Part shown: in pieces, positions 1 through 64,000 of the stretch
Layout: the number at the start of each line of letters is the position of its first letter
Position numbering within the stretch: the stretch's first letter is position 1
DNA from: Pseudobutyrivibrio sp. YE44
GTDB taxonomy: Bacteria; Bacillota; Clostridia; Lachnospirales; Lachnospiraceae
NCBI RefSeq assembly: GCF_900104335.1
Contig: NZ_FMXT01000001.1
Span: 682,001 to 746,000 of the forward strand
Length of the DNA: 64,000 nucleotides
Reading direction: 5' to 3'
Position numbers and translations under genes: made by a program
Notes under the pieces: generated by a model
What the model was told of the DNA's origin: nothing
Databases searched by the model: none
What the model saw: only the letters and a program-made list of their open reading frames with translations

Positions 1-2
1 TC

Positions 3-755
3 TATCTCGGACTTGTATTTTTGTTTTTATACGCGCCAATTTTAGTATTAATTGTTTTATCTTTTAATAATTCAATGTCTAGAACTGTTTGGGGCGGATT
101 CACCTTAAAATGGTATCTTAACCTAACAGCAAACGACAATATAATGGATGCCCTTGGCACCACAATCAGAATTACCCTTTCTTCATCTATCCTTGCAACA
201 ATACTGGGTACTTCTGCAGCCATTGGTATTCATTACATGAAAAAAAGACATGCAGCAATAATGCTTGGTGCCACCAATATTCCACTTTTAAACGCTGATA
301 TTGTTACGGGTATTTCTCTTATGCTTTTATTCACCCGTTTCACTCCTCTTGGAGAGTTTTCAGTTGTACTTGCCCACATAGCTTTTTCCGTACCATACGT
401 TATCTTCAACGTATTGCCACGTCTTCAGTCTCTTTCTGAAGCCTGCTACGAAGCCGCTATGGATTTAGGTGCAACACCTGCCTATGCCTTTGCAAAGGTT
501 GTTTGGCCGGAAATTTTCCCTGGAGTTTTATCAGGATTTTTAATGGCACTTACAATGTCACTTGACGACTTTACAATCACCTACTTTACAAAGGGAGCCG
601 GTGTAAACACACTTTCAACAATGCTTTACACCCAGTTAAGAAAGGGTATTCAACCAGAGCTTTATGCTTTATCTACTATTCTCTTCTTGCTTGCCTTTGT
701 TTTACTTCTCGTAATCAACTACAAGGGTGAAGGCAGAAAGGAGGCTCATAAATAA
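3..755 (+). CDS. potC: Spermidine/putrescine ABC transporter permease PotC (5' end outside window)
   Basis: Inner-membrane subunit of a polyamine importer. The reading frame is open to the first base and its first residues (YLGLVFLFLYAPILVLIV) match the usual first membrane helix of PotC, so the true start lies upstream of the window and the TTG at 21 is not the start. Several hydrophobic helices are visible, and the permease EAA loop (EAAMDLGATPAYAF, about 440-480) that docks on the ATPase is intact. The stop codon overlaps the potD start by one base, so the two are translationally coupled. PotA and PotB are expected just upstream. The family call is secure; the exact polyamine is inferred. 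Confidence 0.93.
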   Translation, partial: YLGLVFLFLYAPILVLIVLSFNNSMSRTVWGGFTLKWYLNLTANDNIMDALGTTIRITLSSSILATILGTSAAIGIHYMKKRHAAIMLGATNIPLLNADIVTGISLMLLFTRFTPLGEFSVVLAHIAFSVPYVIFNVLPRLQSLSEACYEAAMDLGATPAYAFAKVVWPEIFPGVLSGFLMALTMSLDDFTITYFTKGAGVNTLSTMLYTQLRKGIQPELYALSTILFLLAFVLLLVINYKGEGRKEAHK

Positions 756-1822
756 TGAAAAATAAATTATTAAGCTTCCTTAGCATATTGATTTTGACAG
801 CAGCGCCTATTCTTAGCTTCACTGGCTGTGGCTCAGATGCTGAAGCTACTGACACACTAGTAGTATTAAACTACGGTAAATATATAGAAAGTGATGTTCT
901 TAAGCGTTTCCAAAAAGAAACCGGCATTACTGTTAAATACGAGGAATACGAGCAGGTTGAAGACATGTACGCTAAGTACAAAGCAGGCTCAATCAACTAT
1001 GATGTAATCTGTACTTCTGATTACATGATAGAAACTCTTCGTAATGAAGGTGAGCTTATTCCAATCGATTACAGCTCTCTTCCAAACTACAAAAACATTG
1101 ATAAACAGATTATCGATGCATCAGCAGCCTTCGATCCAACTCATGAATATACCGTTCCTTATTTTTATGGAACTGTAGGTATTCTTTACAACACTGAAAT
1201 GGTGGATGAAGAAACTGTATCATCTTGGGATTCTCTGTGGAATCCAGAATACAAAAACAAAATCGTAATGATTAACTCTCAAAGAGATGCCATGATGGTT
1301 GCTCTTGAAAAGTTAGGCTACGATATTAATACCACCGATAAAAAACAGCTTGATGAAGCCTATGACCTTCTTTGTGCTGAAAAGAAATATGTATATGCAT
1401 ATCTTCAGGATGAAACCTATGAATGTATGATTTCAGAAGATGCGGCAATGGCTGTTTGTTATTCTGGTGAAGCTGCAATGGGAATGGAATACAACGAAAA
1501 CCTTAGTTATACCGTTCCAAAGGAAGGTGGTAATCTTTGGATTGATTCCTGGTTCGTCCCACGTACCTGCAAACATTACGATGCAGCTATGAAATGGATT
1601 GATTTCATGTGCGAGGAAGAGGCAGCCACAGAAAACTTTGAGTATGTATGGTATGCAACTCCTAACACAAAAGTTGCAGCCCACGAAGACGAGGAAACAC
1701 TTGCAGATGAAACCGTCTTCCCTACCAAAGAAACTCTCGATCGTTGCAAGCTTTACGAAGCCTACGACGACGAAACCCTAAACTACACGACCAACCTTTG
1801 GAAGAAGCTAAAGGCATACTAA
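755..1822 (+). CDS. potD: Spermidine/putrescine-binding lipoprotein PotD
   Basis: Extracellular solute-binding protein that delivers polyamines to PotABC. A lipoprotein signal peptide ends in a lipobox (SFTGC, Cys25), as expected for a Gram-positive membrane-anchored binding protein. The mature part, 355 residues in all with the signal, follows the PotD fold: an N-terminal lobe starting LVVLNYGKYI and aromatic and acidic pocket residues such as the YFYGTVGILYN stretch. It overlaps potC by one base and is the last gene of its operon, followed by a large hairpin with a T-run (1846-1939). It could bind putrescine, spermidine or both; sequence alone does not decide. Confidence 0.93.
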   Translation: MKNKLLSFLSILILTAAPILSFTGCGSDAEATDTLVVLNYGKYIESDVLKRFQKETGITVKYEEYEQVEDMYAKYKAGSINYDVICTSDYMIETLRNEGELIPIDYSSLPNYKNIDKQIIDASAAFDPTHEYTVPYFYGTVGILYNTEMVDEETVSSWDSLWNPEYKNKIVMINSQRDAMMVALEKLGYDINTTDKKQLDEAYDLLCAEKKYVYAYLQDETYECMISEDAAMAVCYSGEAAMGMEYNENLSYTVPKEGGNLWIDSWFVPRTCKHYDAAMKWIDFMCEEEAATENFEYVWYATPNTKVAAHEDEETLADETVFPTKETLDRCKLYEAYDDETLNYTTNLWKKLKAY

Positions 1823-1845
1823 AATATTTTCAATAATAAACACAT

Positions 1846-1939
1846 AAGCTGGTTACGGCTACAAGCCTTAGATATCTCCGCTCAGCGTAGAATGCTTCGC
1901 TTGAGACATCTAAGAGCTTGATGCCTACCAGCTTTTTTT
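1846..1939 (+). repeat. Palindromic structured element, copy A, with terminator-like end
   Basis: Long imperfect hairpin between the convergent genes potD and the DUF5688 gene. The outer stem is 1846-1853 with 1927-1934, and a run of seven T follows on the + strand, so it should end potD transcription. Inside is a second stem (cttagat 1867-1873 with atctaag 1908-1914) and an apical segment rich in cgctcagc and gcttcgctt. The words acggctacaagccttagat (1855-1873) and taagagcttgatgcctac (1911-1928) recur in copies B and C, while the outer stem differs in each but stays paired. See copies at 51734, 55010 and 56282. Confidence 0.8.
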
Positions 1940-1970
1940 GTTCCAAATGCATAATAGGAAATCATGCAAC

Positions 1971-2651
1971 CTAAACTATTCCTAATTCGCCGGTGCTACG
2001 TTTATAGTAATATAGATTATCGCTAAGTACATCCTCCTCAAGTAGGTCGTGACGGTTTACGTACCAAATCATCTCCTTCAGGCTATCGAGAGAATAATCG
2101 CAATCCTCCATAATCTTTCCAATTATGATTTCGTGTACGGAGCACGGAATAATAAAAAGATCTGAATCGAGCTTGGCAGCCATTGCCTTTAACATATCTT
2201 TATAGATTAGTACTCCTGCACCATAAAGTGCACTATTGTTAGTTGCCACATATAAAGGAGTGGCCTTATCCTCTTCTTCTGCAATATCCATTAGACTGTC
2301 ATCATTAAGGTAAGTTGCAATAGTACTAAAAATACCACGAATCTTTAAACCTAAATGCTTTGGAGTGTTTTCCATAGCAGCCATCATAAGAGTATTTACA
2401 TCTACCTTCCAATAATCCAAAAAAGAATTCTGTATTAATAGGCCACCAGTCTCTCCATAACCATATAATTCATCTTCTTTAAAATATAGATAAAAAATAA
2501 TTGCTAAATCAAGATAATCAATATGAGGAACCATTTTAAGAAGCTCTTCATTTCGCTCTTTTCCTACTACCTTGAACACAACTTTTCCTAAATCAAGAAC
2601 TTTATCTACTGAAACCTTAATAGTTGCTTTATTTAATTGTTCGTTTGTCAT
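1971..2651 (-). CDS. DUF5688-like protein, apparently lacking the N-terminal part
   Basis: A 226-residue soluble protein resembling the C-terminal part of DUF5688 proteins common in Lachnospiraceae. The recognisable block is the one running from PLYVATNNSALYGAGVLIY to FIIPCSVHEIII, which in relatives follows a longer N-terminal region; relatives are usually over 300 residues, so this one looks short at the N-terminus. No signal peptide or membrane segment is seen. It stands alone, convergent with potD and separated from recN by a terminator. Function is unknown. The family call rests on pattern memory, not on a search. Confidence 0.6.
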   Translation of the reverse strand: MTNEQLNKATIKVSVDKVLDLGKVVFKVVGKERNEELLKMVPHIDYLDLAIIFYLYFKEDELYGYGETGGLLIQNSFLDYWKVDVNTLMMAAMENTPKHLGLKIRGIFSTIATYLNDDSLMDIAEEEDKATPLYVATNNSALYGAGVLIYKDMLKAMAAKLDSDLFIIPCSVHEIIIGKIMEDCDYSLDSLKEMIWYVNRHDLLEEDVLSDNLYYYKRSTGELGIV

Positions 2652-2689
2652 TTAGCCTCCACTAATGACGTAAGTAAAAATGGAAATAA

Positions 2690-2728
2690 TAAAGAAAAAC
2701 AAATAGTCCGCATGAGAAACATGCGGAC
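2690..2728 (-). terminator. Rho-independent terminator after recN
   Basis: Perfect 9-bp stem gtccgcatg (2706-2714) with catgcggac (2720-2728) and a 5-base loop. On the - strand it is followed by a T-rich tail (2690-2705). It lies 52 bases past the recN stop and closes the housekeeping operon. Confidence 0.85.
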
Positions 2729-2780
2729 ATAAATATATCAAGAATTACATTTTTATTCAACTGTGATTTTGCACAAATTT

Positions 2781-4460
2781 TTATAACGTTCGTTTGAAAC
2801 CAACAGCCATATCTTTCATTTCCTTAGCATTTGTAAGAACAGCTTCTGTAATGGCACTACCGCCAAGCATTCTGGCAAGCTCTGATACAGTATCGTTGTC
2901 ATAAAGCTTTTTAATACCAGAAATTGTATGACCATTCTCCACGTTCTTTTCAATTAAGAAATGTGTGTCAGCCATGGCTGCTATCTGAGGAAGATGGGTA
3001 ATGCAAATTACCTGATGGGCTGAAGCAACTGCTGCTAGCTTTTCAGATACAGCCTGTGCGGTTCGACCTGAAATACCCGCATCAATCTCATCAAAGATAA
3101 GGGTATCTATTCCACCACCAGAAGCAAGCACCGTCTTAATAGCCAGCATTATTCGACTCATCTCACCGCCAGAAGCAATATCCTTAAGTGGTCTAAGCGG
3201 CTCGCCGGGATTTGTACAAATAAGGAATTGACCTTCATCAAAACCATTCTCTGTATAGTGATCCATTCGCTTAAGCTCAACACCAAACTCTGAATTAAGG
3301 AAATTCAAATCTGACATTGCATCCTGCATTCGTTCTGAAAGAATCTTAGCGTTTTTACTTCTGATATCTGAGAGCTTTGTAGAAAGCTTTTCAAGCTTGT
3401 CTGTTGCAGCGTTCACCTTAGCTTTAAGCTCTGATAGATATTCATCAAAGCTTTCGAATTTAGCCTTTTTATCTTGTCTTTCCTTAAGGGCACTAAGAAC
3501 AAGCTCGATAGATGAACCATATTTATCCTTTAATCTATTAATCTCATTTAATCGATTTTCAATTTGAATAAAGGTGCCTTCATCGAAGGATGTATCACCC
3601 ATATAAGAAGATAAATCTCGCCCAAAATCGGAAAGAATGCTATCTGCATCATTAAGCATTGAAAGATATTCAGCTGCCTTTGTATCGATAGCCTCTATAT
3701 GACGAAGCTCTGAGATTGCAGCGCTAATTGCATCCGAAGCTCCTCCGTCACCTGAAATAGCCTCATGTGCCTTCCCAAATGCTTCCATTGTTTTACCAAA
3801 ATTAGAAAGGCGCTTATACTCTTCTTCCAGCTCCTCATCTTCACCTACCTTAAGGTTTGCTGACTCGATTTCATTTATCTCATGATCCAAGAGAACAATC
3901 TCTCGTTCCTTTGAAATATCGCTTTTCTTAGCCTCCTCAAGCTCAGCTGTAAGAGCTTTATATTCTCGATATGCAGCAGATACCTGACTCTTTAAATCGC
4001 CAATATCCTTTTTAGCAAATTCATCAAGAAACTCCATGTGCTTGTGTGTGTTAAGTAAAGACTGATGTTCTTTCTGACCATAAATATCAAGAAGTATATC
4101 ACCTACCTCTTTCATTTTGGCAGCCGGAACCTGTTCTCCATTAATCTTTGCTATACTACGAGACTCTGTGATTTTTCTACTCATAATCACTTCATCATCG
4201 TAAGGCTCAACCCCTAAATCTCTGAGAGCCTCTTTTGTCTTGTCGTCTTTAACAAGATATACCGCCTCAACAAAAGCTTCAGAATCACTATCTCTAAGAA
4301 AATCTTTTGAAGCCTTATCACCAAGGGAAAGATGCAGTGCACCAAGAATGATTGATTTACCTGCACCGGTTTCTCCTGACAGAATGTTTAACCCCTTAGA
4401 AAAAATAATTTCCTCTTCATCAATAAGGGCTAAATTTTTAACGTGCAAACTAGCTAGCAT
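2781..4460 (-). CDS. recN: DNA repair ATPase RecN
   Basis: SMC-like ATPase of recombinational double-strand break repair. Length (559 aa) is normal. The N-terminal ATPase half carries the Walker A motif GETGAGKS (residues 29-36). A long coiled-coil region follows (roughly 150-370), and the C-terminal half holds the ABC signature region LASGGEMSRIMLAIK and the Walker B LIFDEIDAGISG. It is the last gene of the asp23-to-recN cluster, 31 bases after argR, in the order usual for Firmicutes, and a terminator follows it. Confidence 0.97.
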   Translation of the reverse strand: MLASLHVKNLALIDEEEIIFSKGLNILSGETGAGKSIILGALHLSLGDKASKDFLRDSDSEAFVEAVYLVKDDKTKEALRDLGVEPYDDEVIMSRKITESRSIAKINGEQVPAAKMKEVGDILLDIYGQKEHQSLLNTHKHMEFLDEFAKKDIGDLKSQVSAAYREYKALTAELEEAKKSDISKEREIVLLDHEINEIESANLKVGEDEELEEEYKRLSNFGKTMEAFGKAHEAISGDGGASDAISAAISELRHIEAIDTKAAEYLSMLNDADSILSDFGRDLSSYMGDTSFDEGTFIQIENRLNEINRLKDKYGSSIELVLSALKERQDKKAKFESFDEYLSELKAKVNAATDKLEKLSTKLSDIRSKNAKILSERMQDAMSDLNFLNSEFGVELKRMDHYTENGFDEGQFLICTNPGEPLRPLKDIASGGEMSRIMLAIKTVLASGGGIDTLIFDEIDAGISGRTAQAVSEKLAAVASAHQVICITHLPQIAAMADTHFLIEKNVENGHTISGIKKLYDNDTVSELARMLGGSAITEAVLTNAKEMKDMAVGFKRTL

Positions 4461-4491
4461 GTTATTCTCCTTTTTTAATCATAGCCAACCC

Positions 4492-4944
4492 TTATTTTTC
4501 AATAATACGTTTAAGCTTACCCATTAAAAGCACAGTGTCATCAATAGAGCGGATGGCACACATAATAGTGTCGTCTCCTGCAATTGAACCAACAATTTCT
4601 GGGAAATCCATGTGATCAAGAGCTGCCGCCACAGCCATCGCCATACCAGAAACAGTTTTGATGACAAGCATATTCTGAGCATTGTCCATAGATACAAAAC
4701 CATCTAGGAAAATGCGAATATATTTCTCATTCATATCTTCTTCTGTGGTCTTAAAAGCCACATAGCGAAGCTTTCCTGAAGCATCGGCAACCTTTGTAAG
4801 CTTCATCTCACGAATATCACGTGAAACTGTTGCCTGAGTGGCATTAAAGCCAGCTTCCTCAAGCTTTGCAGTAAGCTCCTCCTGGGTACCGATTTCATTT
4901 TTAACAATTAATTCTAATATTTTAGTCTGTCTTTCTATTTTCAT
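4492..4944 (-). CDS. argR: Arginine repressor ArgR
   Basis: Arginine-dependent transcription factor of 150 residues. The N-terminal winged helix contains the typical NATQATVSRDIREMKL recognition region (about residues 34-49). The C-terminal half has the hexamerisation and arginine-binding motif (GSIAGDDTIMCAIRS; GDDT is the conserved arginine-contact segment). The gene abuts nadK and precedes recN, the normal clostridial position. It probably regulates arginine genes elsewhere, since no arginine biosynthesis gene lies in the window. Confidence 0.96.
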   Translation of the reverse strand: MKIERQTKILELIVKNEIGTQEELTAKLEEAGFNATQATVSRDIREMKLTKVADASGKLRYVAFKTTEEDMNEKYIRIFLDGFVSMDNAQNMLVIKTVSGMAMAVAAALDHMDFPEIVGSIAGDDTIMCAIRSIDDTVLLMGKLKRIIEK

Positions 4945-5790
4945 CTAAATCTCCTGCATTCTTGCTCTTATGCGTTCCAAGAAATTTACATTTTCAAGCA
5001 TGACCATATTTGATGTTACTTCTGAACGATATATTCTAAGGCTTTCTCCCTTACGAAGGGTCTGCCTAAGTGTTCCATCATAAACAATATTGGCCTGAGG
5101 TTCATCCTCATCATGTCTTGCTTCAATTGAAACCTCCACCTCATCTGTAGAAGATAAAATAATACTTCTGGAATTGAGGGTATGAGGATTAATTGGAGTA
5201 AGAATGAGACAATCAGCATGCGGGCTAACGATTGGTCCATTTGCTGAAAGATTGTAGGCTGTAGAACCTGTCGGTGTTGAAACTATAAGCCCATCGCAAT
5301 TGTGGGAATATAGTCTAATTCCATTAACCTTAACAGTAAGATTTAGAACATATAAACCTGCCGCCACAGGAACTACTACAATATCATTAAGTGCTCTATA
5401 ATTGCAAGTCAAATCGTTTGAGCACTCTCCTTCAAGCATCATTCGCTTGTCTAATTTATAATTGTCGCAAAGAAGTTGGTCCAGGCAATGTTCAATATTG
5501 TCTATTGACATATCACACAGATAACCTAGATGACCACAATTAAGTCCTACAATAGGAACCTGGCGATTATTAACATTTTGAGCAACTCTAACTACAGTGC
5601 CATCTCCACCAACAGTGATGATACATTCAATAGCGTCATCCACATGAATGGTATTGTCAGAACTGTCAGATACAGTATCTAAATCTAAAATACACATTCC
5701 ACCATGAGACTTTATGTAATCACGAATCAGGTTAATGTATTTCTCATGTAAATCACCAAAAGATCTTGCAACAATTAAAAAGTTTTTCAT
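4945..5790 (-). CDS. nadK: NAD kinase
   Basis: ATP-dependent phosphorylation of NAD to NADP in the cytoplasm. The 281-residue protein has the diagnostic GGDGT motif (ITVGGDGTVVRVAQ, about residues 58-71) and the second conserved region (DGLIVSTPTGSTAYNLSANGP, split here by its conserved glycines and serines). It overlaps tlyA by one base and touches argR, so it sits inside the operon. Insertion of nadK between tlyA and argR is a common clostridial variant of the Bacillus order. Confidence 0.95.
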   Translation of the reverse strand: MKNFLIVARSFGDLHEKYINLIRDYIKSHGGMCILDLDTVSDSSDNTIHVDDAIECIITVGGDGTVVRVAQNVNNRQVPIVGLNCGHLGYLCDMSIDNIEHCLDQLLCDNYKLDKRMMLEGECSNDLTCNYRALNDIVVVPVAAGLYVLNLTVKVNGIRLYSHNCDGLIVSTPTGSTAYNLSANGPIVSPHADCLILTPINPHTLNSRSIILSSTDEVEVSIEARHDEDEPQANIVYDGTLRQTLRKGESLRIYRSEVTSNMVMLENVNFLERIRARMQEI

Positions 5791-6587
5791 TATTTGTCCA
5801 AACTACCATGTGCTGCTGCTACAGTTGCTGCAACATCAATAGCTTCCCCCTCTTTTTCTGCCGTTGATATATGTATAAGATATTCTATATTTCCTTCTGG
5901 CCCCTTTATTGGAGAGAACTCCAAATGGAGCACATAAAAACCAATTTCTTTAACAAAATCTATAATTGTGTTAATAACTTCTTCATGAACAGCAGGGTCT
6001 CTAACTACACCTTTTTTACCAACCTTTTCTCTGCCGGCCTCAAACTGTGGTTTAATAAGGCAAACCATTTCAGCATCATCTTTGAGCAGCGCCTTAGCTG
6101 GACCTAAAACCTTTGTAAGACTGATAAAAGAAACATCTACAGACGCAAAGTCAAGCTGCTCTCCGATATCCTCTAAAGTCACATAGCGGATATTTGTTTT
6201 TTCCATGCATACTACTCGAGGATCTTGTCTAAGCTTCCAGGCAAACTGACCGTAGCCAACGTCTACAGAAAAAACCTTTGACGCTCCGTTTTGAAGCATA
6301 CAATCTGTGAACCCGCCAGTAGAAGCTCCTATGTCCATGCAAACCTTTCCATCAAGAGTGAGGTCGAAGTGAGTCATAGCCTTTTCAAGCTTAAGGCCAC
6401 CTCTACTAACATATTTAAGCTGCTGACCGTGGATTTCAATGTCTGCGTCAACATCAATTTTTGTACCGGCCTTATCCTCACGATTTCCTTTAACAAAAAC
6501 ATTGCCTTCCATAATCATTGTCTTTGCCTTTTCACGTGAAGGAGCAAAACCTCTATCAACTAAAACAATATCAAGTCTTTCTTTCAT
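5790..6587 (-). CDS. tlyA: TlyA family rRNA 2'-O-methyltransferase (S4 + FtsJ)
   Basis: A 265-residue protein with an N-terminal S4 RNA-binding domain (residues about 3-60, ERLDIVLVDRGFAPSREKAK) and an FtsJ-like methyltransferase domain whose SAM-binding motif reads DIGASTGGFTDCML (about 82-95). Homologues methylate 16S and 23S rRNA and are often annotated as hemolysin A, a label from an old screen. It lies between dxs and nadK in the conserved cluster, overlapping nadK by one base. Confidence 0.93.
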   Translation of the reverse strand: MKERLDIVLVDRGFAPSREKAKTMIMEGNVFVKGNREDKAGTKIDVDADIEIHGQQLKYVSRGGLKLEKAMTHFDLTLDGKVCMDIGASTGGFTDCMLQNGASKVFSVDVGYGQFAWKLRQDPRVVCMEKTNIRYVTLEDIGEQLDFASVDVSFISLTKVLGPAKALLKDDAEMVCLIKPQFEAGREKVGKKGVVRDPAVHEEVINTIIDFVKEIGFYVLHLEFSPIKGPEGNIEYLIHISTAEKEGEAIDVAATVAAAHGSLDK

Positions 6588-6591
6588 TCTA

Positions 6592-8451
6592 CTATCCTAT
6601 AACTTCTAAAATACGTTCTGTAATTGAAGGTGCATCCATTCTGAGCTCTTTAAATAAGAGAGTAACACTTCCGTGCTGGATAAACTCGTCAGGAACAGAA
6701 ACTTTAAGCACCTGTCCTTTATAGCCAATATCGTTAAGATATGTCTGAACCTGCTGACCAAAGCCGCCTGTATTAACGTTCTCTTCCATTGTAACAATAA
6801 GGTCGTAATTATCCTTTATTGACTGAAGATAATCTTTATCAAATGGCTTTGCAAAACGGGCATTGCAAATTCCTGCGTCTATTCCATGTTCCTTCAAAAG
6901 CTGTTCAACCTCTTCGGCCTTCTTAACCATTGAACCGTAAGCAAAAAGCATTACCTTAGAACCAGCCTTGATTTCTTCAGCCTTGCCAAGCTCAATCTTT
7001 GCTCTATGCTCCTTCAGGCCACAATATGCCTCTCCTCTTGGGTAACGTATTGCAATAGGACCATTATGTTCTCCAACCGCATACTTCATCATATCTGAAA
7101 GTTCCCATTTGTTCTTAGGAGCCATAACAGTCATATTTGGCATAGCTGTAAGGAAGGATACATCAAATACACCCTGGTGTGTACTTCCATCTGCACCTAC
7201 CAAACCAGCTCTATCAATAGCGAATACCACATGAAGATTCTGTAGGCAAACATCCTCTAAAATCTGATCGTAGGCACGCTGTAAGAAGGATGAGTAAACT
7301 GCAAACACCGGAACTCGTCCACCTAAGGCAAGACCTGCAGCAAAGGTAACTGCATGCTCCTCTGCAATACCTACATCAAAGAATCTGTCCGGGAACATAT
7401 TTCTGAAACGCTTAAGACCAGCACCCTCAGCCATGGCTGCAGTGATTGCAACTACCTCTGGGTTTCTGTCTCCCATCTTTCGCATAACAGTGGAGAATAC
7501 ATCTGTGTATCCAGGCTGATTGCTACGCTTTGGCAGACCAGTCTCAATCTCAAAAATATCTGTTCCATGGAAACGCGATGGATGACGTTCAGCTGGCTCA
7601 TAACCATTACCCTTTTTGGTGATAACATGAACCAAAACAGGACCTTCAATTCTAACTGCCATCTGGAAGGTCTCTAGCATATCCTTTATATTGTGTCCAT
7701 CTACAGGACCCAAGTACATAACCCCTAAATCCTCAAATACCATATTAGGAACCATAAGGGATTTTATTCCATTTTTAGTGCTTCGAATCTTTCTTATAAT
7801 GCCCTCACCATGAGGCCAGTTTTCAAGAGAGGCAAGCACATTATTCTTAAGACCTACATATTTTGAGCTGGTACGAAGTCTCTCAAGATTGGTAGACATA
7901 CCACCCACATTCTTTGAGATGGACATTTCGTTGTCGTTAAGAATAATTAGCATGTTTGAATTCTTAAGGCAGGAAGCATTATTAAGAGCCTCATAGGCCA
8001 AGCCGCCTGTAAGAGCACCATCACCAATTACAGCACAAACCTTATAATCCTCTCCCTTTAAATCTCTGGCTACACAATAACCTAAAGCTGCTGAAAGAGA
8101 GGTTGAACTGTGACCAGTATCAAAGCTATCGCAATCACTTTCCACACGTTTAGGGAAACCACTGATTCCACCAAACTGTCTTAAATGCTCAAACTCATCT
8201 GCTCTTCCTGTAAGAATCTTGTGTGTGTAGGCCTGATGACCAACATCCCAAACAAGCTTATCGTGTGGAAAGTCCATAAGCAAATGAAGTGCAATTGTAA
8301 GCTCAACTGTTCCAAGGTTAGAGGCTAAATGACCTCCTGTTTTAGAAAGATGCTCTATTAGGAACTGACGAATCTCTCCTGGAAGTTCGTTAAGCTCCTG
8401 CTCTGTTAATTTCTTTATGTCATTAGGTTGCTTTATTTTTTCAAGAACCAT
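6592..8451 (-). CDS. dxs: 1-deoxy-D-xylulose-5-phosphate synthase
   Basis: First enzyme of the methylerythritol phosphate route to isoprenoids: condenses pyruvate and glyceraldehyde 3-phosphate using thiamine diphosphate. The 619-residue length is normal. The thiamine-diphosphate site GDGALTGGLAYEALNNA (about 142-158), the conserved His of SSTSLSAALG, and the transketolase motif GIAEEHAVTFAAGLA are all present. It lies seven bases after ispA and four before tlyA, so isoprenoid start and chain elongation are co-expressed. Confidence 0.97.
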   Translation of the reverse strand: MVLEKIKQPNDIKKLTEQELNELPGEIRQFLIEHLSKTGGHLASNLGTVELTIALHLLMDFPHDKLVWDVGHQAYTHKILTGRADEFEHLRQFGGISGFPKRVESDCDSFDTGHSSTSLSAALGYCVARDLKGEDYKVCAVIGDGALTGGLAYEALNNASCLKNSNMLIILNDNEMSISKNVGGMSTNLERLRTSSKYVGLKNNVLASLENWPHGEGIIRKIRSTKNGIKSLMVPNMVFEDLGVMYLGPVDGHNIKDMLETFQMAVRIEGPVLVHVITKKGNGYEPAERHPSRFHGTDIFEIETGLPKRSNQPGYTDVFSTVMRKMGDRNPEVVAITAAMAEGAGLKRFRNMFPDRFFDVGIAEEHAVTFAAGLALGGRVPVFAVYSSFLQRAYDQILEDVCLQNLHVVFAIDRAGLVGADGSTHQGVFDVSFLTAMPNMTVMAPKNKWELSDMMKYAVGEHNGPIAIRYPRGEAYCGLKEHRAKIELGKAEEIKAGSKVMLFAYGSMVKKAEEVEQLLKEHGIDAGICNARFAKPFDKDYLQSIKDNYDLIVTMEENVNTGGFGQQVQTYLNDIGYKGQVLKVSVPDEFIQHGSVTLLFKELRMDAPSITERILEVIG

Positions 8452-8458
8452 ATTTGTC

Positions 8459-9361
8459 TTAGTTGTCTCTATAGACCAAGTAGTTAAGTAGCTCGATCAG
8501 GAAATCATTGTGAGATGATAAACTGTTAAGCTTCTCTACTGCCTCATCTGTAAGACGCTTTACCTCTTCTTTAGATTTTTCTATACCTGCAAATGTAACA
8601 TAAGTTATCTTTTCATTTCGTTCATCTGAACCAATTGGCTTGCCAAGCTTTGCCTCATCACCTTCCACATCAAGAATATCATCTTGTATCTGAAAGGCCA
8701 TTCCGATTTTGCTGGCCACTTCTTCAATAAGCTCAACCTGCTCCTCGTCTGCACCAGCAAGCACTGCGCCAATCATCATTGATGCCTCTATTAAGGCTCC
8801 GGTCTTTAACTCGTATATAAAATTGAGCCTGTCTTCTGTCATTTCAAGCTCTTTTTTCTCAGCCTCAACATCTACCACCTGACCGCCAATCATACCAAAG
8901 ACCCCGGCCTTTCTGGCAAGTATTCTCATGGCCTCTGTAACTGCCACAACATCTGTTTTTGCATCATAGGCATTAAGTGCTGTTTCAAAGGCATAGTTTA
9001 AAAGTGCATCACCCGCAAGCACTCCCATTGCCTCACCATAAGCGGCATGCACTGTAGGCTTGCCTCGTCGAAGCATATCATTATCCATAGCTGGCAAATC
9101 ATCATGAATAAGGGAATAGGTGTGAATCATTTCGATGGCTGCCATAAAAGGCTCTATCACATCTCCCTCACCATTAAACAGCTGGAAGGTTTCATTCATA
9201 AGAATAGGTCTTACTCTTTTGCCGCCGGCTGTAATGCCATATTCCATTGCCTCAAAAACAACTGATTGATAGCCTTCAACATCAGGTAAGAATCTGCAAA
9301 CCACATCTTCTGCAGCCTCTACCCTAAGGCTTAGCTCGTTCTTAAAATCCATGCTATTCAT
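8459..9361 (-). CDS. ispA: Farnesyl/geranyl diphosphate synthase
   Basis: Trans-isoprenyl diphosphate synthase of 300 residues. The first aspartate-rich motif HDDLPAMDND (about 91-100) has the two-residue insertion DDxxxxD of bacterial short-chain (FPP/GPP) enzymes, and the second motif QDDILD is present. The start overlaps the end of xseB by eight bases. It lies directly before dxs as in Bacillus. Chain length (C15 versus C20) is inferred from the motif type. Confidence 0.93.
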   Translation of the reverse strand: MNSMDFKNELSLRVEAAEDVVCRFLPDVEGYQSVVFEAMEYGITAGGKRVRPILMNETFQLFNGEGDVIEPFMAAIEMIHTYSLIHDDLPAMDNDMLRRGKPTVHAAYGEAMGVLAGDALLNYAFETALNAYDAKTDVVAVTEAMRILARKAGVFGMIGGQVVDVEAEKKELEMTEDRLNFIYELKTGALIEASMMIGAVLAGADEEQVELIEEVASKIGMAFQIQDDILDVEGDEAKLGKPIGSDERNEKITYVTFAGIEKSKEEVKRLTDEAVEKLNSLSSHNDFLIELLNYLVYRDN

Positions 9362-9587
9362 CCCCTTCGAATACTTCTAAGCTGCCGTCTTTACTAATAG
9401 CCATAACAGCTTTTTTTGTTTGTTCTATTTTTGAAGAGGCATGCTGTAATTCCTCCATGCCTGTTTTATACAAAGCAAAGGATTCATCCAGGGAAATATC
9501 TGAAGATTCCATTTTAGTGATAATATCCTCAAGGATTTCAAAGCTCTGCTCTATTGTTGTTTCGTTTTTTTCCTCTTTAGTACCCAC
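9354..9587 (-). CDS. xseB: Exodeoxyribonuclease VII small subunit
   Basis: A 77-residue helical protein with the XseB pattern SFEILEDIITKMESSDISLDE (first helix, cut here to its core) and a second helix around YKTGMEELQHASSKIEQTKKAV. It assembles with XseA into exonuclease VII, which degrades single-stranded DNA. It is 16 bases after xseA and overlaps ispA by eight bases. Confidence 0.93.
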   Translation of the reverse strand: MGTKEEKNETTIEQSFEILEDIITKMESSDISLDESFALYKTGMEELQHASSKIEQTKKAVMAISKDGSLEVFEGDE

Positions 9588-9603
9588 TTAAAATCTCCTA
9601 TGT

Positions 9604-10815
9604 TTAGTCTTTGTATGGTATAAGCTCTGTAATTTCAGTGTTTATTTGGCCATCCTTTATTCTGATTGAAAGACCATTTCCAACACTGAGCTGGTCAATA
9701 GAATCAACTCTTGTTCCAGAGTCGTCTGTTACATATCCAAAGCCTGTTGCCAGCTTTTTAGCCGGGGACAAGCCGTCTAATCTACCAGAAAGAGCTACTA
9801 ATCTATTGGAATATCTATCTAGCTTCGAATCCATAAGATTGTTTATAAGAAGACTTAAATGCTTAAACCTCTCCTCATTGGCCTTAATTTTATTTTCAGG
9901 TCTAAGAAGCTGAAGACGTTGCTTCATGCTCATCAAACGTTCTTCATAAGCCGTAATTTTGAAATCTAAATCTCTGTTAAGCTTGTCGGAATATCGTTCA
10001 AGCTTTCCAGCAAAATCCTGATATACAAAATTAGCCAACTCCGCCGCCTGGGATGGAGTGGCTGCTCTCTTATCTGCAACGAAGTCTGCAATGGTAAAAT
10101 CTGTTTCGTGACCAACTGCAGAAATAATAGGGGTGTTCGCTTTAAAAATTGCTCTAGCTACTGCCTCTTCGTTAAAGGCCCAAAGATCTTCGATTGAACC
10201 TCCACCTCTGCCGACTATAAGCACATCCAAATTCATTTCATCCAAGCGCTGTATACCCGAAATTATGGATGGCACCGCCCCTTCTCCTTGAACCTGTGCA
10301 GGATAAAGGATGATTGAAACAAAAGGATTACGAGTTTTGGAAACTCTTATAATATCGTGGACAGCCGCTCCAGTAGAGGCTGTAACCACACCGATTCTCA
10401 TTGCATGACTAGGAAGTGGCTTTTTGTACATTGGGTCAAACATACCACTTTCTTCAAGCTCCGCCTTAAGAGCTTCAAATCGCTGATATAAATCTCCAAC
10501 ACCAGCCAGCTCAATCTCATTAGCATAGACTTGATACTTGCCATGCGGACTGTACACTCCAACATATCCAGTGACAACAACCTGGTCACCATCCTTCATC
10601 TGGAATTTCAGACCCTTGGCTCTCTTTCCTGCAAACATAACGCAGGATATGGCCGACTTTTCATCCTTTAAAGTAAAGTAGATGTGGCCGGTATGATTGT
10701 ACTTGCAGTTACTAACCTCTCCTGAAAGAGATAGATTTCCAAGCATAAAATCATCAGCGAACATTCGCTCAATATAAGTATTTATTTGCGAAACACTATA
10801 TACATTTTTATTCAT
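9604..10815 (-). CDS. xseA: Exodeoxyribonuclease VII large subunit
   Basis: Catalytic subunit, 403 residues, with an N-terminal OB fold (about 5-100, starting VYSVSQINTYIERMF) and the ExoVII catalytic region with the conserved segments GVVTASTGAAVHDI, VGRGGGSIEDLWAFN and SAVGHETDFTIADFVAD, the last containing the active-site His/Asp pattern. The C-terminal portion is coiled coil for XseB binding. It overlaps nusB by one base, giving a coupled nusB-xseA-xseB unit. Confidence 0.95.
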   Translation of the reverse strand: MNKNVYSVSQINTYIERMFADDFMLGNLSLSGEVSNCKYNHTGHIYFTLKDEKSAISCVMFAGKRAKGLKFQMKDGDQVVVTGYVGVYSPHGKYQVYANEIELAGVGDLYQRFEALKAELEESGMFDPMYKKPLPSHAMRIGVVTASTGAAVHDIIRVSKTRNPFVSIILYPAQVQGEGAVPSIISGIQRLDEMNLDVLIVGRGGGSIEDLWAFNEEAVARAIFKANTPIISAVGHETDFTIADFVADKRAATPSQAAELANFVYQDFAGKLERYSDKLNRDLDFKITAYEERLMSMKQRLQLLRPENKIKANEERFKHLSLLINNLMDSKLDRYSNRLVALSGRLDGLSPAKKLATGFGYVTDDSGTRVDSIDQLSVGNGLSIRIKDGQINTEITELIPYKD

Positions 10816-11237
10816 TATACTAATTTAGCTAATGCACCATTAACGAAACCAGCTGAACTGTCTGTTCCAAACTCATCTGCAAGAGAAACTGCCTCGTTAA
10901 TTGCAACACCAACAGGAAGATTCTCAAACTTGATTTCGTAAAGTGCAAGTCTGATTAAGGTAAGATCAACCTTTGCCATACGAGTAGTCTTCCATCCATC
11001 TACAGACTTGTTAATTAAATCATCAATTTCTGGAAGCTTTGCAATAATAGCTTCTGACTTTGTCTTGATGTACTCCTCGTCCTCTGGAGTCTTATTGTTC
11101 TTAGCTAAGTCCTCAGTCTCAGCATTATTACGCCCCTCAAGGAAGGTGTTGATTACGTTATTCATCTCCTCTGTGTCGTGGAACTCGTTCATAAACACAG
11201 CCTTGAATACTTCTTTTCTTACTTCATGTCTATTCAT
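10815..11237 (-). CDS. nusB: Transcription antitermination factor NusB
   Basis: All-helical RNA-binding protein of 140 residues that, with NusE, builds the rRNA antitermination complex. The conserved C-terminal part is clear: RMAKVDLTLIRLALYEIKF and GVAINEAVSLADEFGTDSSAGFVNG (the last cut at its glycine). It follows the Asp23 gene after a 137-base gap that contains a hairpin, and its stop overlaps the xseA start. Confidence 0.95.
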   Translation of the reverse strand: MNRHEVRKEVFKAVFMNEFHDTEEMNNVINTFLEGRNNAETEDLAKNNKTPEDEEYIKTKSEAIIAKLPEIDDLINKSVDGWKTTRMAKVDLTLIRLALYEIKFENLPVGVAINEAVSLADEFGTDSSAGFVNGALAKLV

Positions 11238-11279
11238 AAAAATGATACTCCTGAAAAAACTTGTTTATAGAATAATATA

Positions 11280-11306
11280 GGGATGCTACCCACCTAGTAG
11301 CACCCC
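11280..11306 (-). terminator. Hairpin between asp23 and nusB, possible partial terminator
   Basis: Inverted repeat gggatgctac with gtagcacccc around a 6-7 base loop; one pair is a G-T wobble. On the - strand the tail is only weakly T-rich (tatattattc), so it may attenuate rather than fully stop transcription from asp23 into nusB. Confidence 0.4.
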
Positions 11307-11374
11307 ATAATTATACAATATTTTGCATAAAAAGTAACTATACAGAACTAATGAATTTCCTTATATAAGAAAAA

Positions 11375-11749
11375 TTAATTGCCTGAAACAGAAACTGTAG
11401 CGATTCTGATATCAACAGCTGTAACAACAAGACCTGTCATAGTCTCAACAGCCTGCTTTACCTTTTCCTGAACCATACCAGAAACCTTTGGAATCTCGTA
11501 GCCATACTTCATGTTGATAGCCATACGAACAACGATTTTGCCAGGCTCAGCATCTTCAACTCTAACAGCCTTAGCAAGCTTACCCTGTCCAGCCTTAGAG
11601 ATGTTGTCTGATGTAAGGTTACCAGCAAGCGATTCTACACCTTCTACCTCAACAGCACCGAGGCCTGCAATAATTCCAACAACCTCTTCGGAAATATTAA
11701 CACCACCGTCACCGTTTACATTTATAACAAAATTCTTATTCTCTGCCAT
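11375..11749 (-). CDS. Asp23/Gls24 family envelope stress protein (YqhY-like)
   Basis: A 124-residue protein with the Asp23 fold: the ISEEVVGIIAGLGAVEVEGVESLAG block (here given by its conserved ends), a central MAINMKYGYEIPKV strand and the VVTAVDIRIATVSV end. In Firmicutes the copy beside nusB corresponds to YqhY, linked to acetyl-CoA carboxylase and envelope homeostasis. Good ribosome binding site (GGAGG) before the ATG. Position as first gene of the nusB cluster supports the YqhY assignment; exact role is not established. Confidence 0.88.
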   Translation of the reverse strand: MAENKNFVINVNGDGGVNISEEVVGIIAGLGAVEVEGVESLAGNLTSDNISKAGQGKLAKAVRVEDAEPGKIVVRMAINMKYGYEIPKVSGMVQEKVKQAVETMTGLVVTAVDIRIATVSVSGN

Positions 11750-11790
11750 ATCTGCCTCCTAAATCTTATGGAAAAACTAGAGTAATTATA

Positions 11791-12507
11791 TCAATATCCA
11801 ACATTATTTACAACACCGACAGATACATAGTTATCTAAAATAGCTGCAAAGTCTGTTCCAGCCTCTGCCTCTGGTGTGTAAACGCCCTCCACCATGTATC
11901 TAAGGCCGCCATTCTCCAGTTCTTCAATCACGTTGTAGTGATCCTTGTAAAACATACCGACAGAAACCTTTCTATCATATAGTACACCTTTACAATCTGC
12001 TAAATCACAATCTGGGAAATTCACATTATGAATACACCCCTCAGGGAGCTTTTCATTTAAAAGCTTTTTTAATATCTCTCGAATATATTTATCAGTAACC
12101 GAATGATTGTGGCATCCTTCCGATAAAGCTATAGCATGATATCCCTGAAAGGCCGCCTCAAAAGCAGCTCCGGCAGTAGCCGAATATTGAATATCACTTG
12201 CCACATTAAACCCAAAATTAATACCAGACAAAACCACATCTGGTTTTTCAGGCATAACACTAAGACTGCCCACTCTAACGCAGTCGCCTGGTGTGCCACT
12301 ACAAGAATAAGCGTGGACTCCTGGAATTATAAAATCTTGGTAGGGAAATATATCTATAGCTGAATGAAGAGAAATACTATGACTTGCTGCACTTCTCTGA
12401 GACTCTGGTGCAACCACCCAAACCTCACCAAATTCTTTTGCTGCTTTGGCAAGGCGCACTATACCATCAGCCTCAATTCCATCATCATTTGTAATTAATA
12501 TTTTCAT
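11791..12507 (-). CDS. surE: 5'/3'-nucleotidase SurE
   Basis: Metal-dependent nucleoside monophosphate phosphatase of 238 residues. The N-terminal metal site ILITNDDGIEADGI (residues 3-16, Asp8-Asp9) is the SurE hallmark, followed by VVAPESQRSAASHSI and the conserved SGINFGFNVASDIQYSATAGAA region. It lies 41 bases upstream of the asp23 gene in the direction of reading and downstream of the dehydrogenase gene, possibly cotranscribed with both. Confidence 0.94.
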   Translation of the reverse strand: MKILITNDDGIEADGIVRLAKAAKEFGEVWVVAPESQRSAASHSISLHSAIDIFPYQDFIIPGVHAYSCSGTPGDCVRVGSLSVMPEKPDVVLSGINFGFNVASDIQYSATAGAAFEAAFQGYHAIALSEGCHNHSVTDKYIREILKKLLNEKLPEGCIHNVNFPDCDLADCKGVLYDRKVSVGMFYKDHYNVIEELENGGLRYMVEGVYTPEAEAGTDFAAILDNYVSVGVVNNVGY

Positions 12508-12542
12508 AACATCTCCTTAGACTTTAAATAATATCCGCTGTT

Positions 12543-13301
12543 TTATCCCAATTTTTTCTTTTGCTGTCTTCCTGTAAGCTTCAAAAGAATAGGATAAGGT
12601 GCCAAATGAGAAAATGTGGTAGCAAGCTTCATTCTAAAGGATGGAACTATAATAAGTTTGTTTCTATCCATTCCCTTTAAGGCCTCTGCCACACAAAACT
12701 CTGGAGATATCCCCTTTAAAGAAAAAACAACATCTGCTGTATCGTTAAACTCAGTATCTACTGGCCCTGGACAAAGCACACTAACCTTTACAGGACTTCC
12801 CTTTTCCTTAAGCTCCACCGCTACACCTCTGGTAAGACTAACAACATACGCCTTTGAGGCATAGTAGCCTGCCATATATGGCCCTCCTGGAAGAAGTCCC
12901 GCGGAACTTCCAACATTTAATATGTGGCCAGTTCCTGCCTGATGCATCTTTTGAAGCATTCCTTTGAAGAGAATATGCATGGCCACATCGTTTACCTTAA
13001 TCATTGATACTTCTTTATCCATGTCTGTATCAAGAAATGAGCCTGCGACTCCAAAGCCTGCATTATTAATGAATACATCAATCTGTGTATTCTCAAGTTT
13101 TTTCAATAGAGCAAAACAAGCCTTCTTTTTATTCAAGTCTGCTTCTATTATTTCAACAGGAACCTGAAGCTCTTCCTTTAATTCTTCCAAACGTTCTACT
13201 CGTCGTCCGGTGAGAATAAGACTATAACCTCTCTCGGCCAACTGTCTTGCAAACTCTCGTCCAATTCCTGAAGTAGCTCCAGTTATAAGTGCTGTTTTCA
13301 T
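12543..13301 (-). CDS. SDR family NAD(P)-dependent oxidoreductase
   Basis: Classical short-chain dehydrogenase/reductase of 252 residues. The cofactor motif TGATSGIG (about 7-14) is at the N-terminus, followed by NNAGFGVAG, the catalytic Ser in NVGSSAGLLPG and the YYASK catalytic Tyr/Lys pair (about 155-159). An Arg after the second strand (TGRRVERL) suggests NADP preference. It resembles the YqjQ/DltE-like SDR group acting on acyl or ketone substrates, but the substrate is unknown. It precedes surE with a 35-base gap. Confidence 0.88.
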   Translation of the reverse strand: MKTALITGATSGIGREFARQLAERGYSLILTGRRVERLEELKEELQVPVEIIEADLNKKKACFALLKKLENTQIDVFINNAGFGVAGSFLDTDMDKEVSMIKVNDVAMHILFKGMLQKMHQAGTGHILNVGSSAGLLPGGPYMAGYYASKAYVVSLTRGVAVELKEKGSPVKVSVLCPGPVDTEFNDTADVVFSLKGISPEFCVAEALKGMDRNKLIIVPSFRMKLATTFSHLAPYPILLKLTGRQQKKKLG

Positions 13302-13342
13302 AAGATAATTAATCTCCCTATTAATATATTGAAGTATTCCAA

Positions 13343-15193
13343 CTAACTCTTTTCTTTCCTAGCCCGCTTAGTCTCGTACATTTTTTCATCTGCCTCAACA
13401 AGGATTTTGTGCATATCAATATCATTTGTAAAGGTAGTAATATGCGTACCAATACTAGCGGCAACTTTAAAACCAAGGGCCTCGCTTTCCTTTGTAAGAA
13501 AGTCATCCACTTGTTGAATGATTGCCTTTGGATTGCAATCTCCAAAGATAAACTCCATCATTTCATCGCCACCAAAACGAACTCCTAATGCATCCTTTGG
13601 ACAATAAGTGGTAAGACCTTTTGCAACTGTTGCAATTGCTTTATCACCGCAGGAATGCCCTAGAGTATCATTAATTTGCTTCAGGCCATTTAAATCTGCC
13701 ATAAGAATGGTAAGTTGCATTCCTTCATAGGCAGGATCCAATCTCATTTCCTCAATTTTTGCTCTAAATGCAAGACGATTAAAAAGTCCAGTTAAAGCAT
13801 CATGCTGATACATTTCCTGAAGCTTATCTCTCAAGTGTTTCTGATAACGATTAATAACATAACCACCTAGCGCCATTCCGAAGAAATTTGTAATGCTTGG
13901 TGTCTTAGAATAATCAACAAGATCAAATCTTGGATATGTATAACATACAAAACCAGGAGCCTTTCCCATATATTCAAGGCAATTGAATACAAGTGGATAG
14001 CCCAGTTCCATAACATCATCTAGGTGAGGGATAATCTCCTCAGGATTGTAATGAGAAATTCTATCCTCTTCTATATAAGAATCATAAATTACGACCTTCT
14101 CACCTGGCTCAACATCCTCTAATAAGAAATTCTTTTCCAAGTCGAAGCAACTGTGCTCCACCACAATACACATGTTATCTGTAAGAGGATTTCGAATATA
14201 TTTCAAAGTCTCTTCTGGTGTCTGACCACCAATAATCTTTGAGGTATAGGTCTGCATAATATGTATATCATCCTGATGATGATAAAATCTGTTATTTAGA
14301 CCGCTTATTGCAGAAAGCAAATCTTGATTACAACGTGGGCAACCACAGGAATCATTAGCTATAAAGGTTGGAATAATCCATTTCTTCAAGTTCCTCTTTC
14401 CTTTAAACAAGGCAAAAACAACTTCTGCTATTGTCTTGGCCAATTCAATACTGTCGCATTTTGCTGTAGTAATGCCAGGTTTCGCCCAAAAGGCTTCATC
14501 CATACCATCAAAACCTGAGACAATACAATCACCTGGTATTTCCACTCCATCTGCCTGGAAAACATCAGCTACATTTATCGCCATAATGTCATTAGCGCAG
14601 ATTACTGCCTCTGGAAGTTCCTTTCTATTAAGAAGCTCTTCTGCAGCAGCACGGGCTGGCACAGACCAGAAATCACCATAGCTAAGCATACTGTCATCAT
14701 AGCTTATGCCATTTTCTGCAATTACCTTTTTAAAAACCTTTATTCTATCGTTGGAGAATTCGCTATCTCTCTTACCAGCCATAAAATGAGGCCTTGTTAC
14801 ATTATGGCGCTCAATAACATGACGCACTACTGCCTCAAAGCCTTTTGAGTAATCAAAACGTACTAAGGATGCATTGTCATAAACTCCATCGATGATTACA
14901 GAAGGCACATCCTTCGAATTAGCCTTATCAATAATTCCCTGAACAACCTCACGACTCTTAATCTTTTCATCCATAATAACAACTGCATCAACCTTGTCAT
15001 ATGGAATAAGATCAAACACTGCTACTTCAGGAACAATATCTCCCCCGTTACCAATTTCGGAATTTATAGCATATATAAATATTGCGCAGTTTTGGTCTTC
15101 AAGCAGCTTGTTTAGCTCTGTTATAAAGCTAAAAACTTGAGAGTCATATACACGATATGCACATAACGCCACAATCTTTTTACCGTTAATCAT
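13343..15193 (-). CDS. Diguanylate cyclase with N-terminal LacI-type ligand-binding domain
   Basis: A 616-residue protein with three parts. Residues about 5-285 resemble a periplasmic-binding-protein/LacI sugar-sensor domain (FSNDRIKVFKKVI, ICANDIMAINVADVFQ, IVSGFDGMDEAFWA). About 290-440 is a linker domain with a CGCPRC pair. About 455-616 is a GGDEF domain: DALTGLFNRLAFR, then FGGDEM, an active-site form with Met in the fifth place. No signal peptide or membrane helix is present, so the sensor should act in the cytoplasm on a small ligand, probably a sugar. The likely output is cyclic di-GMP; a PilZ receptor is encoded at 47199. Confidence 0.88.
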   Translation of the reverse strand: MINGKKIVALCAYRVYDSQVFSFITELNKLLEDQNCAIFIYAINSEIGNGGDIVPEVAVFDLIPYDKVDAVVIMDEKIKSREVVQGIIDKANSKDVPSVIIDGVYDNASLVRFDYSKGFEAVVRHVIERHNVTRPHFMAGKRDSEFSNDRIKVFKKVIAENGISYDDSMLSYGDFWSVPARAAAEELLNRKELPEAVICANDIMAINVADVFQADGVEIPGDCIVSGFDGMDEAFWAKPGITTAKCDSIELAKTIAEVVFALFKGKRNLKKWIIPTFIANDSCGCPRCNQDLLSAISGLNNRFYHHQDDIHIMQTYTSKIIGGQTPEETLKYIRNPLTDNMCIVVEHSCFDLEKNFLLEDVEPGEKVVIYDSYIEEDRISHYNPEEIIPHLDDVMELGYPLVFNCLEYMGKAPGFVCYTYPRFDLVDYSKTPSITNFFGMALGGYVINRYQKHLRDKLQEMYQHDALTGLFNRLAFRAKIEEMRLDPAYEGMQLTILMADLNGLKQINDTLGHSCGDKAIATVAKGLTTYCPKDALGVRFGGDEMMEFIFGDCNPKAIIQQVDDFLTKESEALGFKVAASIGTHITTFTNDIDMHKILVEADEKMYETKRARKEKS

Positions 15194-15330
15194 TTGTTAC
15201 ACCCCAAAACATATTCTTCCAAATATTTAACAGATTAATTCTACAGCAAGATTATGTATTTTTTGTTAGTTTTAATCCTAATATTTGATATTCCCTCTGA
15301 TTTAATCATACAAGAATGAATATTACTAAT

Positions 15331-15374
15331 CAATATAAAAAGACTGTGGATTTTCTCCCCTTAAATCCACAGTC
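15331..15374 (-). terminator. Rho-independent terminator after metQ
   Basis: Perfect 12-bp stem gactgtggattt (15342-15353) with aaatccacagtc (15363-15374) and a 9-base loop, followed on the - strand by TTTTTATATTG. It ends the metNIQ transcript. Confidence 0.88.
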
Positions 15375-15424
15375 CTTGTAATAATTCTAGTCGTTTATTT
15401 CAGCCATATATAAATGTATTTTTC

Positions 15425-16285
15425 TTAGAATGGAACTACTGCACCATCATAAGTTTTTTCAATGTAAGACTTGATTTCATCAGACTTAAGTACCTCTACA
15501 AGAGCCTTGATTCCATCATTGTTTTCATTTCCTTCTGCAACAGCAATGATATTTACATATGTCTTTGCAGCCTCAGAATCAGCAGCCTCAAATGCGATAG
15601 CATCCTTTGCCACTGAGAAACCAGCCTCAAGTGCATAGTTACCATTTAATACTACAAATGCAACCTCTTCCTTAACACGAGCAACCTGTGCTGCCTCAAG
15701 CTCTTCAAACTTGATGTTGTGAGGATTTTCTGTAATATCATTTACAGTTGCTGTAAGGCCTGCACCATCCTTGAGAGTGAGTAAGCCATTGTCCTGAAGA
15801 AGAAGAAGTGCTCTAGCCTCGTTTGTTGTATCGTTAGGAACTGCAATAGTATCACCATCAGCGATATCATCAAGAGATGTCTTCTGACCTGGATAAATTC
15901 CAAATGGCTCATAGTGGATTCCACCAGCATCTACAAGATGTGTGCCCTGCTCCTCGTTAAAGCTATCAAGATATGGAACATGCTGGAAATAGTTTGCATC
16001 AAACTCCCCAGACTCTACTACAAGGTTTGGCTGAACATAATCGTCAAATACTGTAACCTGAAGGTCATAACCCTTATCTGCTAAGAGAGGCTTAGCCTGC
16101 TCTAAAATTTCTGCATGAGGTGTTGCTGAAGCTGCAACAGTAATTGGTGTAAGATCCTCAGATGATGCTGTTGTCTCCTCAGCATTTGAAGAATCTGTTG
16201 CTTCAGTATTAGAAGAGCCGCAACCAGTAAGTGCTGCAAGTGTAAGTGTTGTTCCAAGAATTGCTGCTAAAATTTTCTTTGTCAT
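15425..16285 (-). CDS. metQ: Methionine-binding lipoprotein MetQ
   Basis: NlpA/MetQ family solute-binding lipoprotein. The start is set at 16285 because the ribosome binding site AAGGAG lies nine bases upstream of that ATG; the frame is open further upstream but those starts have no site. The signal peptide ends in the lipobox LTGC (Cys22). The mature protein has the family pattern PHAEILEQAKPLLADKG, FDANYFQHVPYLDSF and KTYDGAVVPF at the C-terminus. Third gene of metN-metI-metQ. Binds L-methionine, possibly also D-methionine. Confidence 0.95.
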   Translation of the reverse strand: MTKKILAAILGTTLTLAALTGCGSSNTEATDSSNAEETTASSEDLTPITVAASATPHAEILEQAKPLLADKGYDLQVTVFDDYVQPNLVVESGEFDANYFQHVPYLDSFNEEQGTHLVDAGGIHYEPFGIYPGQKTSLDDIADGDTIAVPNDTTNEARALLLLQDNGLLTLKDGAGLTATVNDITENPHNIKFEELEAAQVARVKEEVAFVVLNGNYALEAGFSVAKDAIAFEAADSEAAKTYVNIIAVAEGNENNDGIKALVEVLKSDEIKSYIEKTYDGAVVPF

Positions 16286-16334
16286 AATCATAATCTCCTT
16301 TTCTGTAAATAAATTCTGCCCTATACCCTTATTA

Positions 16335-17003
16335 TTATTTCTTTTTATGGTCAAGTGTTTTTGCTATTGCCATTCCACTGTTCTGGAAAATCTGGAACAA
16401 AACAATAAGTAAAACAACTGTGACAATCATTATATCTGTCTGATATCTGTAGTAACCGTAACGAACTGCTATATCTCCCAATCCGCCACCTCCAACGGTA
16501 CCAGCCATTGCTGAATAACCAAGCACTGTTCCAAGGGCGATTGTAGCGTTTGTAATAAGTGAAGTTCTTGCCTCTGGTAAAAGAACTCTAAATACAATTT
16601 GTGCATTTGAAGCCCCCATTGATTTGGCCGCTTCAACAACACCTGCATCCACTTCCTTCAAGGAAGCCTCTACCATTCTTGCAATGTATGGAGCTGCTGA
16701 AATTACAAGAGGAACTATTGTGGCTGTACTACCATATGATTTACCAACAACGAGTCGCGTGAGTGGTATTAATAAAATAAGTAAAATCAAAAATGGTACT
16801 GAACGAACCACATTAGAAACAGCGTCTAAAACTTTGTACAAAACTGGATTTGGTTTTAATCCATCTTTATCAGAAATTGTAAGTAATACTCCCATAGGAA
16901 GTCCCAAGAGATATCCTAAAAATGTGGAAGCAACACTCATATATATTGTCTGAAGTATTCCTTCTAAAATCATATTTGTAACTTGGCTATCCCACATAAT
17001 CAT
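16335..17003 (-). CDS. metI: Methionine ABC transporter permease MetI
   Basis: Membrane subunit of 222 residues with about five helices and the permease loop EAAKSMGASNAQIVFRVLLPEA (core EAAxxxGA). The ending GYYRYQTDIMIVTVVLL is typical of MetI. Its start overlaps the end of metN by 17 bases; an alternative ATG six bases further in would give the same protein minus two residues. Confidence 0.95.
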   Translation of the reverse strand: MIMWDSQVTNMILEGILQTIYMSVASTFLGYLLGLPMGVLLTISDKDGLKPNPVLYKVLDAVSNVVRSVPFLILLILLIPLTRLVVGKSYGSTATIVPLVISAAPYIARMVEASLKEVDAGVVEAAKSMGASNAQIVFRVLLPEARTSLITNATIALGTVLGYSAMAGTVGGGGLGDIAVRYGYYRYQTDIMIVTVVLLIVLFQIFQNSGMAIAKTLDHKKK

Positions 17004-17787
17004 CTACCTCAACTTTCTCAATTCTTTCAGCTTTTGAATGATGCTTTGGAAGCTGACTATCACCATCTATCCAAAAGTATTTGTCCTCAGGAAGTCCTAC
17101 CTCCCCAATCTTTCCGCTGGCTACTAGCTGTCCATCCTCAAGCACTGCAACCTTATTACAGATTGCTTTCACCACTGACATCTGATGAGTGATGATGACT
17201 ATTGTAATGCCATACTCTTTGTTAATCTGCTTTAACAAAGAAAGAATAGACGCTGTAGTCTGTGGATCAAGAGCTGATGTTGCCTCATCACAAAGAAGAA
17301 TCTTTGGATTTGTAGAAAGAGCTCTTGCAATTGCAACTCTTTGCTGCTGTCCACCTGAAAGCTGTGAAGGGTATGCCTTTGCCTTATCTTCTAGTCCTAC
17401 CTTTGCAAGTAATTCAAAAGCCTTTTTTCTAGCTACATTCTTCTTAACTCCCTGTAGTGTAAGTGGAAAGATAATGTTATCAATTACACTTTTTTGCTGA
17501 AGAAGATTGAAATGCTGGAAAATCATTGAAATATCCTGGCGCTCTTTTCTAAGCTCCTTGTCATTTAACTGACCAAGCTCCTTTCCCTCTACGATTACCT
17601 GACCACTTGTGGGTCTTTCAAGATAGTTCAAACATCGAATGAGAGTACTTTTGCCGGCACCAGACATTCCGATAATTCCATAGATATCTCCCTTTTCGAT
17701 GTTTAGGTTAATATCCTTTAAAGCTTCTACCTGATTGTCTTTTCCAACAAAGCTTTTACACAAATTTCTGATTTCTATTTCGTACAT
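16987..17787 (-). CDS. metN: Methionine ABC transporter ATPase MetN, short form
   Basis: ATPase of the methionine importer. Walker A GMSGAGKST (about 39-47), signature LSGGQQQR, Walker B ILLCDEATSALD and the H-loop IITHQMS are intact. At 266 residues it is shorter than the usual 330-350 of MetN because the C-terminal NIL (ACT-like) domain is missing. In E. coli that domain binds methionine and shuts the transporter, so feedback here would have to act elsewhere, for example through the leader region just upstream. First structural gene of the operon. Confidence 0.94.
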   Translation of the reverse strand: MYEIEIRNLCKSFVGKDNQVEALKDINLNIEKGDIYGIIGMSGAGKSTLIRCLNYLERPTSGQVIVEGKELGQLNDKELRKERQDISMIFQHFNLLQQKSVIDNIIFPLTLQGVKKNVARKKAFELLAKVGLEDKAKAYPSQLSGGQQQRVAIARALSTNPKILLCDEATSALDPQTTASILSLLKQINKEYGITIVIITHQMSVVKAICNKVAVLEDGQLVASGKIGEVGLPEDKYFWIDGDSQLPKHHSKAERIEKVEVDDYVG

Positions 17788-17820
17788 ACGAATTATTTCC
17801 TCTTTTCTGATTGAATTTTG

Positions 17821-17865
17821 GCAATAAAATAGCCATTGCCTAAGTTTTACTCCCAGGCAATGGCT
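17821..17865 (-). terminator. Attenuator-type terminator before metN
   Basis: Stem of 10 bp: 17856-17865 with 17831-17840, 15-base loop, then ATTTTATT on the - strand. It lies between the leader ORF stop (17882) and the metN start (17787), so it must be read through for the operon to be expressed. The loop and the inner three bases of the ascending arm (17850-17858) are perfectly complementary to 17937-17945 in the leader ORF, giving a competing structure. Confidence 0.75.
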
Positions 17866-17945
17866 TAATAATCAGTGCTAACTAATCATCATACGCAGGC
17901 GCAAGACAAAGAGCCATGCACCCATCAGCCTTAAACGCCTGGGAG
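17850..17945 (-). promoter_or_regulatory. Predicted antiterminator helix of the metNIQ leader
   Basis: Nine-base perfect complement: ctcccaggc at 17850-17858 (+ strand) and gcctgggag at 17937-17945. Seven of nine pairs are G-C. In the transcript the upstream strand lies inside codons 19-22 of the methionine-rich leader ORF and the downstream strand takes the loop plus three bases of the terminator stem, so helix and terminator exclude each other. A second, local pairing (17936-17941 with 17896-17901, six pairs) could hold the upstream strand when no ribosome is stalled. Structure is seen; the role is inferred. Confidence 0.65.
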
Positions 17946-18001
17946 AATAGCATTCGGAACATGCACATGTACATCATTGTCATATTCTTTATTTTCTTCA
18001 T
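17882..18001 (-). CDS. Methionine-rich leader peptide of metNIQ (39 aa)
   Basis: Small ORF starting ATG at 18001 with a strong ribosome binding site (AAGGAG, nine bases upstream) and ending TAG at 17882-17884. Methionine occupies positions 1, 7, 9, 10, 12, 14, 17 and 29: six of residues 7-17, start excluded, which is far above the usual 2-3 per cent. It sits between a consensus promoter and an attenuator-type terminator in front of the methionine importer. The simplest reading is a ribosome-mediated attenuation leader in which scarce charged tRNA-Met stalls ribosomes at codons 7-14 and lets the antiterminator form. The tail also holds Cys28 and Cys32 and ends AYDD, so a function for the peptide itself is not excluded. 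Confidence 0.8.
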   Translation of the reverse strand: MKKIKNMTMMYMCMFRMLFSQAFKADGCMALCLAPAYDD

Positions 18002-18064
18002 AATGTCTTGCTCCTTTCCTTGTAAGAAACTGTACAAATTTTCTTACACAATTAAGATGACTAT

Positions 18065-18093
18065 AATATAATCTTCTGAATACTCACTGTCAA
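18065..18093 (-). promoter_or_regulatory. metN: Promoter of the metNIQ leader transcript
   Basis: On the - strand, TTGACA (18093-18088), a 17-base spacer and TATATT (18070-18065). Transcription should begin near 18058, about 57 bases before the leader ORF and about 270 before metN. Confidence 0.8.
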
Positions 18094-18116
18094 TAAAAGA
18101 CACAGAATATACTTAT

Positions 18117-18163
18117 AGGTAAAAATTATAGCTTGTTATCAATTATATTGATAACAAGCTATA
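18117..18163 (-). terminator. Terminator after mnmA
   Basis: Perfect 16-bp inverted repeat 18127-18142 with 18148-18163, 5-base loop, and on the - strand AATTTTTACC after the stem. It separates mnmA from the metNIQ promoter. Confidence 0.8.
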
Positions 18164-18209
18164 TCTGCTTTACTTTATGCAATTACAGCCTTATATAAGG
18201 CTTTTTTGA

Positions 18210-19280
18210 CTATTTCAACTTGATAATTCCTCCACCAAGCACAACATCCCCGTCATAAAATACAGCTGACTGACCAGGTGTCACTGCTCTCTGTGGCTCG
18301 TCAAAAGTGATTTTCGCAGAACATGGCCCTGTCTTTTCCACCTTACAAGGCTGCTCCTTCATGCGATAGCGAATCTTTGCTTTGCAATTGAATGCGTCTG
18401 GCTGTGCCTCAGGATTAATCCAATTTATATTTTCAACATAAACATCCCTTGAAAACAAATCCTCATTTTTCCCAAGCACCACCTGATTCTTTTCAGTATC
18501 AAGCTTTACAACATATAAAGGGTAAGCGGCTGAGATTCCAAGACCCTTACGCTGCCCGATAGTATAGCATACAAGACCACGGTGACGACCAAGAACATTT
18601 CCTTCCATATCTACAAAATCACCAGGCTCATATTCCTTGCCTGTAAATCTCTTAAGAGCTGAAACATAGTCTCCATCAGGAACGAAACAAATATCCTGAC
18701 TATCAGGCTTGTTGGCATTTACGAATTCATGGGACTCAGCAATCTTTCTGATTTCATCCTTTGAATACTCTCCCAATGGAAAATCAGTATGTGCCAGCTC
18801 ATCCTGAGTCATGGAATAAAGCACGTAAGACTGATCCTTGCTTTCATCCTTTCCCTTGAGAAGCTGATACGCGCCATCTTCGCATTTACGAATTCTAGCA
18901 TAGTGACCAGTAACAACCTTATCACAGGAAAGCTCTCTAGCACGTCTATAAAGCTCGCAAAATTTCAAATGCTTATTACACTCTATACAAGGATTAGGTG
19001 TCATAGCATGCTCGTAGCAATCAATAAAATTATCAATAACCTTTTCCCTAAACTGCTCCTTGAAATTCCAGGTGTAATGGGGCATTCCAAGCTTTCTTGC
19101 CACATCCTTTGCATCCTGAACATCATCTAAAGAACAACAGGTGCTAGTATCAGATAGGTCTATATCTTCGTTTCCGTATAGCTTCATAGTGCAGCCTATA
19201 CATTCGTAATTCTTTTCTTTCATCAAAAGAGCGGCCACACTACTGTCCACGCCGCCGCTCATAGCTATCAGTGCCTTCAT
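18210..19280 (-). CDS. mnmA: tRNA 2-thiouridylase MnmA
   Basis: ATP-dependent thiolation of U34 in Lys, Glu and Gln tRNAs. PP-loop AMSGGVDSSV (about 6-15) at the N-terminus, the first catalytic cysteine in NPCIECNKHLKF and the second in DSQDICFV, then the C-terminal domain ending in AVFYDGDVVLGGGII. Length 356 is normal. It follows folC by 32 bases and probably shares its transcript. Confidence 0.96.
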   Translation of the reverse strand: MKALIAMSGGVDSSVAALLMKEKNYECIGCTMKLYGNEDIDLSDTSTCCSLDDVQDAKDVARKLGMPHYTWNFKEQFREKVIDNFIDCYEHAMTPNPCIECNKHLKFCELYRRARELSCDKVVTGHYARIRKCEDGAYQLLKGKDESKDQSYVLYSMTQDELAHTDFPLGEYSKDEIRKIAESHEFVNANKPDSQDICFVPDGDYVSALKRFTGKEYEPGDFVDMEGNVLGRHRGLVCYTIGQRKGLGISAAYPLYVVKLDTEKNQVVLGKNEDLFSRDVYVENINWINPEAQPDAFNCKAKIRYRMKEQPCKVEKTGPCSAKITFDEPQRAVTPGQSAVFYDGDVVLGGGIIKLK

Positions 19281-19312
19281 AAGAATAATCTACCTCCGTA
19301 TTCTTACATCAC

Positions 19313-20629
19313 TTATACCATAGATTGAAAATCAATGCCATAGCCATTTATATATAAAGAACCGGCTATGCACACAACCTCAGACACTTTAGTTATTGAT
19401 TCTAATTCATTTAGTCCCTCTATTGGTTGAGACTTAACACCTCTTTTATTAATAAGTTCTGAAAGCTCTAAAGGATTCATGGTTCTAGCAGTTGGAACCT
19501 CAAGTGTATAAACCTCTTTTGCTAAAGGAAGAATTGCATCAAGCATTAAATCCACCTCTTTATCCTTTAGAATACCAAGGATAAAGGTAATCTTTTTATC
19601 TGGGAAATATGCTTTCAAGGATTCTGCAAGCACCAGCGCTCCCTGTCTGTTATGGCCTCCATCTATTATTACTGGAGGATTATCTTTAAGCAGAGTAAAT
19701 CTTCCAAACCAATTAGTGGTACTTACCCCATCATAAATAGCCTGCTCAGGTATATTGATTCCATACTGCTTCAGCTGCTCTATTGCTAGAATAGCCAAAC
19801 CGGCATTTCGGATTTGATAGGTGCCTAAAAGCTTTGTAAAGAATGGCTTTTCGTATCCTGGCATTTGAAAATATTGACCAGATAAATCCCTATCCTTAGA
19901 AGTTGACTCAGGAAGGTAATAAACATCAACACCTAGTGAAACGCAAGTTTCATTCAACACTTGCTTAACCTCTTCCTCCTGAGGCGCTGAAACAACAATA
20001 GTGCCAGGCTTAATGATTCCAGCTTTTTCTGTAGCTATCTCTGTAAGAGTGTTTCCAAGGATTGTCATATGATCATAGCTTATAGGTGTAATCACCGAAA
20101 CCCAAGGAGCAGGTATCACATTTGTAGTGTCCAAGCTTCCTCCCATACTAACCTCCAGGACTACTAACTCACACCCTAGCTCTTTAAAATACATAAAGGC
20201 CATAACCGTAAGAATCTCGTATTCACTTGGATAAATTCCTGCTAAAGCTAGCTGCTCATAAGCAGGCTTCACTCTTGAGAAAAGCCCCGCAAACTCCACA
20301 TCAGAAATCTGCTCACCATTCACCCTGAACATTTCATTATAAGCATATAAAAAAGGTGAGGTAAAAAGCCCCACCTTAATATTTGCTTCCTTCAAGATTG
20401 AAGCGATAAATGCTGAAGTAGAACCCTTACCATTTGTACCTGCCACATGAATGTATTTCAAACTCTCATGAGGATTGTCTAATTTTTCTAGCAATGCCAG
20501 TTCCGCATCTAAAGAAAACAAATCAGACGTTTTTTTTCCTGGTTCCTTTGGCGGATTGAAATGTGGTAGGTTTCTAAAAAACTCTATCGCCTCTGTATAA
20601 GAATAATCTTTATAGGAATGATTTTTCAT
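19313..20629 (-). CDS. folC: Folylpolyglutamate synthase / dihydrofolate synthase
   Basis: Adds glutamates to folates so they stay in the cell. The 438-residue protein has the Mur-ligase-type P-loop GTNGKGSTSAFIAS (about 66-79), the ALVLAESLKAYFPDKK region and the C-terminal glutamate-ligase domain. Its start overlaps the folT stop by one base. Pairing with a folate importer under a tetrahydrofolate riboswitch suggests import and trapping of folate. Confidence 0.94.
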   Translation of the reverse strand: MKNHSYKDYSYTEAIEFFRNLPHFNPPKEPGKKTSDLFSLDAELALLEKLDNPHESLKYIHVAGTNGKGSTSAFIASILKEANIKVGLFTSPFLYAYNEMFRVNGEQISDVEFAGLFSRVKPAYEQLALAGIYPSEYEILTVMAFMYFKELGCELVVLEVSMGGSLDTTNVIPAPWVSVITPISYDHMTILGNTLTEIATEKAGIIKPGTIVVSAPQEEEVKQVLNETCVSLGVDVYYLPESTSKDRDLSGQYFQMPGYEKPFFTKLLGTYQIRNAGLAILAIEQLKQYGINIPEQAIYDGVSTTNWFGRFTLLKDNPPVIIDGGHNRQGALVLAESLKAYFPDKKITFILGILKDKEVDLMLDAILPLAKEVYTLEVPTARTMNPLELSELINKRGVKSQPIEGLNELESITKVSEVVCIAGSLYINGYGIDFQSMV

Positions 20630-21147
20630 TAGCTTGCTTGTGCCCCTAATTTTACTCTGTCAAAAGCCTTTAAAATGCTAAAGATTAGCACTGAATATAC
20701 TGGTATCATTATAAGCTCTTTAGGTAAACGAGCTGCAATGGTTGCCAAGTATCCATCCTTTAGATATAACGTGCTAAGCCAATAGCTGTTCATAATAACA
20801 CCTACAATAATTGTATAAAGGACTTCTGTCATAAAAACTCTAGGGAAAGTAATTTTCTTTCCGTGAAGCATAAGTCCAAAGATAATACCTCCAACAATAT
20901 TGCTAAGGGTAAATCCCGGGAAGAAAGGACCTGTAGGCTTAATAAAATAAGCGCCAATGTCTACGATGCCACCAACAACTCCGGCCACACCTGGTCCAAA
21001 TAGCATTCCTGCCATGCATATTGGTATTGAACCAAATCTAATTTCCATAATCTGACTGATAGGCAGATTAAAGAACCCTAAGATAATACCAAGGGCTGTA
21101 AGCATGGCTGCAACAGTAAGTGTCTTTGTGTCTCTAAGTTTTTCCAT
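20629..21147 (-). CDS. folT: Folate ECF transporter S component FolT
   Basis: Substrate-binding membrane subunit of an energy-coupling-factor importer, 172 residues with five to six helices. The FolT pattern is visible: LTVAAMLTALGIILGFFNLPI, then SIPICMAGMLFGPGVAGVVGGI (its conserved glycines), FFPGFTLSNIVGGIIFG. The shared EcfA/A'/T module is not in the window. The ribosome binding site (GGAGGTG, eight bases before the ATG) is inside a hairpin of the riboswitch upstream. It is coupled to folC. Confidence 0.93.
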   Translation of the reverse strand: MEKLRDTKTLTVAAMLTALGIILGFFNLPISQIMEIRFGSIPICMAGMLFGPGVAGVVGGIVDIGAYFIKPTGPFFPGFTLSNIVGGIIFGLMLHGKKITFPRVFMTEVLYTIIVGVIMNSYWLSTLYLKDGYLATIAARLPKELIMIPVYSVLIFSILKAFDRVKLGAQAS

Positions 21148-21196
21148 AAAAAATGCACCTCCTTTGCAGTTCCTTTTGTCTACAATGGAGGTGCAT
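21148..21196 (-). promoter_or_regulatory. folT: Sequestering hairpin/terminator of the folT leader
   Basis: Perfect 10-bp stem: 21187-21196 with 21153-21162. The descending arm contains the folT ribosome binding site GGAGGTG, and TTTTTT follows directly before the ATG. The same hairpin can therefore hide the ribosome binding site or act as a terminator; it is the output module of the riboswitch at 21215-21308. Confidence 0.85.
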
Positions 21197-21214
21197 AAAA
21201 GCTCGTCCTATGTA

Positions 21215-21308
21215 GCAGCGGGATGCGACCATAAAACCGCGGTAATACCTTCGTCTAAGTGACAACTCCCTGTTCACCTAGCACTTAACGCTTTACAGTC
21301 TACTCTGC
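21215..21308 (-). promoter_or_regulatory. folT: Tetrahydrofolate riboswitch aptamer
   Basis: On the - strand the 94-base segment carries the THF riboswitch landmarks: GCAGAGUAGA at the 5' end, GCGUUAAGUG, a GACGAAGG-type internal segment, ACCGCGG, and GCAUCCCGCUGC closing the outer stem (GCAG with CUGC). It lies between a consensus promoter and folT, the classic target in Clostridia. Excess folate should stabilise the aptamer and shut folT-folC. Confidence 0.93.
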
Positions 21309-21322
21309 ATTTGTTTTTTTGC

Positions 21323-21351
21323 ATTATAGATGACCTTGAAATAGATTTCAA
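21323..21351 (-). promoter_or_regulatory. folT: Promoter of folT-folC(-mnmA)
   Basis: TTGAAA (21351-21346), 17-base spacer, TATAAT (21328-21323) on the - strand, about 15-20 bases upstream of the riboswitch. Confidence 0.75.
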
Positions 21352-21400
21352 TACCTAAATGCAATTTATCAATAAAAGTTCAAGCTTAGTTAATATTCAA

Positions 21401-23065
21401 TTATTTAAGAGTGATGTTACCCTTTACTGTGCCGTAATCCTTAGCAGTAATCTTTCCGCCAAGCTGAGTATTTACATAATCCATAACAGCCTCATCCATT
21501 ACGATACCTGTATCAAACTGATTTACAGCACTACCAAATGCATAGTAAGTATCACCACCTGCTGCTACGAAGTTGTTTGTCACAACAGCGTATGTATCAT
21601 CAGCCTTAAATGGCTTTCCGTTGATGCTCTCGATAGTTACTCTACCAATAGCTGCTGGCTTGTAGTATGTAGACTCTGGATATGCCTCTCCCTGAGCAAA
21701 TGGAACTGTTGTATCAACAGTGAACTTGATTCCAGATACCTGTGGGAAACCACCTACTGCGCCAGGAGTGCAATATGTACTAGCCTCAAGAGCTTCAAGA
21801 AGTACTGAACCCTTTACATAAACAACTGCTACTGTATTTCCAAATGGAAGAACTGTATTGATATCCTTCTTTGTTACAGAACCAGCCTTGATAGATGCAC
21901 GAATACCACCACCATTTGTGATAGCTACAACGTGATCATCAGCTACAGAAACAGCGCCTTTTTCCTTAAGAACGCTCCACTTAAGACCATCAGCAATTAA
22001 ATCGCCAAGGTTAGTCTCTTCTGTTCTAACACCAGGAGCCTTATTTCCGTTAAGGTCTACCTCAGACTTTGCAAGCTCAACACCATACTCAGCATCTACA
22101 AGGTCAGTAATATGCTTTGATAAAGCTTCAATAGCTGGATCCTTAACGACAGTATCGTTAAGCTCAACAAGGAAACGATCCTCAATCTTCTTTGTAACAT
22201 TGTCAATGATAACAATACCTGCGTTGGCATTCTTTGTTCCAGTTGAAGAAACAGCTTCCTTGTTCTCGCCAGCTGTCATAACTGTGTGTGAATGACCATC
22301 GATAACTAAGTCGATGCCTGTTGTGTGTGCAAGCATATCTACACTTCTGTGTCCATCAGGAGCAGACTCATCGTCTACACCAAGGTGACCAAGACAGATA
22401 ACAAGATCACAGCCCTGTGCCTTAAGAGCATCAATCTGTGTCTGTGCACTTGTATAAAGCTCGTTTTTCTCAGCAAACTTAACACCCTTAATAAGAGCTG
22501 GGTTTACCTTTGTCTGTGTCTCTGGTGTATCCATACCAAAGAAACCAATCTTTACACCATTTGCAGTTGTATAAACATAAGTTGGATCAAAGAGAAGTTT
22601 TCCCTTTGCATCAAAAATGTTTGCACAAATTGTCTTAAACTTTCCACGAGCAACGTTTGACTTTACCTGCTCATAACCATAATCAAATTCGTGATTTCCA
22701 AGTGTTGCAAGGTCGTAACCAGCTGCATTCATCATAGTTACAGCATAAACACCCTTTGTTGTACTTACATAAGGTGTACCCTGGCTGTAGTCACCAGCAT
22801 CTGCAAGAATAACCTCTGCACCTCTTGCCTTAATCTCATTTCTAAGAGCTGCAACCTGTGCATATCCATCAATTGCACCGTGAACATCGTTGGTGTGAAC
22901 AATTACTGTCTTTCCTGTAAGATCCTTAGGAATCTCAGTAACCACCTTTGTCTCAGCGCTTGTTGAATAAGCGTAGGCTGTGGTTGGTGTCAATGCTACA
23001 GTAAATACCATAGCAAGAGCCAAGACGAAAGTTAATACTTTCTTGAAACCATTTAGCTTTTTCAT
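21401..23065 (-). CDS. Secreted 5'-nucleotidase / metallophosphatase (UshA-like)
   Basis: A 554-residue secreted enzyme. A signal peptide of about 33 residues ends near TTAYAYS. The calcineurin-like metal-binding motifs follow: HTNDVHGAIDGY (about 57-68), ADAGDYSQG, LGNHEFDYGYEQV, CLGHLGVDD and VIDGHSHT. The C-terminal 5'-nucleotidase domain (about 330-550) includes ITNGGGIRASI and GGFPQVSGIKFTVD. It probably releases phosphate from extracellular nucleotides. No sorting signal is seen at the C-terminus. It reads as a single gene with a GGAGG ribosome site; a TATAAT lies upstream but no good -35. Confidence 0.92.
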   Translation of the reverse strand: MKKLNGFKKVLTFVLALAMVFTVALTPTTAYAYSTSAETKVVTEIPKDLTGKTVIVHTNDVHGAIDGYAQVAALRNEIKARGAEVILADAGDYSQGTPYVSTTKGVYAVTMMNAAGYDLATLGNHEFDYGYEQVKSNVARGKFKTICANIFDAKGKLLFDPTYVYTTANGVKIGFFGMDTPETQTKVNPALIKGVKFAEKNELYTSAQTQIDALKAQGCDLVICLGHLGVDDESAPDGHRSVDMLAHTTGIDLVIDGHSHTVMTAGENKEAVSSTGTKNANAGIVIIDNVTKKIEDRFLVELNDTVVKDPAIEALSKHITDLVDAEYGVELAKSEVDLNGNKAPGVRTEETNLGDLIADGLKWSVLKEKGAVSVADDHVVAITNGGGIRASIKAGSVTKKDINTVLPFGNTVAVVYVKGSVLLEALEASTYCTPGAVGGFPQVSGIKFTVDTTVPFAQGEAYPESTYYKPAAIGRVTIESINGKPFKADDTYAVVTNNFVAAGGDTYYAFGSAVNQFDTGIVMDEAVMDYVNTQLGGKITAKDYGTVKGNITLK

Positions 23066-23161
23066 ATTACCCTCCTTAAATAATTTAATCTATTTCTAAT
23101 TATATCCATTTTTACTTTAAAGAGTAGTAATATATTTATTTTTTAAATTGTTTATTTTCAA

Positions 23162-23195
23162 CAAAAAACTGGCCTTGGAATAAATCCAAAGCCAG
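23162..23195 (-). terminator. Terminator after the GH10 xylanase gene
   Basis: Stem ctggccttgga (23169-23179) with tccaaagccag (23185-23195), one wobble, followed on the - strand by TTTTTTG. Confidence 0.82.
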
Positions 23196-23210
23196 TATAA
23201 ATTTTATGGT

Positions 23211-26200
23211 TTATTTTCTAGTTGAAACTACTGCTAATCTGCTTCCAGAGAATACTCCCTTTCCTTCAACCTTAACACAGCCAACCTTGAGCCATGGATG
23301 ATAATCAAGCATTGTAGCTGTGAAATCCTTATCAGCCTCAAGCTGTACATACTCACCCTTGTTTACGCCAAAATAAGCTGCCTCTTCATCAGTAGTAACC
23401 TTGTACTGAACCTCAATAGACTGGATAGTACGTGTCTTAGAATCGTACTGAACCTTTCTTGTAACCTTAGCCTTTGAAATATCAACATTAACGTCTGAAA
23501 CCTCAGCACCTGTTTCCTCTACAAGTGTAACTTCACCGTATACTCTTGGAGCGCTCCAACCGTTTCCTGTCTCATCATACCAAGTTCTTGTTCCGATACG
23601 ACCGCCGTTTGCGCCATCGTTAATCTGAAGATCGAGACCAATTGTCTGACCAACCTCTGGTGTAATGTCTGTCCAAGCAAATGCTGCTTCTACAAAATAT
23701 CCATCCTCAGTAACTGTTGCTGCGTACTCACAGTTCTCTTCAAGACATTTTGTACCATTGAAGCTTGCCTCGTTAAGGTAGTTTATTCTGTACTGCTTGT
23801 CATCTGGCTGGAATGAGTCTGCCTTTTCATTGTCCTCATCGATAAATACTTCGATTGAATCCTTCTCATGAACTGCATCAGCAGATGCATCAAGAACATC
23901 ATCCTTTACGCAAAGGAGCACATAGAGATTGTCCTCATCCCAAAGAAGCTTAGCACCTGCAAGTGCGTGTGGCTTTGTACCACCTGTGATTGTAAGCTCA
24001 ACAGGTTCAACCTTGTCCCAAGCCTTATCAACCTTACCGTCAACCTTAGGAGTACCCTTTGCAATTGTCATGAATGGCTTGCAAAGACCCTTTGCAAAAT
24101 ACTTGCTTCCATCTTCCTGTGTAAGACGGATATTGTTAAATGCATGCTGACCTTCATCGTCAGTAACCACAACATCTAAAGCAATCTGTGATGAAACCTG
24201 AAGTGTATCATCAGCCTTAACCTCAAGTACGCACTCACCATTTTCATCAAGGTTAGCCTCTGCTGTCTTAACCTCTGCTCCATCAGCCATTGTCTGTGCG
24301 AAATCAACATAAAGCTTTGCTGATGTAGCGCCCTCAGCCTTAACCTTTACTGAAAGCTTGTTCTCACTCCAAACTGGAACGAAGCTGTATTCTGTACCGT
24401 CAATCTTAACCTTCTTGCCATGAGCAAAAGCATCCTTGCCAGAACCCTGAACTAAGGTGATGCTATTGATAGCAGGCTCAAGCTTTGTTGGGTCCACAAA
24501 TGCCCAGTAAGCTGGCTTAGCCTTGTACTCACCATCAAAAAGAAGTGGTACCTGCTTCTGTCTACCGTTTGCACCGCCACCTACGCTGCTGCTAGTCTGA
24601 AGCCATGAGTTAGGATCAATAACACCCCAAACTGTCATACCATTTACATCGATATCTGGGTCCTCATCAAGCTCTTTGTAAGCATCGAATACATCCTTAT
24701 ATCTGTAAGCTTCCTTTGTGTACTCAGCTGAATACTCGTCCTTTGTACCACCAAAGTCTGAGCTGCACTTGAAGTCTAGCTCTGTAACCTGAATCTTACC
24801 AACAATCTTGCCGTATCTTCTACCGCAGTCAATAATCTGCTGCTTTGTAGGAGTCTGCATATTGTGGTGTCCCTGCATACCAAAACCTGAAATTCTTGTA
24901 GGAAGAACATCATCGCTCTCATGCTTCTTTACACTTGAAAGTAAGCCTGCGATAGCATCTGGCTTGTTGCCTGAACACTCGTTGTAATCGTTGTAGTAAA
25001 GCTCAAGTGAATCCTGGCCCATCTCATGAGCATAGTAGTTTGCATATCTAAACGCATTAAGGATGTACTCTGGAGCATCATCCTCGCTACCTGTGCCGTA
25101 GATTCTAGCCCAGTTAGAGTTTTCTGAAGCACTTCTGTATGTACCTGTACCATCAGAGCATGCCTCATTTACACAATCCCAACCATAGAACATATCCTTG
25201 TATTCAGAAGAAAATACATGCTCGAATACGTTCTTGATAAACCACTCGTGACGAAGTGTCATTTCCTCTGGAGAAACAAATTCTCCGTCTGGATCATAGT
25301 TTTCTTTGAAGAACCAAGATGGTGTCTGTGAGTGCCATGTAAGAACATGACCTCTTACCTTAATAAAGTCATCTGGGTGCTCATCATTCCAATCCTTAAT
25401 CTCCTCAAGCATCTTCTCAGCTCTATCGAAGTTAAGTGTAGGAACCTTCATGTTTTCATGAGTTACACCCTTAGCGTCTGTCCATGTCTCTTCAACAATC
25501 ATTCCCTCAGAAGGTTTGTCGTTCTGATAGTTGAAAAGAGCATCTGGCTTAAGCTCGTTACCGAATGTTACAGCATTGAAATGCTTTTCTACAAGATCCA
25601 TAAGAGCCTTATCAGAAATCTCTGAAAGCATAATAGCTGCACCTGTGTATGAGTTCTTTCCAATACCCTTGTCAGAAGAAACATAGTCCTTTAAGTTTGG
25701 AATATCCCACTCAATGTCAGCCTTTTCATCTACCTCGTCTGCCTGTGATGGCTTAGGGAAATCCTTTTCCTCACCCTTTAAAGTAAGAGTGATGCTTGAG
25801 ATAGTAAATGTTTCAGCGTCACCAGAAGAATTCATCAAACCAATTCCATCGAAATCTTCGCCATCTGAATTCTCGATTACGTTTGTACCATAAGCAGCCT
25901 TAAGCTCCTCACCTTCATTACGAAGCTTTACAGAGAATCCGCTAACATCGCCCTTCTTGATGTTAACTTTTACAGCCTTAACCTTGTCACCCTTAATGCC
26001 TGATGGTAAACCAACAACCTTTTCAGCGTAATTTCCGCTGTACTCAATTTTAAAAGCACTACCCTTTAAGGTAACATCTGCACCCCATGAGCCACCTTTT
26101 GAATAGTCTCTGTTAAAGTCAGCCATTGGATATGTGATTTCACATTCCTCTGACTCCTCGTCCTCTTCTTTATCTTCTTTTTTGTCAGCCTTTTTTGAAT

Positions 26201-26609
26201 CTTTATCTAGGTCTTTATCCTTGTCTTTCTCGGAATCCTTGTCTTCCTCAGAGTCCTCTTCAGAATCCTTATCCTCTTCAGACTTATCTTCCTTATCCTT
26301 GTCCTTAGAATCCTTATCTTCCTTTGAGTCCTTCTTGTCCTCTGAATCCTTTTTGTCAGCCTTCTTTGTATCTTCCTTAGTTTCCTTATCTTCCTTAGAT
26401 TCCTCAGAAGCCTTGCTGTCGTCCTCTTTTGTTTCTCCCTTAGTTTCTTCAGCTGTGTCGGAAACCTCTGAACCTGCTTCAAGGACGTCTTCAGCTGCTG
26501 TTACTTCAGATGCTTCTTCAGCATTAACAGTAACTGGAACTGTAGACGATGCAAGCATTGTTGCAATCGCTGTTGCAGACAAAACCCTATAAAGTTTTCT
26601 TTTTACCAT
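23211..26609 (-). CDS. Secreted multidomain GH10 endo-xylanase with acidic linker and CBM9-like domain
   Basis: About 1132 residues. The ATG at 26609 (MVKRKLYRV) starts a good signal peptide ending near VNA-EE; the frame is open further upstream without better evidence. Then: a Lys/Asp/Glu/Ser-rich linker (about 31-155); a beta-rich carbohydrate-binding-like domain (about 157-285); the GH10 catalytic domain (about 310-730) with HVLTWHSQTPSWF, the acid/base Glu in WDCVNEACS and the nucleophile Glu in VTELDFKC; an Ig-like stretch; a CBM9-like domain (VDGKVDKAWDKVEPV, then IEVFIDEDN); and a short C-terminal beta domain. No LPxTG, SLH or dockerin is visible, so surface attachment, if any, may depend on the linker. 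It cuts xylan outside the cell and pairs with the GH115 gene next door. Confidence 0.94.
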   Translation of the reverse strand: MVKRKLYRVLSATAIATMLASSTVPVTVNAEEASEVTAAEDVLEAGSEVSDTAEETKGETKEDDSKASEESKEDKETKEDTKKADKKDSEDKKDSKEDKDSKDKDKEDKSEEDKDSEEDSEEDKDSEKDKDKDLDKDSKKADKKEDKEEDEESEECEITYPMADFNRDYSKGGSWGADVTLKGSAFKIEYSGNYAEKVVGLPSGIKGDKVKAVKVNIKKGDVSGFSVKLRNEGEELKAAYGTNVIENSDGEDFDGIGLMNSSGDAETFTISSITLTLKGEEKDFPKPSQADEVDEKADIEWDIPNLKDYVSSDKGIGKNSYTGAAIMLSEISDKALMDLVEKHFNAVTFGNELKPDALFNYQNDKPSEGMIVEETWTDAKGVTHENMKVPTLNFDRAEKMLEEIKDWNDEHPDDFIKVRGHVLTWHSQTPSWFFKENYDPDGEFVSPEEMTLRHEWFIKNVFEHVFSSEYKDMFYGWDCVNEACSDGTGTYRSASENSNWARIYGTGSEDDAPEYILNAFRYANYYAHEMGQDSLELYYNDYNECSGNKPDAIAGLLSSVKKHESDDVLPTRISGFGMQGHHNMQTPTKQQIIDCGRRYGKIVGKIQVTELDFKCSSDFGGTKDEYSAEYTKEAYRYKDVFDAYKELDEDPDIDVNGMTVWGVIDPNSWLQTSSSVGGGANGRQKQVPLLFDGEYKAKPAYWAFVDPTKLEPAINSITLVQGSGKDAFAHGKKVKIDGTEYSFVPVWSENKLSVKVKAEGATSAKLYVDFAQTMADGAEVKTAEANLDENGECVLEVKADDTLQVSSQIALDVVVTDDEGQHAFNNIRLTQEDGSKYFAKGLCKPFMTIAKGTPKVDGKVDKAWDKVEPVELTITGGTKPHALAGAKLLWDEDNLYVLLCVKDDVLDASADAVHEKDSIEVFIDEDNEKADSFQPDDKQYRINYLNEASFNGTKCLEENCEYAATVTEDGYFVEAAFAWTDITPEVGQTIGLDLQINDGANGGRIGTRTWYDETGNGWSAPRVYGEVTLVEETGAEVSDVNVDISKAKVTRKVQYDSKTRTIQSIEVQYKVTTDEEAAYFGVNKGEYVQLEADKDFTATMLDYHPWLKVGCVKVEGKGVFSGSRLAVVSTRK
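26141..26519 (-). repeat. Low-complexity Lys/Asp/Glu/Ser coding repeat
   Basis: Imperfect short repeats encoding units such as KEDKDSKDKDKEDKS and SEEDKDSEED within the xylanase. It gives a highly charged, probably extended linker of about 125 residues after the signal peptide. The same DNA produces long spurious open frames on other strands. Confidence 0.85.
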
Positions 26610-26640
26610 AACCCTCACTATTCTCCTAATAATTTTTATT

Positions 26641-26658
26641 GTTACTATTAATAGCAAC
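26641..26658. promoter_or_regulatory. Palindromic operator-like site upstream of the xylanase
   Basis: gttactattaatagcaac is an 18-bp near-perfect palindrome (16 of 18 positions symmetric), 32 bases before the xylanase start. Position suggests a regulator site for the gene; no -35/-10 pair is convincing here. Confidence 0.4.
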
Positions 26659-26705
26659 CTTTGTAAAACACCCCGGGTAAGTTCATTTTAGCATTCAAAT
26701 ATATA

Positions 26706-26739
26706 GAAAAAGGGGGGATAATCTATAGGATTATCCCCC
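26706..26739 (-). terminator. Terminator after the GH115 gene
   Basis: Stem gggggataatc (26713-26723) with gattatccccc (26729-26739), 5-base loop, followed on the - strand by TTTTTC. It separates the GH115 gene from the xylanase, whose own start lies about 100 bases to the left. Confidence 0.85.
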
Positions 26740-26790
26740 ACAAAATATAATGCTTTGTAACCTATTACTCTGCTGTGGTTAAAAGTTGCT

Positions 26791-29703
26791 CTAGGCTTTA
26801 TAATTCTTGCTTTCCTGTGGTCCTAAATATGACTCTCTAATGGTCACATTTGGATTCCATAAAACAATTTTTTCTAATACCACCGCAGGGTCAATTGCAG
26901 ATATTTTTACTTGGTTAAAGCCTTGCTTAAGAGCAAGCTTACACTCACCTATATGGATGTTATCAAGCACACCCTTTTTCCAGCTATCTGACTTCCATGG
27001 ATCAAAGCCTTTATCTGGTATTGTATTTACGATATTGCGTTTTCCATCGTTTGCGGTAACGCCAACTGAAAGCTTTCCGTGATAAACTACAGGGTTTGCT
27101 GCACTAGCATAAAGCTGGCAGGTGTATTCTCCCTCTGTAGCAGCAAACAGGTTGTAGGTAAGGCTTGGAGCTGACGCTTCATCATCGAAACGCTCTGTAG
27201 TTGGGAACACCTTCATACCGCTTAAGGTTTTACCAAAGTCTTGGATTTCTTTATATTGACACTGTCCAGCGTCAGATTTAGCAGCAAAATGCGCAGCCTC
27301 AATAGATATTGCACCATTTTCCTCAAGGAAGCATGCTTCCTTTACAGTTTCCAAATCATAAGTGTTTGCTTCTACCTGGATTTCAACCATAGGAATGCTT
27401 CCACCATTTTCTGATTCGTCAGCTACAACCTCACCGTTATCTACGTAAATACGAAGCATTGTAGAATCAGAACCATCCCATTTTTTCTTTAGAAGCTTCA
27501 CCTTATAGCTTTGAGCCACCTCTGTAGCAGCTGCTTCATTCTTTGGAATCACTTTTCCAGTGGTAACATCAACAAGCTCAAGCCAATCAGCATCCCAGTC
27601 AATGTGGTATTCAAGGGTAGCCTCTCCGCCGTTTGCCACCTCAAATTCTCCTATATCATTTGACTCAAAGCATAGTGGCATATGAAGCACATGGCGAGTC
27701 CAGCGATGAGCACCAGTAACATCTTCCTGGTTTGAAATGCTAACTAACAGTCGGCTATCCTTTACAGGATTAACAAAGTAGCTAATAGGAAGCTGACACT
27801 GCTCGTCGTTCCAATTTGTAAATCCAATATGATATACAGACTGCATATGATTCCACTTACCATTGTTTCTAGTATGGAATTCCTCGGTAATGCTTCTTTC
27901 CCTTTCGATGCATTCCTGAATCAGCTTAGCATAATCGTTAGCCTTCTTCTTGCGTTGTTTAGCATAGTGAGCATTTAATCCACCAAAGATTTGCATCTTA
28001 TTGATTTCAGCCACTGACATAACAGGATAATACACCTCTTCAAAGAAGCATTCCTCAAGGTCTGTGCCCTTCAATGACAGATAAAGCTCTTCTGCCTTAT
28101 CTGTGGTTTCGAATATACGATTTAACACTCTATTAGCCTCATTCTCATTGCATGGGCTGTAGTGATTGTGATGAAGAGCCTCTGGACGTCTTCTTCCATT
28201 CCACTTTGTATATTCTGTAGCAAGGTCAGCGCAGGTCTTAGCTACCTCTGCATCAAATCCAAGCTTTTTGAAGAATTCCACAGTATATTCTTCAGTTTTA
28301 TTTATGGCACCTGTGCCCCACTTGTCAAAGTCATAGGCCAAATCTAAGAAGTAGCTAAGTGGAAGCTCCTGATTTTTAATATCACCAACATTTACAATCC
28401 AAGCTGAGCGAATTCCGTAATCATAGGCCATAGACATCTGTTCCCAAACCTTAGTAAGAGGTGAAGAATTAATCCAAAGATAAGAAACTGGCTCACCAAA
28501 GTAGTCGAAATGATAGTACATTCCAAAGCCACCCTTTTTCTTACGAAGTTCATCATCAGGAAGAGTTCTCACATTGGCAAAGTTGTCATCACAAAGCATC
28601 ATGATATCATTGTCGAGAACGTCCCAATCCTTAAGCCCTTTTGTCTTTTCGTCGCCGAAATAATAGTCCTCCACCTCTTTATAAACAGCCAAAAGCTGTG
28701 GATGCTCAGACGGTGCATATTTTAAGATAAGCTCCTTTTGCACCTTAATAGCTGATTTTAAAACATTTATATTGTCTTCAAGGGTTGCATCCTCTGGCAT
28801 AAGATATGAATCATTCTCGCCGCGCATACCTATGGTAATAAGATTCTCAAAATTCTTATTTCTGATAAGACCATCCTTCCAAAACTCTGTAATACCATCA
28901 GGATTTGAAAGGAAGCTCCAATCTTTGCCGTACTGAGGATTGTCATGTCTGAGAGTCTGGAACTCCTGTCCAGATCGACAACATGGCTCATGATGAGAGG
29001 CCCCCATAATTACACCCATCTCATCAGCAAGCTGCGCATTTTCAATGTGATCTAAAGTGAAATCTGAACGCCACATTGCTGGCCAAAGATAATTGCCCTT
29101 TAATCTAAGCAAAAGCTCAAAAATCTTTTCATAAAGCTCTGGACATGGACGGATGCTTCCAAACTTCTCTCTTGCCCAGTTACCAAAACAAGGCTGTTCA
29201 TCATTGATGAAGAAGCCTCTGTAGTTAACTGATGGCTCCTTTGAAAGCTTTACAATATCTTCACCTAAGATGACCTGACTCTGTCTTTTAACAGTAGCAT
29301 CTGCCCAGTAATATAAAGGCGAAACACCTATAGTTTCTGAAATGTTAAACATTCCATAGATAGCTCCGCGCTTATCACTACCTACGATAGCAAGAACTGT
29401 TTGATTAGCATTTTCTGGATTTTTGAAAAGTGAGATTCCATAAACCTCTCGCTTCCCCTTTATTTCTGTCACCTTTACATTGTCCTTGAACGCGCCACTT
29501 ACTGTTGCGCTTTCTGCCAAGCCAACGTATATAATAAATTCCTTATCAGCTGGAATTTCACTTAGGATTTCAGGCTTTGTTCCTGTCACCCTTTCAATAT
29601 CCTCCGCAAAAATCCCAGTCATTTTCTTCATACCATGAACTCCATTGTCCTCCAAGACAATCGAAGCCACCTTACCCGCTTTGAATAATTCAAAATCTAA
29701 CAT
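26791..29703 (-). CDS. GH115 xylan alpha-1,2-glucuronidase, cytoplasmic
   Basis: A 970-residue protein whose central part matches glycoside hydrolase family 115: SVNYRGFFINDEQPCFGNWA, then LLRLKGNYLWPAMWRSDF, MGVIMGASHHEPCCRSG and YLWINSSPLTKVWEQM. GH115 enzymes remove (4-O-methyl-)glucuronic acid from internal and terminal xylan residues. There is no signal peptide, so it should act on imported aldouronic oligosaccharides, complementing the secreted GH10 enzyme at 23211. A C-terminal beta domain (about 800-970) resembles those of known GH115 proteins. The start has a purine-rich GGGAAAGGGAAG site; a hairpin lies 20 bases further upstream. Confidence 0.93.
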   Translation of the reverse strand: MLDFELFKAGKVASIVLEDNGVHGMKKMTGIFAEDIERVTGTKPEILSEIPADKEFIIYVGLAESATVSGAFKDNVKVTEIKGKREVYGISLFKNPENANQTVLAIVGSDKRGAIYGMFNISETIGVSPLYYWADATVKRQSQVILGEDIVKLSKEPSVNYRGFFINDEQPCFGNWAREKFGSIRPCPELYEKIFELLLRLKGNYLWPAMWRSDFTLDHIENAQLADEMGVIMGASHHEPCCRSGQEFQTLRHDNPQYGKDWSFLSNPDGITEFWKDGLIRNKNFENLITIGMRGENDSYLMPEDATLEDNINVLKSAIKVQKELILKYAPSEHPQLLAVYKEVEDYYFGDEKTKGLKDWDVLDNDIMMLCDDNFANVRTLPDDELRKKKGGFGMYYHFDYFGEPVSYLWINSSPLTKVWEQMSMAYDYGIRSAWIVNVGDIKNQELPLSYFLDLAYDFDKWGTGAINKTEEYTVEFFKKLGFDAEVAKTCADLATEYTKWNGRRRPEALHHNHYSPCNENEANRVLNRIFETTDKAEELYLSLKGTDLEECFFEEVYYPVMSVAEINKMQIFGGLNAHYAKQRKKKANDYAKLIQECIERERSITEEFHTRNNGKWNHMQSVYHIGFTNWNDEQCQLPISYFVNPVKDSRLLVSISNQEDVTGAHRWTRHVLHMPLCFESNDIGEFEVANGGEATLEYHIDWDADWLELVDVTTGKVIPKNEAAATEVAQSYKVKLLKKKWDGSDSTMLRIYVDNGEVVADESENGGSIPMVEIQVEANTYDLETVKEACFLEENGAISIEAAHFAAKSDAGQCQYKEIQDFGKTLSGMKVFPTTERFDDEASAPSLTYNLFAATEGEYTCQLYASAANPVVYHGKLSVGVTANDGKRNIVNTIPDKGFDPWKSDSWKKGVLDNIHIGECKLALKQGFNQVKISAIDPAVVLEKIVLWNPNVTIRESYLGPQESKNYKA

Positions 29704-29719
29704 TATCTTCCCTTTCCCA

Positions 29720-29762
29720 AATAAAAAATCTTGGTTGTATTACTATCTAACCAAGATTTTAC
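29720..29762 (-). terminator. Terminator-like hairpin between tetR and the GH115 gene
   Basis: Stem aaaatcttggtt with aaccaagatttt (10-12 pairs, 29727-29761) followed on the - strand by TTTTTTATTTGGG. It ends the flavoprotein-tetR transcript. It also lies only about 17 bases before the GH115 ribosome site, and a TATACT (29771-29776) just upstream could serve GH115, in which case the hairpin would be in the GH115 leader. Confidence 0.7.
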
Positions 29763-29853
29763 CAATTAGTATACTAGTGTGGAAGTTCTTTTCTTGACCT
29801 TTTAAAAGCAAATTATTGTATTGGATTTGAATAGACTCCCCTAAGCTTAATAC

Positions 29854-30477
29854 CTATAAAAGCAAGGTTTCATAAATCTTCACATAACCCTCTTCTAAAA
29901 ACTTTTCCCTGTCAAAGCTAGTCTCACTCTTAAGATAATTTTCTTTGCTACCAGAGATCATTATTAGTCCTGAGACCATACCCCATATTCTAAAGATTCC
30001 CTCATAGTAGTTGTCTATTTTTGAGAAGACTCTGCTAGAAACACCATCTTCCAGATACTGGATTATTATCTTATTAATCTCCTCACCAACCTCATAGGTG
30101 AACTTAGCCCACTTACTTTCTGGCTCAATGCTTTCTGTGACATTCCCAAGACTCATTCTGAAAAAATCAGGATAATCCTTCTCGAAACTTTCTATGGATT
30201 TGCATACACCCAAGAAGATTTCTTTTCTTTCATTTCCAACTTCAACTGCTTGAACTATAGCGTCCTTCAACTTGGAGAAACTGTAATAAGCTAAGAAACT
30301 GATAATCTCTTGCTTATTTTTAAAGTATACATAAAGAGTTGCTTTACCATAACCTGCAGCTGCTGCTATTTCATCCATTTTGGTGTTGCTAATCCCTTTT
30401 GTTTTAAACAGCTCCATGGCAGCTTCAGCAATGCGCTCCTGATGCACTATAGCCTCTTCTTTTTTTCTTCTTGCCAT
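29854..30477 (-). CDS. TetR family transcriptional regulator
   Basis: A 207-residue regulator. The N-terminal helix-turn-helix (about 28-50) reads KMDEIAAAAGYGKATLYVYFKNK, the standard TetR recognition region. The C-terminal domain is the ligand-binding part and is not specific. It follows the flavoprotein gene by ten bases, and an inverted repeat overlaps their shared promoter, so autoregulation is likely. The inducer is unknown; redox or electrophile stress would fit the partner gene. Confidence 0.88.
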   Translation of the reverse strand: MARRKKEEAIVHQERIAEAAMELFKTKGISNTKMDEIAAAAGYGKATLYVYFKNKQEIISFLAYYSFSKLKDAIVQAVEVGNERKEIFLGVCKSIESFEKDYPDFFRMSLGNVTESIEPESKWAKFTYEVGEEINKIIIQYLEDGVSSRVFSKIDNYYEGIFRIWGMVSGLIMISGSKENYLKSETSFDREKFLEEGYVKIYETLLL

Positions 30478-30487
30478 AACAATTCCC

Positions 30488-31057
30488 CTATATCTTTTCT
30501 ACCAACTTGTTTACCTTCAAAAGAACTTTTTCAGGAACCTCTTTTATATTATTTGTATTATCGCACACCGCCATACCTATTTTCTTCACCCCAGCAGTTT
30601 TGAAATACTCTTTTACATTTCTATCTATACCAGAAGACTGGCCAAATATTCTATCAAAAGGCGCTGGCGTATGGCAAGCTGTAAGAAGAATATACCTTTT
30701 CCCTGCAAGTCTTGGCTTAGGAAATGTCTTGGTATGCTTCATGGATGCACCAACCATTCTATCAAATAAATTCTTAACGATAGCGGGAACATTCCCCCAA
30801 TAAACAGGCGCAGCAAGAATAATCACATCTGCCTCTTTAATCATCTGTGTCACTTCTTGAATGTCATCATTCGTAAATACGCAATGCCCAACTTCATCAC
30901 ATTTTCCACAGCTTCTACAATAATCCAACTTCTTCTCAAACAGATTTATCGTATTTACGTTATGACCAAGCTCCCCTGCACGCTTAACTGCATGTTTAAG
31001 CATTGTTGTAGTTTTCCCATTGTCTCTGTAGCTTCCCTGTATTGCAAGTATATTCAT
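30488..31057 (-). CDS. Iron-sulfur flavoprotein-like NAD(P)H-dependent FMN reductase
   Basis: Flavodoxin-fold protein of 189 residues when started at the ATG at 31057, which has a GGGGG ribosome site; longer starts run into the operator. The FMN phosphate loop GSYRDNGKTTTML (about 7-19) and the second loop APVYWGNVPAIVKNLFDR are present. Between them is C-R-S-C-G-K-C-D, the compact cysteine motif of archaeal/clostridial iron-sulfur flavoproteins. Likely an electron-transfer or quinone/nitro reductase. First gene of a two-gene operon with tetR. Confidence 0.85.
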   Translation of the reverse strand: MNILAIQGSYRDNGKTTTMLKHAVKRAGELGHNVNTINLFEKKLDYCRSCGKCDEVGHCVFTNDDIQEVTQMIKEADVIILAAPVYWGNVPAIVKNLFDRMVGASMKHTKTFPKPRLAGKRYILLTACHTPAPFDRIFGQSSGIDRNVKEYFKTAGVKKIGMAVCDNTNNIKEVPEKVLLKVNKLVEKI

Positions 31058-31076
31058 ATTAGCCCCCTTTTGTATT

Positions 31077-31124
31077 AATTGAACTGATTGGTTCAATTAA
31101 AACACTTATGCAAGGTGGTGTCAA
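31077..31124 (-). promoter_or_regulatory. Promoter with palindromic operator of the flavoprotein-tetR operon
   Basis: TTGACA (31124-31119), 17-base spacer and TTTAAT (31101-31096). The inverted repeat aattgaac (31077-31084), six bases, gttcaatt (31091-31098) covers the -10 edge and the start site. Size and place fit a TetR operator. Confidence 0.75.
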
Positions 31125-31168
31125 TAAAAAAATAGAGCCAGAATATTAACAAGCTTTTCTGACTCTAT
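31125..31168 (-). terminator. Terminator after the methyltransferase/small membrane protein pair
   Basis: Stem atagagccag (31132-31141) with ctgactctat (31159-31168), one wobble, followed on the - strand by seven T. The next base begins the -35 box of the flavoprotein promoter. Confidence 0.82.
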
Positions 31169-31177
31169 ATCACATAT

Positions 31178-31402
31178 TTATAGTTTTATCCTACTTGCTT
31201 TCCATGCGCAAAAACATAATCCTAATGCCACAAGAAATGATATTGGTAACTCCTCAAATGAGAATACACCGTTCTTTATATAATTCATAACAAACGGAAT
31301 TAAACAACCAACAATAATGACAAAAAAACCGTGTTTGCACAGAAACTGCCAAAAAGTAAGCTCATCATCCTTCTTATTATCTATATTGTTGTTTTCCTTC
31401 AT
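31178..31402 (-). CDS. Small membrane protein, unknown function
   Basis: 74 residues from the ATG at 31402, which has GGGAG six bases upstream; it starts right after the methyltransferase stop. A charged Asn/Lys/Asp N-terminus (about 20 residues) is followed by two hydrophobic segments (HGFFVIIVGCLIPFVMNYI and ISFLVALGLCFCAWKA). No family recognised. It is cotranscribed with the methyltransferase. Confidence 0.6.
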   Translation of the reverse strand: MKENNNIDNKKDDELTFWQFLCKHGFFVIIVGCLIPFVMNYIKNGVFSFEELPISFLVALGLCFCAWKASRIKL

Positions 31403-31404
31403 GC

Positions 31405-32022
31405 CTATCTCCCAATCTTTATTATTCCTGAGCAATATGACTTCTGCTGAAATTCTAGCTGTGGAAATGACTGACTCAATTCCTCTACTACAAAGTAGAT
31501 TTCATCTTCATCCCAGGCATCTCCAGCTTCATTCTTACATTTCTCCAGCTCAAGTCTTGTATTAAAAGTCACATCACCAATAAGAAGTTTTCCACCTTCC
31601 TTTAACTGAGCTAACAAACCTGTGAAAAATGATATCTTCTGCTCATCTGTCAGATGATGTAAGGAATAGGTTCCAATAATATAATCAAACTTGTGAGCCA
31701 ACAATTCAGGTACCAATCCCTTTGAAAAATCTCCCTGGAATAAATTTGCATTTGGCATCTTCTCCTTCGCAAGTTCAATCATCCTTTGAGAGAAGTCTTG
31801 GCCATACACCTCACATCCATTCTCATACAGCCTAGTTGTGAGTGTGCCAGTACCAAAACCAATATCTAATACCTTGGCATTTTCCTTACTCATAACTTCT
31901 TTAAAAATGCCACCTAATACTTCCTTATAACCAGCAAATGGATAACTATCTGCCTCCTCTGAAATTCCAACCGCAGCATCATAACCATCTGCCCATAAAT
32001 CAAATCCCTTGTTGTCTAACAT
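31405..32022 (-). CDS. Class I SAM-dependent methyltransferase
   Basis: 205 residues with the Rossmann motif I VLDIGFGTGTLTTRLY (about 46-61) followed by the acidic motif EVYGQDFS and DYIIGTYSLHHL, the pattern of ubiE/type-11 small-molecule methyltransferases. Relatives include YrrT-like enzymes. The substrate cannot be told. It lies back to back with the lipoprotein gene at 32179 and leads the small membrane protein gene. Confidence 0.82.
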   Translation of the reverse strand: MLDNKGFDLWADGYDAAVGISEEADSYPFAGYKEVLGGIFKEVMSKENAKVLDIGFGTGTLTTRLYENGCEVYGQDFSQRMIELAKEKMPNANLFQGDFSKGLVPELLAHKFDYIIGTYSLHHLTDEQKISFFTGLLAQLKEGGKLLIGDVTFNTRLELEKCKNEAGDAWDEDEIYFVVEELSQSFPQLEFQQKSYCSGIIKIGR

Positions 32023-32178
32023 TATGTCTCTCCTTATACGCTAGTTAATAATACATATTTCTATTATAAAGGTTTTATATTATTAAAAAAGCCTAATACA
32101 GTATTTCTCATTATTATATTTTTGTGTATAATATTACAAACGAGCATATAGACTCAAGATACAAAGGAGTATTCTGTA

Positions 32179-32652
32179 ATGAAAAGATTTTGCTTACTGA
32201 AGCTATTTTTGATATCCACTCTTTTAGTTGCATGTAGTCGTAATCCAATGGCTGCAATCTATGATAACGATTCTAAAATTGCCAGCCAAGGAAATAGTTA
32301 CAACTATTATCAAACAGTTGACCAAAACATAAATGATTCAGATTTCACAGCCTCTGTGCATGGCATGGATGGCATGGATACAGTCTGGACTTATAATGCT
32401 GATACTGATTCAGATGCCCAAATCACTTATGACATTAGTCTTAAATCAGGAAATGTAAAATTGGTTTTAATCTCACCAGATGATACTCTTGAAACAATTT
32501 TCGAAATTACTAATAAAGAAAACATAAATGGCGCAAAAACATTAAGTCTTCCAAAAGGTAAAAATAGTATTAAGCTTGTTTCCAAAGATAAGGCAGAATT
32601 TGACATATCATTCTGTATAGATAAGGGAGACTATGAGAAACTTAGCTTTTAA
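32179..32652 (+). CDS. Small lipoprotein, unknown function
   Basis: 157 residues with a lipoprotein signal peptide (lipobox LVAC, Cys19). The mature part is acidic and beta-rich (YDISLKSGNVKLVLISPDD, then LPKGKNSIKLVSKDKAEF), like a small single beta-domain surface lipoprotein. The ribosome site is AAAGGAG, and TATAAT at 32131-32136 may be its -10. No family recognised. It is a single gene, divergent from the methyltransferase. Confidence 0.7.
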   Translation: MKRFCLLKLFLISTLLVACSRNPMAAIYDNDSKIASQGNSYNYYQTVDQNINDSDFTASVHGMDGMDTVWTYNADTDSDAQITYDISLKSGNVKLVLISPDDTLETIFEITNKENINGAKTLSLPKGKNSIKLVSKDKAEFDISFCIDKGDYEKLSF

Positions 32653-32694
32653 ATAAAAAAGAGGGTAAGTGGCTTCTGTAAGCCTCTTACCCTC
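32650..32694. terminator. Bidirectional terminator between the lipoprotein and XRE genes
   Basis: Stem gagggtaag (32661-32669) with cttaccctc (32686-32694). On the - strand TTTTTTATTT follows (end of the XRE gene); on the + strand the tail is weaker (atgttattt). Confidence 0.8.
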
Positions 32695-32701
32695 ATGTTA
32701 T

Positions 32702-32893
32702 TTACTCCCAGAACAACTCATCCAAAGTCTTATCCAAGACCTTGCAAATTGCTATACAAAGCTTGATTGTAGGATTGTAATCTCCTTTTTCGATGGCACT
32801 TATAGTCTGCCTGGAAACATCACATCTTTTAGCCAGCTCTTCCTGAGATAAATCTTTTGCTGCACGGGCTGCCTTAAGCTTTAGATTCTTCAC
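32702..32893 (-). CDS. Small XRE (Cro/CI) family regulator, GTG start
   Basis: 63 residues, almost entirely one helix-turn-helix domain: LSQEELAKRCDVSRQTISAIEKGDYNP (recognition helix RQTISAIE). The start is GTG at 32893 with AGGAGG upstream inside the end of the membrane protein gene. Such YozG/Xre-like proteins are regularly paired with small integral membrane proteins in Firmicutes. The long inverted repeat at the operon promoter could be its site. Confidence 0.88.
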   Translation of the reverse strand: MKNLKLKAARAAKDLSQEELAKRCDVSRQTISAIEKGDYNPTIKLCIAICKVLDKTLDELFWE

Positions 32894-32895
32894 TT

Positions 32896-33429
32896 CTAAT
32901 CCTCCTGTGCTCTGTTAACAAATAATCTTGCAAAATAGGTTATAGACATTGTTCCAAATATAATACCAACAAACAGCTGTGTAAATGGTGAACTATACTG
33001 GATTACACCGTTAACAAAAATCTCTTTTGCTTTCATATCGCCAAATCCAAATGCAAATATTCCAAGATTTAATAATGCTATGAAAGCAAATAATATAAAG
33101 GATGTTGTGGCCTTCTGATTAACGTTGAAATAGCTGTATGCCTCTTTCCAAATGCTATAAACTGTAAAAACAATTGTGCCAAGACATATGGTTATTAATG
33201 CAAGTACAGAAGCCGACAATCTATAAAGATAATCCCCCAAGATTACATCGTAGCAAAAATAAACACCCAAAAATATTGCCATAGCATTCAAACTATATTT
33301 GTTGGCTTTGCCTCTCAGCATTTCCTGTCTCTCGTCATAGTGCCCTTGGTTATACTTACCAGCAATCCACGAAAACAATCCACAAACAGGTATAAGAATC
33401 AATAACAATACAAGCTTAAAACTATTCAT
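32896..33429 (-). CDS. Membrane protein paired with XRE regulator (DUF2178/DUF3796-like)
   Basis: 177 residues from the ATG at 33429, eight bases after GGAGG. About five hydrophobic helices and an acidic/basic loop after the first (YNQGHYDERQEMLRGKANKY), the DERQ segment being typical of this kind of protein. It overlaps the regulator's ribosome site, so the two are translated together. Function unknown. Confidence 0.7.
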   Translation of the reverse strand: MNSFKLVLLLILIPVCGLFSWIAGKYNQGHYDERQEMLRGKANKYSLNAMAIFLGVYFCYDVILGDYLYRLSASVLALITICLGTIVFTVYSIWKEAYSYFNVNQKATTSFILFAFIALLNLGIFAFGFGDMKAKEIFVNGVIQYSSPFTQLFVGIIFGTMSITYFARLFVNRAQED

Positions 33430-33468
33430 ATTTCTGTCCTCCAACTAGTTATTTTTTAAGTTGAACTT

Positions 33469-33528
33469 AGTATAGCCCTATAGATGAAATTTGTCAAATA
33501 TATTTTGCAAATTTCATCTATAGGGCTA
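33469..33528 (-). promoter_or_regulatory. Promoter within a perfect 20-bp inverted repeat
   Basis: TTGACA (33497-33492), 17-base spacer, TATACT (33474-33469) on the - strand, reading into the membrane protein-XRE operon. Two perfect 20-base arms, 33473-33492 and 33509-33528, lie with one over the spacer and both boxes and the other just upstream of -35. The + strand tail after the repeat is cttttttc, so in the opposite direction it is also terminator-like. Confidence 0.75.
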
Positions 33529-33548
33529 CTTTTTTCATATCAATAGCA

Positions 33549-34274
33549 TTAGCTTTCTTTTTCTAAAATCTCCAGTACGCTTCTGGCTATACGCTCAGCA
33601 TTACTTATTATTGCTTCGATACTCTCCTTACTATCATCATCCTGATCTTTTTCTAGTAGCAAGTCAGCGTTCCCTCTTATAACTGTAAGAGGCGTTTTTA
33701 AATCATGCGCTATCTGTGCCATTTCTTGCTTTGTTTCATATTCCTTTCGCCACTTTTCTTCAGCCAATTTGTATATAAACTTCTTTAGCTTGCTTATAAG
33801 AATAACAGAAGGAATTATAATCACCAATATATATGCCAGCACTATAAAAGATAATGCCATCCATTCTCCCGGCACACCAAGACTATAATGAATATAAATA
33901 GTTGATTCACCTATTGTCTTAGCAATATATACCTCTTGACCTTCAAGATATTTTTCCTGGCCATAAGTCTTGTATGAAGTAATATACTCTTCCATTTTCT
34001 TAGGATTTATATTACTAATACTCGAACTAATTTCCTGCCCATCTGATTCCAATACATAATCAGCTTTCTTTGGAAACGAAGCCATGTTTATTTCACTGTC
34101 AGACTCTACCATATCAATCCATGCCTCAACCTGGTTTTCTGTATCATCAGCTCTTGATGGCGTCATATTATTGAAAACAATGACCGCAACTATCGTAACC
34201 GCACCTAATAAAGCTACAACTACCAACAAGTACGCTAAAACTATTCCACTTAACTTTACATTTGTCTTTTCCAT
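33549..34274 (-). CDS. Truncated sensor histidine kinase lacking the ATPase domain
   Basis: 241 residues: N-terminal helix (about 10-33), an extracellular loop of about 110 residues, second helix (about 147-170), then the phosphoacceptor region QIAHDLKTPLTVIRGNADLL with His190. Only 51 residues follow the His, enough for the dimerisation hairpin but not for the ATP-binding domain; no N, G1 or G2 box exists here or in the DNA that follows, which is a promoter region. It overlaps the response regulator gene by 19 bases. It could be a degenerate kinase, or a receiver partner that relies on another kinase's ATPase. Confidence 0.8.
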   Translation of the reverse strand: MEKTNVKLSGIVLAYLLVVVALLGAVTIVAVIVFNNMTPSRADDTENQVEAWIDMVESDSEINMASFPKKADYVLESDGQEISSSISNINPKKMEEYITSYKTYGQEKYLEGQEVYIAKTIGESTIYIHYSLGVPGEWMALSFIVLAYILVIIIPSVILISKLKKFIYKLAEEKWRKEYETKQEMAQIAHDLKTPLTVIRGNADLLLEKDQDDDSKESIEAIISNAERIARSVLEILEKES

Positions 34275-34921
34275 CTATATCCCACACCCCATACTGTTTC
34301 TACAGGTTCTATTCCGTATTTTTTTAACTTTTTTCTAAGGTTCTTTACATGTTCAACGATTGCAGATTCATCTCCATCTTTATCGTATCCATATATGATT
34401 TCATATATTTGTCCCTTAGAAAAAACCTGTCCTTTATTTTTGAACAGTAGCACTGCAATATCAAATTCACTTTTTGTTAGTCCTACTGACGTTCCCTTTA
34501 CTTCTAAGCGACATTCATTAGGGTAAATTAAAACCTGTTCATCCCTTAAAACATTGCCAATTGTCTCTCTATTATCCCTTCTAATATGAGCAGCAATTCT
34601 AGCTCTTAATTCCGCAATAGAAAAGGGTTTTCTGATGTAATCATCTGCACCAATTGAAAGTCCGTATATAACATCCTCTTCTAATGCCTTTGCGCTTAGA
34701 AATATAATGGGACAATCAACAATATCTCGTATTTTACCAAGAAGATTATATCCACTTTCTTCTGGCATCATCACATCCATAATTATCAAGTTATAAACTG
34801 ATAAATCTTTAGGTAATTCCTGTAAAGGAAATTGGACAATATCAACCTGATACTGCCCTCTTAGGGCTTTTTCTATTAGTTTTAAAATATCAAGCTCATC
34901 ATCAATAGCCAAAATTCTCAT
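34256..34921 (-). CDS. OmpR-type response regulator
   Basis: Receiver domain plus winged-helix output, 221 residues from the ATG at 34921. Acid pocket IDDELD (7-12 region), phosphoacceptor Asp in IIMDVMMPEESGY, conserved Lys in YIRKPFS, then a Trans_reg_C domain ending VETVWGVGYRWK. The start overlaps the TraX gene stop by four bases, and the kinase gene overlaps its end. Regulators of this type often control ABC exporters for peptides. Confidence 0.9.
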   Translation of the reverse strand: MRILAIDDELDILKLIEKALRGQYQVDIVQFPLQELPKDLSVYNLIIMDVMMPEESGYNLLGKIRDIVDCPIIFLSAKALEEDVIYGLSIGADDYIRKPFSIAELRARIAAHIRRDNRETIGNVLRDEQVLIYPNECRLEVKGTSVGLTKSEFDIAVLLFKNKGQVFSKGQIYEIIYGYDKDGDESAIVEHVKNLRKKLKKYGIEPVETVWGVGYRWKRQM

Positions 34922-35778
34922 CGTATCACCATATATACTACAATTGATAATCCATATAAAACATACACATGGGCAGGGTAAAACCAATAGAAAAATTTGG
35001 CATTCCCTTTACCACGCTCACCATTGTAGCATAACATGAGTATTATTGAAAAAATACTCATCCACTCATAGGCTTCAAAAAATAAGGTATTCATATTAGG
35101 ATTAACACCCATTAACACTAGACTCACCACATTTATTAAAAGGCTGAATAGTGCCCATACGTATATACGAATCTTTTTGTTTTTGCAGTAACTAAAAATG
35201 AGTAATACCATTCCCTCTAATACAGTTATTGTGCCTCCATCAGCTATTCCCGTATGCAAAGGAAGAACCGAAAGACTAATCATATTGGCAAATATAAGAC
35301 CGGTTTGATTACCAGCATTTATAAATGGTTGAAAAACAAGATAATACATAAAAAGTGGCAATACCAGCGGAACAATAACAGCTACCAAGCCCCTTATATA
35401 CTTCTTCTGTTTAATCCAATCGATGCCCTGCATTACCACAAACAGAATTGTGAAGGAAGATAACATACCGTTCATAGGAAAGAATCCATCTCCACGTACA
35501 GCTGGAGATAATACGTTATAAAAACCAAACTGTATCAATCCCATGAAAATAGATATTAAATAAATCTTGAGAAAATACTTTTTTCTGTTATGAGTATGGA
35601 TAAACCCTTCAACAAAACAAAATAAAAACAATGGTGCCGCCATTCTTCCTATCCAAGAAAACCAGATTGGAACTTTTCCTGTAAATTCAAAAAAATAATG
35701 AATATGATCCAATACCATAAACACCACTGCAAGATACTTCAAATTAAACCCTGTTAAACCTTTTTCATTAATCATCAC
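34918..35778 (-). CDS. TraX family membrane protein
   Basis: 286 residues with about eight hydrophobic segments. It begins GLTGFNLKYLAVVFMVLDHIHYFF, the TraX family opening, and has WIGRMAAPLFLFCFVEGFIHT. TraX of F plasmid acetylates pilin; in Firmicutes the family is chromosomal and of unknown role, with membrane acyltransferase-like character. It is the first gene of an operon with the response regulator and truncated kinase. Confidence 0.82.
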   Translation of the reverse strand: MMINEKGLTGFNLKYLAVVFMVLDHIHYFFEFTGKVPIWFSWIGRMAAPLFLFCFVEGFIHTHNRKKYFLKIYLISIFMGLIQFGFYNVLSPAVRGDGFFPMNGMLSSFTILFVVMQGIDWIKQKKYIRGLVAVIVPLVLPLFMYYLVFQPFINAGNQTGLIFANMISLSVLPLHTGIADGGTITVLEGMVLLIFSYCKNKKIRIYVWALFSLLINVVSLVLMGVNPNMNTLFFEAYEWMSIFSIILMLCYNGERGKGNAKFFYWFYPAHVYVLYGLSIVVYMVIR

Positions 35779-35911
35779 TTTTTTCCTCCTGACACAATAA
35801 GAGTAAAGGATAAATATAAGGAATTTATAAGGAAAAAACTGATATAATTATTTTTAATTGAATGCAACATTTTCTAAACTTTAATTGTATATATGGTAAA
35901 GGGAGGTACCT

Positions 35912-36391
35912 ATGGATAATTATTCCACTGCTGAGCAGATACTTAAAGATTATGGAAATGACCTGCTTCGCTTTGCTTATTCCTACCTTCACAACATGGA
36001 GGACAGTGAAGAAATTGTGCAGGAAACGCTAATCCAATACCTGAAGGCAGCCCCTGTTTTCGAAAACGAAGCCCACAAGAAAAGCTGGTGCATGACTGTT
36101 GCGGCTAATCTTGCTAAAAACAAAATCAAATATAACAAGCTTCGACAGACAGACGAGTTGATGGAGGAATTGGTAGCCGAGGAAAAAGAGGATTTATCCT
36201 TTGTGTGGCAAGCTGTGAAGGAGCTGCCGCCAAAGTACGGTGAGGTCATCCATCTATATTATTACGAGGGCTATTCCACCGGTGATATAGCAGACCTATT
36301 AACCATGAAAGAATCCACTGTCCGCTCTAATCTAAAACGAGGGCGGGAAAAACTAAAAGAAATATTAAAGGAGGTGTATGACTTTGAGTAA
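35912..36391 (+). CDS. ECF-type RNA polymerase sigma factor
   Basis: 159 residues with sigma region 2 (ILKDYGNDLLRFAYSYLHNMEDSEEIVQETLI, about 8-40) and region 4 (LPPKYGEVIHLYYYEGYSTGDIADLL and ESTVRSNLKRGREKLKE, about 107-155); both are given by conserved pieces. Strong ribosome site GGGAGG. The next gene overlaps by 14 bases and encodes a membrane protein with a cytosolic N-terminus, the usual anti-sigma arrangement. Confidence 0.92.
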   Translation: MDNYSTAEQILKDYGNDLLRFAYSYLHNMEDSEEIVQETLIQYLKAAPVFENEAHKKSWCMTVAANLAKNKIKYNKLRQTDELMEELVAEEKEDLSFVWQAVKELPPKYGEVIHLYYYEGYSTGDIADLLTMKESTVRSNLKRGREKLKEILKEVYDFE

Positions 36392-37256
36392 AAAATATAA
36401 TGACATCATGGATCAAGTTACACTTTCTGATGAAGCTAAAAGCAGGATTTTAGAAAATATTCGTAATTACGATAATTCAGAGAACAAAGATAATAAAATT
36501 GAAGAAAGTCCTAAGGTAGTTAAATTTACAAATTGGAGAAAATATACTGCTGTTGCTGCAGCCGCTGCTGTGGTTGTTGTGGCCGGCTCTGCAATCCATA
36601 TGCAATCAAATATCAAATCTGATACAGCAATGATGGAATCAGCAACAGAAGTAGCGGGCTCTACTGAAACCTATGAAGCATCTGAAGAAGCTTTAGAGGA
36701 TGGTGCAACCACCCCTGATGCTGTCACAGAAGGTGAAGCCGACGAAGGCTATCCTGACTATGATGTACCATTAGAATCAGCAAAATCCGCATCAGGTAAA
36801 CGAAATCTATTAGATAATATTTTTGATAAGAAAACTGAGAAATCAGAATCCACCACTATTGCAAATCCCCTTGTGGAATATGATTCCGCAAAAGAATTAA
36901 GCGATGCTGCAGGATTCACAATTAAAGATTTAAATACCAAGAAGTTCCCATTCAAAATCACATCAACCTCTTATATCCTTATTGGAGGAACCACTGCAGA
37001 AATTATCTACTATGGCGAGGATGATAAAGCAATCTGCTATCGCAAGGCTGCCGGTCACAATGATATTAGCGGTGACTACAACACTTACGAATACGAAAAA
37101 CAAGAATTTAATGGAAATGGATCTATAACCCTAAAAGGAAATGAAGAAAACAAATACAGCTTAGCTCTATGGGAAGATGCTAATTACTCATACTCTCTTT
37201 CTATGGAACCAGCTCAAACCATGGGTTCAATAACCTTAATGCTTAATCAGAAATAA
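36378..37256 (+). CDS. Anti-sigma factor-like membrane protein with C-terminal DUF4367
   Basis: 292 residues: cytosolic part (1-50, with LSDEAKSRILENIRN), one membrane helix (about 53-70, YTAVAAAAAVVVVAGSAI), an acidic extracellular linker, and a C-terminal DUF4367-like domain (about 180-290; YILIGGTTAEIIYYG). It overlaps the sigma factor gene by 14 bases. Likely holds the sigma factor and senses an envelope signal. An alternative TTG start at 36384 is better spaced from GGAGG. Confidence 0.8.
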   Translation: MTLSKKYNDIMDQVTLSDEAKSRILENIRNYDNSENKDNKIEESPKVVKFTNWRKYTAVAAAAAVVVVAGSAIHMQSNIKSDTAMMESATEVAGSTETYEASEEALEDGATTPDAVTEGEADEGYPDYDVPLESAKSASGKRNLLDNIFDKKTEKSESTTIANPLVEYDSAKELSDAAGFTIKDLNTKKFPFKITSTSYILIGGTTAEIIYYGEDDKAICYRKAAGHNDISGDYNTYEYEKQEFNGNGSITLKGNEENKYSLALWEDANYSYSLSMEPAQTMGSITLMLNQK

Positions 37257-37268
37257 TATTTTCAACGT

Positions 37269-37304
37269 AAAAATGGAGCCGTCATCTGACGACTCCATTT
37301 CTTA
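37269..37304 (+). terminator. Terminator after the sigma/anti-sigma operon
   Basis: Stem aaatggag (37271-37278) with ctccattt (37293-37300), with an inner cgtc/gacg pairing, followed by cttagtta. The T-run is short but the place fits. Confidence 0.65.
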
Positions 37305-37314
37305 GTTACATAAA

Positions 37315-37479
37315 CTATTCTTTTGTATCGAGAGCTGCATCCATAATATGCATCAACTCCATAGCGCTTCGGAAGTTGATTTTTTCATCTCTATCAGCCC
37401 AGGTAACCTGGCCTTGCCAGCTAGAGTTTTCACATTTGTTTACATGAACTACAAATGTAGCATCTTTCTTTTCAGACAT
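37315..37479 (-). CDS. Small conserved-looking protein of 54 aa
   Basis: ATG at 37479 with a strong GGGAGGTG site eight bases before it, stop at 37315-37317. The protein starts MSEKKDATFVVHVNKCENS and continues SWQGQVTWADRDEKINFRS, then AMELMHIMDAAL. The pattern VVHV...SWQGxVTW...FRSAxEL is one I associate with short unannotated proteins of Lachnospiraceae, but the function is unknown. It has no membrane helix. It lies between the anti-sigma gene and DUF4173, on the opposite strand to the former. Confidence 0.75.
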   Translation of the reverse strand: MSEKKDATFVVHVNKCENSSWQGQVTWADRDEKINFRSAMELMHIMDAALDTKE

Positions 37480-37545
37480 CGTAAACACCTCCCAAACTAT
37501 TTATGTAACCTTATAATAACACATTTATCGTTATAAAAAACGTTA

Positions 37546-39111
37546 TTATTTGTTAAAAATCTTTTGAGCTCTGTAATATGAGAAGTTAAACTTTCTAAAT
37601 CCAGAATAATCCTTATCATTATCTCTCATATATGATATATTTGACAATTCAAATTGATGTAAAAGCTTTTTATCTGAAGCAAGTGCTGGAACTGCGTCTG
37701 TTGAAAGGCTGTCTACAATATATGTCTCTACTGATTCGTATTCATCAATCTTTCCATTTGCTGCCTTTAAATCATATTTTGCAATTTGATAATCTGGATT
37801 CGCAAATACGAAGCCAACATATGCGATTGTAATAGCTATCAAACAAGCCTTAAATATTGGGAATTTCTTTGCAAACAAACCCACCATAAGGAAAGCAAGC
37901 CAAATGCAAAGCACTGCCAAAAACCATAAAACAAAAAGTCTAAGGAAGGTCAGGTGATATACACCAATATAAAGCATCATTCTCATTGCAGATGAAGCAA
38001 TCATAATATAAGTGCATGCGGCAATAATAACAAGAACACCAGTAAGCACCTTTGATGCCTTGAACTCACGGTTACATACCGATACCATTACAAGGTTTAA
38101 AATACAGACAAACAACAACTGATAAAAACCTTCGTGTGCATACTCTGCATAAGTATATCCTGATGGAAGCTCCATTGAGCCAGTGAACAAATACAATACC
38201 TGAATTAAAGAGAATACAAGGTATACAACACCAAGAATAGCTGTAAATGTAATTGCAATAATAGGATTGCCCTTGCCCTCTCCTCTGGCCTTTATCTTAA
38301 CATCACCCTTAGACATGGTGAATGGAATAAGGTATGCTGCCATGAATGAGAAAAATAATGTAAATGCAATACCAACAATATCCCAGAAATTATCAGGAAG
38401 AGAAATGGCCTCAAACATTTTCTCAAGCATACGAGAGAAAACTAAATCTGCAGAACTAAGAAGGGCTACAACTACCATAAGAGCAGGAATCGCACATACA
38501 ACACCGATAACAACAGCAGTAACAGTCTGCTTCTTTCCTGGATCCATATCGCCTTTTCTGCTTTTTACCCAATGGCCAAAATCATAAAACGGTTTTGCGA
38601 AGTGGAATAATGGAAAAACAATTGAAACAACGATTCCACCAAGCCATCCAGCAATATCCCAGCCTGTGGTATCTACATAAAGATAAAGCACAAAGCTGAA
38701 GAACAACAGGAAGATTGCTGTAGCATCTAAAAACTGTAATGCCCAAGAAGTTGACATACATTTATGTATTGAAAGTAACATCAATGCTGATACATAAAAG
38801 ATTCCAAGCAGCTTGCTGCCATTCTTTGATGAAAGCAAAGATAATCCATCCTTTTTTCTAATTAAATGCAATAATCCCAAGGTAATAGCCATGAAAATTG
38901 GATAAGTGATTCCAGAATGATTCTTATACAAGCAAAAGGTATAAACTATAGCAAAAATAAGAGAAACTATTCCATATTTTTTAAAGGTTTCTTTGTCACC
39001 TTTCACTTCCTCAACCACTGCATGATTATAAATTGGTACAGGCTGGTTATCATTAATTACTGTTGTAGTATCGATATCCGAATACTTTGGTCCATTATAT
39101 GCGTTATCCAT
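37546..39111 (-). CDS. DUF4173/DUF4153 family membrane protein
   Basis: 521 residues with about twelve hydrophobic helices, a cytosolic-looking N-terminus (about 50 residues) and a C-terminal soluble tail (about 440-521) ending NKDYSGFRKFNFSYY. The family pattern is visible at SYIMR-type ends and the middle block GYTYAEYAHEGFYQLL. It is the third gene after a DUF2975 protein and an XRE regulator. Function unknown. Confidence 0.8.
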   Translation of the reverse strand: MDNAYNGPKYSDIDTTTVINDNQPVPIYNHAVVEEVKGDKETFKKYGIVSLIFAIVYTFCLYKNHSGITYPIFMAITLGLLHLIRKKDGLSLLSSKNGSKLLGIFYVSALMLLSIHKCMSTSWALQFLDATAIFLLFFSFVLYLYVDTTGWDIAGWLGGIVVSIVFPLFHFAKPFYDFGHWVKSRKGDMDPGKKQTVTAVVIGVVCAIPALMVVVALLSSADLVFSRMLEKMFEAISLPDNFWDIVGIAFTLFFSFMAAYLIPFTMSKGDVKIKARGEGKGNPIIAITFTAILGVVYLVFSLIQVLYLFTGSMELPSGYTYAEYAHEGFYQLLFVCILNLVMVSVCNREFKASKVLTGVLVIIAACTYIMIASSAMRMMLYIGVYHLTFLRLFVLWFLAVLCIWLAFLMVGLFAKKFPIFKACLIAITIAYVGFVFANPDYQIAKYDLKAANGKIDEYESVETYIVDSLSTDAVPALASDKKLLHQFELSNISYMRDNDKDYSGFRKFNFSYYRAQKIFNK

Positions 39112-39125
39112 AATTATCCTCCTTA

Positions 39126-39359
39126 CTAAGCCTCCGACGCAGATTCTTCAGCATCGTCGTCTGTTACATACTCTAAAATATCGCCAGGCTGACAATCCAG
39201 CGCCTTGCATATTGCATCCAAGGTCTCTAAACGAACTGCCTTAGCTTTGTTATTTTTAAGAATTGAAAGATTCGCCAGAGTAATTCCAACCTTTCCAGCA
39301 AGCTCAGTCAATCCTATTTTACGTTTTGCCATCATTACATCTAAATTAATCACAATCAT
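39126..39359 (-). CDS. XRE family regulator (YozG-like)
   Basis: 77 residues; helix-turn-helix GLTELAGKVGITLANLSILKNNKAKAVRL (recognition part LANLSILKN) and the family ending CQPGDILEYV, followed by an acidic tail DDDAEESASEA. This type is almost always beside a DUF2975 membrane protein, as here. Probably regulates its own operon. Confidence 0.9.
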   Translation of the reverse strand: MIVINLDVMMAKRKIGLTELAGKVGITLANLSILKNNKAKAVRLETLDAICKALDCQPGDILEYVTDDDAEESASEA

Positions 39360-39379
39360 ATCGCACCCTACCTTCTACA

Positions 39380-39856
39380 CTAAATTGTAAAGTCGTTTTC
39401 TTGCTTATAGGCAACAGCTCTGTCAAAGACTCGAGCCAAAACCTGACTAAACAATCCAGCAAACAGGAACACGCCTGCAATTATAAGTGCGGCTGGTGTG
39501 AAATAAACGAAGCATCTGAGAAGCTTTAGGCCTGCTATAGTGTATGCATAAATTGACATTGCAACCAAGCTATTAACATTCTCTTTCACAAAGCAATCAT
39601 CTTTAATAACTGTCCTCATCATTTTTCTAAGCTCCCGAAGAATCATGAGAGTAGAAAAACCTACCAGCATAATAGAAACCACTGCATATGGGTAATGATT
39701 AAGAATCTCAGCATACTCTGTAGTATCTCCTAATAGCTTCATAACAAGCTTCACTGCTGCCTTCAACCCAAAAGGTACAGCTATCTCAAGGACCACTCCA
39801 ATCCAAAAGCAAATATCAAGTATCGTCTTTACGAATTTATTAAGTCTGTTGTCCAT
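39380..39856 (-). CDS. DUF2975 family membrane protein
   Basis: 158 residues with four hydrophobic helices (about 12-32, 50-68, 95-115, 120-142). Conserved DUF2975 features are LRELRKMMRTVIKDDCFVKENV and the C-terminal FDRAVAYKQENDFTI, which is also the usual end in this family. First gene of DUF2975-XRE-DUF4173. Role unknown. Confidence 0.87.
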   Translation of the reverse strand: MDNRLNKFVKTILDICFWIGVVLEIAVPFGLKAAVKLVMKLLGDTTEYAEILNHYPYAVVSIMLVGFSTLMILRELRKMMRTVIKDDCFVKENVNSLVAMSIYAYTIAGLKLLRCFVYFTPAALIIAGVFLFAGLFSQVLARVFDRAVAYKQENDFTI

Positions 39857-39912
39857 GACAAACCTCCAACAAATTTGATCAAATAGAGTTAATACTCATC
39901 TAACCTATAATG

Positions 39913-39941
39913 GTTATATCACTATTCTTTTTGTTTTGCAA
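39913..39941 (-). promoter_or_regulatory. Promoter of the DUF2975-XRE-DUF4173 operon
   Basis: TTGCAA (39941-39936), 17-base spacer, TATAAC (39918-39913) on the - strand, about 60 bases before the DUF2975 start, whose ribosome site is GGAGG. Confidence 0.7.
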
Positions 39942-39998
39942 TACTTTTTTATCGATTTACAATAAATATTTTCTGTAGTTCAAAAAATTCAGTTTTTC

Positions 39999-40041
39999 TA
40001 AATATAAAAAATCCTAGTCAGAGCTAACTATAACTAGGATT
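39999..40041 (-). terminator. Terminator after xth
   Basis: Stem aatcctagt (40010-40018) with actaggatt (40033-40041), followed on the - strand by TTTTTTATATTT. Confidence 0.85.
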
Positions 40042-40049
40042 AATTTCAA

Positions 40050-40805
40050 TTACTCAAAATCTAATTCAATTGGACAATGATCAGATCCAAATACATCTGT
40101 GTGTATCTTTGCATCCTTCATTCTATCCTTTATATCTTCTGATACAATGAAGTAGTCAATGCGCCATCCAGCATTCTTTTCTCTGGCCTTAAAGCGATAT
40201 GACCACCAAGAATAAATGTCTGTCTGATCTGGATAAAAATATCTGAAGCTATCAACAAAACCTGAAGACAAAAGCTCAGTCATCTTAGCTCTCTCTTCAT
40301 CAGTAAAGCCAGCATTCTTTCGATTTGTCTTTGGATTCTTAAGGTCGATTTCTTCATGAGCAACATTTAAATCGCCACAGAGAATAACTCCCTTTTTCTC
40401 ATTAAGCTTGCAAAGATACCCTCTAAAATCATCCTCCCAAGTCATACGATAATCAAGTCGCTTAAGCTCGTTTTGAGAATTTGGTGTATAGCAAGTGATA
40501 AAGTAATAATCCTCAAATTCTAAAGTGATAACACGCCCCTCATGGTCATGCTCTTCTATTCCAATACCATAGCTAACAGAAACAGGCTCGTTCTTAGTAA
40601 AAATAGCGGTACCTGAATATCCTTTTTTCTCAGCATAGTTCCAATATATTTGATATCCTGGCTTTTCCAATTCAAGCTGTCCCTCTGAAAGCTTTATTTC
40701 CTGTAAGCAAAAAATATCAGCATCAATGCTGTCAAAAAACTCATCAAAATTCTTTCCAAGAACAGCACGTAAGCCGTTAACATTCCATGATATAAATTTA
40801 CTCAT
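40050..40805 (-). CDS. xth: Exodeoxyribonuclease III
   Basis: AP endonuclease/3'-exonuclease of 251 residues. Active-site motifs: [13 protein letters not shown] at the N-terminus, metal Glu in [11 protein letters not shown] (about 33-43), [12 protein letters not shown] with catalytic Asp/Asn, and the C-terminal [11 protein letters not shown] catalytic His. Base excision repair in the cytoplasm. Single gene with its own terminator. Confidence 0.96.
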
Positions 40806-40828
40806 TCTAGCCTCCTAGTTATAAGATT

Positions 40829-40869
40829 AAATAAAAATACCCATATCCGAATTATACTCGAATATGGGT
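40829..40869 (-). terminator. Terminator after the MacB-like export operon
   Basis: Stem acccatatccga (40839-40850) with tcgaatatgggt (40858-40869), one wobble, then ATTTTTATTT on the - strand. Confidence 0.82.
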
Positions 40870-40886
40870 TAAAATGCATTGCTTTA

Positions 40887-42140
40887 TTAATTCGTTCTAA
40901 GAGCATCAATAGGATTAAGATTTGCTGCCTGATGGCTTGGCAAAATACCAAATACAATTCCAATAACCATTGAAAAGATTACCGCAATAAATGCTGCAGG
41001 CCACGAAATAGCAACAGGTGTGCCACTCATAATAGAAATAATCTGAGCCAGACCAATTCCCGTTGCAACTCCTAGGATTCCGCCTAAAGAAGTAAGCACG
41101 GCGGCCTCTGTAAGAAACTGCCACATTATCTTGCTTTTTCTTGCTCCAATGGCCTTCTTTAAGCCAATTTCCGCGGTACGTTCAGTAACGGATACCAGCA
41201 TAATGTTCATTACACCTATACCACCTACCAAAAGGGATATAGCTGCAATCCAAATAAGCATGTTATTGGTAGATGATGAAAGCTGCTGAAGCTGCTGAGC
41301 CTGCTCTAGCAAATCCTTAGACTGATACTTAATTGTGGTGTCTGAAGGATGTATGCTTCCATTTAGGATATCGGCAGTCTTCTTTCCTGCGGCCGTCATG
41401 TCGTCTGTGGTTTTAGCTCGAACCAAAACATTTTCAGGCTCATCATATCTATAGCTAATAGGCCAATCAGTGATAGGAATATAAACTGTTCCAGATTCAT
41501 CCTGCTTGTAGGTGTCATAATCAGACATACTGTTAATAACAGGTTCAAAGGTAGACCTAGAACCAACAACACCTATGACTGTATAGGCATCTCCTCCAAT
41601 TTCAATAACCTTACCTAGAGGTGCCTCATTTTGAAGCAAATCTTCAACTACAGCATCATCAACCACGCAAACCTTTTTATAGCTTTCAAGCTCATCCTTG
41701 GAAAACAGGCGACCATCCTTAACTGCTAAGTTGGCAGTTGAAAAATAGTCCGTTTCAACCCCCTTAACATATCCACCACTCATAGGATAATTCTGATAGT
41801 ATACCCCATCATATATCTGACGATAGGTGTATTTGCTTGCAGATTTAATTTCAGGAACTTCCCTTATATCAGAAAGAACCTGCTCACTAATCTGAGTGAC
41901 CCCATAAGGAGGCTCGTTGTAGCTCATTTCATAAGGCCAATCATTTTGATAAAGCTGAATATCAACAGTGTTAGAACCCGAACCAATAAGATTCTCCTTG
42001 ATTCGCTGATTTGTTCCTTCGATGGTAGAAACAATAGCAATAATTGCAGCTATACCAATGATGATACCAAGCATAGTCAGAAAAGATCTAAGCTTGTGAG
42101 TCCAAATACCTCGAAAGGCTAATCGTATATTTTCTAACAT
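40887..42140 (-). CDS. MacB-like ABC transporter permease (FtsX domain)
   Basis: 417 residues: N-terminal helix in FRGIWTHKLRSFLTMLGIIIGI, a MacB-type extracellular core domain (about 45-280) and the C-terminal FtsX domain with three helices (AAISLLVGGIGVMNIMLVSVTERTAEIG core; ending ANLNPIDALRTN). Works with the ATPase at 43693 and adaptors at 42144 and 44397. Systems like YknXYZ or macrolide/peptide exporters have this composition. Substrate unknown. Last gene of the operon. Confidence 0.92.
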   Translation of the reverse strand: MLENIRLAFRGIWTHKLRSFLTMLGIIIGIAAIIAIVSTIEGTNQRIKENLIGSGSNTVDIQLYQNDWPYEMSYNEPPYGVTQISEQVLSDIREVPEIKSASKYTYRQIYDGVYYQNYPMSGGYVKGVETDYFSTANLAVKDGRLFSKDELESYKKVCVVDDAVVEDLLQNEAPLGKVIEIGGDAYTVIGVVGSRSTFEPVINSMSDYDTYKQDESGTVYIPITDWPISYRYDEPENVLVRAKTTDDMTAAGKKTADILNGSIHPSDTTIKYQSKDLLEQAQQLQQLSSSTNNMLIWIAAISLLVGGIGVMNIMLVSVTERTAEIGLKKAIGARKSKIMWQFLTEAAVLTSLGGILGVATGIGLAQIISIMSGTPVAISWPAAFIAVIFSMVIGIVFGILPSHQAANLNPIDALRTN

Positions 42141-42143
42141 CTT

Positions 42144-43709
42144 CTATCCTAAGCCTCCCATACCATCTTCAAAATAATCCACCTGTTTGCATTTAATTCC
42201 CTCAATTGCTCCGACGCCATAAGGAAATGCCAAGGAATCGTCGATTGTAATTCCGTCCTTAACCTGGGTCATGTCGCCCCAAACCTTCTTTCCAATTTTT
42301 ATATAGGTTTTCTCAAGGACTCCAGCCTCATTCATTTTCATAACGTAGCTTCCTGAAGCATCCTTTTTTATAAGATAATCAGGAATATAAAGACCGCTTT
42401 GGCCTTCCTCTTCAGGGTTCATGGTAATATCAACGGCAGTGCCTATCTCAATACCTGCACTTTTATCAAAGGTCGCCTTAAATTCATAATTGCTGGTATT
42501 AGAATTTCCCCCGCTATAAAAGTAGTTTTCTTCGGTGTTAGGGGTGTCACTTATTGATGTAATCACCGCCTCTGCAGTTTGTCCTGTTTCCCAAGAGTTA
42601 ATGCTAACAGTATCCCCCACATTTATCTTATCTAAATAAAACTCTCCAATACTTCCAGAAATATAGTATTCGTCAGTTGCTGTTATGATGAAAAATGGCT
42701 GATTTTTATTAAAATTATCTTTATCCTGCACCTTTGAAACAGTGCCAGACACCTTTGCCACAATATCACCATTATCCTTGGAATTAACAATAGTTTCATA
42801 CTCATTCTCCATTTTACGAATCTCAAGGTCCTGCTTTTTCATCTGAGCCTGAAGAGTTTCTGTATCCTCAGAAATCTGCTTAGCTGAAAGCCCCGTAGGA
42901 ACCTTTTGCTCGTATTCAACATCGCCATTAATGTCATAAACAATCTCGCCTACCACCTTTTGTTGCTCACTATCATAGTAGTAGGTTCTACGAATATAGG
43001 AATGTACTGATGTGTTTGACTGAGTTCCAATAAACTCGTCATCAGACAAATCCTTCCCCTTATATTCATCCTTTGAAATTGAAGATTTTGTTGTAACAGA
43101 ATCTTCGCCAGTTCCATGATGATCGTAAAGATAATAGGTCATATCAGTAGATTTACCATTTATATCAAAGGATTCTGTTGCCACCACATCATCCTTTTTA
43201 TATACGCCACCATAACCACTATCAAATTCTTTTTTGGCTACATAATCCACACTGGAAACATATTCATATTCTCTGGTGTCATCATTGGATGATACGTTTT
43301 CCGGGTCCGGTGAAGGTGTCATATTCATAAGACGGTCAAGCTTCACCTGAGATACCTTGTAGGCCTGCTTTGCCTTTTCAAGCTGTAGTTCCTTATCAAC
43401 TATATCCTTTGATTCTTTTTTTACAGAGATAATTACATCACCAGCATTTACATGGTCCCCTTCCTTAACGTTTACAGAACGGATTTCTGTACCGGCAGGA
43501 ACATAACAGGTTTGAGCCTTTTCTGAGGTTACTTGACCATAGCTTTGAATATCATCTCCCCAGTATTCAGTCATAGCGATACCGTCATCTAGCTTAACCA
43601 CCTCAGCTACCTTCTTACTTTTATTGTAGTTATAACCAAAGTACAAGCCAGCAACTGTCACACCAATTACCACCACTAAGATTAGGAGAACTTTAATTAT
43701 CTTCTTCAT
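42144..43709 (-). CDS. HlyD/YknX-like efflux adaptor with large insertion
   Basis: 521 residues from the ATG at 43709 (nine bases after GGAGG, within the end of the ATPase gene). N-terminal membrane anchor ([22 protein letters not shown]), biotinyl-lipoyl half motif GDHVNAGDVIISV, coiled coil, and beta-barrel with ISGSIGEFYLDKINVGD. Between the two halves of the coiled coil is an unusual segment of about 150 residues rich in Ser/Asp/Tyr (about 130-290; SSVDYVAKKEFDSGYGG, IRRTYYYDSEQQK). Second adaptor of the operon. Confidence 0.85.
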   Translation of the reverse strand: MKKIIKVLLILVVVIGVTVAGLYFGYNYNKSKKVAEVVKLDDGIAMTEYWGDDIQSYGQVTSEKAQTCYVPAGTEIRSVNVKEGDHVNAGDVIISVKKESKDIVDKELQLEKAKQAYKVSQVKLDRLMNMTPSPDPENVSSNDDTREYEYVSSVDYVAKKEFDSGYGGVYKKDDVVATESFDINGKSTDMTYYLYDHHGTGEDSVTTKSSISKDEYKGKDLSDDEFIGTQSNTSVHSYIRRTYYYDSEQQKVVGEIVYDINGDVEYEQKVPTGLSAKQISEDTETLQAQMKKQDLEIRKMENEYETIVNSKDNGDIVAKVSGTVSKVQDKDNFNKNQPFFIITATDEYYISGSIGEFYLDKINVGDTVSINSWETGQTAEAVITSISDTPNTEENYFYSGGNSNTSNYEFKATFDKSAGIEIGTAVDITMNPEEEGQSGLYIPDYLIKKDASGSYVMKMNEAGVLEKTYIKIGKKVWGDMTQVKDGITIDDSLAFPYGVGAIEGIKCKQVDYFEDGMGGLG

Positions 43710-44397
43710 AATTTGCATCCTCCAATCCATCATATAGCTTTCCATCAACTATTCTGTAAGTCTTTTTTGCATGGCTAGCTATGGAAGCATCATGTGTAAT
43801 CATTATGATTGTGGTGCCCTCATCATTTAGCTGCTTAAACAAATCCATAATAGCGGCGCCAGACTTTTGATCCAAGGCACCTGTTGGCTCGTCTGCAAGA
43901 AGAACCTTTGGATTATTTACTATTGCTCTTGCAATGGCAACACGCTGCTTTTGTCCACCGGAAAGCTGGTCAGGTCTAAACTTAACTCTGTCAGCCAAGC
44001 CCACCTTTGTAAGGGCTTCAATCGCCCTGCGCTCTCTTTCCTTTTTAGGTACCCCTGCGTAGCTTAATGGTAAAGCTACATTTTCAATTGCATTTTCCTC
44101 GTTCATTAAATAAAAGCTCTGAAATACGAAACCAATGGAATGCAGGCGAAGGTCTGACATCTGTCTATCCTTCAGCTTTAGTACATCCTTATCCTCAAAA
44201 AAATACGTTCCAGAGCTAGGCTTGTCTAAGCATCCAATAACATTCATCAAAGTACTTTTACCAGAGCCTGAAGGGCCCATGATTGCTACATATTCCCCTT
44301 CATCAACAGACAGAGAAACATTATTTAATGCTGGAACCGAGGTTTCCGTTCCAGACTCGCCATATACTTTATTTATACCGTCAAGTTTAACTATCAT
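43693..44397 (-). CDS. MacB/LolD-type ABC transporter ATPase
   Basis: 234 residues. Walker [10 protein letters not shown] (about 40-48), Q-loop [10 protein letters not shown], signature [14 protein letters not shown], Walker [13 protein letters not shown] and H-loop MITHD. The [12 protein letters not shown] region is typical of the LolD/MacB/FtsE group. Its start overlaps the upstream adaptor stop by one base; its end overlaps the downstream adaptor start. Confidence 0.94.
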
Positions 44398-45596
44398 TAC
44401 TCTTCACCTTCAAATCCACTGACAGTTTTCATTCCCTCAGTGAAATCCTCCATAGGATAAGCTATCTTTGTATCCTTATCTATGCCGGAAACAGAATAAA
44501 CCATCTGCTCCTCATAGTAATCTCCAAGCTCAACCTTCTTTTTCTCGAGTTTTCCACCATTATCAGCCCAAACAAAAGGATTTCCCTCATCATCATAAGC
44601 AAGATAATAGTCGTAAATATAGGTTCCATCTGAGAAATCCATCTCCTGACCATCAGTATGGCCAAGCTCAATATAAAGATGCTGGCCCATCATAAGACCT
44701 TCGCTATTATCCAAGGTCACATAGAAAGGATATTTTGTTGAATTACCTTCAGAGGACTCTCCGCCACCCATATTGTTTTGGTTTTCCTGCTTGGATTCAG
44801 TATCAATCTTTGTGATTTTACCACTCCAGGTTTGATCCTTGTCCACGCGGGAACGAATTGTAACAGGCTCATCCACATTAATAGCCCAAACATTCTGCTC
44901 GTTAATCTGGCCCTTTACTCTCATTTCTTTTGAAGCAAGTATAGTGATAAAAGACCCATCAGTAGTGTAAGGATTGGTGTCATCAGCAATCTTTGTAATA
45001 ACTCCGTCTACTGAGGAATTAATGGTAGAATTATTAATCTTGTTATTGTTTTCTTCTATTTTTGCATTGGTAGAAGCTATAGAGTTTTCTGCAATGGCTA
45101 TATCTGTTTTTAAGCCTTCGATCTGGTTAGTCAAATCTTCACGCTTTTGCTTATCCTCGTCCTTCTCACCCTTTATCTTTCCGATATCCTCTGTAAGCTT
45201 ATCAATAGACCTTTTATACTCACTTATATTTAAATTCTGAGTTTCAATGTCAAATCCATATTGAGTGTTCTCAGCTTCCAAGGAATCCGTCTTGTATGAA
45301 AACAATGGCGTACCTACAGTTACAGTATCTCCCTGTGAAACAAAAATCTTATCTATTTCACGTTCTGAACTTTTTGTTATGCTGGTGGATTCCTGACCTT
45401 CAACAACACCCATAAAAACATTTGTGGAATATGAGCTGTTTTCACCCATTATCTCTGATAAAGACATTACATAGACCTGGGAATTATCCCCAGTAGCCTT
45501 AGACTTAAAGAAATCAAAAGCACCTTTTTTGTATGCAATAAAACCTGCGACAGCCAAGGCGGCAACAACAACTAAAGCAATTATTTTTTTCTTCAT
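44397..45596 (-). CDS. HlyD-family efflux adaptor
   Basis: 399 residues, first gene of the export operon. Membrane anchor near the N-terminus (KIIALVVVAALAVAGFIAY), lipoyl half SQGDTVTVGTPLFSY, a coiled-coil hairpin (about 110-190) with NKINNSTINSSVDGVITKI, and barrel motif KGQINEQNVWAINVDEPV. It differs from the second adaptor at 42144, so this exporter carries two adaptors. It lies next to an adaptor-ATPase-permease set with single-base overlaps. Confidence 0.87.
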   Translation of the reverse strand: MKKKIIALVVVAALAVAGFIAYKKGAFDFFKSKATGDNSQVYVMSLSEIMGENSSYSTNVFMGVVEGQESTSITKSSEREIDKIFVSQGDTVTVGTPLFSYKTDSLEAENTQYGFDIETQNLNISEYKRSIDKLTEDIGKIKGEKDEDKQKREDLTNQIEGLKTDIAIAENSIASTNAKIEENNNKINNSTINSSVDGVITKIADDTNPYTTDGSFITILASKEMRVKGQINEQNVWAINVDEPVTIRSRVDKDQTWSGKITKIDTESKQENQNNMGGGESSEGNSTKYPFYVTLDNSEGLMMGQHLYIELGHTDGQEMDFSDGTYIYDYYLAYDDEGNPFVWADNGGKLEKKKVELGDYYEEQMVYSVSGIDKDTKIAYPMEDFTEGMKTVSGFEGEE

Positions 45597-45662
45597 AGCA
45601 TTTCCCTTTTAACTAATTATTTGTAGGCACTGTTCTACCTCCAATAATACAGTTATAACATT

Positions 45663-45694
45663 AAAAAAAAGGCAATGCAATAAATTGCACTGCC
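45663..45694 (-). terminator. Terminator after the HD-domain gene
   Basis: Stem ggcaatgcaa (45671-45680) with ttgcactgcc (45685-45694), one G-T pair, tetraloop, then eight T on the - strand. Confidence 0.87.
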
Positions 45695-45713
45695 CCTTTA
45701 GATTTCCTTAGAA

Positions 45714-46172
45714 TTAGCGACACAATAATGTTTCTTTAGTGGAAACACATTTATCTGCTACACAAACTATCCATGCCTCACGGCTTCTTGGAAGCTTTGT
45801 AATATTTAATGGCCACATATGGCTTTCAATAACAGACTGTGTATGTTTTCCAATTCCAAAATGTTCCACTGCATTATCTTTAGCGGTTTTGGAATGTGAA
45901 AAACCATGAAGTCCATGACCGTCATCTGTTTCATGCCAATCATATAGATAATAGTCATGTAAAAAGGCGCCGATTGATAAAACCCTGTCGTCGCCTCCTA
46001 AATGGAACCTTTTATTAATCCAATAGCTAAGTCTTGTAACACTTTCAACATGTTCAAAGGTAGTTATTCTACCATGCTGAATGTAGTTTTTCATATCCTG
46101 TACTCGTTCATCATTCTTGATAGGAGCAAGAATATGATTTAAACGCACCTCTTCTTCTGGTTTTAATTTCAT
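45714..46172 (-). CDS. HD-domain protein, probable phosphohydrolase
   Basis: 152 residues from the ATG at 46172. An HD domain is visible: HVESVTRLSYWINKRF, then LSIGAFLHDYYLYDWHE (HD pair) and IESHMWPLN. Close relatives are short clostridial HD proteins of unknown substrate. The HDYYLYDWH variant and the GHGLHGFSHSKTA loop are typical of that group. Single gene with a strong terminator. Confidence 0.82.
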   Translation of the reverse strand: MKLKPEEEVRLNHILAPIKNDERVQDMKNYIQHGRITTFEHVESVTRLSYWINKRFHLGGDDRVLSIGAFLHDYYLYDWHETDDGHGLHGFSHSKTAKDNAVEHFGIGKHTQSVIESHMWPLNITKLPRSREAWIVCVADKCVSTKETLLCR

Positions 46173-46279
46173 AAATACATATACCTCAAAATACAACCTA
46201 ACACTTCCCTCTGAAGTATGTTTGTATTGTATCAGAGAAATATGTTCATTGCGTGAAAATTAGAAAAATATTTAAAAAA

Positions 46280-47209
46280 CTATCTAAATCTATAACGGCT
46301 ATTTGTATCTCTACCGTCATTAAAGGAACCCATAACAACTATGGCACCGTCAGGGTTAACCTCTGCTAAACCAACCTTGGCAACAGTTTCTGTATTCATA
46401 GAAATGTAGAATACATAAACTTCATCTGTAAAGAAATAGTCATAGCGCTGATCATCAGTAAGGCTCTCTTCTATTTCCTCACAGCAGGCCCCCTTGTCAA
46501 TTAAGAAGCGACCTGTGTAATCATTATCCTTTCTTCCATAGGTAATGGTATAACCCTCTTCCTCTGGAAAATCAAGAGCTAATTGAGCCTTTGCCTCTTC
46601 TTCGTTAGCAACAGGGGTTAAGTCATAAGCCGAAACCTGTGGTTCTTCTTTTGGATTATAATCTGGAATAGCTATCCATAGCTTTAAAATCCAAAGCTGG
46701 AAGCAAAGTATCAAAACCAAGAATGCTGCAGCCATGTAAGCTAAGATAGACTTTATATTTATTTTTTTAGAAACTGAAGCATTCACCTCTGATGAAGTTG
46801 CTTCTTCTGGCTCTTCAGAAACATTCTTCTTTATGGTTAGAGTCTTTAATCTTTCCTTTAAGCGACTCTTTATGCCCGCTAGAAAACTTAAATCAATTTT
46901 AAATTTCTTCTTTTCAGGCTTAATTCTAGCCTGAGCATACTCGGAGGCCATGATAGTCTCCATACAGTGGTTACAAATCACCTGGTTTTCAGCCGGCTGC
47001 CCGCAAATGACGCAATTGCCATCATGTGCAACCTCTGCTGCTATATCAAATATTCGTGTTTTAAAACGACGACCAAAAACAGAGACTAGAATTCGTCTTT
47101 CATTTTCCAGCCTCAGAATTCCTTCTACAACCTGCATCTTTGAAAAATCATACTTAGATGTCAGTCGCACCATGTAAAATAATTCTTGTTTTAATTTTTC
47201 ATCGTCCAT
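46280..47209 (-). CDS. Membrane protein with N-terminal zinc-ribbon-like cysteines
   Basis: About 309 residues; ATG at 47209 chosen because AAGGG lies six bases before it. Around residues 56-76 there are two CxxC pairs (CVICGQPAENQVICNHC), probably a zinc site. One membrane helix (about 166-187, ILAYMAAAFLVLILCFQLWI) precedes an extracellular domain (about 205-309) with EEEGYTITYGRKD and a Cys-Cys pair (KGACCEEI). No family recognised. It overlaps the PilZ gene, so the two probably work together. Confidence 0.65.
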   Translation of the reverse strand: MDDEKLKQELFYMVRLTSKYDFSKMQVVEGILRLENERRILVSVFGRRFKTRIFDIAAEVAHDGNCVICGQPAENQVICNHCMETIMASEYAQARIKPEKKKFKIDLSFLAGIKSRLKERLKTLTIKKNVSEEPEEATSSEVNASVSKKINIKSILAYMAAAFLVLILCFQLWILKLWIAIPDYNPKEEPQVSAYDLTPVANEEEAKAQLALDFPEEEGYTITYGRKDNDYTGRFLIDKGACCEEIEESLTDDQRYDYFFTDEVYVFYISMNTETVAKVGLAEVNPDGAIVVMGSFNDGRDTNSRYRFR

Positions 47210-47885
47210 ATACATCCCTTATGATTTTTGAAGCTTTTGCGCTCTTTCCATCCATCCCCTTGAAACAAAGATATGCTAAAAGCTTGTTATCTCTTTCTAT
47301 TACCTTGCCGGCATAAAGAATCCCGTTTTTTTCTACCTCAGCCCTAACAATTTTAGCTTTAATTGCAAGACTGAAATCTGAATTACATGCAGAGTCAGCA
47401 AAATTGATTTCTACCACATCTCCTATAGTGACTCTATTTGCATTACCTATAAAAGAAACACCAGCATCACTTACATCCAAAACAGAAACGGAGAATCTTC
47501 TACCATCCTCCATACAAGCCGAACCAGGGGAATTAACTATAACTCTAGTATCCTCTCTTCTTTCACTAGAAGCTGCAATAGTTCCAAAATTACTAGAATC
47601 TACAGCATAATAATCAACGCCCCTAAAATTCACCACATTTACAGCCACATTCTTCCATACAACTCGGCCGTTGGTACGTGGATCAATGCAGTGCAGAGCA
47701 AAGCGCATACTCTCAGGGGCACCATGTCTAAAGTCTACAACTCTGTCATTGTAAACATAAGGCTTTACCAGCACACCTGTGCCGGAGTTGGTGCCAACCA
47801 CCTCTGTTTTCAATTCAAAGGATGAACCACCGATAAGTACTTCTAAAGTAACTATCTGTCCAGCCTCAAGCTGTTCTAACTTCAT
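47199..47885 (-). CDS. PilZ-domain cyclic di-GMP receptor (YcgR-like)
   Basis: 228 residues: N-terminal YcgR-type domain (about 1-95) and PilZ domain (about 100-215). The c-di-GMP signature is nearly complete: the arginine motif RREDTR (RxxxR, about 108-113) and DVSDAGVSF (D/NxSxxG). The window also encodes a GGDEF protein at 13343. Overlap with the membrane protein gene (47209) suggests output to the envelope. The family call is firm, the target not. Confidence 0.88.
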   Translation of the reverse strand: MKLEQLEAGQIVTLEVLIGGSSFELKTEVVGTNSGTGVLVKPYVYNDRVVDFRHGAPESMRFALHCIDPRTNGRVVWKNVAVNVVNFRGVDYYAVDSSNFGTIAASSERREDTRVIVNSPGSACMEDGRRFSVSVLDVSDAGVSFIGNANRVTIGDVVEINFADSACNSDFSLAIKAKIVRAEVEKNGILYAGKVIERDNKLLAYLCFKGMDGKSAKASKIIRDVYGR

Positions 47886-47982
47886 AAATATCTCCCTGTT
47901 CCTTTCATATTATTAATTATACATAATATTAATCGGCTTTTTTCATTTAATTATCATATTTTTCAAAATTTTTAGAAATTTA

Positions 47983-48837
47983 TTAAGATATGGTTCTTTC
48001 CGCTGCTTCTACCACATGCTTAACCAAGATGCTGGTGGTTACTCCGCCTACTCCACCTGGAACTGGTGTGATACTATCAACAATTGACTCTACCTCATCA
48101 AAAATAACATCTCCACAAAGCTTATTCTTTTCATCATTCCAGTTTATTCCAACATCTATTACAGTCTGTCCTTCTCTTAAATATTCTTTTCCCACAGACT
48201 CCATCTTTCCAGTGGCTACCACAACAATATCTGCTTCCTTTGTGATTGAAGGAATATCCTTTGTTCTGGTATGACAGATAGTAACAGTAGCATTTTCATG
48301 CATAAGCATCATTGCTACAGGTCTACCAATTACAAGAGAACGACCGATAACGGCAACCTTCTTTCCAGAAAGCTCTATGCCATAATACTTGAGAATTTCC
48401 ATAGCAGCCTCTGCTGTACATGGAGCAAATCCAAGGTCTGTATTAGTGAACACTCCAGCAAGAGATAAATCTGTACAGCCATCCACATCCTTAGCTGCAT
48501 TAAGACTTGCTCTAGCCTTTTCGCCATCTATATGCTTAGGCAAAGGTCTAAACATAAGAATTCCGTGTATATTTATATCTTTATTTAATTTTTCAAGTGT
48601 ATCAAAAAAGTCTTCTGAACTAACATCTGCTGGTAATTCAGTAACCTGAACCTGAACCCCAACCTGCTGACATTTCTTAATTGCTCCTCTCTCATAGGAT
48701 AAATCATCAGGTCGTTCACCTACACGTAGAATTCCAAGAGTGGGAACTATACCTTTACTATTTAAATCATTTACTCTATTTATTAAATCTTCATTTAACA
48801 ATCCAACTACATCTTTTCCCTTTAATAACTTTGCCAT
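47983..48837 (-). CDS. folD: Bifunctional methylene-THF dehydrogenase/cyclohydrolase
   Basis: 284 residues. FolD motifs: SYERGAIKKCQQVG with catalytic Lys, HGILMFRPLPKHID and GRSLVIGRPVAMML, ending PVPGGVGGVTTSILVKHVVEAA (conserved PGGVGP-type segment). Interconverts methylene-, methenyl- and formyl-THF. It follows the cyclodeaminase gene by 11 bases, giving a one-carbon operon. Confidence 0.96.
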   Translation of the reverse strand: MAKLLKGKDVVGLLNEDLINRVNDLNSKGIVPTLGILRVGERPDDLSYERGAIKKCQQVGVQVQVTELPADVSSEDFFDTLEKLNKDINIHGILMFRPLPKHIDGEKARASLNAAKDVDGCTDLSLAGVFTNTDLGFAPCTAEAAMEILKYYGIELSGKKVAVIGRSLVIGRPVAMMLMHENATVTICHTRTKDIPSITKEADIVVVATGKMESVGKEYLREGQTVIDVGINWNDEKNKLCGDVIFDEVESIVDSITPVPGGVGGVTTSILVKHVVEAAERTIS

Positions 48838-48848
48838 TTTCTAGTCTC

Positions 48849-49463
48849 CTACATTCTATTCCAAACATCCTGATAGATTTCATCTGCAAGCTTTGTATAC
48901 TTTGAAACCAGACTATCTACCTTTTGATCTAACTCATCAGCATAAGCTCTATCCTTCATGGATTTAGTATTTATCTTTACATTTACAGCAGCCCCCTTTA
49001 TTGCCCCCTGAAGCAAGGCTGCACCTGTAGCTGCATCACTTATCATAATAACTGAACCCTTATCTGCAAAGTCTCTCTGAAGTTCAACTGACTCACAGGC
49101 AAGCTCTAAAATTTTAAAAGGAACCTGGGCTGCATCCTTTAGACACTTTTCCATTATCTCATCTCTCCCCGGTTCATCCTTTGGAAGTCCATAAGCTTTG
49201 GAAAGTGGCTCAAAAGCAAATGCATCATCATCTATACATTTTAACAAAGCAAAACGAATATCCTCAGCTTTTTTCATAAGAGCTTTTATATCATCTTCAA
49301 CCTCAGCATATTTTTTCTTACCGAGGGTAAATTCTCCCACCATGCTTCCAAGAGCTGTTCCAATTGCACCAGCAAGAGCACTGGCTCCTCCTCCACCTGG
49401 CACAGACTTCTTAGCTGCAAGCTCACAAGTAAAATTCATAACACTTGTAGTAATTAAACTCAT
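48849..49463 (-). CDS. fchA: FTCD_C family cyclodeaminase/cyclohydrolase
   Basis: 204 residues of the formiminotransferase-cyclodeaminase C-terminal family: FTCELAAKKSVPGGGGASALAGAIGTALGSMV (its GGGG-SA core at about 22-30) and the ending INTKSMKDRAYADEL. Such stand-alone proteins are methenyl-THF cyclohydrolases or formimino-THF cyclodeaminases in purinolytic Clostridia. Pairing with folD suggests the former or a support role. The symbol fchA is tentative. Confidence 0.82.
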   Translation of the reverse strand: MSLITTSVMNFTCELAAKKSVPGGGGASALAGAIGTALGSMVGEFTLGKKKYAEVEDDIKALMKKAEDIRFALLKCIDDDAFAFEPLSKAYGLPKDEPGRDEIMEKCLKDAAQVPFKILELACESVELQRDFADKGSVIMISDAATGAALLQGAIKGAAVNVKINTKSMKDRAYADELDQKVDSLVSKYTKLADEIYQDVWNRM

Positions 49464-49485
49464 ACATATTCTCCTTTTATAATTC

Positions 49486-49534
49486 TACTAAAAACAAAAC
49501 TCCAAAGCCTTGAAGGACATTCAAAGCTTTGGAG
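49486..49534 (-). terminator. Terminator after the pfkB unit
   Basis: Stem ctccaaagccttga with ttcaaagctttggag (49500-49534, one bulge), followed on the - strand by TTTTGTTTTTAG. It ends transcription from the pfkB gene or the small ORF at 49542. Confidence 0.8.
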
Positions 49535-49541
49535 TGATTTA

Positions 49542-49715
49542 TCATCCATTTATAAAATCAAAAATTGTCATTTGATTTGAATCAGACACCAGGGAATCAT
49601 AGTTTTCCTGCTCTTCAGCAGTCATTTCTCTATGAAACACGTAAGTCTCTTGTTTAATTGTCCCATCCATATCAAAATACAACTGCCTATAGCTGTTTGT
49701 TTCCCTGTCCATCAT
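49542..49715 (-). pseudogene. Short ORF of 57 aa, possibly the 3' end of a decayed gene
   Basis: This fills most of the 310-base gap between fchA and pfkB. From the ATG at 49715 the frame reads MMDRETNSYRQLYFDMDG, then TIKQETYVFHREMTAEEQEN and ends QMTIFDFING. It is protein-like in composition, with balanced charges. The ribosome site is weak. A stop codon lies seven codons upstream, and the coding pattern seems to continue in another frame (LYHYAYNEILKGF) if one T of the run at 49727-49730 is removed, as after a frameshift. I do not recognise it. Confidence 0.4.
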
Positions 49716-49772
49716 GTAAAAATCAAAATCCTTTCAAGATTTCATTATAAGCATAATGGTATAACCTTGCAA

Positions 49773-50705
49773 TTATTTCTTTTCAGGGATTTCAATGCCA
49801 AACTCGCTTGGTAAAAATCTAGGACATACATTGTCGGAAGTAACAATAACAGATGCTGCCAGTGTAGAACCAATCTCACATGCCTCCTCCATTGTCTTAC
49901 CATAGGTAAGACCAATTGTTACACCTGCAAAGAACGAATCTCCCGCTCCAGTTGTATCCTTTACATCAACTTTTCTCGCTGGAACGAATCCTGAGTTTCC
50001 TTCCATATCAGCATAAACAGCACCCTGACCGCCCAAAGTAACAATCATCTTTGGAATCTGAGCACCCTGAATCTTCTTTGAAAGGATTTCAATCATCTCA
50101 TCAGGAGTTTTCTCTGAATAGTCATCCATGAAAAGGATTCCAGCCTCCTGCTGATTGCAAACGAAGCATTCTACATTCTTAAGGAAATCACGACGCTCTA
50201 CAGCAATGCTCATATTTGAAACTGCAGCATATACCTTAAGGTTATACTTCTCTGCATACTTGAATACGCGCTTGATAGTATCCTTTTCCATATCGATCTC
50301 AAGGGCGATACTGTCAGCATCCTTAAAAATCTCATCTCCCTCTTCATCCAAAATATCGTTGATAACAGAAAGGTCAGGACGCTTAGAAATAGAAGCAACT
50401 ACATCACCATGATTATCGAAAACTGCAAGCCACTTTCCCATTCCATCAGGAGTTCTACGAACAAATCTTGTATCAACCTTGTGATTGTTAAGCTTATCAA
50501 GGACACCTGTACCAATACCGCTTTCATCTACAAGACTGACAAAAGTAGGACGAAGCTCCACATTTGCAATGTCCTCTACAACATTTCTACTAACACCACC
50601 ATGAACCTCTTCAACAGTTCCAACGTTTCGACCAGCTGGAATATAGCTAGCTGTTGAATGTCCCTTAATATCGATAAATACTGCACCTAAAACAACGATT
50701 CCCAT
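49773..50705 (-). CDS. PfkB family carbohydrate/nucleoside kinase
   Basis: 310 residues of the ribokinase fold. N-terminal VVLGAVFIDIKGHS, the GRNVGTVEEVHGGVSRNVVED glycine-rich hinge, and the C-terminal PfkB signature DTTGAGDSFFAGVTIGL with catalytic Asp. The substrate is probably a sugar or nucleoside; the position does not tell. Overlapping promoters face away from the CobW gene. Confidence 0.88.
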   Translation of the reverse strand: MGIVVLGAVFIDIKGHSTASYIPAGRNVGTVEEVHGGVSRNVVEDIANVELRPTFVSLVDESGIGTGVLDKLNNHKVDTRFVRRTPDGMGKWLAVFDNHGDVVASISKRPDLSVINDILDEEGDEIFKDADSIALEIDMEKDTIKRVFKYAEKYNLKVYAAVSNMSIAVERRDFLKNVECFVCNQQEAGILFMDDYSEKTPDEMIEILSKKIQGAQIPKMIVTLGGQGAVYADMEGNSGFVPARKVDVKDTTGAGDSFFAGVTIGLTYGKTMEEACEIGSTLAASVIVTSDNVCPRFLPSEFGIEIPEKK

Positions 50706-50738
50706 GAATATATACTCCTTATAAAAATAGTATTTTTG

Positions 50739-50766
50739 ATTATAACACTACATGTTATAATATCAA
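50739..50766. promoter_or_regulatory. Overlapping divergent promoters of pfkB and the cobW-like gene
   Basis: On the - strand TTGATA (50766-50761), 16-base spacer and TATAAT (50744-50739) serve pfkB. On the + strand TATAAT (50756-50761) could serve the CobW gene. Together they form an inverted repeat attataac-N7-gttataat (50739-50761), so only one polymerase may bind at a time. Confidence 0.65.
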
Positions 50767-50802
50767 GTAATTGTGATAAATTAGTTTTGGATGGAGCTAA
50801 AA

Positions 50803-51735
50803 ATGATAAAAGTAGATTTAATTACAGGTTTTCTTGGAAGTGGAAAAACCACTTTCCTAAAAAAATACGTTCAATATTTTCTAGATAAGGGGCAGAAAAT
50901 AGGTATTCTCGAAAATGACTACGGAGCAGTAAATGTTGATATGCTCCTACTTAATGATCTTCGTTCAGAAAACTGTGAGCTTGAAATGGTTGCCGGAGGC
51001 TGTGATGCCGATTGTCACCGCCGTCGTTTTAAGACAAAGCTTATATCTATGGGTATGAGCGGCTACGACCGTGTTATTATTGAGCCTTCCGGTATTTTTG
51101 ATGTTGATGAGTTTTTTGATTCTCTAAGGGATGAGCCACTTGACCGTTGGTATGAAATTGGAAATGTAATCACCATCGTGGATGCAAAGCTTGAAGATTC
51201 TCTTTCTGAAGATTCAGATTTCTTCTTGGCATCACAAATTGCCAACGCTGGAAAAATTGTTCTCAGCCGAACTCAGCTTACTGATACTGACACTATTAAC
51301 AATACAATCTCTCATCTTAAGGCTGCAGCTGATAAGGCAAAGCTTGATAAGGATATTGATTCAATTATATTTGATAAAGATTGGAACAATCTAACTGAAC
51401 AGGATTATGAAAGTCTTGCCAGCTGCGGCTACAGCAAGCATTCCTATATAAAGAAATTGGGAACAGACGATACCGGCTTTAAAACTGTTTATTTCCTCGA
51501 ACTACCACTAAAGAAAGACGGTCTAAAGGAAAAGATTGATACACTTATGTCTGATCCATCCTTTGGAACTATCCTTCGAGCTAAGGGCTTCTTCCAGGAA
51601 AACGATACTTGGTATCAATTTAATGCGACCAAAGCAGACTTTACGCTAACCGAGATGCCTGTTGGCCAGCAGGTCTTCATCGTAATCGGCGAAGAAATTG
51701 CAGAAGATAAAGTTAAGGAATTCTTTACAAAATAA
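50803..51735 (+). CDS. CobW/COG0523-like GTPase
   Basis: 310 residues from the ATG at 50803 (six bases after GGAG). The GTPase P-loop ITGFLGSGKTTFLKKYV (about 5-21) and ILENDYGAVNVD (switch region) are typical of CobW/HypB/UreG metallochaperone GTPases. The usual CxCC metal motif appears as GGCDADC (about 66-72), with two Cys separated by three residues. The C-terminal CobW domain (about 220-310) is short. Probably inserts or traffics a metal or cofactor; the client is unknown. Its stop lies inside the outer stem of repeat copy B. Confidence 0.85.
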   Translation: MIKVDLITGFLGSGKTTFLKKYVQYFLDKGQKIGILENDYGAVNVDMLLLNDLRSENCELEMVAGGCDADCHRRRFKTKLISMGMSGYDRVIIEPSGIFDVDEFFDSLRDEPLDRWYEIGNVITIVDAKLEDSLSEDSDFFLASQIANAGKIVLSRTQLTDTDTINNTISHLKAAADKAKLDKDIDSIIFDKDWNNLTEQDYESLASCGYSKHSYIKKLGTDDTGFKTVYFLELPLKKDGLKEKIDTLMSDPSFGTILRAKGFFQENDTWYQFNATKADFTLTEMPVGQQVFIVIGEEIAEDKVKEFFTK

Positions 51736-51838
51736 AACTCTGGTTACGGCTACAAGCCTTAGATTCTCTCCGCTCAGCTATAGAAAGCTTCGCTTGAGAG
51801 AACTAAGAGCTTGATGCCTACCAGAGTTTTTTCTTTTC
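51734..51838 (+). repeat. Palindromic structured element, copy B, bidirectional terminator
   Basis: Outer stem of 11 pairs 51734-51744 with 51820-51830, which includes the stop codon of the CobW gene and is followed by TTCTTTT on the + strand; on the - strand the same stem ends in TTTT. The inner words acggctacaagccttagat (51746-51764) and taagagcttgatgcctac (51804-51821) match copies A and C. It separates the CobW gene from leuC, which ends at 51838. Confidence 0.8.
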
Positions 51839-53079
51839 TAGGCTTCTACAATTTCTCCTGCAATTGCCGTCGCAGCTGCGGTGGCTGGACTAGCCAAATA
51901 TATTTTAACTTTGCTAGTACCCATACGTCCAAGGAAGTTACGATTGTTTGTGGATACTACCACCTCGTCGTCGGAAAGGATTCCGCCTCCACGTCCACAA
52001 CATAAGCCACAGCCAGGTGTTGTGATTATAGCCCCAGCATCAGAAAGAATACCAAGCGTTCCATCTGCAAGGGCCTGGCGATAAACCTTTCTACTTGCAG
52101 GTGTAACAATCATTTTTACAAAAGGAGCAACATGCTTTCCCTTGAGAATTGTAGCAGCTGTTCTTAAATCCTCCAAACGTCCATTGGTACAAGAACCCAA
52201 AAAGACTTGATTTACCTTTGTACCCTTAAGCTCAGAAACGGGCTTAATATTATCCACCAAGGATGGGCATGCACAAACAGGTACGAAATCCTCTGCCCTA
52301 TATCTAAGTATCTTTGAATACTCTGCGTCATTATCTCCAAACAAAGCTTTAACCTTATCATCATATGGTATCTTACAATAATCGCAGGTCTTCTCATCTG
52401 GAGCAAACAAACCACATTTTGCACCAGCTTCTACAGACATATTAGCCATAGTCATTCGGCTAGCAACACTCATTGCATCAACTGTGCTTCCTGTAAATTC
52501 TATAGCCTGATAGGTTGCTCCACTAGCTGTCAAATCACCAATAATCTTTAGAATAATATCCTTTGAAGTGACGTTTCCAGAAAGAGTTCCATCAATTTCT
52601 ACCTTAATGGTCTCTGGAACCTTTACCCAAAGCTGGCCTGTTCCAAGGATACCAGCCATCTCTGTATAGCCAATACCAGTAGAAAAAGCTCCTACGCAGC
52701 CATAAGTAACAGTGTGACTGTCAGTTCCAAAGGCAATATCGCCTGGCTTTACATACCCTGCTTCAGTCATAAGCTGATGACAGATACCATCTGTACGATG
52801 AACATTCTTAAGACCGTGCTTATCTGCAAACTCGTCAGCAATTCTAAAATGTCTGCTATCATCCACCTGAGTTGCTGGAAGGAAATGATCATAGATGAAT
52901 ACGATCTTGTTTGGATCATAAACCTTATCAAATCCCATTTCTTCGAATTTCTGTATAGCAAAAGGTGCCATAATATCATCAATCATGCACCAATCCACGT
53001 CTACAGTAACAATATCTCCAGGCTTAACTTCATGTCCAACCTTGTTTCCAATTATCTTTTCAATAAGTGTGTGTCCCAT
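51838..53079 (-). CDS. Aconitase-family isopropylmalate dehydratase-like large subunit 1
   Basis: 413 residues of the LeuC/aconitase family. Catalytic and cluster parts: HFLPATQ, FGTDSHTVTYGCVGAFSTGIG, the first 4Fe-4S cysteine in GSCTNGRLEDLR and the pair in PGCGLCCGRGGG, then NRNFLGRMG. All three ligands are present. The CGLCCGRGG sequence differs from usual LeuC (CGPCLG), suggesting another hydroxyacid substrate, such as dimethylmalate, methylmalate or homologues. Paired with the small subunit at 53093. Last gene of the tandem. Confidence 0.85.
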   Translation of the reverse strand: MGHTLIEKIIGNKVGHEVKPGDIVTVDVDWCMIDDIMAPFAIQKFEEMGFDKVYDPNKIVFIYDHFLPATQVDDSRHFRIADEFADKHGLKNVHRTDGICHQLMTEAGYVKPGDIAFGTDSHTVTYGCVGAFSTGIGYTEMAGILGTGQLWVKVPETIKVEIDGTLSGNVTSKDIILKIIGDLTASGATYQAIEFTGSTVDAMSVASRMTMANMSVEAGAKCGLFAPDEKTCDYCKIPYDDKVKALFGDNDAEYSKILRYRAEDFVPVCACPSLVDNIKPVSELKGTKVNQVFLGSCTNGRLEDLRTAATILKGKHVAPFVKMIVTPASRKVYRQALADGTLGILSDAGAIITTPGCGLCCGRGGGILSDDEVVVSTNNRNFLGRMGTSKVKIYLASPATAAATAIAGEIVEA

Positions 53080-53092
53080 AACATCTCCAATT

Positions 53093-53578
53093 TTAATCTA
53101 ATCCGTTACGTTTTCTCATGGCTTTAACAAGACCGCCAGCTTCTAAAATCTCCATTAAGTTGTCTGGAAGATTTGCAATCTCATAGGATTTCCCATTTAC
53201 AATAATCTCTTTACCAGGCTCTACCTGGGCCATATCTCCTTCTTGAACCTCATCATATAAATCCGGCTGTTCAATAAGTAGAAGTCCATTGTTTATGGCG
53301 TTTCTAAAGAAGATTCTTGCATAGGATTTTGCCACGATACAAGACACGCCTAGCGCCTTCACTACTTCTGGTGCCTGCTCTCTCGAAGAACCACAACCAA
53401 AGTTATGTCCAGCCACAATCATATCACCAGGCTGAATCTTGCTAGCTAAATCTGGTCTCAGTGGGCTGAAAGCATAAGGCTTCATTTCATTCACTGTTTC
53501 AAATGCTAAATACTCCGTAGGAAGGATGATATCTGTGTCTATATCATCTCCTAGTTTCCAAATCTTTGCATTAAACAT
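53093..53578 (-). CDS. Isopropylmalate dehydratase-like small subunit 1
   Basis: 161 residues with the LeuD swivel-domain motifs: [16 protein letters not shown] (8-23 region), [21 protein letters not shown] (its [10 protein letters not shown] core) and [14 protein letters not shown]. The loop after the first motif reads YLAF. In this family YLRT marks homoaconitase and hydrophobic residues mark isopropylmalate-type substrates, so a hydrophobic substrate is favoured. 13 bases before leuC-like gene 1. Confidence 0.87.
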
Positions 53579-53594
53579 ACTAATCTCCTAGTCC

Positions 53595-53728
53595 GCATTC
53601 CCATATACTCTTACATGCTCCCGCAGGCCACCTTCCATACTTCACAAGGTATCCTCCCATAAATGGGTCCCTCCTTGTTTGCATGGAGCCTTCCTGCTCG
53701 CGCTTACCAACTTCTACATAGGGAATGC
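53595..53728 (-). ncRNA. Candidate structured RNA between the two leuDC pairs
   Basis: The 162-base gap between the second large subunit and the first small subunit is GC-richer than other gaps and folds: gcattccc (53595-53602) pairs with gggaatgc (53721-53728), 118 bases apart. Inside, cacaagg (53643-53649) with ccttgt (53673-53678) caps a ccca-taaa-tggg hairpin (53656-53667). Further complementary words (53614-53627 with 53681-53697) can pair in alternative ways. The closing stem ends seven bases before the next gene's ribosome site. No T-box or known riboswitch signature is seen. Short ORFs inside (34 codons from 53685) look non-coding. Confidence 0.4.
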
Positions 53729-53740
53729 TCACTTAATATT

Positions 53741-54988
53741 CTACACTTCTTCTGCCGTAGATATACATCCACGTACGGCGGATGCGGTTACGGTAGCGGC
53801 GGACGCAAGGTATACGAAAGAATCTTTGTGGCCTGCTCGTCCTTTAAAGTTGCGAGTGCCGGTAGAAATCAAAGTCTCACCCTCACCGATTACTCCTTGG
53901 CATGCCCCCCAACATACAGAGCAGTTAGGATTCATAACCATAGCTCCAGCCTCCATAAAGATATCTAACAAACCTTCCTCCAAGGCCTGCTTATAAACCT
54001 CGCGGCTGGCAGGGACCACCAGAAATCTCACTTTATCGGCAACATGTTTGCCCTTAATAACCTGTGCGCCTACACGTAAATCTTCGATTCGACCATTGTT
54101 ACAGCTTCCAAGGAAAGCTTCGTCAATCTTTACACCTTCACATTCCTTTGCAGGCACAACATTGTCTACAAAATGAGGCTTTGCAACTATTGGTTCTATC
54201 TCAGACAAATCAATATCAAAAACCTCTGAAAATACAGCATCCTCATCTGATTTGTAAAGAGCCTTAGGCTCACGACCATGGGTAGTTAGATAATCCATAG
54301 CCACATCATCCACTTCCATAAGAGCAGTCTTTGCACCTGCCTCAACACAAAGGTTACAGATTGATATTCTGTCTGCAATTGAAAGCTCATGAAGGCCTTC
54401 TCCTGCAAACTCCATAGCCTTGTAGTTTGCACCATTAGCGCTGATTCTTCCAATAATAGTAAGAATCAAATCACGCGCATAAACACCTTTTTTTAGTTTC
54501 CCATGAAGGTTGAAACGAATTGTTTCAGGCACTAACAACCATGATGTTCCTGTAACCATTCCATAAAGATAATCTGTACAACCTACACCTGTACCAAAAG
54601 CACCAAGTGCTCCATAGGCACAAGTATGTGAATCGGCACCAAAGATTAGCTCGCCTGGACGAACATGTTTCTCCATCATAACCTGATGGCAAACACCCTC
54701 ACCCTCATAAAACGTAATACCATGCTCTTTTGCAAAATCACGCATCTTTTTATGACTGGCAGCTGTCTTTGGACTGTCGGCTGGAATGTTGTGATCTATA
54801 ATCCAAACCAGCTTATTTACATCGGCGATACGAGGATTCTTTAAATTATTGTACATATCAATAGTAAGATGGGTAGTGCCATCGTTACTCATCAGTCTAT
54901 CTATAGTAACTGTTTCAATATCGCCAGCTTTGCAGGACTCCACGCCTGCGGCAGCAGCAATTATCTTCTCAGCCATTGTCATTCCCAT
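53741..54988 (-). CDS. Aconitase-family isopropylmalate dehydratase-like large subunit 2
   Basis: 415 residues from the ATG at 54988 (eight bases after AAGGAG). Same family as the gene at 51838 but clearly different: FGADSHTCAYGALGAFGTGVG, cluster ligands in GSCNNGRIEDLR and NCSVCWGACQG, then TRNFKGRAGH. The Asn in SCNNGR and the CSVCWG motif are unusual. All three cluster cysteines are present. Closer to archaeal-type LeuC/HACN in style. One of the two pairs is probably the true isopropylmalate isomerase; which cannot be decided here. Confidence 0.85.
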   Translation of the reverse strand: MGMTMAEKIIAAAAGVESCKAGDIETVTIDRLMSNDGTTHLTIDMYNNLKNPRIADVNKLVWIIDHNIPADSPKTAASHKKMRDFAKEHGITFYEGEGVCHQVMMEKHVRPGELIFGADSHTCAYGALGAFGTGVGCTDYLYGMVTGTSWLLVPETIRFNLHGKLKKGVYARDLILTIIGRISANGANYKAMEFAGEGLHELSIADRISICNLCVEAGAKTALMEVDDVAMDYLTTHGREPKALYKSDEDAVFSEVFDIDLSEIEPIVAKPHFVDNVVPAKECEGVKIDEAFLGSCNNGRIEDLRVGAQVIKGKHVADKVRFLVVPASREVYKQALEEGLLDIFMEAGAMVMNPNCSVCWGACQGVIGEGETLISTGTRNFKGRAGHKDSFVYLASAATVTASAVRGCISTAEEV

Positions 54989-55009
54989 AATCAAATCTCC
55001 TTATAACAC

Positions 55010-55097
55010 GCAAAGTCACGGCTACAAGCCTTAGATTTCTCCGCTCAGCTATAGAAAGCTTCGCTTGAGAGATCTAAGAGCTTGATGCCTACTTTGC
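55010..55097 (+). repeat. Palindromic structured element, copy C
   Basis: Outer stem gcaaagt (55010-55016) with actttgc (55091-55097); the inner words acggctacaagccttagat (55018-55036) and taagagcttgatgcctac (55075-55092) are identical to copy B. Unlike the other copies it lies between two genes of the same strand (leuD2 and leuC2) and has no T-run on either side, so it is a repeat or structured element and not simply a terminator. Confidence 0.78.
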
Positions 55098-55111
55098 TTA
55101 TTCTAAACAAT

Positions 55112-55579
55112 TTACTGATTCAACGACGCTAGGAGTCCGCCTGCGTCCAGGATTTCCTGCATCTTCGCAGGGAGCTTAGTGCAGGAATACTGCTTTCCAT
55201 CAACAGTAATTACACCAGCCTGTAAATCAAGCTCCATCTCATCCCCATCCTTTACAACATCGTAAAGCTCCTTACTGACAATAACCGGCATGCCAATATT
55301 AATGGAATTGCGATAGAAAATACGAGCAAAGGATTTAGCAATAACAGCCTTTACCCCAAGTGCTTTTAGTACACTAGGTGCCTGCTCTCTTGAAGAACCA
55401 CAACCGAAATTCTCATCAGCCACAACAAAATCTCCAGGCTTTACCTGACTAGCAAAGTCAGAATTTAGGGACTCGAAGGTGTGGTCCTTCATTTCATCTA
55501 TTGTTGGGAATAGTAGATACTGGGATGCAATAATCTGATCAGTATCTACGTCTTTGTGAAATCTAAATACCTTGCCCAT
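55112..55579 (-). CDS. Isopropylmalate dehydratase-like small subunit 2
   Basis: 155 residues with [16 protein letters not shown] (8-25 region), [19 protein letters not shown] and [15 protein letters not shown]. The substrate loop reads YLLF, hydrophobic as in isopropylmalate isomerases. First gene of the four-gene leuD2-leuC2-leuD1-leuC1 run; ribosome site AGGAGG. A possible promoter TTTAAA-N17-TAAAAT lies upstream. Confidence 0.87.
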
Positions 55580-55734
55580 ATTTCCTCCTAATAGTTTAAT
55601 TTATTGTATTATTTTAGCTTAATTCTTTAGCGATTTAAAGAGGTAAATCAACTGTTTCCTATTAAAAACTTTTTTTACATATTCTTATGTTATATTATAG
55701 TGGTCTGGAAAAATTATTAAAATAGGAGTTAACT

Positions 55735-56283
55735 ATGGATAGATTTATTATTAGTCAAATTTTTGCTATCTTGGCCTGCATCCTAATGGTTGCAATAGGA
55801 TATTTAAAGAGAAAGCGCAACATTCTTATTGCGCAGAATATACAGTTTATCTTGTTTACCATTTCTTACGCCTGCATCGGTGGTATCGCTGCTGTAGTTG
55901 GTAACATGGTTAGTCTTTTGAGAAATTTGGTCTGTCTCAAGTGGAATCTAAATCGTCCTCTTAAGATATTTTTCATTGTCCTTCAGGGATTGATTACTTA
56001 CATTTCACTTTACAATGTATGGTTCAATTTCCTTCCTATGAAGGCGGGTGTCCACGGAATAATGGATTGGCTTCCATTCTTAGCAGCCACTCTCATCACC
56101 CTCACCTTAAGCTCTAAGAAGGATATGGTTATTAAGCTTGGTTGTATAGGAAGCATCCTATGCTTCGGTACTTATGATTTCATATTAAGCAACTGGACAG
56201 TATTCGCCTTCGACTGCTTCTCATTGGTAACTAGTCTGATTGGGGTATACAGAATCCTCAAAGATAAAAAAGAACCATTTTAA
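55735..56283 (+). CDS. YgjV family membrane protein
   Basis: 182 residues with five to six hydrophobic helices. It opens FIISQIFAILACILMVAIGYLKRKRNIL and has SLLRNLVCLKWNLNRPLKIF and CFSLVTSLIGVYRILK, the usual YgjV landmarks. Role unknown. A promoter TTTACA-N16-TATAGT lies upstream. Its stop is within the outer stem of repeat copy D. Confidence 0.82.
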   Translation: MDRFIISQIFAILACILMVAIGYLKRKRNILIAQNIQFILFTISYACIGGIAAVVGNMVSLLRNLVCLKWNLNRPLKIFFIVLQGLITYISLYNVWFNFLPMKAGVHGIMDWLPFLAATLITLTLSSKKDMVIKLGCIGSILCFGTYDFILSNWTVFAFDCFSLVTSLIGVYRILKDKKEPF

Positions 56284-56381
56284 AAGCAACTTGTTACGCT
56301 CTCAATCCATAGAATTACTCAGATCAACGCAAAATGTTTCACTTGAGTAACTCTATAGATTGATAGCTACAAGTTGCTTTT
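56282..56381 (+). repeat. Palindromic structured element, copy D (divergent), bidirectional terminator
   Basis: Outer stem of 13 pairs 56282-56294 with 56369-56381, flanked by T-rich sequence on both strands. The inner sequence differs from A-C at many places, but the same architecture is kept: ttacg after the outer stem, an inner stem (caatccatag with ctatagattg), ctcag...tgtttcacttgag at the tip and gatagctac before the outer stem (gatgcctac in A-C). Base changes are often paired, which suggests selection on structure. Confidence 0.65.
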
Positions 56382-56396
56382 ACTTTTACTTCTTAA

Positions 56397-57566
56397 TTAC
56401 ATGCGTAACATTAATTCTTTTTCTACGACTTTACCATCACGATAGTATACACGTGGGACTCGCTTTGAAACCGCACAGGTTAATTCGTATGGAATTGTTC
56501 CTGCGATTTCAGAAAGCTCATCAATAGAGTTCTTCTCTCCGAAAATCTCCACTTCACTTCCAACATCTACCGATGGCATATCTGTAATATCAATCATGCA
56601 CATATCCATACAGATTTTACCAACCTGCTTTGCTGGCCCCTCCTTTGTGTAAAGACTACACTTGTTTGAAAGACAACGAAGGAATCCATCCGCATATCCA
56701 TATGGAACTACACCGATACGAGTGGTCTTGTCTGTAACGAAGATTCCACCATAGCTTATGGCATTTCCAGCTGGATAAATCTTTATGGTACTAACAGTGG
56801 TTTTCATAGTCATAGCCGGCTTAAGGCCCATTTCCTTAGCAAATTCACCATAGCCGTAAAGCAACAGACCAGGACGTACCATATCAAGATATGTCTCAGG
56901 GAAACGAACTGTTGCTCCAGTGTTTGCACAGTGTCTAATAGAAAACTTTCTTCCAAGTTTCTCTTCCACTGAATTGATTACATTAATGAATAGCTCAAAC
57001 TGATGCTTTGTATATTTATCGTTTTCAGGACCATGCTCATCAGAAACAGCAAAGTGTGTGAAGATTCCTTCAGCCTCAAGACCTGGCATATTACAAGCCT
57101 CAACAATACCTTCAACACCAGTATCAAAATATCCATTATCGCAAAGATAACCTAGACGAGACATTCCTGTGTCCACCTTAATGTGAACCTTCAGCTTTCC
57201 TCCACACTTAAGGGCCTCGGCGCTGTATTCATCAGCCTTTGCCTTACAGGTGATAGCCTGTGTTATATTGTATTCAATAAGACGACCTACCTGCTCCTTT
57301 GGTGTGTGTCCAAGGATAAGGATTGGCATCTTTATTCCATTAACTCTAAGCTCCAAAGCTTCATCAGCACTACTAACAGCAAGATAATCGGCACCTATAT
57401 CCTCCAAAAGCTGTCCCACCTGAATACTGCCGTGACCATAAGCATCAGCCTTTACAACTCCAAGAAATTTCACATTAGGTCCAATTTTCTCACGGATTTT
57501 TTTATAGTTATAGGCGATTGCATCTAGATTGATTTCCGCCCATGTTCTTCTAAGTGTAGATTCCAT
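56397..57566 (-). CDS. alr: Alanine racemase
   Basis: PLP-dependent enzyme supplying D-alanine for peptidoglycan, 389 residues. The PLP lysine motif VVKADAYGHGS (about 38-48), the VDTGMSRLG block (about 131-139), the catalytic Tyr region AISYGG (about 265-270) and VPYGYADGFLR are present. Single gene convergent with ygjV, with repeat copy D between them. Confidence 0.96.
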   Translation of the reverse strand: MESTLRRTWAEINLDAIAYNYKKIREKIGPNVKFLGVVKADAYGHGSIQVGQLLEDIGADYLAVSSADEALELRVNGIKMPILILGHTPKEQVGRLIEYNITQAITCKAKADEYSAEALKCGGKLKVHIKVDTGMSRLGYLCDNGYFDTGVEGIVEACNMPGLEAEGIFTHFAVSDEHGPENDKYTKHQFELFINVINSVEEKLGRKFSIRHCANTGATVRFPETYLDMVRPGLLLYGYGEFAKEMGLKPAMTMKTTVSTIKIYPAGNAISYGGIFVTDKTTRIGVVPYGYADGFLRCLSNKCSLYTKEGPAKQVGKICMDMCMIDITDMPSVDVGSEVEIFGEKNSIDELSEIAGTIPYELTCAVSKRVPRVYYRDGKVVEKELMLRM

Positions 57567-57618
57567 TTTTATAACTCTCCTATCAGCAATTAACTTTTAT
57601 TATACTCTTTTAAAGCAT

Positions 57619-57682
57619 AAAAAAAAGAGGTGTATAACAAACACCTCATTCGCCCTTCGGGCACCTTCTACTCAGGGAGAAG
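57619..57682 (-). terminator. Terminator after the amino-acid ABC operon
   Basis: Stem gaggtgt (57627-57633) with acacctc (57641-57647) followed by eight T on the - strand. Two more small hairpins stand just upstream in the direction of reading: gcccttcgggc (57652-57662) and ccttct/agaagg (57664-57682). Confidence 0.85.
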
Positions 57683-57703
57683 GCTTTATAATATAGCCAG
57701 TGC

Positions 57704-58441
57704 TTACAACACTTTAGATAAGAAATCCTTGAGTCGCTGGCTCTGTGGGAATTCGAAAATCTCAGCTGGTGTGCCCTCTTCCTTGATTCCTTTTTCATCA
57801 AAGAAAAGTACTCTGTCTGCAACTTCCTTTGCGAAGCCCATCTCGTGGGTAACAACCACCATGGTCATTCCATCATCAGCAAGCTCCTTCATAAGAGCAA
57901 GAACTTCTCCAACCATCTCTGGATCAAGGGCTGAAGTTGGCTCATCAAAAAGCATAACCTCTGGATTCATTGCAAGGGAACGAGCAATTGCAATACGCTG
58001 CTTCTGTCCACCTGAAAGACTATCTGGATATGCATCAGCCTTCTCAGCAAGTCCAACTCGCTCTAAAAGCTCATCTGCCTTCTTGTCTGCTTCCTCCTGA
58101 GTCATAAGACCAAGCTTTACAGGAGCAAGTGTAAGATTCTTTTTGATAGTGAGATGTGGGAAAAGATTAAAATGCTGGAAAACCATTCCCACACGGCTAC
58201 GTACGTTATTTATATCTACTCCCTTTTTAGTGATATCCTCACCATCTAAATAAATCGAACCGCCTGTTACTTCCTCTAGCTGATTGAGAGTTCTGATAAA
58301 GGTTGACTTACCACAACCAGAAGGTCCGATTATGGCAATAACCTCTCCCTTTTCAATCTGCAAATTTACATTTGATAGAACCTCATTATCCCCGAAGGAT
58401 TTTGAAAGGTTCTCAACTTTTATTAAAATTTCGTTACTCAT
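57704..58441 (-). CDS. glnQ: Polar amino-acid ABC transporter ATPase (GlnQ-like)
   Basis: 245 residues: Walker [10 protein letters not shown] (about 38-46), Q-loop [12 protein letters not shown], signature [16 protein letters not shown], Walker [13 protein letters not shown] and H-loop VVTHEMGFA. These are all typical of GlnQ/ArtP/HisP-type importers. It follows the fused binding protein-permease by 15 bases. The symbol is by family; the amino acid is not determined. Confidence 0.9.
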
Positions 58442-58456
58442 GTTAATCCTCCGACT

Positions 58457-59956
58457 TTACTTTTCGCTCTTTCTAAGATTCTTTTCAAGCTTACCAACTC
58501 CAAGATTTAAAAGCTGTACAAGAAGAAGGTAAATCAACGCTACTGCAACCAGTGGAAGGAATGGCTCATATGTGATACTTCTGATAATATCACCACCACG
58601 AGTCAAATCCATAAGTCCAATATAACCACAGATTGATGTTTCCTTAATAAGAGAAATAAACTCATTTCCAAGAGCTGGAAGCACATTCTTAACAGCCTGT
58701 GGAAGAATGATTGAGGTCATTGTCTGCTTGTAATTAAGACCAAGGCTTCGTCCAGCCTCCATCTGACCACCATCAATTGACATGATACCACCACGCATGA
58801 TTTCAGCAACGTATGCACCAGAGTTAATAGAGAATGCAATGATTGCAACTAAAAGCTTTGGCACGCTAACTGACTTGAATACAACGTAGTAGATAATCAA
58901 AAGCTGAATCATCATTGGAGTTCCACGGATGATTGCAAGATAAAGCTTACAAATTGTGTTGAGGAAAGCCCATCCACCAGTCTTATCATAAGTAACACGA
59001 ACAATTGCTACCAAGAAGCCGAGGATCATACCTGCTAAAACAGCACATAAAGCTATGATAAGTGTGTTTCCAAGACCTTTAAGGATGAATGTCCATCTGT
59101 CATCATCTACAAAGTTTCTCTTTAAATTATCAACAAATCCGATTCCGTCACCTGAAAGTGATGGGTCTCTTGCAATAATAACCTGCTTACTAGTTACGTA
59201 TGATTCTGAGAAGTTGATTGACTTAAGACGCTCTTCTGTCTTTGTCATACCAGCGATACCAACATCAGCCTTGTGTGAATCAACCGCATTAATAATACTA
59301 TCAAACTCAATATCCTCAACCTTAACCTGCATTCCAAGCTTGTCAGCAATTGCAGTGATAAGCTCCATGTCGATACCAACAGGCTCGCCCTTGTCATAAT
59401 ATTCATATGGAGGGAAGGCTACGTTTGTAGCAACAACCAGTGTACCATTATCATATGAAACATCATCTGGACTAACATATGGGCATGTACCCTTTGTATC
59501 ATCACCGATGTAGTTGTTAATAATCTGGTCAACTGTACCATCTGCCTGTAATTCACTTAAAGCTTCATTCACCTTTGTAAGAAGCTCATCATTATCCTTT
59601 GCGATACAGATAGCATATTCCTCAAGGGCAAATGGCTCGTCTAAGATAACAAGTGTGCTTTCATTTGCAGTACTTGCTATTGCAGGCTGCTCATCAACAA
59701 TAACACAGTCAACTTTGCCCTGCTTAAGAGCCTGAACAGCGTCAGCAATTTTATTATAACGCTCAACAACTGTACCTGCCTCATCTCCTTCATAATCTGA
59801 AGCATAAATATCACCGATTGTTCCAAGCTGAACACCGATTTTTGCTCCCTCTAAATCGTCTAAGGTTTTAACTTGTTTTGTTTCTTCCTTGGCACCACAA
59901 CCTATCATTAAGGCTGCTGTAAGAGCCAAAAGGATTAAGGATAGTTTCTTTTTCAT
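58457..59956 (-). CDS. Fused amino-acid binding lipoprotein and ABC permease, binding domain apparently permuted
   Basis: 499 residues. Lipoprotein signal (lipobox MIGC, Cys20). Residues about 35-150 resemble lobe 2 and the C-terminal end of a family-3 binding protein (LEGAKIGVQLGTIGD, CVIVDEQPA, LQADGTVDQIINNYIG). Residues about 165-275 resemble the N-terminal lobe 1 (TLVVATNVAFPPYEYYDKGE, ADVGIAGMTKTEERLKSINF, SYVTSKQVIIA). The usual order is thus reversed, giving a circular permutation. The C-terminal third (about 290-490) is a His/Glu/Gln permease with EAGRSLGLNYKQT as the EAA loop. With GlnQ next door it forms a complete importer, two-gene type. Confidence 0.88.
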   Translation of the reverse strand: MKKKLSLILLALTAALMIGCGAKEETKQVKTLDDLEGAKIGVQLGTIGDIYASDYEGDEAGTVVERYNKIADAVQALKQGKVDCVIVDEQPAIASTANESTLVILDEPFALEEYAICIAKDNDELLTKVNEALSELQADGTVDQIINNYIGDDTKGTCPYVSPDDVSYDNGTLVVATNVAFPPYEYYDKGEPVGIDMELITAIADKLGMQVKVEDIEFDSIINAVDSHKADVGIAGMTKTEERLKSINFSESYVTSKQVIIARDPSLSGDGIGFVDNLKRNFVDDDRWTFILKGLGNTLIIALCAVLAGMILGFLVAIVRVTYDKTGGWAFLNTICKLYLAIIRGTPMMIQLLIIYYVVFKSVSVPKLLVAIIAFSINSGAYVAEIMRGGIMSIDGGQMEAGRSLGLNYKQTMTSIILPQAVKNVLPALGNEFISLIKETSICGYIGLMDLTRGGDIIRSITYEPFLPLVAVALIYLLLVQLLNLGVGKLEKNLRKSEK

Positions 59957-60020
59957 GTATAATTATTCCTCTTTGATGTATTTTTATGCAACTATATTAT
60001 CACATTTTGAATAAATATCA

Positions 60021-60052
60021 ATAAAAAAATAGCACTTTCATGCTATTTTTTT
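60021..60052. terminator. Bidirectional terminator after the receiver-domain gene
   Basis: Stem aaaaaatagca (60024-60034) with tgctatttttt (60041-60051), six-base loop, T-rich on both strands. Confidence 0.82.
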
Positions 60053-60072
60053 AATCTAGATTGTTTTTTCAG

Positions 60073-60831
60073 TTATATACGTGATGTAAAGAACATTTTA
60101 ACCTTACCCATAAGCTCATCTTTTCCAGCACTCTTTAGCACATACCCCTGAGGCTTAAGACTTACCACAGACATTACACTTTCTTTATCATCCTTACCAG
60201 TCAAAAAGATAACTGGAGTATCCTTAGTTTCATCATCAGCCCTAAGCATTTCAAGAACCTGAGGCCCATCAGTAACAGGCATCTCGTAATCTAACAAAAT
60301 CAAATCAACCTTGTTACTAGCCAGCCATTTTATAGCTCTAAGTCCAGAATTGGCCATAGAAACCTTGTAATCATCCTTTAGCCATTCCCTGACAACTCCC
60401 ATGAAGCTTGGATCATCATCCACCACAAGAATGCTCTTCTTCAGCTCGTCGGAAGCAGCCTTATTATAATATTCATTTACCGTAGAAATGTAATTATCAT
60501 AATCTAATGGTCTAGGTAATACCTTATATATTAATTCTGGAGCTATATGACGTTTTAATTCATCAGTCTCAGCAGCCTCACCAATTAAAACTGCCTGCTT
60601 ATTATTGTCGCGAAGCTTATCAACAGCATACCTAAGCAAATCCTCATGCAAGTTTTCATCATTTTCCAAGTAGAAAGTTATAAGACCTGCATCAGACCAT
60701 TTTTCCTCAATAAGATTTATATTAGGTGATACACAAAAAGCGCTAATTTCTGCATCTGCAAGCTTTTTAAGAAGCACTCTAATAATAAAGGTCTCCTTAT
60801 GACAAATAATCATTACGCTATTTGATCCCAT
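60073..60831 (-). CDS. Double-receiver protein, degenerate REC + CheY-like REC
   Basis: 252 residues from the ATG at 60831, nine bases after GGAGG. The N-terminal half (about 1-115) resembles a receiver fold but without the acidic pocket. The C-terminal half (about 128-250) is a complete receiver: VVDDDPSFMGVV acid pocket, phosphoacceptor Asp in LILLDYEMPVTDGP, Thr in IFLTGKDD and Lys in YVLKSAGKDEL. There is no output domain, so it probably works through protein contacts. No kinase is adjacent. Confidence 0.82.
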   Translation of the reverse strand: MGSNSVMIICHKETFIIRVLLKKLADAEISAFCVSPNINLIEEKWSDAGLITFYLENDENLHEDLLRYAVDKLRDNNKQAVLIGEAAETDELKRHIAPELIYKVLPRPLDYDNYISTVNEYYNKAASDELKKSILVVDDDPSFMGVVREWLKDDYKVSMANSGLRAIKWLASNKVDLILLDYEMPVTDGPQVLEMLRADDETKDTPVIFLTGKDDKESVMSVVSLKPQGYVLKSAGKDELMGKVKMFFTSRI

Positions 60832-60918
60832 TTCTGTTAACCTCCGGCAACAATTAATAAGATATCTACATAACAAATATCTAAACTTTCACTAGTACAT
60901 TCTAGCATTTAAATGTGT

Positions 60919-61668
60919 TTATTTTGTCGCTTTTTTAGCTAATCTTCTAACTCTTCTTACTCTGGTAGATTTTTTAGGTGCCCGTTTTTTGGGATTTTTA
61001 GCCTTGCGATATTCCTCTATATCTGCAAGCATTTTTTCATAATCACGTTCAAAAAGGAGCTCACTAATAACAGCGTTTAATTCTTCCTTTTGAATTCTTG
61101 TTTCTGGAATAACAGGCTCAACACCTTTATCCTTTGCTTCTTTTTTACGCCTTGTAATCTCAACCTTTGTAAGAGGAAGCTTTGTCCATTCAATAATCTT
61201 TTTTCTGACGGATGGTTTTCCCAAAGCCTTGTAGCTTGGCATGTTAAACCTTTCCAATATTATAGAAAGTTCTGGCCGCCACAAAAGATCAAGCTTTCTT
61301 TCTATCTTCGCCTTCTTATTAAGTTCTGGCCTTCTAAGGAAATAAAAATCAGGCTTTCCATCCACCTCATCAATAGTGATTATTCCCCAGAAATCAGGTA
61401 CATGCTCTTCGATATGTAAAGCGTGACTACTTCCAACAGCCACAATATTATAATCAAAATATCGATTGTAATCCTTTATCTGACCTTCCAATCTGGTGTA
61501 GGTGTCAGCATCAGACTTAATCTCAATACCAACCAGAGCGTCATCTATAACCATAAATACATCTGCTCTGGATTTTCCAATCATCTTTTCTTCGTAAAAT
61601 CTAGCCTTCTTATATTCAAGCTCCAGATAATCAAACAGAGCTTCTCTTATATCCTTATCCTTCAGCAT
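60919..61668 (-). CDS. sce7726-like protein with PD-(D/E)xK-type motif
   Basis: 249 residues. The N-terminal part shows SRADVFMVIDDALVGIEIKSDADTY (core D...E-I-K at about 36-52), a PD-(D/E)xK nuclease-like arrangement also found in sce7726 proteins. A middle region is helical, and the last 25 residues are very basic (KKRAPKKSTRVRRVRR), probably for nucleic acid binding. Function is unknown. It lies alone upstream of the tRNA genes on the opposite strand. Confidence 0.7.
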   Translation of the reverse strand: MLKDKDIREALFDYLELEYKKARFYEEKMIGKSRADVFMVIDDALVGIEIKSDADTYTRLEGQIKDYNRYFDYNIVAVGSSHALHIEEHVPDFWGIITIDEVDGKPDFYFLRRPELNKKAKIERKLDLLWRPELSIILERFNMPSYKALGKPSVRKKIIEWTKLPLTKVEITRRKKEAKDKGVEPVIPETRIQKEELNAVISELLFERDYEKMLADIEEYRKAKNPKKRAPKKSTRVRRVRRLAKKATK

Positions 61669-61764
61669 AAATGCTTATTCCAATCCTCTTTTTCTTTAGA
61701 TAGTATAACGATTTTCAGCCAATTAGACAAATATAAAAAAGTATTGCGAATATTAAATTTCCAG

Positions 61765-61793
61765 TTGACAATCCCCTATTTGAATGTTATATT
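61765..61793 (+). promoter_or_regulatory. Promoter of the tRNA-Val/tRNA-Met unit
   Basis: TTGACA (61765-61770), 17-base spacer and TATATT (61788-61793), about 40 bases before tRNA-Val. Confidence 0.82.
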
Positions 61794-61832
61794 TTAACAG
61801 TCGCTTGAAGCAATAAACGTTGCAAAAGCTCT

Positions 61833-61905
61833 GGGATCTTAGCTCAGCTGGGAGAGCATCTGCCTTACAAGCAGAGGGTCACAGGTTCGAGCCCTGTAGG
61901 TCCCA
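61833..61905 (+). tRNA. tRNA-Val (anticodon TAC)
   Basis: 73-base cloverleaf: acceptor gggatct with aggtccc, D-arm agctcagctgggagagc, anticodon stem tctgc/gcaga around cttacaa (TAC), T-arm acagg-ttcgagc-cctgt, discriminator A. CCA is not encoded. Confidence 0.97.
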
Positions 61906-61933
61906 TTTTTAAATCAAAATATTTCATTAATGA

Positions 61934-62007
61934 GGCGAGATAGCTCAGTTGGCTAGAGCACACGGTTCATACCCGTGGTGTCGAGGGTTCGAATCCCCCT
62001 CTCGCTA
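61934..62007 (+). tRNA. tRNA-Met (anticodon CAT), probably elongator
   Basis: 74-base cloverleaf: acceptor ggcgaga with tctcgct (first pair G-T), D-arm gctcagttggctagagc, anticodon stem cacgg/ccgtg around ttcatac (CAT), T-arm gaggg-ttcgaat-ccccc, discriminator A. The paired start and lack of three G-C pairs before the loop favour elongator over initiator; a lysidine-modified Ile tRNA is a less likely alternative. Its last 19 bases recur inverted at 62051-62069. Confidence 0.93.
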
Positions 62008-62069
62008 CTAAAAATAAAAGCTAGACCATTTGGTCTAGCTTTTATTTTTGTAGTGAGAGGGGGATTCGA
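61989..62069. repeat. Large palindrome made of the tRNA-Met 3' end, a terminator and an inverted copy
   Basis: 81-base imperfect palindrome with arms of about 38 bases and a 4-base loop. The last 19 bases of tRNA-Met (61989-62007) recur in inverted orientation at 62051-62069 with a single difference (c to t). Between them is the 17-bp terminator stem. One extra T lies in the left arm. The right arm directly follows the stop of the - strand gene at 62070. Confidence 0.88.
62011..62049. terminator. Bidirectional terminator of the tRNA unit and the 62070 gene
   Basis: 17-bp stem 62011-62027 with 62032-62048, loop attt, T-runs on both strands. It serves tRNA-Met on the + strand and the lipoprotein gene on the - strand. 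Confidence 0.88.
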
Positions 62070-63284
62070 TTAAAACACCCTCCCCGCATCATTGGATAAA
62101 TATGGAAAATGATAGCAAAAGTCAACATATATTCCAAAGATTTCCAAAATCTGCTTATGGTTCAGAGCATTTTTTTCATTTAAATTTGTAAAAACTTGCT
62201 CTCCATTCTTAAGATAATAACTACTGTACCCATCACCATCATTCCAAAAATCATATGAAAACTCATATACATCACCAGTATTAGATAGGTATGTAAAGTG
62301 TTCTGGCGTGCCACTTATTTCAAATCCTTCAGCTAAAAGCAACTGGTATAAACCACCATATGTTATTCGATGGATGTCATGTTCTGGCTCGTAAGCTAAA
62401 CACTCTCCACAAAATCTTGTCACCTCTCCATCAGCTGCATAAACTTTTTTCTTTTCATCAGGATTTAATGCTTTATCTAAATCCTTTACAACATATACCC
62501 ATAGCAATTCATTATTTTCGACTGTAAAATCGATATCTGATGTTGTCATTTCTGATAAAACAGAATCCTCTTGGTATACATATCCAAATGTAAAATATTT
62601 AAGTTTAACTTGCTCTATAAGTTCATCCATACTCTGGATTTGTTTGCAGTTGCAATATTCTAGATAATCGTCAAAATAATCGGCATTCATCTCTTGACCA
62701 ATATATCCGTAAAAGTCACCTAACGAATAGTCTAATGGAGGATAATACATTTTATCCCAACTAGCATCATGAGGAGTAGACAATCTATATCTAAACATTA
62801 TTCGAGAATCTCCTTTTTCACGAATCTTCTTGGAGATTTTCCAAAACTCCTTACATCTTGCATACAATTCTTCTTTATTTGTATAGTTAATCTCAAAATA
62901 ATAATGACTTAAATGAATCTTATCTCTTTTAATAGACTCATCATAAACAATATAATCTGGAAAATCCTTTGCTAACCTCTGGACATACTTTGCTTCATAA
63001 TCATCGCTTATTACTCTATTAATTTCTGGAATAATATCGCCGCTCCCTTGGAGTGTTGAATATACATAAAAACTAAAGTCTTCATCCTCGTCATATACTT
63101 CCCAAGAAGATCCATTCTCCGTGCTTTCAGGAACCCTTGATATTTTATAGTTTTCTAGACCTAATTTTTTTTCTACATGATTAATTGCCTCCCTGCGTGT
63201 TGCTGAGCCAGACAAGCATCCTGTTGTAACACTCGCCATAAAACAAATAAAACAAATTAAAACAATTTTTCTAATATTTTTCAT
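62070..63284 (-). CDS. Lipoprotein of 404 aa, unknown function
   Basis: Lipoprotein signal peptide with lipobox VTTGC (Cys23). The mature part is acidic and aromatic-rich with no recognised domain; segments such as NHVEKKLGLENYKISRVPES and DFWNDGDGYSSYYLKNGEQ suggest an alpha/beta surface protein. It overlaps the upstream gene by 14 bases and has an AAAGGG site, so both are one operon. Relatives may exist in Butyrivibrio but I cannot place it. Confidence 0.75.
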   Translation of the reverse strand: MKNIRKIVLICFICFMASVTTGCLSGSATRREAINHVEKKLGLENYKISRVPESTENGSSWEVYDEDEDFSFYVYSTLQGSGDIIPEINRVISDDYEAKYVQRLAKDFPDYIVYDESIKRDKIHLSHYYFEINYTNKEELYARCKEFWKISKKIREKGDSRIMFRYRLSTPHDASWDKMYYPPLDYSLGDFYGYIGQEMNADYFDDYLEYCNCKQIQSMDELIEQVKLKYFTFGYVYQEDSVLSEMTTSDIDFTVENNELLWVYVVKDLDKALNPDEKKKVYAADGEVTRFCGECLAYEPEHDIHRITYGGLYQLLLAEGFEISGTPEHFTYLSNTGDVYEFSYDFWNDGDGYSSYYLKNGEQVFTNLNEKNALNHKQILEIFGIYVDFCYHFPYLSNDAGRVF

Positions 63285-63978
63285 CCCTTTGTCCTAACTT
63301 AATCTGGTTCTTCAAATCCCTACCTAGAGATTCCTCTACCTTCTCCATTTCCTTTTCTATATACCTACTGACAAATCCTTCCTTATAGTAGGATTCATCC
63401 ACTTTCCTCTCCCGCTCATCTTTTTTAGTCTGAAAGTTCTCCTTTTCCTCCAAACTCTCTGTCAAAACTTTTACAAGCTCCTCTTTATCGTCAAGATCAT
63501 GTTCCTTCTTCAAATGACTGTATAATCTTCCATCATGTATAGCCTTATCCGCTTCTAGCTGTTCAGTAAGTCTGTTGTATTCTCGTTCCTTTGCTTCCCT
63601 GTCTTGAATATACTTATTAAGTAAATCAGCTCTTTCAAAACCAAAACTTTCAATATTATCATAGCTTCCAGACGCAAAGTTTTGAACTTCACTGTCAAAC
63701 CATTGCTGGTCCTTCTTTGATACAGACTCACCCTCAGCTAATTTTCCAAGGATTTCATCCATTCTAAAAACATAATCCCTATAAGCCTCTGAATCCTTAT
63801 TTAAATTATTATTTGGAACATTTTTAGACTTTTCTGCACCTTCTCTAGATAACGAAACAGAATATGCCTCCTGATTATTCTTTTTTGCATGAATTGGTGA
63901 ATTGTCACCATCAGCACCAGTTCTTGATGATATCACAGTTTTATTATTTAAATTTAGATGTGTTGCATTTATATCCAT
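63271..63978 (-). CDS. Coiled-coil protein, unknown function
   Basis: 235 residues, highly charged; no signal peptide or membrane helix. An N-terminal unstructured part (about 1-60, with IHAKKNNQEAYSVSLSREGAE) precedes long helices (about 60-230, e.g. YIQDREAKEREYNRLTEQLE). The opening resembles small flagellar or secretion-linked proteins with an unfolded N-terminus, but no motif supports that. Starts at 63978 with AAAGGAG, 22 bases from the window edge. Confidence 0.7.
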   Translation of the reverse strand: MDINATHLNLNNKTVISSRTGADGDNSPIHAKKNNQEAYSVSLSREGAEKSKNVPNNNLNKDSEAYRDYVFRMDEILGKLAEGESVSKKDQQWFDSEVQNFASGSYDNIESFGFERADLLNKYIQDREAKEREYNRLTEQLEADKAIHDGRLYSHLKKEHDLDDKEELVKVLTESLEEKENFQTKKDERERKVDESYYKEGFVSRYIEKEMEKVEESLGRDLKNQIKLGQRDEKY

Positions 63979-64000
63979 TTTATTTCTCCTTTAAAAAAAA

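Follow-up and report, generated by a model that had tools for sequence, protein, structure and literature searches.

In Firmicutes, methionine genes are usually controlled through transcription termination by S-box RNAs (the SAM riboswitch, RF00162) and T-box RNAs. Leader-peptide attenuators are known from the trp, his, and leu operons of enterobacteria, and in Firmicutes such attenuation reportedly serves branched-chain amino acids. Histidine attenuators have been described in the Bacillus cereus group, Eubacteriales, and Erysipelotrichales (PMC9413887), and histidine leader peptides in bacilli (PMC2965389). In Actinobacteria, leader peptides with runs of Cys codons precede sulfur amino acid genes; these Cys codons lie near the stop codon, and the mycobacterial alignment is without conserved terminator hairpins (PMC1262725). 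Our search of the open-licence literature turned up no description of the family reported here, nor of any other attenuator with a Met or Cys leader from Clostridia.

We analyzed a 64,000-nucleotide stretch of DNA from Pseudobutyrivibrio sp. YE44, referred to here as the window. On its minus strand, the leader region of metN (18093-17787) is probably a ribosome-mediated transcription attenuator. Most of its parts had been proposed in an earlier note and were found as described there. A promoter-like site, TTGACA-17-TATATT (18065..18093), matches 11 of 12 consensus bases. The leader ORF, MKKIKNMTMMYMCMFRMLFSQAFKADGCMALCLAPAYDD, runs for 39 codons plus TAG (17882..18001) behind the Shine-Dalgarno sequence AGGAG, and both homologues and coding selection support it; in addition to Met at codons 7, 9, 10, 12, 14, and 17 it has Met29 and Cys at codons 13, 28, and 32, which the note left unmentioned. 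Codons 7-14 (17960..17983), with Met7, 9, 10, 12, and 14 and Cys13, make up the putative sensor, placed by the Cys/Met enrichment that the family shows just 5' of an R-M-L motif. The candidate antiterminator strand C, CTCCCAGGC (17937..17945), starts at the third position of codon 19, reaches codon 22, and is a perfect 9-base complement of strand E, GCCTGGGAG (17850..17858), which may serve as the partner of C or as part of the 5' arm and loop of an intrinsic terminator hairpin (17831..17865; 14 pairs, 7-nt loop). The T run that follows, ATTTTATTG, is indeed interrupted, a weak point the note had named. A further helix, P1, joins AGGAGCAAGACA (18004..18015), which holds the Shine-Dalgarno sequence of the leader ORF, to TGTCTTGCGCCT near the end of that ORF (17897..17908). 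Behind the leader lie metN, an ATPase gene (16987..17787), the permease gene metI (16335..17003), and metQ, encoding an NlpA lipoprotein (15425..16285), all on the minus strand; the gene in front of the leader matches tRNA_Me_trans domains in Pfam, and we take it to be mnmA. Elsewhere in the window, a tetrahydrofolate riboswitch (RF01831) scores 85.7 bits at 21214-21309, also on the minus strand. Within the window, the leader is only modestly unusual: when the ORF was dinucleotide-shuffled 5000 times, 56 shuffles also had a perfectly complementary 9-mer in ORF and terminator, and 5 of 240 ATG-started ORFs of 25-60 codons, the leader ORF included, have a Met content at least as high. The proof must therefore come from conservation.

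Like the enterobacterial trp, his, and leu attenuators and the histidine attenuators, the leader combines a short ORF containing codons for the regulated amino acid, a terminator, an overlapping antiterminator, and cognate genes downstream. It departs from them in that its family appears to read Cys as well as Met, that one recognizable RNA and peptide family is common to many different operons, that some 18 codons separate the antiterminator strand from the stop codon in the window, and that a helix joins the leader's own Shine-Dalgarno sequence to the ORF end. Unlike the Actinobacterial cysteine leaders, it has its Cys and Met codons mid-ORF before R-M-L and possesses both terminator and antiterminator (PMC1262725). 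With S-box and T-box RNAs it would share the control of methionine genes through transcription termination, and it matches neither: the earlier note saw no signature of either, and none appears in the Rfam search of 17700-18220 at E<=10, where no family reaches its cut-off in the leader. The S-box model has no match anywhere in the same genome. In 20 related loci Rfam finds nothing besides tRNAs, none of seven leader peptides has a match in NCBIfam, and four searched against Pfam gave one weak match, well below cut-off.

A search of 61 genomes found homologues of the 39-residue leader peptide. With a 12-row profile, 11 of the 29 same-genus genomes gave 16 matches in all at E below 1e-14; six more at E 0.008-0.09 look like chance. 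The metN-type leader (Met-rich ORF, CTCCCAGGC:GCCTGGGAG pairing, and terminator) is present in nine of the 29, that of the window included, and all nine keep the Met codons and the pairing; the peptide is identical in L170 (P. xylanivorans DSM 14809) and G022:C10. A paralogous leader type occurs in seven same-genus genomes, five of which have both types. The window's own genome has it as MRPYFNTEICCCMCMCESLYSQ... at G000:C16:828970-829086. In this type the leader is followed by a tRNA-like element and then by a small ORF, which in the same genome is a DUF2292 protein by an above-cut-off Pfam match, with an OscA-like NCBIfam match below cut-off. Behind the small ORF lies metK in all six loci with a contig long enough.

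The earlier note also held that MetN lacks its NIL domain and that transporter feedback may have moved to the leader. The first part stood: Pfam finds no NIL domain in the window's short MetN and finds one in a long MetN of the same genus, one of each having been searched. MetN orthologues at E<=1e-90 occur in 27 of the 29 genomes, 13 of them short (open frames of 262-307 codons) and 14 long (336-359). Nine of the 13 short-MetN genomes have the leader. The other four (G028, G003, G011, G024) have metN directly behind promoter-like sequence, so relatives lacking the Met codons, which the note would have counted against its proposal, do exist, the whole leader having been lost or never acquired. 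No such leader was seen upstream of the 10 of 14 long metN genes whose upstream regions were read, most of which appear, by eye, to come after metQ. Because four of 13 short-MetN genomes are without the leader, the link is weak, and we rejected a tie between NIL loss and the leader.

Beyond the genus, the profile and a covariance model built from 22 leaders brought up further leaders, with 59 matches at E<=0.01 in 46 of 397 Lachnospiraceae genomes; 51 of these matches were examined, and at least one (L133) is false. Across the class, 12 of 391 genomes had matches at E<=1e-4; they belong to five families, that of the window included, and all seven newly examined loci have a leader ORF. A DNA pattern scan of named genomes retrieved at least 118 stretches, mostly from metagenome bins, whose titles include Lachnospiraceae, Saccharofermentans, Ruminococcaceae, Oscillospiraceae, and Christensenella. 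A leader ORF is visible by eye in 79 of the 80 examined, in each case an in-frame ORF containing R-M. Pattern matches L178 and L210, both before metY, come from bins labelled Coriobacteriaceae and Eggerthellaceae, possibly through transfer or mis-binning.

For 142 leaders, a count that retains duplicates since several pattern loci repeat other loci, the nearest recognized gene within 1.5 kb was assigned by BLAST at E<=1e-8 to representatives, whose names other than MetN/I/Q we presume from recognition and recall. It was O-acetylhomoserine sulfhydrylase in 60, a cystine-type binding protein in 18, MetQ in 17, MetN in 11, MetK in 6, a YqjG-like protein in 5, CysK in 4, and a permease in 3; another seven have PLP enzymes (3), Rrf2, a cyclase, a glycyl radical enzyme, or LysR, and 11 have no recognized gene in range, partly because contigs end. 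MetY, MetN, MetQ, MetK, CysK, a cystine-type binding protein, or a related PLP enzyme is nearest in 119 of the 142. In Clostridia of rumen and gut, closely similar putative switches are found in front of many genes for sulfur amino acids. S-box RNAs are found in 310 of the 397 Lachnospiraceae genomes. That the attenuator replaces the S-box was considered and rejected, the S-box being present in 33 of 46 genomes with the attenuator vs. 277 of 351 others (Fisher p 0.26).

The predicted antiterminator C:E, terminator E:F, and Shine-Dalgarno-sequestering P1 covary. In 124 leaders, own partners fit better than swapped ones for each of the three helices (0 of 2000 permutations each); E strands were picked by complementarity to C, which favors own pairs, and related sequences are not independent. 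Pair 6 of C:E is G-C in 99 of the 124 and A-T in 24, and A-T or T-A replacements are also present at pairs 7-9; in the 80 pattern loci this pair is concordant in 79, G-C in 73 and A-T in 6, its lone mismatch being the false locus L202. P1 is formed at 0.76 vs. 0.44 with shuffled 3' ends (p 5e-14), and a compensatory example is GCAAGAC:GTCTTGC in the window against GTACGAC:GTCGTAC in L060. The 3' arm of the terminator resembles C in many relatives, so both would compete for E directly.

Another helix, hairpin 2, in which the R-M-L codons and C pair with the downstream ORF, was rejected as a universal blocker of C: it sequesters C at 0.45 vs. 0.48 in shuffles, not above chance, and its own score is reached in 429 of 2000 partner permutations. 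It is real only in a subset of leaders. Its base, GC[AG]TTCG, occurs in 23 of 122 leaders (1.4% expected), 21 of them at the same place, including 16 of 55 metY leaders and none of 10 metN leaders. In the same analysis the whole segment gives stronger folding than shuffled versions do (p 6e-8), and downstream pairing of CGAATGC is 0.43 vs. 0.36 (p 0.04).

As judged by sequence comparison, which supports its parts, its homology, the position of the sensor, and the covariation of P1, C:E, and E:F, the leader has these features of an attenuator: an ORF with a ribosome-binding site and under selection for coding, clustered sensor codons, and a terminator with a mutually exclusive antiterminator. 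That the ribosome stalls, why it does so, and in which direction the operon responds we infer as follows. Translation of the leader ORF would begin behind RNA polymerase. When charged tRNA-Met (and tRNA-Cys) is scarce, the ribosome would stall on codons 7-14, and its coverage of the RNA would end at roughly the R-M-L codons; if the last sensor codon occupies the A site, a ribosome of known footprint size should cover some 12 nt further, which is R-M-L by the spacing in the profile of 128 leaders. In this model strand C (17937-17945) would stay free and pair with E (17850-17858) as the latter emerges, and since the terminator E:F cannot form once C:E has formed, metNIQ would be transcribed. When charged tRNA is plentiful the ribosome would not wait, the terminator would form, and transcription would end before metN. 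P1 probably blocks re-translation of the finished leader; as it encloses C, it may also hinder C:E once no ribosome lies between its strands. The least certain step is how C would be kept from E in fed cells, whether by a ribosome in the C-E loop, by P1, or by ribosome transit over C. The functions of the genes make the reverse response, scarcity giving termination, unlikely; scarcity would give readthrough. If this is right, rumen and gut bacteria have one more means of regulating sulfur amino acids in addition to S-box and T-box RNAs, methionine and cysteine supply would be coupled through the ribosome, and the sequence model could find candidate regulated transporters and enzymes in unannotated genomes.

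Folding calculations bear on that least certain step. Before F has been made, mean C:E is 0.91 without a ribosome, 0.87 with a ribosome at the stop codon, 0.99 with a stalled ribosome, and 0.00 with a ribosome on C. Stalling raises C:E above the free state by more than 0.2 in just 11 of 124 leaders, and in the window leader C:E is 1.00 in the free, stop-codon, and stall states alike. The earlier note had pointed out that a ribosome at the stop codon does not itself cover the upstream strand, and this weakness stands, the antiterminator being unblocked in folding. In the full transcript, a simulated stall moves mean C:E from 0.56 to 0.83 and E:F from 0.35 to 0.12 over the 124 leaders. Seven leaders with a weak C:E match (E strand score below 7: L019, L035, L036, L110, L113, L135, L136), three of them metK-type, had been removed ahead of both the pre-F and the full-transcript counts, and dropping them favors the remainder. 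The shift in C:E/E:F for 10 metN leaders is from 0.22/0.55 to 0.73/0.19; the window leader itself has E:F winning in both states (0.98), and four metK-type leaders that were scored show no stall shift, with C:E at 0.00 in both states. P1 together with C:E makes a pseudoknot, which lies outside what nested folding handles. Unless a ribosome covers the antiterminator, equilibrium folding mostly favors it. With C:E winning before F exists and E:F winning in the full window transcript, the order of folding, a ribosome between C and E, and P1 must matter.

That only a ribosome on C abolishes C:E in these calculations speaks for arrest induced by the nascent peptide or its codons, whereby a fed ribosome would pause on R-M-L-x-S-[RQ]-A, cover C, and cause termination, while scarcity would move the pause upstream to the sensor. 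The arginine codon CGA in 122 of 128 leaders (its letters preset by the DNA pattern for the 80 loci) agrees with this; the third residue of R-M-L is Leu in 95 of 128. We nevertheless consider arrest unlikely, because strand C and neighboring nucleotide constraint explain the same residues, and we know of no arrest peptide with this sequence.

Sequence comparison places the leader ORF under coding selection. Across nine pairs of related leaders sharing no member, changes at the three codon positions number 38/29/58, and 30 of 59 single-change codons are synonymous vs. 0.214 expected (p 6e-7). Among 128 non-redundant leaders, the Cys+Met fraction at codons -1 to -4 before R is 0.82, 0.95, 0.85, and 0.55, and at codons -8 to -12 it is 0.02-0.05. 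The pattern preset the letters of R-M and C for the 80 named-genome loci and left the preceding codons free; 62 of these 80 have at least three Cys/Met among the six codons before R. Identical leaders were removed for the codon profile and for the Met:Cys, coding-selection, pre-F folding, and GC[AG]TTCG counts. Left out of counts were L202 (no leader), L133 (the false covariance match), L129 and L131 (leaders visible, anchor missed by the script), and L103 and L125 (ORF start missed); L034, with a different core, was left out of the codon profile and the GC[AG]TTCG count.

These results weigh heavily on a further alternative, a metabolite riboswitch for SAM, Met, Cys, or a sulfur compound that merely contains an ORF, with P1 as its closing stem. 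The strong conservation of P1 would suit it, as would that of CGA-ATG-C and CTCCC at the nucleotide level (preset by the search for the 80 loci) and the vacancy left by the S-box in this genome. It would not account for the excess of synonymous change, for the Cys and Met codons at a fixed place with exchange of TGT and TGC, or for the gain or loss of a whole Cys codon in the sensors of the close relatives L035 and L036 (CC vs. CCC), and apart from tRNAs it has no Rfam match in the window leader or the 20 related loci; we hold it to be very unlikely. An ordinary terminator beside a chance Met-rich ORF, with no regulation, is hardly credible: in the window alone the Met content and the 9-mer are events of about 1-2%, but family conservation, covariation, and the sulfur gene context contradict it.

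The earlier note proposed a methionine attenuator. The attenuator part gains from coding selection, from the sensor codons, and from a terminator and antiterminator kept with compensatory changes; its restriction to methionine needs amendment, since the family appears to read Cys at least as much as Met, with the window leader in a Met-biased branch. Over the ten codons before R, Met/(Met+Cys) is 0.71 in metN leaders (Met exceeding Cys in 9 of 10), 0.58 in YqjG-like (4 of 5), 0.45 in MetQ (3 of 16), 0.39 in metY (6 of 57), 0.38 in cystine binding protein (0 of 15), and 0.32 in metK-type leaders (0 of 5). The metN and cystine leaders differ at p 5e-6, where the nine Met-rich metN leaders belong to one genus and are not independent. 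L130, the sole metN leader outside the genus, has equal counts of Cys and Met by hand, and the Met bias has no counterpart in MetQ leaders of other genera. A broader proposal, possible though doubtful, is that one family has been copied across the whole sulfur amino acid regulon in Clostridia, reading the joint charging of Cys and Met tRNAs with a Met:Cys mix tuned to the gene behind, and that the tRNA-Cys-like RNA of the DUF2292/metK copies belongs to the same circuit, for example as a tRNA-Cys mimic or processing signal.

Twelve of the 29 same-genus genomes have the tRNA-Cys-like element, placed behind the attenuator terminator and in front of DUF2292/metK. The copy in the window's own genome is at L034:1369-1441 (G000:C16:828838-828910, minus strand), and relatives occur in L017, L019, L032, L033, L035, L036, and L285-L289. 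Among the copies scanned, ARAGORN calls the own copy alone tRNA-Cys(gca). It is not that genome's only tRNA-Cys, a role we considered and rejected, for an ordinary tRNA-Cys exists elsewhere. In an alignment of 12 of 13 copies (L059 left out), a 5-bp stem carries a 4-nt GGCA loop in 11 of 12, and compensatory changes occur in five pairs among the 9 distinct rows (0 of 500 shuffles). In five genomes (L285, L286, L287, L288, and L289), a leader ORF of another kind, rich in Cys and Met, stands before the element together with a different terminator; L285-L287 are nearly identical to one another, and the leader of L285, read by eye, is MRTTISTAMMNTCMCKACCQTSICCTCKTVC... This suggests that the attenuators at this site arose separately or have diverged far from each other. 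In another genus, L059:1674-1745 has the tRNA-like element behind an RML attenuator, before genes that look HD-domain- and Rrf2-like.

A sub-branch of leaders (L115, L147, L149, L195, L199, L211), three of the six assigned to metY, has the motif R[STE]NFRCGRM and few Met or Cys before R. Upstream of 72 of 122 leaders (0.4% in shuffles), for example those of L117, L104, and L034, there is a palindrome of the form CCTA-N7..10-TAGG, in most cases CCTATTGACATAGTAGG lying over the -35 box; it occurs with 1 of 10 metN leaders, and by eye the window leader is without it. The palindrome suggests the site of a second, DNA-level sulfur regulator, perhaps of the Rrf2 type.
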